Part shown: piece by piece, positions 1-36,259 of the stretch
How positions within the stretch are numbered: the first letter of the stretch is position 1
Layout of the letters: each line of letters begins with the position of its first letter
Assembly (NCBI GenBank): GCA_903889265.1
Contig: CAISWS010000058.1
Span: 1 to 36,259, forward strand
Reading direction: 5' to 3'
Length of the DNA: 36,259 nt
DNA from: an uncultured Bacteroidota bacterium
GTDB taxonomy: Bacteria; Bacteroidota; Bacteroidia; Chitinophagales; LD1
Made by a program: the position numbers and the translations under genes
Notes under the pieces: model-generated
What the model saw: only the letters and a program-made list of their open reading frames with translations
The model's database searches: none
What the model was told of the DNA's origin: nothing

Positions 1-1265
1 GCTACTCCTTCTTTAACAAGCGTTAGTGCCTCATTGGCTTTTACCAGCGCTTCGTAATGGCGGAGGTTGGTGATGATGGTATCTTGTGTGCCTAGTTGTT
101 TTGAGTCTGTTACCAGTTGGTAGAGTTTTTCTTTCAGGACAGGCAGATTGTAGTGGGTGTTGGCAGAGATAAATACCAGTTCGGGGAAATGGTGTTTGCC
201 CCGGGTAAATTCAATAGCGTTGTAAAAGCGCGAGGTTTTTTTCCAGTCGGCTTTGTCTACTTTGTTGCCTACTATAAGGCCGGTGAAGCCGGTTAATTCA
301 AGTTCGTGCAGTTCCTGTAGTAATTCCTGCGGGGTGGTTTTGTTTACATCGAACAAATAAATGTAAACGGCAGATTGGCGCAGTTTTTCCATGGTGCGCT
401 CTACGCCTTGTTGCTCTATGGCATCGGTAGTTGCGCGTATGCCCGCAGTATCAATGAACCTGAACTGGATGCCGTTAATGTTCATTACTTCCTCAATGGT
501 ATCGCGGGTGGTGCCGGGTATTTCTGAAACAATGGCGCGTTCTTCGTTCAGTAATGCGTTGAGCAGGGTTGATTTACCCGCATTGGGTTTACCCGCAATT
601 ACGGTGTTAACGCCGTTTTTTATTACGTTGCCCAGTTTGAATGATTCGGCCAGTGGTTGCAGCAGTGCCTGTATGCGGCCTATCAGTGCAATCAGTTGTT
701 CGCGGTTGGCAAACTCTACGTCTTCTTCGCTGAAGTCGAGCTCCAATTCAATGAGGGAAGCAAAGTTAAGCAGTTGTGTGCGCAGGTCTTTTATCTGGTT
801 GCTGAAACCACCGCGCATTTGCTGCAGGGCCAGTTGCTGGGATGCTGAGGAGGAGGAGGCAATTAAATCGGCCACTGCCTCTGCCTGCGAAAGGTCTATA
901 CGGCCATGCATAAAGGCGCGCAGGGTAAACTCGCCGGGCTTGGCCGAACGGGCGCCTTTTTGTATTAACAACCGGATTATCTGTTCGGCAACAAAGGGCG
1001 AGCCGTGGCAGGAGATTTCAACCACATCTTCGGTTGTAAAACTTTTGGGGGCTTTGAAGAGGCTTACCATTACCTCATCCAATACTTTATTGTCATCTAC
1101 AATATGACCGTAATGGATGGTGTGGGACTTTTGTTGAGTTAAATCTTTGCCCTGAAAAACGGATTGTGCAATTGCAATGGCTTGGGAGCCGGATAAGCGT
1201 ATAACGCCGATGGCGCCAACACCCTGTGCGGTGGCAAGTGCAACTATGGTATCATTGGTAATCAC
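1..1265 (-). CDS. mnmE: tRNA uridine-5-carboxymethylaminomethyl(34) synthesis GTPase MnmE (TrmE), C-terminal part cut by window edge
   Basis: Reverse-strand reading from a GTG at 1265: VITNDTIVALATAQGVGAIGVIRLSGSQAIAIAQ...; G1 motif AGKPNAGKSTLLNALLNEERAIVSEIPGTTRDTIEE, FIDTAGIR and NKVD. Not in the ORF track because it runs off the window start. Confidence 0.95.
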   Translation of the reverse strand, partial: MITNDTIVALATAQGVGAIGVIRLSGSQAIAIAQSVFQGKDLTQQKSHTIHYGHIVDDNKVLDEVMVSLFKAPKSFTTEDVVEISCHGSPFVAEQIIRLLIQKGARSAKPGEFTLRAFMHGRIDLSQAEAVADLIASSSSASQQLALQQMRGGFSNQIKDLRTQLLNFASLIELELDFSEEDVEFANREQLIALIGRIQALLQPLAESFKLGNVIKNGVNTVIAGKPNAGKSTLLNALLNEERAIVSEIPGTTRDTIEEVMNINGIQFRFIDTAGIRATTDAIEQQGVERTMEKLRQSAVYIYLFDVNKTTPQELLQELHELELTGFTGLIVGNKVDKADWKKTSRFYNAIEFTRGKHHFPELVFISANTHYNLPVLKEKLYQLVTDSKQLGTQDTIITNLRHYEALVKANEALTLVKEGV

Positions 1266-1323
1266 GGAGGCAAATTAAAGGAAGTTTTGGCGATGGGTGC
1301 TGGCCGAAGCAAGAGAATGGCAT

Positions 1324-1647
1324 CTATTTTTCAATAATGTAGGCCTTATGCTTTTCCATTCCATCAAGTTGTGTTTTGAACGAGGGGAGAAAAGTTACTA
1401 ATTCTTCAAGTTTGCTGCTGTTGCTGTCAAGTACCACAATTGTAATTGGGTATTTGTCTAAATTTTGCTGAAATATTAGCTTTTTATCAATAGTTATCAA
1501 TACATCAAAGCCATTTTCAACGGATAATGTCATTAACCTACCGTTTTTAATACCGCTCCAGCCTAATTCTCTAACGGTAGTAACCTTAAATTCAGTCAGG
1601 TGTTTTTTCAGGCGCTTAGTTATACACTCGTCAAGCAAAATTTTCAT
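1324..1647 (-). CDS. DUF5615 PIN-like toxin component
   Basis: 107 aa MKILLDECITKRLKKHL...VTTVRELGWSGIKNGRLMTLSVENGFDVLITIDKKL; LLDE...D pattern of the DUF5615/PIN-like family; overlaps the upstream DUF433 gene. Confidence 0.8.
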   Translation of the reverse strand: MKILLDECITKRLKKHLTEFKVTTVRELGWSGIKNGRLMTLSVENGFDVLITIDKKLIFQQNLDKYPITIVVLDSNSSKLEELVTFLPSFKTQLDGMEKHKAYIIEK

Positions 1648-1864
1648 TCAGGATGTGGCTTGAACTTTCAATTAATTTTTGTGACATCTCAAGAACTTTT
1701 ATAACCTGCTCTTTACTTACGCCTTCAAAGTCGTCAAGAAAAATTTCAATGGTATCACCGGTTTCCAGGTAATCAAAAAGATTTTTTATAGGAACACGGG
1801 TGCCAAAAAAAACAAGCGTTCCGCCTAAAATATCCGGGTCTATATTAATAACACGTCCATCCAT
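1631..1864 (-). CDS. DUF433 domain antitoxin-like protein
   Basis: 77 aa with ILGGTLVFFGTRVPIKNLFDYLETGDTIEIFLDDFEGVSKEQVIKVLE, the typical DUF433 'G.P.i.GTRvpv..l.dyl..G.si.eFL.dfp.vs.eqv' pattern. Confidence 0.85.
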   Translation of the reverse strand: MDGRVINIDPDILGGTLVFFGTRVPIKNLFDYLETGDTIEIFLDDFEGVSKEQVIKVLEMSQKLIESSSHILNENFA

Positions 1865-1886
1865 AGCAACAGTATTTATATTACTA

Positions 1887-1894
1887 CAAATTTA
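1887..1894 (-). promoter_or_regulatory. Candidate Bacteroidota -7 element TAAATTTG upstream of the DUF433/DUF5615 pair
   Basis: Reverse complement reads TAAATTTG (consensus TAnnTTTG), about 23 nt upstream of the ATG at 1864. No clear -33 TTG seen. Confidence 0.4.
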
Positions 1895-1925
1895 GAACAT
1901 TCCGGGCAGAACAGGAATAAAAGCA

Positions 1926-3824
1926 TTATCCCTGCGCAAACTCACTCAACTCCAGCCACCTCACTTCTTTAATCTCTAATAACAAAGTTACTTCGCCTAA
2001 GCGGGTAATCATTTTATTGAGTACTTCGTAAGGCTCGTTGCCGTGGTTTATTTTGTCGTTTAGTTCGGCTTTTTCTTTTTCTAAAGCGGGGATGTCTTTT
2101 TCCAAGGCTTCAAATTCAAATTTTTCCTTGAAGGATAGCTTTTGTTTGGGTTTAGCCGGTTGCGCTGCCTGTGGTTCAACTTTTGCGGAAGACGGTTCAG
2201 CTGTCATGCTGGTGCCGGGGTTGAGTTTTTTGTTTTTGTCTTTTGCTTTGCGCCATTCGGTGTAGTTGCCTGGGAAATCGTTTACTACGCCTTCGCCTTC
2301 AAATACAAAAAGGTGGTCCACGAGTTTATCCATAAAATACCGGTCGTGCGAAACGATGATGATGCAGCCTTGATATGATTCTAAAAAGTCTTCGAGGATG
2401 GCCAGGGTGATAAGGTCGAGGTCGTTGGTTGGCTCATCTAGTATCAGAAAGTTAGGATTGGCGAAGAGGATAGAAAGCAGTTGTAAACGCTTTTTTTCAC
2501 CACCGCTTAGTTTTGAAATGTAGGTGTATTGCTGGTCGGGCGTAAACTGAAAAAGTTCCAGGAATTTTCCGGCGGATACTTTGGTTCCATCGGCTAAAGG
2601 AAAATGCTCGGCGATGTCTTTTACAAATTCAATTACCCGCTTGTCTTCTTTTACTTCCAACCCTTTTTGACTGAAGTAGCCGAATACTACAGTTTCGCCG
2701 GTGTTGATTTTACCGGTGTCTGCTTTTTCGAGATCAAGGATGATGTTGAGGAAGGTTGATTTGCCTACGCCATTTCGGCCAATAATGCCGATGCGTTCGC
2801 CACGTTTAAAGGTGTAGTCAAAGCCTTTTAAAATTACCTTCTCACCATATTTTTTGTTCACCTTTTTTAACTCCAGAATTTTGCCACCCAGGCGCGACAT
2901 TTTTACGTGCAGCTCCAGCTTATCGTCTGCCTTTTTAGAGTTGGCCTTTTCTTCTACATCGTAAAATGCATCCTGGCGCGATTTTGATTTGGTGGTACGG
3001 GCCTTGGGTTGCTTGCGCATCCAGGCCAGTTCTTTGCGATAGAGGTTGCGGGCTTTATCAATAGAAGCTGACTCGCTTTCTTCACGTTCAAGTTTACGGG
3101 TGAGGTAGCTTTCAAAATCGCCTTTATGCAGGTATACCTGCTGGTTATCTATTTCAATTATTTCGTTGCAAACGTTATTTAAAAAGAACCTGTCGTGGGT
3201 TACCAGTAGCAGGGTGGTTTTGGGGCTTGAAAGGAATTCGGCCAGCCACTCAATCATTTCAAAATCGAGGTGGTTGGTGGGCTCATCCAATACGAGAAAA
3301 TTATGGCGGTCGCCGAAACTGATATCAATTAAAACCTTGGCCAGCGATAATCTTTTACGTTGTCCGCCGGACATAGAGCCAGCCTTTTGTTCAAGGTCGG
3401 TAATGTTCAGAGAGGTTAATATCTCTTTTACTGTGCTTTCAAAATTCCAGGCGTTCAGTTCATCCATTCTGCCCATCAGGCGATTGATTTCGTCATCGTC
3501 ATGATGGTTCATAGCCAGTTCATATTCGCGAACGGTATTAATAACCGGGTGGTTGTAACTGAGTATATTTTCAAGCACGGTTTTATCTTCCTGAAACTGC
3601 GGATTTTGGTCGAGGAATGAAACGCTGACGTCTTTGTTAATCCAGATTTTGCCTTCATCGGCTACATCTTTACCGGCCAGGATATTGAGCAGGGTGGTTT
3701 TGCCCGCACCGTTTTTGGCAACCAGGGCAATTTTATCGCCCTCTTCGATATTGAAAGTTATATTGGTAAAAAGCGGCTTTTCTACGAACGACTTAGTGAG
3801 GTTCTCAACGTTTACATGATGCAT
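1926..3824 (-). CDS. ABC-F family ATP-binding cassette protein (Uup-like)
   Basis: Two NBDs: GKNGAGKTTLLNILAG / SGGQRKRLSLAKVL...LDEPTNHLD and GRNGVGKSTFLNIIL / SGGEKKRLQLLSIL...LDEPTNDLD, with the C-terminal coiled-coil extension. Start set at the internal MHHVNVENL Met. Confidence 0.93.
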   Translation of the reverse strand: MHHVNVENLTKSFVEKPLFTNITFNIEEGDKIALVAKNGAGKTTLLNILAGKDVADEGKIWINKDVSVSFLDQNPQFQEDKTVLENILSYNHPVINTVREYELAMNHHDDDEINRLMGRMDELNAWNFESTVKEILTSLNITDLEQKAGSMSGGQRKRLSLAKVLIDISFGDRHNFLVLDEPTNHLDFEMIEWLAEFLSSPKTTLLLVTHDRFFLNNVCNEIIEIDNQQVYLHKGDFESYLTRKLEREESESASIDKARNLYRKELAWMRKQPKARTTKSKSRQDAFYDVEEKANSKKADDKLELHVKMSRLGGKILELKKVNKKYGEKVILKGFDYTFKRGERIGIIGRNGVGKSTFLNIILDLEKADTGKINTGETVVFGYFSQKGLEVKEDKRVIEFVKDIAEHFPLADGTKVSAGKFLELFQFTPDQQYTYISKLSGGEKKRLQLLSILFANPNFLILDEPTNDLDLITLAILEDFLESYQGCIIIVSHDRYFMDKLVDHLFVFEGEGVVNDFPGNYTEWRKAKDKNKKLNPGTSMTAEPSSAKVEPQAAQPAKPKQKLSFKEKFEFEALEKDIPALEKEKAELNDKINHGNEPYEVLNKMITRLGEVTLLLEIKEVRWLELSEFAQG

Positions 3825-3872
3825 ATGGGCGCGAAAGTAACACAAAAAACGGCCGAAAGAGGGGTTTTCGGA

Positions 3873-3894
3873 GGGGTGAATAATTATTCGCCCC
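3873..3894. repeat. Near-perfect 22-bp palindrome GGGGTGAATAATTATTCGCCCC
   Basis: Self-complementary except one T/G pair; followed by CCCCTAC. Resembles the interspersed GTAGGGGCGAATAATTATTCGCCCCTAC-type palindromes seen in many bacterial genomes. Confidence 0.6.
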
Positions 3895-4004
3895 TACAGC
3901 GGTCCTGTATTGTCCTTAAAACCTTCCACTGCACACTATTGATGTTATAAGTGCATGGGGTATACGGAGAAATAGATATTCTTTTGTTGTAAAACTTAAA
4001 GGTA

Positions 4005-5477
4005 TTGTCGCCAGGGCTGATTTTAGGGGTTGTATTGGGCTACTTTGCATTGCTGCTGGTTATTGCGTTTTACACGGCGCGTGGAGCCACTAATGAGACT
4101 TTTTTTATTGGCAGGAAGAGTTCGAAATGGTACCTGGTGGCTTATGGTATGATAGGGACTTCGTTATCGGGCGTTACTTTTATGAGCGTGCCGGGAGGGG
4201 TTGGAAAGGGGCATTTTGCTTATATGCAGATTGTGATTGGCTATTTGCTGGGCTACCTGGTTATTGCCTTTATTTTAATGCCGCTTTATTACCGGCTTAA
4301 CTTAACTTCAATTTATACCTATTTGCAATCGAGGTTTGGCAATGTAGCCTATAAAACGGGGGCTACTTTTTTTTTGGTATCGAGGCTGTTGGGGGCATCT
4401 ATCCGCATCTTTTTAGTTTTAAATGTATTGCAGATTTTTATGCTGGATGGGTGGAACATTCCTTTTCCGGTTACCGTATTTGTAATACTGGCTATGATAT
4501 TGCTTTACACCTTTAAAGGAGGCGTAAAAACCATTGTATGGACAGATACACTGCAAACTACCTTTATGATACTGGCGCTGATTATTACGGTGTTTATTAT
4601 CCGCAACGAACTGCACTTATCTTTTGGTGAATTATACGCTTCGTTAAATCAAAAAGGGTACACCCAAATATTTGATACTGACTGGCGCTCGAAAGGGTTT
4701 TTTATTAAGCAAATTGTAAGCGGCATGTTTATTACCATTACCATGACCGGGCTTGACCAGGAGATGATGCAAAAAAATATAAGTGTACGCACCTTGGGTG
4801 AGGCGCAAAAAAATATGGTGGTTTTTAGTGTGATACTGCTTTTTGTAAATGCGCTTTTCCTTTTTCTGGGAGGCATACTTTACCTTTACCTGGCAGATAA
4901 AAATATTGCCATGCCTCCGCACCCGGATGATGTGTTTCCCACCATTGCCTTGCAATATTTATCGCCGGTAGCGGCACTTGTTTTTGTGGTGGGTTTGGTA
5001 TCGGCTTTGTTTCCGAGTGCTGATGGCGCTATTACGGCGCTTACTTCTTCATTTTGCATTGATATATTGGGATTAAAGCAGCGCGAAGATTTGGATGAAG
5101 AGCAAAAAGTGAATGTAAGAAGAAAGGTGCATTTAGGCGTGGCCTTCGCTTTTTTACTTGCTATTATTTTGTTCCGGATTGTAAGTACAGGTTCGGTAAT
5201 AACTGCCACGCTTAAAATTGCGGGGTATACTTATGGGCCGTTGCTGGGGTTATTTGCTTTTGGTATTTTATCAAAGCGCTCAATAACCGGTGGGCTGGTA
5301 CCGGTGGTTTGTATTGCTGCACCGGTAATTACCTATCTGCTGGATACATTTTCTACCAACCTGTTTTTCGGTTATCAAATGGGGTTTGAGGTTTTGCCGG
5401 TAAACGGCCTTATAACCTTTACGGGATTATTCATTATTTCAAATACAAGGCCCCCTGCAGTATTATATAGCAGTTAA
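4005..5477 (+). CDS. Sodium:solute symporter (SSS) family transporter
   Basis: 490 aa multi-TM protein; FFIGRKSSKWYLVAYGMIGTSLSGVTFMSVPGG, GGVKTIVWTDTLQTTFMI, GLDQEMMQKNISVRT, LVSALFPSADGAITALTSSFCIDI. Apparent TTG start. Confidence 0.9.
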   Translation: MSPGLILGVVLGYFALLLVIAFYTARGATNETFFIGRKSSKWYLVAYGMIGTSLSGVTFMSVPGGVGKGHFAYMQIVIGYLLGYLVIAFILMPLYYRLNLTSIYTYLQSRFGNVAYKTGATFFLVSRLLGASIRIFLVLNVLQIFMLDGWNIPFPVTVFVILAMILLYTFKGGVKTIVWTDTLQTTFMILALIITVFIIRNELHLSFGELYASLNQKGYTQIFDTDWRSKGFFIKQIVSGMFITITMTGLDQEMMQKNISVRTLGEAQKNMVVFSVILLFVNALFLFLGGILYLYLADKNIAMPPHPDDVFPTIALQYLSPVAALVFVVGLVSALFPSADGAITALTSSFCIDILGLKQREDLDEEQKVNVRRKVHLGVAFAFLLAIILFRIVSTGSVITATLKIAGYTYGPLLGLFAFGILSKRSITGGLVPVVCIAAPVITYLLDTFSTNLFFGYQMGFEVLPVNGLITFTGLFIISNTRPPAVLYSS

Positions 5478-5503
5478 ACCTTATTATCAACCAAAACAAA
5501 GTT

Positions 5504-6202
5504 ATGACTAAAAAGAAGAAGGTTAAAAAGAAAAGCTGGGCTGAATTACGTGCAGACTCGAGTTGGCGCATGTTTAAAATAATGAGCGAGTTTGTGGATG
5601 GCTTTGAGAAAATGGAACAGTTTGGGCCGTGTATATCCATTTTTGGCTCGGCGCGAACTAAACCCGGCCACCCGCATTATAAAATGGCGGAACAGATTGC
5701 CGGACACCTGGCTAAAGAAGGCTTTGGTATTATAACCGGTGGCGGGCCCGGCATTATGGAGGCAGGTAACAAGGGCGCAAAAGAGGCCAAGGGAAGCTCG
5801 GTTGGGTTGCACATTGAACTGCGCATGGAGCAGGACTGGAACGATTACATTGATGCCGATAAGCTGCTGATATTTAAATACTTTTTTGCGCGTAAGGTTA
5901 TGTTTATACGCTATGCGCAGGCGTTTATTTTTATGCCGGGTGGCTGGGGTACTATGGATGAAACTTTTGAAGTTTTGACGCTGATACAAACCAATAAGGT
6001 AGATAAGGTGCCGGTTATTTTTGTGGGGCAGGAATACTGGAAGGGCTTGCTGGACTGGATGAAGGATACTATGATACGGGAAAAGTATATAAACCCTGAA
6101 GACCTGAAACTTTTTCACGTTACTGACGACCCGAAAAAGGTGGTAAAAATTATTGATGATTTTTACAAGAAGCAGGAGTTGAGGCCGAATATGAGGCTGT
6201 AG
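5504..6202 (+). CDS. TIGR00730/LOG-family Rossmann-fold protein
   Basis: Signature GGGPGIMEAGNKGA ... FMPGGWGTMDETFEVLTLIQT. Confidence 0.92.
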   Translation: MTKKKKVKKKSWAELRADSSWRMFKIMSEFVDGFEKMEQFGPCISIFGSARTKPGHPHYKMAEQIAGHLAKEGFGIITGGGPGIMEAGNKGAKEAKGSSVGLHIELRMEQDWNDYIDADKLLIFKYFFARKVMFIRYAQAFIFMPGGWGTMDETFEVLTLIQTNKVDKVPVIFVGQEYWKGLLDWMKDTMIREKYINPEDLKLFHVTDDPKKVVKIIDDFYKKQELRPNMRL

Positions 6203-6220
6203 TTTTTGGTGCCAATACAT

Positions 6221-6251
6221 TTTACCACAAAGGCGCAAAGGACGCAAAGGA
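6221..6251. repeat. Short interspersed-looking element ACCACAAAGGCGCAAAGGACGCAAAGG
   Basis: Tandem GGCGCAAAGGACGCAAAGG between two genes; same style as intergenic CACAAAGGCACAAAG-type repeats of Bacteroidota (recollection, not searched). Confidence 0.35.
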
Positions 6252-6361
6252 AACAGCCGGAGTTTGTTTGTTATAAAAGCATTGATAACAGAAAAGGCCC
6301 TGGGATTTAGAATGTTGCAAAAACTATGATTTCACTTTAAATTTAACTGGTTTTATTTTTG

Positions 6362-8077
6362 ATGAAATCTCTTGCCTCTTACATATTTTTATTTCTGCAT
6401 TCCTGGCTTCAGCCACAAGCTGAGGTTAAACTGTACCCACAAAACTATTTTAAACCGCCGCTGGATATTCCATTGCTTTTGGCGGGCAATTTTGGTGAGC
6501 CCCGTACCGGGCATTTTCATGCAGGGTTGGATATACAAACCAGGCAGGTTGAGGGTTTGCCGGTTTACGCGGCGGCGGATGGGTATGTGTCGCGCATCAA
6601 TGTGTCAAGCGTTGGATATGGGAATGCACTTTATGTAACCCATCCCAATGGTTATGTTACGGTGTACGGGCATTTAAAAGAATTTACACCAGCGCTAATG
6701 AAACGGTTACGAAAGGAGCAATATGCCAAAAAATCTTTTGCGGTTGATATTGAGCTAAAGCCGGATGAATTTCCGTTAAAGCAAGGCGAGCAGATTGCTT
6801 ATAGCGGCAGTACAGGTAGTTCAGGTGGGCCGCACCTGCATTTTGAAATAAGGGATGCGGCAGAGAATCCGATAAACCCCTTATTATTTGGTTTTAAGCT
6901 TGCAGATGGGGCCAGGCCTTTGGTGAGTGATTTGAAGTTTTACCCTTTGGATAGCCTGAAATATAACTGCGATGGTTACCGGTGCAGGCTTAGCGGAAAA
7001 AACGGCCAGTTTGAGGTGCCCGGCGGGGTGATAAAACTAAACAGTGCCTCAGTTGGAGTAGCCCTTAACACTTATGATTTGATGGATAAATCAGAAAACC
7101 GTTTGGGGGTTTACAGCCTGAAGATGTATAAAGACGGGCAACTGTTGTATGCGTACAAGATGGACAAAATATCTTTTAAAGACAGCCGGTATGTACTGAG
7201 CCAGATTGACTACCCTATCTTTGTAAATGAAGACGAGCAGATGTTTCACCGGTGCTATGTTGAGCCGGGCAATAAATGCCCGGTTTATACTAACCTGGTT
7301 AACCGCGCCATTATTGATTTGAGTGATGGAGGTGTGCATGAAATAAAAATTGAGGCCGGGGATTTTTTTGGAAATATTTCGAATGTGCAATTTAAGGTGC
7401 AATATGATGCTAAAAGCACCCTGCTGAAGGATAATAACACCCCGCATTTAAAGCGATTTGATTACAGCCGGCCTAACGAGTTTTGGGATAAGGATATACG
7501 CCTATCGCTGCCAACAGACTGTTTATTTGATACCGTGTATTTCAATTATTCCGAAGCGCTTTCCACTAACGCGGACGTCTACTCCAGGGAGCACTTGTTG
7601 AGTAATGCCAATACCTGTTTTTTCGACTGGTTCGGTATTTCAATTAAAGCGGAGAGATTGCCGGAGCGGTTGAGGGATAAAGCAGTTGTTGTGTTTAAGG
7701 ATGCCAAGGGCAATGAATTTTCGAGGGGAGGTACATTTGATGGAGGTTTTATTAGTACAAAGGCACGGGAATTCGGGCTTTGCTATATTAAAGTTGATAC
7801 AGTGCCGCCTGTTATATTACCGGTTAATATTTACGCGGGTAAAAACATGCGTAAAAACAGAGCTATCCTTTTTAAGATAACGGATGAGCTATCCGGCATA
7901 AAGACTTTTAACACTTACCTGGACGGGGAATGGGTGGAAACTGATTATGATGCCAAATCATCCACCCTCATTCATTACCTGGATAGCAATATGAAGCCCG
8001 GTGAGCACCGGTTTAAGGTGGTTGCTGAAGATGAAAGGCATAATACTTCAGAGTATGTGGTAAAGTTTGGCATGTAA
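6362..8077 (+). CDS. M23 family (LytM) metallopeptidase
   Basis: Signal-like N-terminus; FGEPRTGHFHAGLDIQT, YVTHPNGYVTVYGHL and GSSGGPHLHFEIRD are M23 Zn-binding motifs. ATG at 6362 preferred over the TTG at 6359. Confidence 0.92.
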   Translation: MKSLASYIFLFLHSWLQPQAEVKLYPQNYFKPPLDIPLLLAGNFGEPRTGHFHAGLDIQTRQVEGLPVYAAADGYVSRINVSSVGYGNALYVTHPNGYVTVYGHLKEFTPALMKRLRKEQYAKKSFAVDIELKPDEFPLKQGEQIAYSGSTGSSGGPHLHFEIRDAAENPINPLLFGFKLADGARPLVSDLKFYPLDSLKYNCDGYRCRLSGKNGQFEVPGGVIKLNSASVGVALNTYDLMDKSENRLGVYSLKMYKDGQLLYAYKMDKISFKDSRYVLSQIDYPIFVNEDEQMFHRCYVEPGNKCPVYTNLVNRAIIDLSDGGVHEIKIEAGDFFGNISNVQFKVQYDAKSTLLKDNNTPHLKRFDYSRPNEFWDKDIRLSLPTDCLFDTVYFNYSEALSTNADVYSREHLLSNANTCFFDWFGISIKAERLPERLRDKAVVVFKDAKGNEFSRGGTFDGGFISTKAREFGLCYIKVDTVPPVILPVNIYAGKNMRKNRAILFKITDELSGIKTFNTYLDGEWVETDYDAKSSTLIHYLDSNMKPGEHRFKVVAEDERHNTSEYVVKFGM

Positions 8078-8306
8078 TACTGCAGGAAAAGGATTTGGCG
8101 CACTTATCTTATTGGTTAAAATAAACGGTACCTTACGGCGCCAACCATTAAAAATGTGTGTAAAAGCTTCTTAAATCGTTGCTGGATAATGGTTTCAGCG
8201 CAATTTGCCTTTTCAGACAATTGGTTAACGTATCCATAAAAGATATTACAGCAATCGAAATTTTATTTTCTTTGCGACCTGTAAAAACTAAAAACCAAAC
8301 AGTCCT

Positions 8307-9182
8307 ATGAAAAGAAAATATTTACTACTGTCGTTTGTTGCTGTAGCGCTACTTACTTTAATGAATACAACCAAGGTAAGTTCGAATAAAACCTTTGCCA
8401 GGCCGGGCTACTGCGGAGACCCTACCACCAGCCTGACCTGTGTTACCGGTGGTTGTCATGGTGGTAACCCACAGGCTGCTTCGTTGCAGAACGTACTGTT
8501 AAAAATTGGCCAGGATACTTTGAACCTGACAGATACTTTAAACAGTGCATTTCAATACGTGCCCGGACAAACTTATTATATAAACTTTAACGTTCTTGCC
8601 ACAGGTTATGCTTTTGGTTTTGAAACAGTAGCACTGGATGGTACCAATGCCCCGGCCGGTTCTTTTACCGTAACAAGCCCGCATACAGCGATACATGGTG
8701 GATACATGAGCCATAATATTGCTGCGCATGCATATAACAGCTGGCTTTTTCAATGGACTGCCCCGGCAACAAATGTTGGACCGGTAATTTTTTACTACGC
8801 GTTTAATTCAGCCGATAGCGCAATTTTTGGCAATTACGTAAGTGCAGTGCCAGACAGCAACATTTTTGTTGGTACCGTTGTAATCAACGAAAAGAATGGT
8901 GTAGGAATTAACGAAGTGGCTGGTAAAGTTTCTTCAGTTCAGGTTTATCCAAATCCTGTAAGTGGTACTTTCCTTCTTTCTTTTGATGCTTTAACTTCAG
9001 GCAATGCCTCTGCATCACTTTACTCGGTAGATGGCAAGCTTTGCAAGCAATTATTTAACGAAGGCGTGAACGGCGGAACTTTCACCCGTTCATTTGATGT
9101 ATCGTCTGTTTCGGCTGGCATATACTTTGTTAAGTTGAATGTAGACGGAGGAACTGTTACCAAGAAGATAATTGTTCAATAA
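8307..9182 (+). CDS. Secreted choice-of-anchor (Reeler-like) domain protein with T9SS type A sorting domain
   Basis: Signal peptide; CGDPTTSLTCVTGGCHGGNPQ (CX4CH) near the N-terminus; YVPGQTYYINFNV...; C-terminal VYPNPVSGTFLLSF...AGIYFVKLNVDGGTVTKKIIVQ. Confidence 0.82.
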   Translation: MKRKYLLLSFVAVALLTLMNTTKVSSNKTFARPGYCGDPTTSLTCVTGGCHGGNPQAASLQNVLLKIGQDTLNLTDTLNSAFQYVPGQTYYINFNVLATGYAFGFETVALDGTNAPAGSFTVTSPHTAIHGGYMSHNIAAHAYNSWLFQWTAPATNVGPVIFYYAFNSADSAIFGNYVSAVPDSNIFVGTVVINEKNGVGINEVAGKVSSVQVYPNPVSGTFLLSFDALTSGNASASLYSVDGKLCKQLFNEGVNGGTFTRSFDVSSVSAGIYFVKLNVDGGTVTKKIIVQ

Positions 9183-9260
9183 CGAACTGATACCCTGGCT
9201 TTTGAAGCACGTAAGTTCTTCAGATGGATGGGGTTTTATCAAGCTGTTGGTATTGAATCT

Positions 9261-9300
9261 CCCGTTTGTTCCGGCAAAGAAGTTGGCCGGAACAAACGGG
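9261..9300. repeat. Perfect 15-bp inverted repeat (CCCGTTTGTTCCGGC - 10 nt - GCCGGAACAAACGGG)
   Basis: Read directly; arms 9261-9275 and 9286-9300. Downstream of the 8307 gene; no adjoining T-tract. Confidence 0.85.
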
Positions 9301-9415
9301 GTACCAATAATTTTAGCGCAAAAATGCGTTTAGCTGATATCAGTAGTTCCGGGGGGGTATAGTAAGCCAGGATTAATTGCCATTGCTTTAAATAATAATT
9401 AAGGAGTTGAATTGC

Positions 9416-9796
9416 ATGAAAAAGAAATCGGTTTATATAATAGTTTGGGCAGTTGCCCTTGTTTTTTTGTATTCATGCACTAAAGATGCTACCAAGACGG
9501 CCGCTTTGGTTAATTGCAGTACTGTAAATGCGGTAAACAACACATTTAATTTAAATATTAATCCCAATATAGTAAGCGTATATTGTGCTTACTCGCCTTG
9601 CCATGCAGGTGGTGCGCCAGGCGGGGGTATTGATATGTCAACCTATGCCGGAACAGTATCGGCTTTTCAAACCAAGAATGTAATTTGCGCTGTTAAGGGG
9701 GCTGGTTGCGAGCTGATGCCCAAAAACCTGCGTGCCCTCCCGGATAGCCTGATACTGCAAATGGAGTGCTGGCAGCAAAATGGTTTTCCTCAATAA
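9416..9796 (+). CDS. Small lipoprotein with CX4CH cytochrome-c-like motif
   Basis: Lipobox-like VFLYSC; VSVYCAYSPCHAGG; C-terminal ELMPKNLRALPDSLILQMECWQQNGFPQ resembles Bacteroidota mono-heme c-type proteins. AAGGAG at 9401-9406 supports ATG at 9416. Confidence 0.7.
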   Translation: MKKKSVYIIVWAVALVFLYSCTKDATKTAALVNCSTVNAVNNTFNLNINPNIVSVYCAYSPCHAGGAPGGGIDMSTYAGTVSAFQTKNVICAVKGAGCELMPKNLRALPDSLILQMECWQQNGFPQ

Positions 9797-9818
9797 GTTT
9801 TAAAAACGAACAAAAGAT

Positions 9819-10403
9819 ATGAAAGCTAAAATGGATATCAGGGCACTTGTTGTGCTTACTTTATTGCTGGCAGGTTTTTTAAAGGGCAATGCCCAGGAAG
9901 ACAAGTTTGCCGATACCTATGCCTGTTTAAAGGGAATGATTCACTTCTTTTCTGCAACCAGCATGGAGAATATAGATGCTACCTCTAACTCGGCACTTTG
10001 CATATTAAATACGAAAACCAAAAAGGTATCGTGCCAGGTTAAGCAAACCAGCTTTACTTTTAAGGATAAGCTGATGCAGGAACACTTTAACGAAAACTAC
10101 ATGGAAAGCGATAAGTTTCCGAAAGCGCAGCTTGATATGGTTATAGTTGAAAACCTTGACTTTACGAAGGATGGCACTTATGATATTACACTGAAGGGCA
10201 CCTTGGAAATGCACGGCGTTAAAAAGGACCGCGAAATAAAAGGAAAGCTGACTATTAAAAACGGACAGCCGGTAAGTGCTACTGCCGAGTTTATGGTTAA
10301 GCTGGCAGACCATGGCATTAAAATACCAAGCATAGTAGGCGCTAACATTGCTGAGGATGTGAAAACAAATATTGAGTTTGCCTTTGAAAAATTTCATAAA
10401 TAA
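9819..10403 (+). CDS. YceI family protein
   Basis: Signal peptide, IHFFSATSMENIDATS...; MQEHFNENYMESDKFPKAQLDM; GTLEMHGVKKDREIKGKLTI, typical of YceI. Confidence 0.92.
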   Translation: MKAKMDIRALVVLTLLLAGFLKGNAQEDKFADTYACLKGMIHFFSATSMENIDATSNSALCILNTKTKKVSCQVKQTSFTFKDKLMQEHFNENYMESDKFPKAQLDMVIVENLDFTKDGTYDITLKGTLEMHGVKKDREIKGKLTIKNGQPVSATAEFMVKLADHGIKIPSIVGANIAEDVKTNIEFAFEKFHK

Positions 10404-10490
10404 AGATAATTTATAACTTATTTTCCGGTTAATTTTAACTGGTAGCAGCGGCTGGCCCTGGCTAAAAGGGCGCTTAAATCTGATACACTC

Positions 10491-11594
10491 ATGAAATATT
10501 TTTTCTCGTCGTTATTTTTGGTTTCTGTTCTGTTTTCATCTGCCCAAATGGACCTTTTGGATAGTATGATGACCAGCAATGAGAAACATGAAAGGGAGTA
10601 TGTAGCATACACCTTCAAAATGACCAGGATTATTAATGGCCAGTCGGTTGAAATGACTAAAAAAGGCGCGCTTGATTTTCAGATAAGCCACCGGTTTGGA
10701 GATGCGTTTGCAACCAAAACTGATAATATCCATAATCTTTTCGGGTTTGACCTTGCTTCGGATATAGGTATAACATTTGACTATGGTATTACGGATGATT
10801 TATCGGTAGGAACGGAGAGAATGAAAGGCCAGGGCGAAAGTATTTTAGTGCCAGCGAAGGGCGGCACTACCACCCAAATGGCCAGCCCAACCGAACTTTG
10901 GGACCTGCATGCCAAATACAGGGTATTAAAGCAAACTACCGATTTTAAAATTCCTGTTACTATAGATTTGTATGGCAATGTTTGTATAAGCAGTGCTTTA
11001 AAATCAAACGATTCATCTCAGCTGGATTATTATCCCAAAGGCTATGCGGGGTTTTCGCACCGTTTAAGCTACCTGTTACAGGGGCTTATTGCTACTAAAG
11101 CCACCAACTGGCTTTCGGTGCAGCTGGAACCGACTTTTGTGTGGAGAAACCTGGTACCTTCAAATGATAAAAACGGCCTTTTTGCGTTAGGCCTTTCAGC
11201 CCGTGCGAAATTTAATAAGCGCACCGCTATTATTTTTGAATACTATATACCCTGCCAAAAATCGGGGATAGGAGACAGAATACCATTTGCCATGGTTCGT
11301 GGAAAGCAAAATGCGGGCTACTATTCGGCGTTGAATGTTGGAGTGGAGTTTGAGACAGGAGGACACGTTTTTCACGTTAACCTGAGCAATACTGCTGGTT
11401 TGCTGGAGAACGACTATATCCCTTATAATGCGCACAACTGGGCACAAGGGCAAATGCGTTTAGGGTTCACTATTTCACGCAGTTTCCCGCTGGATAAAAA
11501 GCACCGCGGTGGTAAATACTGGAAGAAGGGTAGTGTAGAAGACCCGGATCCTAAAAAAGATGACAACAACAAAAACGTGCAGATAATCAGGTAA
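10491..11594 (+). CDS. DUF5777 family outer-membrane beta-barrel protein
   Basis: Signal peptide; DFQISHRFGDAFATKTDNIHNLFGFDLASDIGITFDYGITDDLSVGTER...; directly after yceI, a common pairing. Confidence 0.85.
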   Translation: MKYFFSSLFLVSVLFSSAQMDLLDSMMTSNEKHEREYVAYTFKMTRIINGQSVEMTKKGALDFQISHRFGDAFATKTDNIHNLFGFDLASDIGITFDYGITDDLSVGTERMKGQGESILVPAKGGTTTQMASPTELWDLHAKYRVLKQTTDFKIPVTIDLYGNVCISSALKSNDSSQLDYYPKGYAGFSHRLSYLLQGLIATKATNWLSVQLEPTFVWRNLVPSNDKNGLFALGLSARAKFNKRTAIIFEYYIPCQKSGIGDRIPFAMVRGKQNAGYYSALNVGVEFETGGHVFHVNLSNTAGLLENDYIPYNAHNWAQGQMRLGFTISRSFPLDKKHRGGKYWKKGSVEDPDPKKDDNNKNVQIIR

Positions 11595-11620
11595 TATTTA
11601 AAGCTCAGTCCTTTTAAACG

Positions 11621-11664
11621 AAGGGTTAAACCGCAGCCTACAGGTTGTTGTTTAACCCTTTTTG
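11621..11664. terminator. Intrinsic terminator after DUF5777 gene
   Basis: AAGGGTTAAAC (11621-11631) pairs with GTTTAACCCTT (11650-11660), followed by TTTG. Confidence 0.75.
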
Positions 11665-11750
11665 TTTTCGCTTCATGCGGGCCTTTAACCTGAAAACCCG
11701 CCCGGAGCAGGGCTGGGGTGTCAGTTTAGCAGGCGTTTTTCAATTGAATC

Positions 11751-11795
11751 AGCCATAATGGCATTAGATAGAAACAATATAATGCCATTATGGCT
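11751..11795. promoter_or_regulatory. Perfect 16-bp inverted repeat upstream of hsp20, each arm containing its own palindrome
   Basis: AGCCATAATGGCATTA (11751-11766) - 13 nt - TAATGCCATTATGGCT (11780-11795); each arm contains GCCATnATGGC. Confidence 0.75.
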
Positions 11796-11871
11796 TGTTT
11801 TGGTATTGGTACATCCTTTGAATATAGCATATCGTGATTCAAAATTCATTAACACTTAAAATTTATAAACT

Positions 11872-12324
11872 ATGACAATGCTAACAGTAAGACCCGAAGG
11901 AGGCCGTTTCAGGAACCCAAGATTTGCCAATTTACTTGAAAATGTATTTGAAGGTGAATTGCCTGCATTTTTTCAAAACGAATGGAGTAAGCTAAATACC
12001 CCGGCCGTTAACATTAAAGAAACCAAAGACGCGTATTTGCTGGAAGTGGCAGTACCCGGATTTACCAAAGAAGGCTTTAACATTAAAGTGGAAGAAGGTT
12101 TACTTACCATAAGCGCGGAAGCCAGCGAAGAAAAGCTGGAAGAAGGTGAGAAGCTAACCCGCAGGGAGTTTACGCGCCAATCTTTTAAACGCAGTTTTAC
12201 TTTACCTAAAACAGTGGTTGCCGATAAAATTGCGGCCACCTACGAACACGGCATATTAAATGTAACACTGCCTAAGATTGAAGAAGCTAAAGAAAAAGGT
12301 GCAATTGAAGTGAAGATTTCATAA
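11872..12324 (+). CDS. Hsp20/alpha-crystallin family small heat-shock protein
   Basis: 150 aa; PAVNIKETKDAYLLEVAVPGFTKEGFNIKVEEGLLTISAE ... FKRSFTLPKTVVADKIAATYEHGILNVTLPK. Confidence 0.96.
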   Translation: MTMLTVRPEGGRFRNPRFANLLENVFEGELPAFFQNEWSKLNTPAVNIKETKDAYLLEVAVPGFTKEGFNIKVEEGLLTISAEASEEKLEEGEKLTRREFTRQSFKRSFTLPKTVVADKIAATYEHGILNVTLPKIEEAKEKGAIEVKIS

Positions 12325-12350
12325 TTGGTGGTAAGATGGTTGAAGAAGGG

Positions 12351-12380
12351 AAGCCCTGCGTGTTGCGGGGCTTTTCTTTT
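12351..12380 (+). terminator. Intrinsic terminator after hsp20
   Basis: AAGCCCTGC-gtgtt-GCGGGGCTT followed by TTCTTTTT. Confidence 0.75.
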
Positions 12381-12398
12381 TGTGTTTAGCAGCCTGGT

Positions 12399-12435
12399 AA
12401 AAAAGGCCGGTGGCGTTTGGTTACCGGCCTTTTTT
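12399..12435. terminator. Bidirectional terminator between convergent genes
   Basis: AAAAAAGGCCGGT (12399-12411) / ACCGGCCTTTTTT (12423-12435), perfect 13-bp stem with A/T tracts on both sides. Confidence 0.85.
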
Positions 12436-12455
12436 ATTATAACGAAGAAGGCATT

Positions 12456-12989
12456 TTACTTAATAAAGTTGTATTCGATAGTTTGGAAGTGGCAGATAAA
12501 GGCACCCATCAGAATACAGCTTATTATCCAGAAACCGGAGGTTACAACCACGTATTTAAGGCCTCTTCTTTCAAAAAGGGCATTGGTAGCCACCACAGGT
12601 AACGCAAAGGTTACCCCGGCCAGAAAGCCATGAAATGCTCCGTGCCTGAAGGTGCGGAAGCTATGAATATGCGTATGCATAAATTCATTTACGTTAATGC
12701 TAAGCGAAGAAATGGGGTCTTTAAGGGCATCTACACGGTCGGCCAGCATGGAATAAACGTGAAACTGATGAACAACCATGAAATTTATTGCAAAGGCCAG
12801 GAAAAAGCTGAGCACATAAGCCAAACCATAGGTGATAAACATGTTAGAGCCATCGCGCATAGAATCTTCGGTTTGACCGATGGACGCTAACCAGACTTTG
12901 CCAAACACCCTTGGGTTAAACCAAATTGAGCCTACCACCATAGGTATAAGCGCTGCAATAGCTAATGTAACCGGAAATGAAAAATGCAT
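12456..12989 (-). CDS. DUF1761 family membrane protein
   Basis: MHFSFPVTLAIAALIPMVVGSIWFNPRVFGKVWLASIG, typical DUF1761 N-terminus; hydrophobic. Start moved to internal Met at 12989. Confidence 0.82.
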   Translation of the reverse strand: MHFSFPVTLAIAALIPMVVGSIWFNPRVFGKVWLASIGQTEDSMRDGSNMFITYGLAYVLSFFLAFAINFMVVHQFHVYSMLADRVDALKDPISSLSINVNEFMHTHIHSFRTFRHGAFHGFLAGVTFALPVVATNALFERRGLKYVVVTSGFWIISCILMGAFICHFQTIEYNFIK

Positions 12990-13152
12990 AATTGTGGATT
13001 TTAGTTGTTGAAATGTATAATGTTTTGAGGGCCGAAAGAAGTTGGGTATAACAATACTTATAAACAGCAATGGCCGGGGGCTTTGGTTTTTAAGCCAAAT
13101 CATCAATAGGAATGTAGCCCTATGAAGCTGTATTTTTAAATAGTCAGAAGCC

Positions 13153-16100
13153 TTACTGAATAATTAACCTGCCATAAGCCAGCGGCTTATGGTCTGTATA
13201 AATGCCATATAAATAAATGCCTGCGGAAAGACCGCCGCGGTTTAATTGAAACTGGTTTGTTGAAATAGATGTGAACGTTTTTATATGTCTGCCGGCTATA
13301 TCCATCAGTTCAAAATCGTAAGGGAATTTAATGCCATCCGTTAATACAATGGCCATATCGGAAAACGGGTTTGGGAATACCTTAACGTTTACCGCGTTAC
13401 CGGCAACTTCAGAAACAGCCAAAGGAAAAGGTATATAATTGGCTACCGTATTAGTGTGGGCCGGCGGTAAAGTATCAAAGAAAATCAGCGCTTTATTACG
13501 GATAGTTGCACCCGGTTGAATACCCGGTTTAAACTTAGCTGTGAATGATACAAACCCGGCGCTGGCTAAAACATTGGTTGCACTATCGGGCAGGTTTGCG
13601 GGGTTAAACACCCAGGTTAGCACTGCACCGGGCATGATAGAAAACTGGCTGAACAGCGGACTGGACGCAACATTGACTATGCTTTGCGGGTTGAGCCAGA
13701 AGGAAAGTGAGTCGGTGATTTTTATGGTATGAACAGTATCGGCACCCGTATTTTGAAAGTGGATGGTATAAGTAAGTAATGAATCTGCTTCGGTAATGTT
13801 ACCATCAGGGAACACTTCTTTTGATATGGGAACTGCGGGAAGGCCTGCGATTTCGTTCGTGTAAACAGAGTTATTGGTGGTGTCGCAGTCGCCGGTGTAA
13901 GGTTCTATATGAAAACTGTTTTTTAGCGGATATGTTGCAGGGAGGCCTGGTGTAAGGCCAAAGGAAGCCTGCACCCTATTGGCCCAGAGGAACCCGGGTG
14001 AAGGAATACTATCAACCCGCCAGGTAAGCATGTGATTGACTGCATCATTAACCGGTGTGGGTATGCCGGATAGGAAAGTAAGGTTAGGATCGTAATTAAA
14101 GGTGATGGTGGCCGAATCGGTGTAAGGGGTCAGGAAGGCATGATTGGCGTATAATATCCAGTACTGCTTTTGCAGATTTGAATCAACCGGGGCCCATCCG
14201 GCCTGAATGGCAAGGTCGAAATCCGGGGAACCTACAAACCCGAAATTGTGATTTGTAAAAGTGTTGTTCAGTGTTGTAAATGTTACAGTATCCGCAGCAG
14301 GGCATACCTCAAAATATCCGCACCCGCCACCGCCATACAACAAAATGGCCGAACTTGAATTTACTGCTGTAATGATGTTGTACCTACCAGTGTCGCTAAC
14401 CGGTATGGTATACTGCCCGGATAAATTAGTAAGCCCTGAAAACGTGACGTTGTTGTTGGTAGCCAGAACCGTTAAACCTGCAATACCATGTTCGCTACTA
14501 TCCAGGTGGCAATTTGCATTGGCATCCAAGAAAACAGTGCCGGTGATATAACCTGTGCAGTTAAACTGAACATTGGCGCTGCCGGTGCGGGTACAACCAA
14601 CGGAATCGGTCACGGAAACGTTGCAGGTGCCAATATACAGGCTATCGGCGGTGGAAGTAATTTGGGGTGGCTGGCTGCCCCACAAGTAGGTATAAGGCGG
14701 AATGCCCGTAGTTATATTTGCGGTGGCAGATCCTATACTATCGCAATTGCCGATGGTTACAGTTGTTGTGACCTGGTGGTAACTGCTATCAATGATTACA
14801 TTATCAGAAATAGTGCATCCAAATGCATCGGTAACTTTTACTGTATAGCTGCCGGTTGCCAGCCCGGTAGCAGTATCAGTTGTTTGTGCGGGTGTAGTAT
14901 TCCACCGGTAGGTGTAAGGCGCTAACCCGCCTGACAGCATAACAAAAGCGCTGCCATTACTGATATTTTTGCAGCTTACACTAAGGCCAGTTGTTTGTTG
15001 GGTAACTGCATTATTTATTTGCGAAATATTGTAAGTTTTGCTTGCCGAGCAGTTTGCATGGTCGGTAACGGTAACAGTATATGAACCGGCCAGCAGGCCG
15101 GCTAAAGTGTCGCCGGTGGTTGCTGTACTCCAATGTGCGGTATACGGAGGGCTGCCCTGGCCAGGTGCAATTACAATTACGCCCCGGTTTATTTCGCAGC
15201 TGAAATCCTGGCGGACCAGGGTATTAATGGATATGCCCAGGTTTTGAATAGTATCAGTGGCAACCGCAAAGCAACCGGCCGAATCGGTTACGCTTACCTG
15301 GTAAATGCCCACAGGAAGATTGAAAATATCGGGTGCCGTTGAGCCCGTACTCCATACATAATGAACAGGGCCATTGTTTCCTGAAGGGGAGGCAAATAAA
15401 AAGCCTGCAGCATGCTGGCAGCTAATGTTAGTTACAGTACTAAACGAAACGGTTAAAGAACTTTGACGTGGGTATACATTGGCTGACGCTACAGCAGAGC
15501 ATCCGGTGGTATCGGTAACCGTTAAGTTATAAGCTCCAGGGCAAAGATTTAAAATGCCCGCATTAGTAGCTCCGTTAGACCAGCGGTATTTAAAGGTTGC
15601 AGAGACACCGCCGGAAGCCGTGGCAATAGCAGAACCATCGCATGCCCCGCACGATGACGTACTATCGGCTTGTACCGACGTGATGATGGCAGGTGGCTGG
15701 GTTATACTAAAGTTGGTACTGGCCGTGCAGTTATTTACATCAGTAATAGTTATAGTGTAGTTGCCGGCTACAAGGTTAAAGAGCGTGCTGTCTTTTAAAT
15801 TACCCTGGTAACCAGTGGACCATATAAAGCCGTACTGTGTGCCTGTACCACCGGTGGCATTGAACCTTACATATCCGTTATTACGGCCATAGCAAGGTAC
15901 ATTGGTTATACTTAAAGGTGAGATGGCCAGCAGGGCGGGTTGTTGTATGGTTACATTCAAAGTGTCAATTGCCATGTAAGCGCTATCGCTTATGGTACAC
16001 TGATAGTTTGCTGCGCAGAGGTTGGAAATGCCGGTTGTGGTATCGCCGGTGCTCCATAAATAATGATATATGCCTGCGCCCGGGTTAATTACCTGTGCGG

Positions 16101-16212
16101 AGCCATTGCAAGAACCATTGCACAGGCAGTTGGTGCTGCTAATAGCCAGCTGTGCCTTCAAACAAACGCAGGTAACCAATGTAAGTATCAGAAAGGGCAG
16201 AAATCTTCTCAT
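13153..16212 (-). CDS. SprB-repeat-containing T9SS-secreted surface protein with SdrD-B-like domain
   Basis: About seven repeats of the type 'GG.pPYTYrWsTG.tt..i.nL.aGtYtVtVTDa.GC'; GYITGTVFLDANANCHLDSSEHGIAGLTV; IHFQNTGADTVHTIKITDSL; T9SS CTD VFPNPFSDMAIVL...AGIYLYGIYTDHKPLAYGRLIIQ. Confidence 0.88.
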   Translation of the reverse strand: MRRFLPFLILTLVTCVCLKAQLAISSTNCLCNGSCNGSAQVINPGAGIYHYLWSTGDTTTGISNLCAANYQCTISDSAYMAIDTLNVTIQQPALLAISPLSITNVPCYGRNNGYVRFNATGGTGTQYGFIWSTGYQGNLKDSTLFNLVAGNYTITITDVNNCTASTNFSITQPPAIITSVQADSTSSCGACDGSAIATASGGVSATFKYRWSNGATNAGILNLCPGAYNLTVTDTTGCSAVASANVYPRQSSLTVSFSTVTNISCQHAAGFLFASPSGNNGPVHYVWSTGSTAPDIFNLPVGIYQVSVTDSAGCFAVATDTIQNLGISINTLVRQDFSCEINRGVIVIAPGQGSPPYTAHWSTATTGDTLAGLLAGSYTVTVTDHANCSASKTYNISQINNAVTQQTTGLSVSCKNISNGSAFVMLSGGLAPYTYRWNTTPAQTTDTATGLATGSYTVKVTDAFGCTISDNVIIDSSYHQVTTTVTIGNCDSIGSATANITTGIPPYTYLWGSQPPQITSTADSLYIGTCNVSVTDSVGCTRTGSANVQFNCTGYITGTVFLDANANCHLDSSEHGIAGLTVLATNNNVTFSGLTNLSGQYTIPVSDTGRYNIITAVNSSSAILLYGGGGCGYFEVCPAADTVTFTTLNNTFTNHNFGFVGSPDFDLAIQAGWAPVDSNLQKQYWILYANHAFLTPYTDSATITFNYDPNLTFLSGIPTPVNDAVNHMLTWRVDSIPSPGFLWANRVQASFGLTPGLPATYPLKNSFHIEPYTGDCDTTNNSVYTNEIAGLPAVPISKEVFPDGNITEADSLLTYTIHFQNTGADTVHTIKITDSLSFWLNPQSIVNVASSPLFSQFSIMPGAVLTWVFNPANLPDSATNVLASAGFVSFTAKFKPGIQPGATIRNKALIFFDTLPPAHTNTVANYIPFPLAVSEVAGNAVNVKVFPNPFSDMAIVLTDGIKFPYDFELMDIAGRHIKTFTSISTNQFQLNRGGLSAGIYLYGIYTDHKPLAYGRLIIQ

Positions 16213-16565
16213 ACGGGGGCAACTCGTTATTTTATGTTCATTAAAGATACGGTTAATGAAACTATAAGCCTGAATTGCCTTTGTGCTTTTATCAACTGGT
16301 TAAACGTGACTGTACTGATGCAACATACAATAGCCGCTTTTGGTGCAGGAAAAAATATCAGACTTCTTCGGAAAATACCCAAAATACAGGTATTGCCCGG
16401 AGAAAAAACAGAGTTAACAAACGGGTAATGAAAAATGATGAAAGGCATTTTCGGTATTTTGCGAATAGGCCTATTTTAAACAAGGGGAGTTCTGTTTGAT
16501 ACCGGGCTGAAAACCAAACATCGTGGCATGAAATACAGTAAAATGAAAGTGAAAACAAATACAAC

Positions 16566-17087
16566 ATGACACCGGGAGAAGAATATGCACAATACGAAAG
16601 CCTGCACCGGGATTTCAGTAAAACCTATATGAGGGTGTATAAGCATGTTATGGACTTTTACCCATTACCACAAAAATTTATACAGGAAGCCACGCCCGAA
16701 ATAGACAAGTATGTAGAGAAGTTATCAGGTGCAGTGGGCACTACAGAAGGGACCTCATTTCAGGCGCTGTTTGGTTTTGCAAAAAACTTTCAGGCTTTTG
16801 CCGCTGATGCCAACAAGGTATTTGAAGAGTACCAGGGCCTGCAAGCCGAAAGCGGCCGTTATATAAAAAATGTATTCAGATTAAACGAGCGCAACCAAAA
16901 CCCGGCTGACGGGGCGCCTGAATTTGCAAAGCTAATACCCGTATTAACCAGGCTTGTTGGCGGGTTTAAAAGCATAGAACAAAAAACCAATGAAGCCGCC
17001 AGAAACCTGCAGCAACTGCAAAACGAATGGCGGCGGTTAAAGGCGAACACCAGCAACGAAAAGGGTGGTACTGCGTGGCCTTTGTAA
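16566..17087 (+). CDS. Hypothetical protein, helical/coiled-coil, cytoplasmic-looking
   Basis: 173 aa ORF with ATG, charged helical composition, no signal peptide; no family recognised. Confidence 0.6.
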   Translation: MTPGEEYAQYESLHRDFSKTYMRVYKHVMDFYPLPQKFIQEATPEIDKYVEKLSGAVGTTEGTSFQALFGFAKNFQAFAADANKVFEEYQGLQAESGRYIKNVFRLNERNQNPADGAPEFAKLIPVLTRLVGGFKSIEQKTNEAARNLQQLQNEWRRLKANTSNEKGGTAWPL

Positions 17088-17606
17088 TTACGTTATTAAG
17101 TAGTTATCACCTACACAGGCCCTGGATAATATTGATTGCTACTATCCTGTTTTTTCAAAGCTCTTTGGAGGGTAACTTCCAGACCCCTCTCACTGTTAAA
17201 TCTTCATCAACATATCTTAAAGTGCCGGCACATGTTTCCACACTTTTGGCTTAAAACAAGGGGTAACGGACGGTTTTGCCAAAATATATAATTAAAAAGG
17301 TGGCAAAAAAACCAACAGAACGGGGCGAAGTGATTTTTCTTAAATTTTTTTTGTTTGTAATAGATGAATATTTGAAAACTATTGTTTACTATTACACTTG
17401 TATTGTAGTAAGAGCCTATCGAAAGTGCTTAACCTCTTGTGTCAGCGAAACGATTAAGCCGTTTAATTTTTTTTAGTGTTGCAATTTTGGTCTTAAATGC
17501 AACTTTCCCCTCCGGATGGTTGTCATAAATGGACGGATTGCGTTTTTTATTAACTTTTCAGGGTGCCCCCCTGTCGCTGAACCATTTTAACTTTATAATT
17601 AAACTA

Positions 17607-20600
17607 ATGTTTATGTTAAACATCCACTTTAAGAAACTGTTTTTTGCGGTAGCCATCCAGTTTCTTTGCCTCGCATCGTTTGCGCAATGCCCCGGCGGCT
17701 TTACTACTTCTGTTTCGCCGTCAACCGCTACCGTTTGTTCAGGCAGTTCTGTATCCCTAACTGCAGCAGCAGGTGCGATAAGCTATCTCTGGAGCACAGG
17801 CCAAACTTCTTCAGTTATAAGCGCAACGCCTACCGTTAGTACCTCCTATACTGTTACAGCTACCGATTCAGTTGGTTGCAGTGCCAGTGCAACGGCTTTA
17901 ATAACTGCGGCAGCTTTACCATCGGTTTCAATAAGCCCGGCTAGTCCGGCAACGTGTCCCGGTGCGGCAGTTACTTTAACTGCATCGGGTTCTGCTTCAA
18001 CTTATACCTGGAGCAATGGTGCTACCACCAGCTCCATAACGGTTAACCCCACCAGCACAACCATTTATTCGGTGTTGGGTAATGGCGGAGGTTGCTCAAA
18101 CTCTGCCAGTGTTACGGTAACTGTAAACTCATTACCATCTATAGGAATAAATACCGGATTGGGCCATGTTTGCTCAGGAGGTACAGATACTATAACAGCA
18201 AGTGGGGGCGTGGCTTATTTGTGGAGCACCGGGGCCACCACGGCGGCCATCGTTAATCACCCTACAGTTACTACCAGTTATACGGTAACAGCAACCGGCA
18301 GCAACGGTTGCAGCGCTACAACTACAGCTTCGATTCCGGTATATGGCCCGGCAACTGTAAGCCCCGGGTCGGCGTCATCTTGCCCGGGCAGTGCGGTTGT
18401 GTTAACCGCCAACGGCGGTACTTCATACGGATGGAGTACCGGAGCAACCTCGCAGTCTATAACAGTGGCCCCAACAACCACTACTACCTACCGAGTAACT
18501 GCAACAAACAGCTACGGTTGCGCAGGGGTTGATTCAACCCAGGCTACTGTTACCACAACGCCAACGGTTGTAACGGTAGCAACAAGCCCTTCAAATGGCG
18601 TATCGTGCAGCGGGGCAACTGTAACACTAACCGCCAGCGGGGCATCCACTTATGTTTGGAGTACGGGAGCGACTACTGCTTCTATTTCAGTAACACCGGT
18701 TAATACCACCACATATACAGTAACGGGCACCGCAAATGGTTGTACCGGCACTGCTACATCTACTATCACCGTTTACGGGCATGCGGTTATTACTCAAACT
18801 TATACCACCATTTGCGCAGGAAGTGCAGTTACTTTGGGTGCCACTATGGGCACCGGCTCGCATTATCTTTGGAGTACAGGTGATACAACTGCAACAATTG
18901 CAGAAAATCCTACAACCACTACTACTTATACGGTAACTGTTACTCCACCATCAGCTACCGGATGTTTAACAAGCTCTGCAACGGCAACGGTTACGGTTAA
19001 TGCCCTGCCTGCGGCGGCAATCAGCCCGGCATCGGCCACTATCTGCGCAGGCAGCTCTGCCACGCTTACAGCAACCGGAGGTACCAGTTATATATGGAAT
19101 TTTGGCAGCAACACGGTTGTTCAGACTTTAAGCCCTGCGGTTACCACAACTTATTCTATTACAGCAACCAATGCCGCAGGTTGTACTGCCAGTGCATCGG
19201 CTACCATAACAGTAAACAGTTTACCTGCTTTACCGGTTACTGTGAGTGCATCGCGTTGCGGCGCTGGTTCGGTAACATTAAGTGCTACCGGTGCCGGAAC
19301 CAACGAAAACTACAACTGGTATACAGCTGTAACCGGGGGTACCCTGGTGCAAAGCGGCGGGGCTACTTATACCACGCCATCATTATCAGCTAACACCACG
19401 TATTATGTAACCAAATTTAACACTGTAACAGGTTGCGAAGGTGGCCGGTGGTGGGTAACTGCCATTATTTACAGCGGAGTTCCTGCAGCGCCAACCATTT
19501 CTGCCGGGTCGGCTTTAACCTGCACTGGCTTTACAGCCAATTGGGGTTTAGGCTCAACCAGTTCAGTATTGGATTACAGGATTGATGTTGCAACAGACGC
19601 TGGCTTCTCAAATATTCTGAGTAGCTGGAACAATGTGAATGCCGGATATACTTCATCTGAACCAATAACAGGATTAACCGCCGGGGTTACGTATTACTAC
19701 AGGGTAAGGGCTGAAAATGCATGCGGGGTAAGTGCCAGTTCGAACGCGGTTGGGGTTACTACTGCATCTTCTGCTGTGCCGGTTTCAGCAGCGGCAACCA
19801 ATGTGGCCTGTAGTTCATTTACTGCCAACTGGGCTGCGGCTTCGGGTGCAAGCTCTTACATTATTGATGTTTCAACATCGGCAACATTTGCAACGTTCCT
19901 ATCAGGTTATAATGGCGTAAACGTAGGTAATGCAAGCGCCGTTACCATAGGGGGGCTTAGCGTGGGATCTACCTATTATTACAGGGTACGGTCAACCAAC
20001 GGATGTTTTATAAGCAGCAACTCTGCCGTGCAGACGGTTACCACCACTGCATCCGGCGCATGTTACTGCTCGCAATATGGATCAGCGACAGCAACAGCTG
20101 CCATTACAAATGTTACATTTAATACCATCAACTTTACCAACCTTACCAGGAGCGCCGGTTATGTGGACTATTCAGGCAGCTTATCAACCGCAGTTTCGCC
20201 AAGTAATGTTTACAGCCTTTCGGTAAGTGTAAATTCGGGCGGGGCCAATACGGTATATGCTAAAGTATGGATTGACTGGAACGAAAACGGGGTATTTGAC
20301 TCTACAGAACAATACCTGTTGGGTTCGGCAACCAACGTAACCAATGGTATTACTAACCTATCTCCTTTAAGTATAACAGTGCCTGCAGGTGCATTAACCG
20401 GAAGTACCATTATGCGTGTGGAGGTTAAAAACGGAGCTTATGGCTCGCCTTGCGATACCGGCATAGTTGGCCAGGTTGAGGACTATAAGGTTGTTGTGGG
20501 CTCTTGTTCCACACCGCCCTCAATAACCGTTACACCTGCAAGCACAACTGTATGTGCAGGACAGGCGGTTACACTTACTGCAAGTGGCGGAAGTTCCTAT

Positions 20601-23600
20601 CAATGGAGCAATGGTGCTACAACCGCCAGCCTGAACCTTAACCCAAGTAGCACCGGCACCTATATTGTAACGGGTACAAGCAGCCCGGGTTGCTCTGCCA
20701 CAGCCAGTTCAACTATTACTGTAAACGGAACGCTTACTGCAACCCTTACCGGCGGAAGTACACCAATTTGCTATAGCACATCTGCCGGTACACTCAGCGT
20801 TTCGGCAACAGGTGGCATTGGCACTTATACTTATCAGTGGTATAATTCTTCGGGCACTATTGCAGGTGCTACATCTACTACTTATGCAGTTCCGGCTTTA
20901 ACAGCCAGCAATTCATATTACTGTATAGTAACTGCAAGTACCTGTGGTTCGGCAACCTCTGCTACAAAAACAATTGCAGTTTATGCTAATTTAAGTGCTG
21001 CTATCAGCGGTGGTTCATCGCCAATTTGCTATAACTCTTCTCCGGGAACTTTAACTGCTACCGGCGCTGGTGCTACCGGCGCTTATACTTATCAGTGGTA
21101 TAATAGCAGTGGAGCTATTTCAGGGGCTACAGCAAGCACTTATGCGGTGGCGTCATTAACTGCCAACAATTCATATTATTGCGCTATAACCAGTGGCTCA
21201 TGTGGTACTGTATTTACAGCTACAACAGCTATTACGGTATATCCGGCTTCAACTTTAACTGTGAGTGGAGGAACCAGTCCAGTATGTGCTGGTGGTTCAC
21301 CAGGCACCTTTACTGCACTGGCGGCCGGAGGAAGCGGAAGTTATACTTACCAGTGGTATAACGCTGCAGGCAGTATTACCGGCGCCACGGCCAGCACTTA
21401 TGCTCCGGGGGCTATAACCGCAAATAATACATACCATTGTGTGCAAACCGGCTCATGTGGTGTTTCAAGTTCAAATTCAATAGTTATTACAGTTAATGCG
21501 GCACCTTCGGTTTATGCGTATGCTGCTGATTCTTCTATTTGTAACGGATCAAGTGTTGTGGTTGCAGCAAGTGCCACACCGGGCAGCGGAACTATTTCGG
21601 GTTACTTGTGGAGCCAGGGCAGTACTACATCTTCAATTACTGTAAGTCCGACTGCGTTTACTACTTATAATGTAACTGTAACCAACAGCAACGGTTGTAC
21701 CGCCAGTGGAACCACGTTTGTAAGTGTAACCCCCCGGCCTTCTGCACCGGTTGCCGGAAACAATTCGCCAATAGTTATAGGCCATCCTATCGATTTAACC
21801 GCTACCACAATTGCCGGTGCAAGCTATCAGTGGACCGGGCCAAACGGCTTTACTTCTACACAGCAAAATCCGGTAATAAGCAGTGCAACAACCGCCAATG
21901 CGGGTGTTTATACTGTGGTAGCACTGGTTAACGGTTGCAGCAGCTTAGCGGCAGCAACAAATGTTGCTATTAACGCCTTTACCTTGTTTATGGATACGGT
22001 TAGTGTAAATCCTGGCTCGCAGGCAGTGGTGCTGGTTAGGGTGCTTAACTTTACCATGATGCTATCGGCGCAATCAACTATTCACTTTGATACTGCCAAA
22101 TTGCAATTTGTACAGACACAGCAATACGGAATAAATACTTTAACCTCGGGTAATTTTGGAACAACACAGGCTGTAAACGGAAACATAGTATTCACATGGT
22201 CTGACCCGAACCTGGCCGGTGTTAGCTTGCCAAACGACAGCACATTCTTTGCGCTATTGTTTAATGTTCGCGGAGCTTTGGGTTCCAGTACCCCACTGAC
22301 CTTTACAAACACACTAGCACAATCTGAGTTTGTAGACACTTCGGTTAATACTATCAACTACGTTTTGAACCCGGGCGAGGTTATTATTAATGGCAATGAT
22401 ACTATCTCTGGCAAGATTGAATCAGAACTAGGTTACGGTGTGCAGGGCACTACAGTAACCGCCAGCGGAACCCCGACTTATACAGATGTAACCGATACAT
22501 CAGGCAAATACTCGTTTAACCTGTTACCGGGCAGCAGCTATACGGTTACACCAACCAAGAGTAACGACAGCACAGTAACCAACGGTATTACTACGCTTGA
22601 TTATCTGCTTGTACAGCGCCATATTCTGGGCACCACACTTTTAAATACACCTTACAAAATAATAGCTGCCGATGTGAACAGTTCAGGAACGGTTACTTCG
22701 CTTGACCTGTTGTATATCAGGGCGCTTATATTAGGTAATATTACTTCTTTCCCTGGTGGTAAACTATGGGCTTTTGTTCCTGCAAGTTATACTTTCAGCA
22801 ATCCTTTGAATCCGTTCCCATTCCCGACTTCGCTTTCTTATTCAAGTGTGACACAACAGAATAACCAGAACTTTATAGGAATAAAACTGGGTGATGTGAA
22901 CGATTCGTGGAACCCGTTGGTAAAATCACTTCAGAGTAGTAATACTGTAAACCTGATGACACCTGAAATGACTGCGTTGCCTGGTGGAGAGATATCAGTA
23001 CCTATCAAGGCAAGCAACTTTAAGCAGATAAGCGGTATGCAGTTTACGATGGAGTGGGATCCATCGATACTTAAATTCAGTTCGGTTGACAGCACAAGTG
23101 GCGCCCTTACTGTTAGCTATGGCGAAAGCAAAACCAGTGCTGGTTTACTGAGCATACAATGGACAGACCCTAACTATGCATCAACAACTATTGCAGATGA
23201 CAGCGTTCTGTTCTATATAGCATTTAAAGTAACCGGCCAACCCGGAGAAACCAGCCCAATGGCGATTGTATCGAAAATTACTGCAATTGAAATTGTAGAC
23301 AACGACCTGAACGAACTTGGCTTTAACGTAAATAACGGTGCGGTTAAAATTACTTCAGCTACGGCGGTTAACAGCATCAGTGGAATTAAAGACCCGGGTG
23401 TTGCGGTAATGCCAAATCCGTTTACTGAACATACCCAGTTATCGTTTGAATTGTATAATGCCGGTGATGTGAAGATTGAGATTTACAATGAACTTGGACA
23501 GCTGGTTACTACCTACGATGGCAACTACGGTGCAGGTAAACACCAGATAGAAATTGGCAATAACTGGAGCTCGGGATTATATTTTGTCCGCTTTAGCACC

Positions 23601-23645
23601 GGTGATTATATTACCACTTTGCGCATTGCAAATACAACTAAATAA
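17607..23645 (+). CDS. Giant T9SS-secreted multidomain protein: Ig-like repeats, two FN3, GEVED, three 258-bp Ig-like repeats, cohesin - dockerin-like - cohesin, T9SS CTD
   Basis: Signal peptide MFMLNIHFKKLFFAVAIQFLCLASFAQ; WSTGATT-type Ig repeats; GEVED core WIDWNENGVFD...GQVEDYKV; cohesin-like FTLFMDTVSVNPGSQAVVLVRV...STIHFDTAKLQF; dockerin-like NGITTLDYLLVQRHILG...DVNSSGTVTSLDLLYIRALILG; CTD MPNPFTEHTQLSFEL...SGLYFVRFSTGDYITTLRI. Confidence 0.88.
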   Translation: MFMLNIHFKKLFFAVAIQFLCLASFAQCPGGFTTSVSPSTATVCSGSSVSLTAAAGAISYLWSTGQTSSVISATPTVSTSYTVTATDSVGCSASATALITAAALPSVSISPASPATCPGAAVTLTASGSASTYTWSNGATTSSITVNPTSTTIYSVLGNGGGCSNSASVTVTVNSLPSIGINTGLGHVCSGGTDTITASGGVAYLWSTGATTAAIVNHPTVTTSYTVTATGSNGCSATTTASIPVYGPATVSPGSASSCPGSAVVLTANGGTSYGWSTGATSQSITVAPTTTTTYRVTATNSYGCAGVDSTQATVTTTPTVVTVATSPSNGVSCSGATVTLTASGASTYVWSTGATTASISVTPVNTTTYTVTGTANGCTGTATSTITVYGHAVITQTYTTICAGSAVTLGATMGTGSHYLWSTGDTTATIAENPTTTTTYTVTVTPPSATGCLTSSATATVTVNALPAAAISPASATICAGSSATLTATGGTSYIWNFGSNTVVQTLSPAVTTTYSITATNAAGCTASASATITVNSLPALPVTVSASRCGAGSVTLSATGAGTNENYNWYTAVTGGTLVQSGGATYTTPSLSANTTYYVTKFNTVTGCEGGRWWVTAIIYSGVPAAPTISAGSALTCTGFTANWGLGSTSSVLDYRIDVATDAGFSNILSSWNNVNAGYTSSEPITGLTAGVTYYYRVRAENACGVSASSNAVGVTTASSAVPVSAAATNVACSSFTANWAAASGASSYIIDVSTSATFATFLSGYNGVNVGNASAVTIGGLSVGSTYYYRVRSTNGCFISSNSAVQTVTTTASGACYCSQYGSATATAAITNVTFNTINFTNLTRSAGYVDYSGSLSTAVSPSNVYSLSVSVNSGGANTVYAKVWIDWNENGVFDSTEQYLLGSATNVTNGITNLSPLSITVPAGALTGSTIMRVEVKNGAYGSPCDTGIVGQVEDYKVVVGSCSTPPSITVTPASTTVCAGQAVTLTASGGSSYQWSNGATTASLNLNPSSTGTYIVTGTSSPGCSATASSTITVNGTLTATLTGGSTPICYSTSAGTLSVSATGGIGTYTYQWYNSSGTIAGATSTTYAVPALTASNSYYCIVTASTCGSATSATKTIAVYANLSAAISGGSSPICYNSSPGTLTATGAGATGAYTYQWYNSSGAISGATASTYAVASLTANNSYYCAITSGSCGTVFTATTAITVYPASTLTVSGGTSPVCAGGSPGTFTALAAGGSGSYTYQWYNAAGSITGATASTYAPGAITANNTYHCVQTGSCGVSSSNSIVITVNAAPSVYAYAADSSICNGSSVVVAASATPGSGTISGYLWSQGSTTSSITVSPTAFTTYNVTVTNSNGCTASGTTFVSVTPRPSAPVAGNNSPIVIGHPIDLTATTIAGASYQWTGPNGFTSTQQNPVISSATTANAGVYTVVALVNGCSSLAAATNVAINAFTLFMDTVSVNPGSQAVVLVRVLNFTMMLSAQSTIHFDTAKLQFVQTQQYGINTLTSGNFGTTQAVNGNIVFTWSDPNLAGVSLPNDSTFFALLFNVRGALGSSTPLTFTNTLAQSEFVDTSVNTINYVLNPGEVIINGNDTISGKIESELGYGVQGTTVTASGTPTYTDVTDTSGKYSFNLLPGSSYTVTPTKSNDSTVTNGITTLDYLLVQRHILGTTLLNTPYKIIAADVNSSGTVTSLDLLYIRALILGNITSFPGGKLWAFVPASYTFSNPLNPFPFPTSLSYSSVTQQNNQNFIGIKLGDVNDSWNPLVKSLQSSNTVNLMTPEMTALPGGEISVPIKASNFKQISGMQFTMEWDPSILKFSSVDSTSGALTVSYGESKTSAGLLSIQWTDPNYASTTIADDSVLFYIAFKVTGQPGETSPMAIVSKITAIEIVDNDLNELGFNVNNGAVKITSATAVNSISGIKDPGVAVMPNPFTEHTQLSFELYNAGDVKIEIYNELGQLVTTYDGNYGAGKHQIEIGNNWSSGLYFVRFSTGDYITTLRIANTTK
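20740..21495 (+). repeat. Three tandem Ig-like coding repeats with 258-bp period
   Basis: CAGTGGTATAA(T/C) (QWYN) anchors at 20835, 21093 and 21351: spacing 258 and 258 bp (86 codons). Confidence 0.85.
21985..22390 (+). other. Cohesin-like domain 1 of the 17607 protein
   Basis: LFMDTVSVNPGSQAVVLVRVLNFTMMLSAQSTIHFDTAKLQFVQTQQYG...FTWSDPNLAGVSLPNDSTFFALLFNV; same module as in the neighbouring gene. Confidence 0.7.
22535..22760 (+). other. Dockerin type I-like duplicated segment
   Basis: NGITTLDYLLVQRHILG and DVNSSGTVTSLDLLYIRALILG; second copy retains D-x-N-x-S-G-x5-D loop spacing, first is degenerate. Confidence 0.7.
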
Positions 23646-23681
23646 TTACCGTAAACTCAGGCATCTGCGTCGTTAATTTAA

Positions 23682-23721
23682 AAAAGTGTCGTCCCCTTTA
23701 TTCCAAAAGGGGGCGACTTTT
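23682..23721 (+). terminator. Terminator between the two giant genes
   Basis: AAAAGTGTCGTCCCCTTT-attcc-AAAAGGGGGCGACTTTT: long near-perfect stem ending in TTTT. Confidence 0.75.
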
Positions 23722-23934
23722 GTACTTGCATTTTAAAACCAGGCCTATATTAAGCCAGAGAAGATTGATACAGCAACAAACCGGCAATTTCTTTTAAACC
23801 GGAGCCTTATTGCGTTAACAAATAAATTATATTCAGCGGTATAATTAATGCTGAAACAGGCTATACTTTTTGTAGTTTTAATACACAAACAATATCAGAT
23901 AACAAAGAATAACAGAAGCAAACTCCCTTAAAAT

Positions 23935-26900
23935 ATGCAACATTATTACGCGATAAAGACATTCAGATTTTTTAAAATACTGATTGCGGCTATAATACTA
24001 CTGGCGGCTGATAGCTCCGGGGTGATGGCTTCCAATACAGTTGCTTTATCTATGGATACGGTAACTATTCCCATAGGGCAGCAGGTGGTGGTGAATGTAA
24101 AGGCCTGGGATTTTATCATGATGCTGGCCGCGCAGGGAACGATTGGCTTTGATACTTCTGAGCTTAGTTTTGTGGACGTGGAGCAATTTGGAACGGCGAG
24201 CCTGATTACATCGAACTTTGGCACCAGTCATGCTGCCAGCGGGTATATTACTTTTTCGTGGACCGACCAAACCCTGTTAGGCACTACTATAGCGAACGAC
24301 ACGGAGTTTTTTGCCATACGGTTTTTAGTAAAAAATACGGCCTGCCAGAATACAGCAGTTTCTTTTCTGAATTCGCCCACACCACAACAATACGTTGACA
24401 CTTCGTTTAACCAAATACCCGATACTCTTTTTCCAGGTTTGGTTATACCAACCGGGTTAAGTATTGCGGCATCTGTATCACCTCTTAACCCATCTATCTG
24501 CAGCGGACAAAACGTTACTTTAACCGCCAGCGGTGCCAGTAACTTTTTATGGAGTACCGGGTCAATAACTGATACCATACATGTAAGCCCTGGTGCTACT
24601 GCTGTATACACGGTAACGGCTACAAATTCAAACGGGTGCAGTGCCCAGGCATCGGATACCGTAGTGGTGTCAACCAGTGTTGCACCAACGGTAAATGTTA
24701 ATGCAAGCCAAACAACAATCTGCTCAGGTACTAACGTAATATTTACAGCTACGCCAACTAATGGGGGCAATACTCCGGCATATCAATGGAAGAAAAACGG
24801 GATTAATGTGGGCACCAACAGTGCCGGTTATAGCAACAACGCATTAAATAATAATGATTCGGTTTGGGTGGTGTTAACATCCAGCTCAACATGCGCAAGC
24901 CCGGATAGTGCGAAGAGTAATGTGACCCATATTGCTGTCAGCTCGGGGGTGGTGCCTGCAGTAAGCGTTCATGCAAGCCAGACCAGCATTTGCGGAAGTG
25001 CCAGTGTAACATTTACAGCCACCCCAACCAATGGCGGACCAACACCAAATTATCAATGGAAAAAAAATGGTAACAATGTGGGCACTAACAGTGCAGTATA
25101 CATTGATAACGGCTTGAATAATAACGATTCAGTTTGGGTAGTACTTACATCAAGTTTAATTTGTGCCATCCCCATAACTGCGACTAGCCTTAAAACGAAA
25201 ATGACGGTTAACCCGATTCCAACCGCGCCGGTTGCAGGAAGCAACTCACCGGTAACAAGTGGTGGGACTATTAACCTTACCGCCGGAAATATAAGCAACG
25301 CCACCTACATATGGAGTGGGCCGAACGGCTATAGTTCAACGCAACAAAACCCGGCTATAACCGGTGCAACAACAAGCAACACCGGTACTTACCAGGTAAT
25401 AGCAACGGTTAATGGATGCAACAGCCTGGCATCATCGGTTACAGTAACGGTTAATAACCCGGTTACCGGGTTTGTGTTATTTATGGATACTGTTACCGGT
25501 GCAGCAGGCCAGCAGGTAGTGGTGCATGTAAGGCCTGAAGGATTTGTAATGATGTTATCTGCACAGGGGGCAGTTGGTTTTGATACCTCAGAATTGCATT
25601 TTGTAGATGTTGAACAATTTGGCATAGGTAGTCTTACAAGTTCAAATTTTGGAACGGGTAGTGCCGCTAACGGGAATATCAGTTTTTCATGGACTGATCC
25701 CACATTAAGCGGAACTACGATAGCCAACGACTCGGAATTTTTTGCTATCCGTTTTGCCGTTCAGGCTGGTGCCTGCCGAAATACAGCTGTGAGCTTTTTG
25801 AACTCGCCTACAACGTTGGAATTTGTTGATACTTCTTTTAACACCATTGCTTTTATGGTATACAATGGCATGGTAAAGCCTACCGGCGCGGGGATAATAG
25901 CCACTATTTCGCCGGTTAATCCATCAACCTGCAGCGGACAGAATGTTGTTTTAACCGCAAGTGGTGGTACTGGTTTTACATGGAGCGATAGTAGTTTGAC
26001 AGATACCGTACATGTTGGCCCAGCCAGCACCACAATTTATACGGTTACAGTTACTAATAACAACGGGTGCAGTGCCCAGGCATCAGACACTGTAATTGTG
26101 GGAACCAATGTTGTGCCCACTGTAAGTGTAAATGCCAGCCAAACCACCATCTGCACAGGCACCAATGTAATATTTACTGCCACACCAGCCAACGGAGGCG
26201 GTGCCCCGACTTATCAATGGGAAAAGAACGGAGTTAATGTTGGCACCAACAATGCCGGCTACAGCGATAACTCGCTAAATAATAACGATTCCGTTTGGGT
26301 GGTTTTAACTTCGAGTTCTACCTGTGCCAGTCCGGATACCGCTAAGAGTAATGTTACACATATTACTATAAACACAGGGGTAGTGCCTTCTGTAAGTATT
26401 AATGCAAGCCAGACAATCCTTTGTGCCAATACTAATGTAACGTTTACCGCTACCCCAACAAATGGCGGCCTTACTCCAACCTATCAATGGAAAAAGAACG
26501 GCAGCAATGTTGGCACCAGTAGCGCTACTTATAGTGATAATGGCTTAAACAATAATGATTCGGTTTGGGTGGTGCTTACATCAGGTTTAAGTTGTGCAAG
26601 CCCGGCTACTGCCACAAGTAACAAAGAAAAAATGACAGTTAACCCGATACCATCTGCACCCGGCGCGGGAAGCAACTCGCCCGTAACAACCGGTGGAACG
26701 ATTAACCTTACTGCCGGAAATATAAACAACGCCACCTACCAATGGAGCGGGCCGAACGGCTATACATCAACGCAGCAAAATCCGGGTATAAACGGCGCTA
26801 CACTTAGTAACAGTGGTACTTACCAGGTAATAGCAACCGTGAACGGATGTAATAGTCTGGCTTCGTCAGTAACAGTAACTGTAAATAACCCGGTTGGAAG

Positions 26901-29900
26901 TTTTGTTTTGTTTATGGATACAGTTACAGCTGTAGCAGGACAACAGGCAGTAGTGCATGTAAGAACAAGGGATTTTACCATGATGTTATCGGCACAGGGA
27001 ACTATTGGATTTGATACTTCAGAATTACAATTTACAGATGTTGAACAATTTGGCACTGCCAGTTTAATAAGCTCGAACTTTGGCACCGGCGGTGCTGCGA
27101 ATGGTTATATTACTTTTTCGTGGACAGACCAGACCTTGAGCGGAACCACCATCGCAACCGACTCGGAGTTTTTTGCCATGCGCTTTACCATAGCTGCAGG
27201 GGCCTGTAACAAAACACCTGTTAGTTTTTTAAATACGCCAACTTCGCTAGAGTTTGTAGATACATCTTTTAGCCCGATAAGCTATGCGCTTTATCCCGGC
27301 ATGGTTGTGCCTACCGGCGGAAGCACTGTGGCCACGGTTAGCCCTGTTGGGCCGGTTGTTTGCAGTACGCAAAGCACTACGTTAACTGCCGGCAGCGGTG
27401 CATCGTACAACTGGAGCACCGGAGCCACTACTAATTCCATAACGGTTAACCCTGCCAATACCACTGTTTATAAGGTGACAGTTACTAATGCTAACGGATG
27501 CAGCGCACTGGCTTCAGATACAGTACATGTAGCTGGCACTGTTGTTCCTTCCATAGTTGTAAACGCAAGTCAAACAACTGTATGTCCCGGTACTACGGTT
27601 GTGTTTACGGCTACGCCAACCAACGGAGGAGCGGCTCCCGGTTACCAATGGAAAAGGAATGGCGGTAACGCGGGTACGGATAGCGTGGTTTTCAGCAGCA
27701 ACTCACTAAACAATAACGATTCGGTTTGGGTGGTGTTAACTTCCAGTTCATCGTGCGCAAGTCCGGTGATGGCGAAAAGCAATGTGGAGCATATTACTAT
27801 AAGCCCTATAGTTGCCCCATCGGTAATTGTAAGTGCCAGCCAGACTACAGTGTGTGCCGGTAGTACGGTTGTATTTACAGCTACCCCAACCAACGGGGGC
27901 GTGGCCCCGGCTTACCAGTGGAAGAAGAATGGTAACAGTGTAGGTACAGATAGTTCGGTTTACAGTGATAATTCTTTAAGTAATAACGATTCGGTTTGGG
28001 TGGTGTTAACTTCAAGCTCGGGTTGTGCAAGCCCGGCCAGCGCTGTGAGCAATGTTACCTATGTTACGGTTAACACAAATGTTGTTCCTTTAGTAACTGT
28101 AGTTGCAAGCCAGACTACTATTTGTACGGGTACCGGTGTAACCTTCACCGCAACCCCTGCTAATGGTGGAACAGCCCCGGTATATCAATGGAAAAAGAAT
28201 GGCAACAACACAGGAACCAACAATGCGGTTTATACAGATAATTCGCTGAGTAATAACGATTCGGTTTGGGTGGTACTTACTTCAAATGCCACTTGTGCCA
28301 GCCCGGCAACTGCTGTAAGTAACGTTACGCATATTACCGTAAGCACCAGTGTGGTGCCTTCGGTAAGTATAAGTGCCAGCCAGACAACTATATGCACCGG
28401 CAGCAATGTGTTGTTTACTGCTATCCCAAGCAACGGGGGGCTTACACCAGCTTATCAATGGCAGAAGAACGGTAATAATGTGGGCACCAATAGTGCAACT
28501 TACAGTGATAATGGCTTAAACAATAATGATTCTGTTTGGGTTACGATGGTTTCAAGTGTGGGTTGTGCCAGCCCGGCTTCTGCTGCCAGTAACAAGGTAC
28601 TTATTACTGTTAGTACTACGGTATTGCCTGTGGTAACGGTAAGCGCCAGCCCTGCAACAATATGCGCCGGCGCTACCGTTACATTTACTGCCACACCTGT
28701 AAATGGTGGAATTACACCTGTTTATCAGTGGGTGAAGAACGGCACTAATGTTAGTAGCAACAGCGTGGCGTATGGGGACAATACCCTGAACCCGGGCGAT
28801 TCGGTTTGGGTAGTATTGACCTCAAGCGCCGGTTGTGCAAACCCAACCTCTGTAACAAGTAATAAAACTGGTGTTACAGTAAATCCGGTTCCGGTGTTAC
28901 CTGTAGCAGGAAGCAACTCGCCTGTAACGGTTGGCGGTACAATTAGCCTTACGGCCAGTTCCACAAATGGTGCCAGGTATCAATGGAGTGGCCCGGCTGG
29001 TTATGGTTCGGCCCTGCAAAACCCATCGATCTTCAATGCCACACTGGCTATGACCGGTACTTACCAGGTAATTGCTACTTTAAACGGGTGCCACAGCCTG
29101 GCGGCAACGGTAGCTGTAACGGTAAATGCTGCTGCTGCCAACGTTGTTTTGTATATGGATACAGTAAGCGGAAACGATGGCCAGCAGGTGGTAGTTGATA
29201 TGAGGGCAATTAATTTTGCAATGATGGTATCGGCACAGGGCACCATAGGATTTGATACCTCAAAGCTTCAATTTGTTGATGTGGAGGATTTTGGATTAAG
29301 CGGCCTTAACGGTACGGACTTTGGTACCTCAAATGCGTTAAGCGGTTACATTGCTTTTGCCTGGAATGACCCGACTTTAACCGGTAATAGTATCAGTAAT
29401 GATTCTGAATTTTTTGCCATCCGGTTTAAGGTGGCTTCCGGCATATGCACCGGCACAACCGTTACTTTCCTGAACGGGCCTACCGCTTCGGAATTTGTTG
29501 ATACCAGCTTTAATTCGCTCAACAGCACCTTGCTACCCGGAAAAGTGAATGCGATTTTTGTGGCAAGCGACAGTACGATTAGCGCCAATGGACCGACTGT
29601 ATTTTGCGAGGGGGACAGTGTTATTTTAAACGCCGTTGCCGGAGATACATATGCCTGGAGTAACCAATCTACCGCACAAAGTATTATTGTGCATGCAAGT
29701 GGCAATTACCTGGTAACCATAACCAACAGCAATAATTGTAGTGCCGTTTCATCAGCAACTACAGTAACTGTAAACACTAACCCGACGGCTACGGTTACGC
29801 CGGGCACAGCAGCTTTCTGCGCTGGTGACAGCGTTAGATTGAGTGCTGCAGGCGGCTCAACCTATTTATGGAGCAATAGTTCAACATCGCAAAACATTGT

Positions 29901-30483
29901 TGTGTCAACCAGCGCTAATTATAAAGTAACTGTTACCAACAGCAATAACTGTAGCGCGGTAAGTGCACCTGTTACTGTAACGGTTAATCCGTTGCCTTCG
30001 GTAAGTTTTACATTACCCGCAGATACTATTTGCCTGCACGCAAGCCCGCTGACTATTACAGGAGGTTCGCCAACGGGCGGGGCATATAGCGGTACGGCGG
30101 TTAGCGGCGGTATATTTAATCCTTCAACAGCGGGCCAGGGTAATTTTAATATTACCTATGCTTACACAGATGGAAACAACTGCTCTGCCTCTGCAACGGC
30201 CTCTATTAAGGTAGAGATTTGCGAAGGTGTTGATATAATTACCCCTTTTAACTGGAGTATCTATCCGAACCCTGCCAACAGCAATTTAACCATTAGCATG
30301 GAGGCCGAATCAGTACCTGCTGCGTTTGTGGTATATGATGTGTTGGGCAATAAAATAACCGACGGGGAAATTACTACCGGTAAATATTTATTGGATGTAA
30401 ATAAATACGCTACAGGATTGTACTACCTTAAAGTTTACCGCGGACAGGAAATGGATGTTAAATCTTTTGTGGTAGTTAAATAA
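23935..30483 (+). CDS. Giant T9SS-secreted protein with four cohesin-like modules, nine 90-aa Ig-like repeats and additional Ig-like domains
   Basis: 2182 aa; signal peptide; four copies of 'MDTV...GQQvVV.vr..dF.MMlSAQGtiGFDTSeLqFvDVEqFG...WtDptL.GttI.nDsEFFAiRF'; CTD IYPNPANSNLTISMEAE...ATGLYYLKVYRGQEMDVKSFVVVK. Confidence 0.9.
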   Translation: MQHYYAIKTFRFFKILIAAIILLAADSSGVMASNTVALSMDTVTIPIGQQVVVNVKAWDFIMMLAAQGTIGFDTSELSFVDVEQFGTASLITSNFGTSHAASGYITFSWTDQTLLGTTIANDTEFFAIRFLVKNTACQNTAVSFLNSPTPQQYVDTSFNQIPDTLFPGLVIPTGLSIAASVSPLNPSICSGQNVTLTASGASNFLWSTGSITDTIHVSPGATAVYTVTATNSNGCSAQASDTVVVSTSVAPTVNVNASQTTICSGTNVIFTATPTNGGNTPAYQWKKNGINVGTNSAGYSNNALNNNDSVWVVLTSSSTCASPDSAKSNVTHIAVSSGVVPAVSVHASQTSICGSASVTFTATPTNGGPTPNYQWKKNGNNVGTNSAVYIDNGLNNNDSVWVVLTSSLICAIPITATSLKTKMTVNPIPTAPVAGSNSPVTSGGTINLTAGNISNATYIWSGPNGYSSTQQNPAITGATTSNTGTYQVIATVNGCNSLASSVTVTVNNPVTGFVLFMDTVTGAAGQQVVVHVRPEGFVMMLSAQGAVGFDTSELHFVDVEQFGIGSLTSSNFGTGSAANGNISFSWTDPTLSGTTIANDSEFFAIRFAVQAGACRNTAVSFLNSPTTLEFVDTSFNTIAFMVYNGMVKPTGAGIIATISPVNPSTCSGQNVVLTASGGTGFTWSDSSLTDTVHVGPASTTIYTVTVTNNNGCSAQASDTVIVGTNVVPTVSVNASQTTICTGTNVIFTATPANGGGAPTYQWEKNGVNVGTNNAGYSDNSLNNNDSVWVVLTSSSTCASPDTAKSNVTHITINTGVVPSVSINASQTILCANTNVTFTATPTNGGLTPTYQWKKNGSNVGTSSATYSDNGLNNNDSVWVVLTSGLSCASPATATSNKEKMTVNPIPSAPGAGSNSPVTTGGTINLTAGNINNATYQWSGPNGYTSTQQNPGINGATLSNSGTYQVIATVNGCNSLASSVTVTVNNPVGSFVLFMDTVTAVAGQQAVVHVRTRDFTMMLSAQGTIGFDTSELQFTDVEQFGTASLISSNFGTGGAANGYITFSWTDQTLSGTTIATDSEFFAMRFTIAAGACNKTPVSFLNTPTSLEFVDTSFSPISYALYPGMVVPTGGSTVATVSPVGPVVCSTQSTTLTAGSGASYNWSTGATTNSITVNPANTTVYKVTVTNANGCSALASDTVHVAGTVVPSIVVNASQTTVCPGTTVVFTATPTNGGAAPGYQWKRNGGNAGTDSVVFSSNSLNNNDSVWVVLTSSSSCASPVMAKSNVEHITISPIVAPSVIVSASQTTVCAGSTVVFTATPTNGGVAPAYQWKKNGNSVGTDSSVYSDNSLSNNDSVWVVLTSSSGCASPASAVSNVTYVTVNTNVVPLVTVVASQTTICTGTGVTFTATPANGGTAPVYQWKKNGNNTGTNNAVYTDNSLSNNDSVWVVLTSNATCASPATAVSNVTHITVSTSVVPSVSISASQTTICTGSNVLFTAIPSNGGLTPAYQWQKNGNNVGTNSATYSDNGLNNNDSVWVTMVSSVGCASPASAASNKVLITVSTTVLPVVTVSASPATICAGATVTFTATPVNGGITPVYQWVKNGTNVSSNSVAYGDNTLNPGDSVWVVLTSSAGCANPTSVTSNKTGVTVNPVPVLPVAGSNSPVTVGGTISLTASSTNGARYQWSGPAGYGSALQNPSIFNATLAMTGTYQVIATLNGCHSLAATVAVTVNAAAANVVLYMDTVSGNDGQQVVVDMRAINFAMMVSAQGTIGFDTSKLQFVDVEDFGLSGLNGTDFGTSNALSGYIAFAWNDPTLTGNSISNDSEFFAIRFKVASGICTGTTVTFLNGPTASEFVDTSFNSLNSTLLPGKVNAIFVASDSTISANGPTVFCEGDSVILNAVAGDTYAWSNQSTAQSIIVHASGNYLVTITNSNNCSAVSSATTVTVNTNPTATVTPGTAAFCAGDSVRLSAAGGSTYLWSNSSTSQNIVVSTSANYKVTVTNSNNCSAVSAPVTVTVNPLPSVSFTLPADTICLHASPLTITGGSPTGGAYSGTAVSGGIFNPSTAGQGNFNITYAYTDGNNCSASATASIKVEICEGVDIITPFNWSIYPNPANSNLTISMEAESVPAAFVVYDVLGNKITDGEITTGKYLLDVNKYATGLYYLKVYRGQEMDVKSFVVVK
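24052..25482 (+). repeat. Cassette A (cohesin-like, Ig, 2 x 270-bp units, Ig)
   Basis: From the ATGGATAC anchor at 24052 to the next at 25483: exactly 1431 bp. Confidence 0.88.
25483..26913 (+). repeat. Cassette B (cohesin-like, Ig, 2 x 270-bp units, Ig)
   Basis: Anchor 25483 to 26914: exactly 1431 bp; same domain order as cassette A. Confidence 0.88.
26914..29154 (+). repeat. Cassette C (cohesin-like, Ig, 5 x 270-bp units, Ig)
   Basis: Anchor 26914 to 29155: 2241 bp = 1431 + 3 x 270. Confidence 0.88.
27553..28902 (+). repeat. Five consecutive 270-bp Ig-like coding repeats
   Basis: The GAT of (N/G)DSVWV falls at 27718, 27988, 28258, 28528 and 28798: all spacings 270 bp. Confidence 0.9.
29155..29555 (+). 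other. Fourth cohesin-like module
   Basis: YMDTVSGNDGQQVVVDMRAINFAMMVSAQGTIGFDTSKLQFVDVEDFG...AWNDPTLTGNSISNDSEFFAIRF. Confidence 0.7.
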
Positions 30484-30596
30484 TTACCAATAGGTTTTGG
30501 CGGAAAAACGACACATTAAAGAACTGTGGCTACCTATTGTGCGGGCAGGTCAGAACAATTGTTACCCCCCATTGTTTTTAGCATTAAAACCTGGTT

Positions 30597-31319
30597 ATGG
30601 CTACTGCTGCACTGATTGAGAATAAGGCTTTTGTTCCGAAGGAGTTTAATAAGATATCGCGGAGATATGATATAGCTACAAAGATGAGCCAGGGCTACCA
30701 GGATGACCTGGATGCCAGTGCCCGGAGAATGAATTTACGGGGTGACGAAAAACTACTTGACTTATGTTGCGGAACGGGGAAGTCCACGATGGCCTGCCTG
30801 AAATTTTTACCCAATGGCACGGTTACCGGCGTTGATAATTCGGAAGGAATGCTGTTGGAAGCAACCAGGAAACTTTCCGGCGGTATAAAAAATGGCAAAG
30901 CAACTTTTATATTGAAAGATGCCATGCACCTTGACTTTGCGGACAATACTTTTGACGCAGTTTATATGGCTTATGGCCTGCGTAACATGCCGAATTATGA
31001 AATGGCAATTAAAGGCATTCACCGTGTTTTGAAACCGGGAGGAAAAATATGTATTCATGATTATTCACTGGCGGATAATTTTTTTGCCAGGGCTTACTGG
31101 GCGATATTGGGGTATGGTTTTATAGTGCCATTTTGCACGGTTATGACAGGTAGCTCGGATATATATACGTACCTGGTAAAGAGTGTGCTTACTTTTTTAA
31201 CCCCCGGACAGATAAAGACCCTGCTTGAAAATACTGGGTTTGAAGCTGCGACCACCCAAGCCCATGCAAGCTGGAGGAAGCCGATTTTACATTCGGTAAT
31301 AGCGGTAAAAAAGAGTTAG
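30597..31319 (+). CDS. UbiE/MenG-like class I SAM-dependent methyltransferase
   Basis: FNKISRRYDIATK; LLDLCCGTGKSTM; YGLRNMPNYEMAIKGIHRVLKPGGKICIHDYS. Confidence 0.85.
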   Translation: MATAALIENKAFVPKEFNKISRRYDIATKMSQGYQDDLDASARRMNLRGDEKLLDLCCGTGKSTMACLKFLPNGTVTGVDNSEGMLLEATRKLSGGIKNGKATFILKDAMHLDFADNTFDAVYMAYGLRNMPNYEMAIKGIHRVLKPGGKICIHDYSLADNFFARAYWAILGYGFIVPFCTVMTGSSDIYTYLVKSVLTFLTPGQIKTLLENTGFEAATTQAHASWRKPILHSVIAVKKS

Positions 31320-32812
31320 GCCAGGATGCCTTTAAGCGGTACGCTTTCCAGTGCGTTTTGCTGCAAACCCTCTCTTTCCAAAATATAATTGGCAGCTATT
31401 GCGCCCGAGGTATATGCAGCCTCCATAAGCATACTGCAGTTATTCATTTTTACCCAATCGCCGGCAAGATAAAAGCCGGGCACATCGGTTGCAACTTCCG
31501 GCCTGTTGGCGTATTGGTTGGTGTGGAAGCCCGGAAAATCATCGCGGTGCTGAAAGTATTGGTGCACAAACTTCATTCCCTGTAACTCAGGAAAATAGTG
31601 ATACAGTTCGCTCAATAAATGTTCTTTAACTTCCTGGTCTGTTATCAGATCTTTGGGTACGGAGTAGGAATGTAATTCGAAAATTCCTCCATTATGTTCT
31701 TTACTCCATGTGGCGGATTCCTTTTCCATTTTGTGGTAGAGTGTAACACTATCCAGGCATTTAAGCCGGTCGGTGAAAATGAAAAAGGGGAGCGTTGGGT
31801 CGGCTTCGAAACGGTCGGTCCAGAGGCGCAAAACGGCATATCGCCCTGATTGTTTTAAAGAAGTTAGTTTGTGCAGTGTGCTGGAATACGCTTCAAAACC
31901 TGTTGCATGCGCTATAAGCCTTTTAGTGTGTTTTACGTCTGTACATAATACGCAGTAATCGAAGCTTTCTCCATTAACCACGAAGTAATTACCCGTTTTT
32001 TGCAAAGAAGTAACCGGTGTTGAGTAATTTATTTTAGCCTTATTTTTTTTCAGGAATTTCTCGCAGTAGCCAATAAAGCTGTTTTGAAAATCGCTATCCA
32101 AAACATCGTACAGCAGGCCATCTTCATTACTTAAAAAATAGAAGTGAAAGCTTTTAATTAATTCGGCCATGGACATGTCTTCCGGCTCGGCAAAAAAAGC
32201 ACGCGAGAAGGAATTGAAAACCAGTCGCATTTTATCATTCATGCGCGTGCGGCTGGCGAAGGAGGCAAAGCTTTCGGCATCGAAGTTTTTGAAAGTGCTT
32301 TTAAAGTCGAACCGCAAAAGATTTATGAACGGTATGCCCAACGGATTAAGAAATGTTTTCCAGTTTACGATGCCAAATTTTCGGAGGCCTAACACATTTA
32401 GTAACGGGGTGTTGTCTAATCCTTTGAAACCCTGCTTTTTATTTTTATCGAAAAGAATGGTGTAGTCGTCAATGGGGATGAGGTGCTTATACGAACCTAT
32501 TTTCTTCAGAAAGTTGCGAAGGTTAAGATACTGCCTGAAGAAGCCGTGAAAACCGTGCTCGGTTCTCAGCGTTTCGCCATTTGATTCAAATTGCCAGCTG
32601 CCCACTTTACCGCCCAGAAAATGTTCTTTCTCAAACAGATGAACTTCAAATCCTCTTTCGCTGAGATTACATGCTGCACTGATGCCTGCAATGCCGCCAC
32701 CAATTACCGCTACTCTTTTTGTTGCTTTTAAATTGAGGGGAAGAGAAGGGTCGGGTTTATTGAGGGCGATTTTATAATTCTGAAGTTTGTTTCTGATAAG
32801 TTTCCGGAGCAT
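31316..32812 (-). CDS. FAD-dependent oxidoreductase, carotene desaturase/methyltransferase (CrtU)-like
   Basis: VAVIGGGIAGISAACNLSERGFEVHLFEKEHFLGGK; EHGFHGFFRQYLNLRNFLKKIG; LRLWTDRF...GGIFELHSYSVP; C-terminal FYLAGDWVKMNNCSMLMEAAYTSGAIAA. Confidence 0.75.
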   Translation of the reverse strand: MLRKLIRNKLQNYKIALNKPDPSLPLNLKATKRVAVIGGGIAGISAACNLSERGFEVHLFEKEHFLGGKVGSWQFESNGETLRTEHGFHGFFRQYLNLRNFLKKIGSYKHLIPIDDYTILFDKNKKQGFKGLDNTPLLNVLGLRKFGIVNWKTFLNPLGIPFINLLRFDFKSTFKNFDAESFASFASRTRMNDKMRLVFNSFSRAFFAEPEDMSMAELIKSFHFYFLSNEDGLLYDVLDSDFQNSFIGYCEKFLKKNKAKINYSTPVTSLQKTGNYFVVNGESFDYCVLCTDVKHTKRLIAHATGFEAYSSTLHKLTSLKQSGRYAVLRLWTDRFEADPTLPFFIFTDRLKCLDSVTLYHKMEKESATWSKEHNGGIFELHSYSVPKDLITDQEVKEHLLSELYHYFPELQGMKFVHQYFQHRDDFPGFHTNQYANRPEVATDVPGFYLAGDWVKMNNCSMLMEAAYTSGAIAANYILEREGLQQNALESVPLKGILA

Positions 32813-33806
32813 TCGTTTTTAAGTTTTTATTCCACAATCTGGTAAACTCAAAGGTGAGTTCATCCGGTTTAATCAGTAAATCGTTGAGTTTTTCTTTGCT
32901 GTGCCAGTATTTGTTGCTTTCGAGGAAGGCAATATCCTCCTCTACAATCTTCATGCTTTTTTTGAGCATAAACCACTTTGCAAACCAGGGGTTGTATTGG
33001 AAGATACGGTGCCAGGTAGTTATCTGAATCATCATTACGTGGCCTTCATCTATCTCATAGAAGTGTTCAAAAATAACCATCTGGCGCGAGGGCATGGTTA
33101 AGTGAGCAGGAAAGCGCAAATCAAGTTTGCTGCTGTGTGGAAACCAGAAACCAAAATGCGCTTCAACCTTATCCTCAAATCCAAAGTATACTTTTTCGAA
33201 AATGCTGTTCTCGTTATCGCGCAGGTACCATCCGGCAAGTGATTTATCGGTAAACGAAAGGTGGTAATCCGGTTTTTCGTTATGGAGATTACCCATCAGG
33301 GTTTTAATGCTGTTGCGGTGTACGTGGTTAATGTGATGCGAATCGAACAGGCTTTCAGCCACCAACTTTATGTTGCCTTTAACCACATGGTAATTATAAA
33401 CCATGGGCCATTTATCCAGTTCGTGAAATGGAGGTATCGAGGCTTCGGATTTTTTTTCGGGGTCGCCCATATAGGCCCATACAGCCTTGTGTTTTACCTG
33501 TACATCGTAACTTTTTACACAGGCAGCTTTGGGTATTTTCTCTTCCGCAGGAAGTGAGGGTATATGCTCACATTTTCCGTTTTCGCCAAATTCCCAGCCA
33601 TGATAACCGCATTTGATGTGTTCTCCCTTAACGTATCCAAGCGAAAGATGAACATTCCGGTGGCAGCACCGGTCCTGTAGCACGGCTACATTACCCTTTT
33701 CGGTTTTAAAAACTACAAGTTCTTCACCAATAACTTTACGTTTAAGGATTTGCCCTTTTTTGAGCTCATCTTCAAAACAAATAAGGTACCACTGGTTAGT
33801 TATCAT
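32772..33806 (-). CDS. Rieske [2Fe-2S] aromatic-ring-hydroxylating-type oxygenase
   Basis: Rieske motif CCHRNVHLSLGYVKGEHIKCGYHGW; mononuclear Fe motif ESLFDSHHINHVH. Confidence 0.9.
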   Translation of the reverse strand: MITNQWYLICFEDELKKGQILKRKVIGEELVVFKTEKGNVAVLQDRCCHRNVHLSLGYVKGEHIKCGYHGWEFGENGKCEHIPSLPAEEKIPKAACVKSYDVQVKHKAVWAYMGDPEKKSEASIPPFHELDKWPMVYNYHVVKGNIKLVAESLFDSHHINHVHRNSIKTLMGNLHNEKPDYHLSFTDKSLAGWYLRDNENSIFEKVYFGFEDKVEAHFGFWFPHSSKLDLRFPAHLTMPSRQMVIFEHFYEIDEGHVMMIQITTWHRIFQYNPWFAKWFMLKKSMKIVEEDIAFLESNKYWHSKEKLNDLLIKPDELTFEFTRLWNKNLKTNAPETYQKQTSEL

Positions 33807-33883
33807 GGTTTTGGACAGGTATATTAGCCCAAAAACAAGCTTTGTGGCTAAATGTTCGGATTATGGCTTTTTAAGGCTAACCG

Positions 33884-35164
33884 TTATGCATTAAAACTCT
33901 CGCAAGCCGCAATCGTTTTATTCATATCAGCTTCGCTCAATGCGATGCTTAAAAACCAGCTTTCGAAGGCAGATGGTGGCAGATAAATGCCATTATCCAA
34001 AAGGTGATGAAAGAACTTTTTAAATGTATCGTTATTGCCTTTGGATGCAGTTTGGAAATCCATGACCGGGCCTTCGCAGAAGTGAACACTTATCATGGAG
34101 CCTAGCTGATTGATGGTATGCGTTATTCCTTTGTTTGTAAATACTTCGTGCATTTTATCGCGCAGAAAGGCTCCCTTTGTTTCAAGCTCCTGGTAGGCTT
34201 TGGGGCTATTGTTTAATTCCGAAAGTGTGGCCAACCCTGCAGTCATAGCCAGTGGGTTACCGCTTAATGTGCCGGCCTGATAAACATTGCCCAGCGGGGC
34301 AACGCAACTCATCATATCTTTTCTTCCACCAAAGGCGCCAACGGGTAACCCGCCACCGATTACTTTGCCGAAGGTTACCAGGTCGGCCCATACGTTGTAA
34401 AGCTCCTGTGCGCCGCCACGTGACAAGCGGAAACCGGTCATTACCTCATCAAAAATCAATACGATGTTATTATCGGTACAGAGTTTGCGCAGTAGTTGTA
34501 AAAATCCATCTTGTGGCAGCACGCAGCCCATATTGCCAGCCACAGGTTCAACAATAATGGCGGCCAATTCATTTTTGTATTGGGCTACCATTTGCTCAAG
34601 CGCTGCGGGGTCGTTAAATGGCAGTATTAAAGTATCGTCGGTTACCGCTGTGGGGATGCCGCCTTCCTGTTTAATCTCCAAGGTTGCAACACCGCTGCCT
34701 GCTTTTTTCAGGAAGAGGTCGGCGTGGCCGTGATAGTGTCCTTCGAACTTGATAATTTTTGTTTTGCCTGTAAAGCCGCGTGCAACACGTACGGCGCTCA
34801 TGCAGGCTTCGGTGCCGCTGTTTACCATGCGCACCATATCAATATTCGGCACCATGGATTTAATGAGTTTAGCCATGGCTACTTCAAGCGCTGTTGGCGT
34901 GCCGAATGAAAACGCACGCTTTACCTGAGCCTGCACGGCTTCAACTACATGTGTATGGTTGTGGCCTAATATCATGGGCCCCCAGCTATTGATGTAATCG
35001 ATATACTGATTATCGTCTTCATCGAAAATATAAGCGCCATCGGCCCGCTTCATAAATATGGGAGTGCCCCCTACCTGCCTGAAGGCGCGAACCGGCGAGT
35101 TAACTCCGCCGGGAATATGTTGCCGGGCTACTTCGAAGAGAGAGCGGCTGATGTCGTTTTTCAT
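33884..35164 (-). CDS. hemL: Glutamate-1-semialdehyde 2,1-aminomutase
   Basis: IPGGVNSPVRAFRQVGGTPIFMKRADGAYIFDEDDNQYIDYINSWGPMILGH; LIFDEVMTGFR; TFGKVIGGGLPVGAFGGR. Confidence 0.96.
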   Translation of the reverse strand: MKNDISRSLFEVARQHIPGGVNSPVRAFRQVGGTPIFMKRADGAYIFDEDDNQYIDYINSWGPMILGHNHTHVVEAVQAQVKRAFSFGTPTALEVAMAKLIKSMVPNIDMVRMVNSGTEACMSAVRVARGFTGKTKIIKFEGHYHGHADLFLKKAGSGVATLEIKQEGGIPTAVTDDTLILPFNDPAALEQMVAQYKNELAAIIVEPVAGNMGCVLPQDGFLQLLRKLCTDNNIVLIFDEVMTGFRLSRGGAQELYNVWADLVTFGKVIGGGLPVGAFGGRKDMMSCVAPLGNVYQAGTLSGNPLAMTAGLATLSELNNSPKAYQELETKGAFLRDKMHEVFTNKGITHTINQLGSMISVHFCEGPVMDFQTASKGNNDTFKKFFHHLLDNGIYLPPSAFESWFLSIALSEADMNKTIAACESFNA

Positions 35165-35172
35165 GTTGGGTG

Positions 35173-36138
35173 TTATCTGTTTTTCAAATATTGTTTTGCA
35201 AAGTAAGTGGCAATTAAATCTGCGCCAGCCCTTTTTATGCTGGTAAGTGATTCGGCAATAGCAGCTTTTTCATTAAGCCAGCCTCTTTGTGAGGCCGCTT
35301 TTATCATAGCATACTCGCCGCTTACCTGGTAGGCGGCTACCGGCACGTGAACTGCGTTTTTTACTTCGCGAATGATATCGAGATAGGCACCTGCTGGTTT
35401 TACCATAACTATATCAGCGCCTTCGTTTACATCATCCAGGGTTTCTTTGATGGCCTCGGTACGGTTGCGGGGGTCCATCTGGTAGGTTTTTTTATCGCCA
35501 AAGCCTGGGGCACTATCCAGCGCATCGCGGAAGGGGCCGTAGAAGCATGATGCGTATTTGGCACTGTATGCAAGGATACCGGTTTTGGTGAAACCGTTTT
35601 GTTCTAATGCTTCCCGGATAGTTCCTATCCTGCCATCCATCATATCGGAGGGGGCTACAAAATCGGCTCCGGCTTCGGCGTGCAGAACGCTCATGGCTGA
35701 TAACACTTTGAGGGTTTCGTCATTCAGTATTTCAAAGTTTTTTACTAAGCCATCATGTCCGTAAGGTGAGAAAGGGTCGAGCGCCACATCGGTCATAACG
35801 CACATATCGGGTTGTGTTTCTTTAATGGCCTTGATAGAGCGCATCATTAAGCCATCTTTATTTAACGCTTCCGAGCATGCATCGTCTTTTAAATTGTCGG
35901 GCACCTTGACAAACAGAAGCACGCTTTTTACTCCGAGGCTCCATAGCTCGTTAGCTTCTTTTTTCAGGTTATCGAGACTGAGGCGATGATAATCGGGCAT
36001 AGAGGAAATTTCCTCATGTATGTTTTTGCCTTCGGTTACAAACAGCGGCACGATGAAGTCGCTGGCGCTGAGTTGCGTTTCGGCCACCATTTCGCGAAGG
36101 GCGGGTGATTGGCGGAGGGTTCGGTTTCTTCTGTTCAT
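35173..36138 (-). CDS. hemB: Porphobilinogen synthase (delta-aminolevulinic acid dehydratase)
   Basis: MNRRNRTLRQSPALREMVAETQLSASDFIVPLFVTEG; FVAPSDMMDGRIGTIREAL; YSAKYASCFYGPFRDA; DIVMVKPAGAYLDI; VSGEYAMIKAA. Confidence 0.97.
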   Translation of the reverse strand: MNRRNRTLRQSPALREMVAETQLSASDFIVPLFVTEGKNIHEEISSMPDYHRLSLDNLKKEANELWSLGVKSVLLFVKVPDNLKDDACSEALNKDGLMMRSIKAIKETQPDMCVMTDVALDPFSPYGHDGLVKNFEILNDETLKVLSAMSVLHAEAGADFVAPSDMMDGRIGTIREALEQNGFTKTGILAYSAKYASCFYGPFRDALDSAPGFGDKKTYQMDPRNRTEAIKETLDDVNEGADIVMVKPAGAYLDIIREVKNAVHVPVAAYQVSGEYAMIKAASQRGWLNEKAAIAESLTSIKRAGADLIATYFAKQYLKNR

Positions 36139-36219
36139 TGGTTTAAAGGTTTTATTCGTAAATACCTACAAGCAATCAACGACCTTTCCAATTACTTTTC
36201 GTTGATTTTGCAAGCTTTT

Positions 36220-36245
36220 ACTTTTTTGTCTTGACACAAAAAAGT
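36220..36245. repeat. Perfect 10-bp inverted repeat ACTTTTTTGT-cttgac-ACAAAAAAGT at window end
   Basis: Read directly; continues into AACAAAAAAAGTCA. Upstream of hemB. Confidence 0.7.
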
Positions 36246-36259
36246 AACAAAAAAAGTCA

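What the first reader, a model, noticed from the sequence alone, without database searches (positions are those of the whole stretch)
23935..30483. Length-quantised cohesin cassette architecture: exact 1431-bp super-period with 270-bp sub-period
Cohesin anchors (ATGGATAC) fall at 24052, 25483, 26914 and 29155. The spacings are 1431, 1431 and 2241 bp, and 2241 = 1431 + 3 x 270. The NDSVWV anchors inside the cassettes (24856/25126, 26287/26557, 27718/27988/28258/28528/28798) are all 270 bp apart within a cassette and 1431 bp apart between cassettes. The copies differ at many synonymous positions, yet no indel has accumulated. That suggests old duplications under strict length constraint rather than recent slippage. 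It reads like a modular surface filament whose length is adjusted by adding whole 90-aa units, here three extra units in cassette C only.
Basis: seen in the sequence. Interest (0 to 1): 0.75.

Follow-up and report, generated by a model that had tools for sequence, protein, structure and literature searches.

The report
Secreted cohesin–immunoglobulin surface stalk protein
A giant secreted bacterial surface protein really is built from evenly spaced repeated blocks, but the even spacing is simply the natural length of a very common building block; the more interesting point is that its four 'socket' domains lie next to a gene carrying the only matching 'plug' domain found in the genome.

Summary
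ORF 23935-30483 (2182 aa) has cohesins at 24052/25483/26914/29155 and nine 90-aa Ig units. Cassette spacing is 1431, 1431 and 2241 (= 1431 + 3x270) bp, with no net length change. Synonymous sites are close to saturated and the longest exact repeat is 32 bp, so this is old duplication, not slippage or an assembly artefact. The 270-bp period belongs to a widespread Bacteroidota Ig unit: in ten other arrays from related genomes 74 of 101 spacings are exactly 90 aa and all lie within 88-91. The 1431-bp period is a five-domain cassette duplicated whole, so 'length quantisation' needs no special mechanism (P of zero length changes about 0.03). Active length adjustment is untested: no congener has the gene. 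Most likely it is a T9SS-exported, non-cellulosomal cohesin scaffold/adhesin on an Ig stalk. A dockerin gene directly upstream of a cohesin gene recurs in 14 of 74 loci across Bacteroidota, against 1 of 54 in the opposite order. I infer, but have not shown, that the two proteins dock.

The parts
23935..30483 (+). Cohesin/Ig stalk protein (2182 aa): COH-Ig-2xIg90-Ig | COH-Ig-2xIg90-Ig | COH-Ig-5xIg90-Ig | COH-Ig(s)-T9SS tail
23935..24033 (+). Probable Sec signal peptide (MQHYYAIKTFRFFKILIAAIILLAADSSGVMAS)
   Evidence: read directly from the translation; no predictor run
24052..24459 (+). Cohesin A
   Evidence: PF00963 40.9 bits, cut-off 24.1
25483..25890 (+). Cohesin B
   Evidence: PF00963 46.1 bits
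26914..27321 (+). Cohesin C
   Evidence: 73 and 69% identical to B and A; not listed by PF00963 itself but 241.5 bits with the local cohesin profile it is part of
29155..29562 (+). Cohesin D
   Evidence: PF00963 50.5 bits
24466..24696 (+). Ig_7-like domain of cassette A (same in B 25897-26127, C 27328-27558)
24697..25236 (+). Ig90 units A1, A2
26128..26667 (+). Ig90 units B1, B2
27559..28908 (+). Ig90 units C1-C5
25237..25482 (+). Distal PKD/Ig_7-like domain of cassette A (same in B 26668-26913, C 28909-29154)
30259..30474 (+). T9SS type A sorting domain (Por_Secre_tail)
   Evidence: PF18962 43.4 bits; TIGR04183 30.2 bits
17529..23645 (+). Upstream partner gene (2038 aa): Ig_7 array, fn3, GEVED, cohesin, carboxypeptidase-reg-like domain, dockerin, cohesin, T9SS tail
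21990..22397 (+). Cohesin 1 of partner gene (fifth ATGGATAC anchor); groups with cohesins A-D
22401..22583 (+). CarboxypepD_reg-like linker domain of partner gene
22587..22727 (+). Dockerin type I, the only PF00404 match in the genome (second F-hand loop DVNSSGTVTSLD)
22968..23351 (+). Cohesin 2 of partner gene, directly after the dockerin
23409..23609 (+). T9SS sorting domain of partner gene
23688..23717 (+). Likely intrinsic terminator between the two genes (12-pair stem, T tail), so probably separate transcripts

Best explanation
The 23935-30483 gene encodes a type IX-secreted, non-cellulosomal cohesin scaffold/adhesin: four cohesin domains held at set distances on a stalk of Ig-like domains. 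SHOWN by sequence: domain content, T9SS signal, saturated duplications, unit length fixed by the Ig unit, and a neighbouring T9SS protein with cohesin-dockerin-cohesin. INFERRED: the neighbour's dockerin plugs into the cohesins here (and perhaps into cohesins of its own kind), so that the two proteins assemble a multivalent extracellular fibre or mat used for adhesion. History inferred from trees: one 'first-type' and one 'last-type' Ig90 unit formed a five-domain cassette, the cassette was duplicated, and cassette C later expanded (or A and B contracted) by three first-type units. The 1431- and 270-bp periods follow from domain lengths.
For: Cohesins: over Pfam's cut-off; profile hits solved cohesins 5nrm/1g1k/2vn5 at E 1e-12 to 1e-9; the predicted structure of the partner's cohesins matches solved cohesins at target-normalised TM about 0.8. 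Dockerin: 34.9 bits against cut-off 22.9, the only one in a 99.5%-complete genome. T9SS tails on both proteins and SprA at 2359 bits in the genome. Gene order: a cohesin-only gene directly downstream of a dockerin gene on the same strand in 14 of 74 loci with room, from 14 genomes, against 1 of 54 upstream (Fisher P = 0.004); those loci were fetched by the dockerin gene alone. Co-occurrence: 122 of 124 cohesin-bearing genomes of the order also have a dockerin (inflated by one large family). Ig90 length. Local amplification: nine units form one clade among 135 (0.91), with A1/B1 and A2/B2/C5 grouping by position; cohesins A-D, partner cohesin 1 and the C387 cohesin form one clade.
Against: No binding evidence. 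The dockerin's first loop (DSTVTNGITTLD) lacks usual calcium ligands at positions 3 and 5. The dockerin region was predicted with low confidence (pLDDT about 40-66) and gave no docked pose. In most sister pairs the cohesins are three in tandem at the N-terminus, not interspersed with Ig units. Most dockerin genes (60 of 74) have no cohesin gene downstream. A terminator-like hairpin separates the two genes.
Confidence: 0.6

Rival explanations
1. Plain fibrillar stalk: the cohesin folds here are just further beta-sandwich stalk domains and bind no dockerin; the protein is a generic T9SS surface fibre.
For: Genome rich in similar Ig/PKD giants (181 matches); Ig90 arrays without cohesins are common in relatives; only one dockerin for about eight cohesins.
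Against: The lone dockerin sits in the next gene, and dockerin-then-cohesin order recurs in distant taxa; cohesins are under strong purifying selection.
Confidence: 0.25
2. Length-adjustable 'Periscope-like' protein whose unit number varies between strains to set how far the N-terminal cohesin projects.
For: Whole-unit difference 2, 2, 5 between cassettes; N-terminal cohesin; array of folded domains.
Against: Published Periscope arrays have highly identical repeats, e.g. [quoted passage not shown] Here units are 56-77% identical in DNA, synonymous sites saturated, longest exact repeat 32 bp.
Confidence: 0.08
3. Prey-capture or surface hook related to the Aureispira grappling hook protein GhpA.
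For: GhpA (9flp) is by far the best PDB match to the Ig part, E 5e-161 with 30 stretches; both are T9SS substrates (GhpA per PMC11205867).
Against: The similarity lies in widespread Ig/PKD units; the cohesin profile does not hit GhpA at E<=0.01; 2182 against 5898 aa; no evidence on oligomers.
Confidence: 0.05
4. Assembly artefact: unit number or cassettes created by mis-joining repeats.
For: Draft assembly of 527 contigs; another cohesin gene of the same genome is broken over contigs C387/C265.
Against: Longest exact repeat 32 bp, pS near saturation, a single open frame of 6.5 kb.
Confidence: 0.02

Closest known systems
Non-cellulosomal cohesin/dockerin modules (Peer et al. 2009, known here only through its citation in PMC6030884; structure 2xdh)
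   Same: Cohesin and dockerin domains outside a cellulosome; predicted extracellular
   Different: Cohesins interspersed with a regular Ig stalk, exported by T9SS, with the sole dockerin in the adjacent gene
T9SS dockerin-cohesin tail proteins of Bacteroidota with a downstream multi-cohesin gene (e.g. L134, L136, L140, L184)
   Same: Same gene order, a dockerin-cohesin tail as in the partner gene, T9SS tails on the downstream proteins tested
   Different: There the cohesins are mostly three in tandem at the N-terminus, 142-148 aa apart; here they are 477 or 747 aa apart
Aureispira grappling hook protein GhpA (9flp)
   Same: Long array of related Ig/PKD-like units, T9SS substrate
   Different: No cohesin detected; much longer; forms heptameric hooks
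Periscope proteins (SasG, Rib, Sgo_0707)
   Same: Elongated arrays of folded repeats on the cell surface
   Different: Periscope repeats are highly identical and vary between strains; these are anciently diverged
TMEM132 / coherin cohesin-Ig adhesion proteins of animals and choanoflagellates
   Same: Cohesin followed by Ig-like domains, predicted adhesion
   Different: Single cohesin, eukaryotic membrane proteins; resemblance of architecture only
Cellulosome scaffoldins
   Same: Several cohesins on one secreted protein
   Different: No carbohydrate-binding module found, no enzyme with a dockerin, different export

Membership tests
Cohesin domain (PF00963) | Profile score over curated cut-off | tested here: met
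   A, B, D and both partner cohesins over cut-off; C by close similarity to A and B
Cohesin domain (PF00963) | Cohesin fold | tested here: met
   Model of the partner's two cohesins matches solved cohesins, target-normalised TM about 0.8. The model of a P0001 cassette itself failed (pLDDT 45)
Cohesin domain (PF00963) | Binds a dockerin | not testable with these tools
   Needs a binding assay
Dockerin type I (PF00404) | Profile score over cut-off | tested here: met
   34.9 bits against 22.9
Dockerin type I (PF00404) | Two calcium-binding F-hand loops | tested here: inconclusive
   Second loop DVNSSGTVTSLD standard; first loop DSTVTNGITTLD degenerate (read)
T9SS cargo | C-terminal sorting domain | tested here: met
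   both proteins
T9SS cargo | T9SS machinery in the genome | tested here: met
   SprA, 2359 bits; other components not searched
Cellulosome scaffoldin | Several dockerin-bearing enzymes to recruit | tested here: not met
   One Dockerin_1 in the genome, on a protein with no enzyme domain
Cellulosome scaffoldin | Carbohydrate-binding module | tested here: not met
   No such Pfam match in either protein
Periscope protein | Highly identical repeats | tested here: not met
   Units 56-77% nt identical, longest exact repeat 32 bp
Periscope protein | Unit number varies between strains | not testable with these tools
   No orthologue among 17 congeners; one genome per species held
Fibrillar adhesin | Tandem stalk domains | tested here: met
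   Ig/PKD arrays
Fibrillar adhesin | At least one adhesive domain | tested here: inconclusive
   Cohesin is the only candidate and is not mentioned in the published survey's main text (PMC8286594)
GhpA grappling hook | Homology along the whole protein | tested here: not met
   Only Ig/PKD units match; the cohesin profile misses GhpA

The most novel reading that the evidence does not exclude
A dedicated two-gene, T9SS-exported dockerin/cohesin module recurs across Bacteroidota and builds a non-cellulosomal, calcium-dependent multivalent surface fibre. The upstream protein carries both plug and sockets and could polymerise; the downstream multi-cohesin protein is the scaffold. This genome's version spaces its sockets along an Ig stalk instead of clustering them.
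Probability: 0.35. Interest if true: 0.6.

Novelty: new variant of a known kind. Interest (0 to 1): 0.35.

Why it matters
As length quantisation the finding is ordinary: it restates the fixed length of a common Ig unit. Its value lies next door. Bacterial cohesin-dockerin pairs are among the strongest known protein contacts (PMC6030884), and their role outside cellulosomes is, to my knowledge, largely unsettled. A compact locus with most of a genome's cohesins and its only dockerin, in a gene order that recurs in distant Bacteroidota, makes that question testable with two small recombinant domains.

Tried and rejected
Tandem Repeats Finder found nothing: its longest period is 500 bp and the copies are below its similarity threshold. 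Pfam hmmscan of the whole proteins did not list Cohesin even at E<=1, though the six-frame family search did, so whole-protein annotation misses it. The genome-contig scan with the local cohesin alignment found no relative, so named homologues came from the partner-core alignment. Structure prediction of a whole cassette was too poor to use (pLDDT 45); the partner core gave two good cohesins but no reliable dockerin pose. Rejected: slippage or recent amplification (saturated pS), assembly artefact (32-bp longest repeat), cellulosome (one dockerin, no enzyme), Periscope membership (diverged repeats). Considered and not claimed: strict selection on total length. The expected number of length changes is 3.5 with P(0) about 0.03, a post hoc estimate using a rate from Ig arrays only. 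Cohesin arrays in relatives show no such constancy (134-182 aa in most tandem arrays). Literature searches found no description of the gene pair, but the library is open-access only and Peer et al. 2009 is not held.
Full report
OBSERVATION. All coordinates and arithmetic in the finding are correct. The ORF 23935-30483 reads through 2182 aa. Cohesin anchors are spaced 477, 477 and 747 aa; within-cassette Ig anchors are 90 aa apart. A and B align without a gap; C aligns to both apart from three whole units. The ninth anchor is PGDSVWV. A fifth ATGGATAC, at 21990, lies in the upstream gene and was missed.

AGE OF THE DUPLICATIONS. pS between copies is 0.52-0.91 and dS is about 1.2 or more, or undefined, except for the A/B distal Ig (0.88); dN/dS is about 0.05-0.3. 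The longest exact repeat is 32 bp. So the copies are old, under purifying selection, and not an assembly product. The nine units form one clade (0.91) among 135 units, the rest from other arrays, and A1/B1 and A2/B2/C5 group by position. The simplest history is a two-type unit pair inside a cassette, cassette duplication, then expansion in C (contraction in A and B is also possible). Cohesins A-D, partner cohesin 1 and a cohesin at the end of contig C387 form one clade among 99.

IS THE EXACT PERIOD SPECIAL? No. The Ig90 unit occurs in 40 of 61 genomes (own plus relatives) at E<=1e-9. In ten arrays from relatives, with adjacent units differing at about 45% of residues, 74 of 101 spacings are exactly 90 aa, 18 are 89, 8 are 91 and 1 is 88. 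The unit's length is a property of the domain. Applying that array-derived rate of length change to this gene gives 3.5 expected changes and P(0) about 0.03: mild, post hoc, and not enough for a separate 'length constraint'. The 1431-bp period is the sum of five domains copied together. By contrast cohesin-to-cohesin distances in tandem cohesin arrays of relatives vary, mostly 134-182 aa.

WHAT THE PROTEIN IS. Probable signal peptide, four cohesins, Ig_7/PKD/Ig_3 stalk and a T9SS sorting domain. Cohesin identity is supported by Pfam, by profile hits to solved cohesins and, for the partner's cohesins, by predicted fold. The best PDB match to the stalk is the Aureispira grappling hook protein, but this reflects shared Ig/PKD units; GhpA has no cohesin by our profile.

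THE PARTNER GENE. The upstream gene 17529-23645 has Ig_7 repeats, fn3, GEVED, cohesin, a carboxypeptidase-regulatory-like domain, dockerin, cohesin and a T9SS tail. Its dockerin is the only Dockerin_1 in the 99.5%-complete genome; the same genome has about eight cohesins, six of them in this locus. Weak matches elsewhere to the linker-dockerin region were not reported by the dockerin profile. The core is conserved at 36-46% identity in a Chitinophagales MAG, Pontibacter and Botryobacter. The distance from cohesin 1 to dockerin is 178-193 aa in 22 of 24 examples (a few loci overlap), another sign that near-constant domain spacing is ordinary in these proteins.

GENE PAIR. Seventy-nine loci were fetched by similarity to the partner core alone; three loci fetched earlier were added for the count. 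Of 74 dockerin genes with at least 1.5 kb downstream, 14 (in 14 genomes, including Pontibacter aydingkolensis, Lewinella cohaerens and MAGs labelled Bacteroidales, Chitinophagaceae and Saprospirales) have a cohesin-only gene directly downstream on the same strand, gap -33 to 199 bp; upstream it is 1 of 54 (Fisher P = 0.004). Some loci are from the same genome, so the counts are not fully independent. In the window the gap is 289 bp and holds a strong terminator-like hairpin, so the two genes are probably not one transcript here. At order level, 122 of 124 genomes with this kind of cohesin also have a dockerin, against 88 of 275 without, but one family contributes 114 of the 124.

MECHANISM. 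Shown: composition, export signals, duplication history, adjacency. Inferred: calcium-dependent docking of the partner's dockerin into cohesins A-D, giving a multivalent surface assembly, with the partner's own cohesins allowing chain growth. Weak points: a degenerate first F-hand loop, no docked model, no binding data.

DISTRIBUTION. None of 17 congeners has the gene; one other family member (G020) has a single cohesin of this type, in an Ig90-dockerin-cohesin protein. The cassette architecture COH-Ig-nxIg90-Ig was not seen in any other fetched locus.

VERDICT. Observation confirmed; the length-quantisation reading is ordinary; the protein is a new variant of the non-cellulosomal cohesin scaffold/adhesin kind; the gene pair is the lead worth following.

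Noticed in passing
21990-23351, upstream gene 17529-23645: Fifth anchor and a cohesin-dockerin-cohesin core with the only Dockerin_1 of the genome, next to the reported gene.
   Followed up: yes
L066 (contig C387) 7830-8312 to contig end; L065 (contig C265) 171-914: A further cohesin gene is broken off: C387 ends shortly after an in-frame stop and foreign sequence, and C265 resumes in the same part of a cohesin, with a 24-bp inverted match at the two break points, as an inserted mobile element would leave. C265 also holds the start of yet another cohesin gene on the opposite strand.
   Followed up: partly
P0001, P0002, L134, L140: Pfam hmmscan of these long proteins lists no Cohesin although the six-frame family search or the local cohesin profile finds several; cohesins in giant T9SS proteins are probably under-annotated.
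   Followed up: partly
family f18 of the order, e.g. L077, L078, L080: 114 of the 124 cohesin-bearing genomes in the order sample belong to one family (probably Saprospiraceae, not confirmed), with arrays of up to 10 tandem cohesins and often 15 or more dockerins per genome.
   Followed up: partly
13153-16212 (-): Another T9SS protein with SprB repeats and DUF7619, on the opposite strand upstream of the pair.
   Followed up: no
10491-11594 (+): DUF5777 membrane beta-barrel protein.
   Followed up: no
23688-23717: Strong terminator-like hairpin between the dockerin and cohesin genes.
   Followed up: yes
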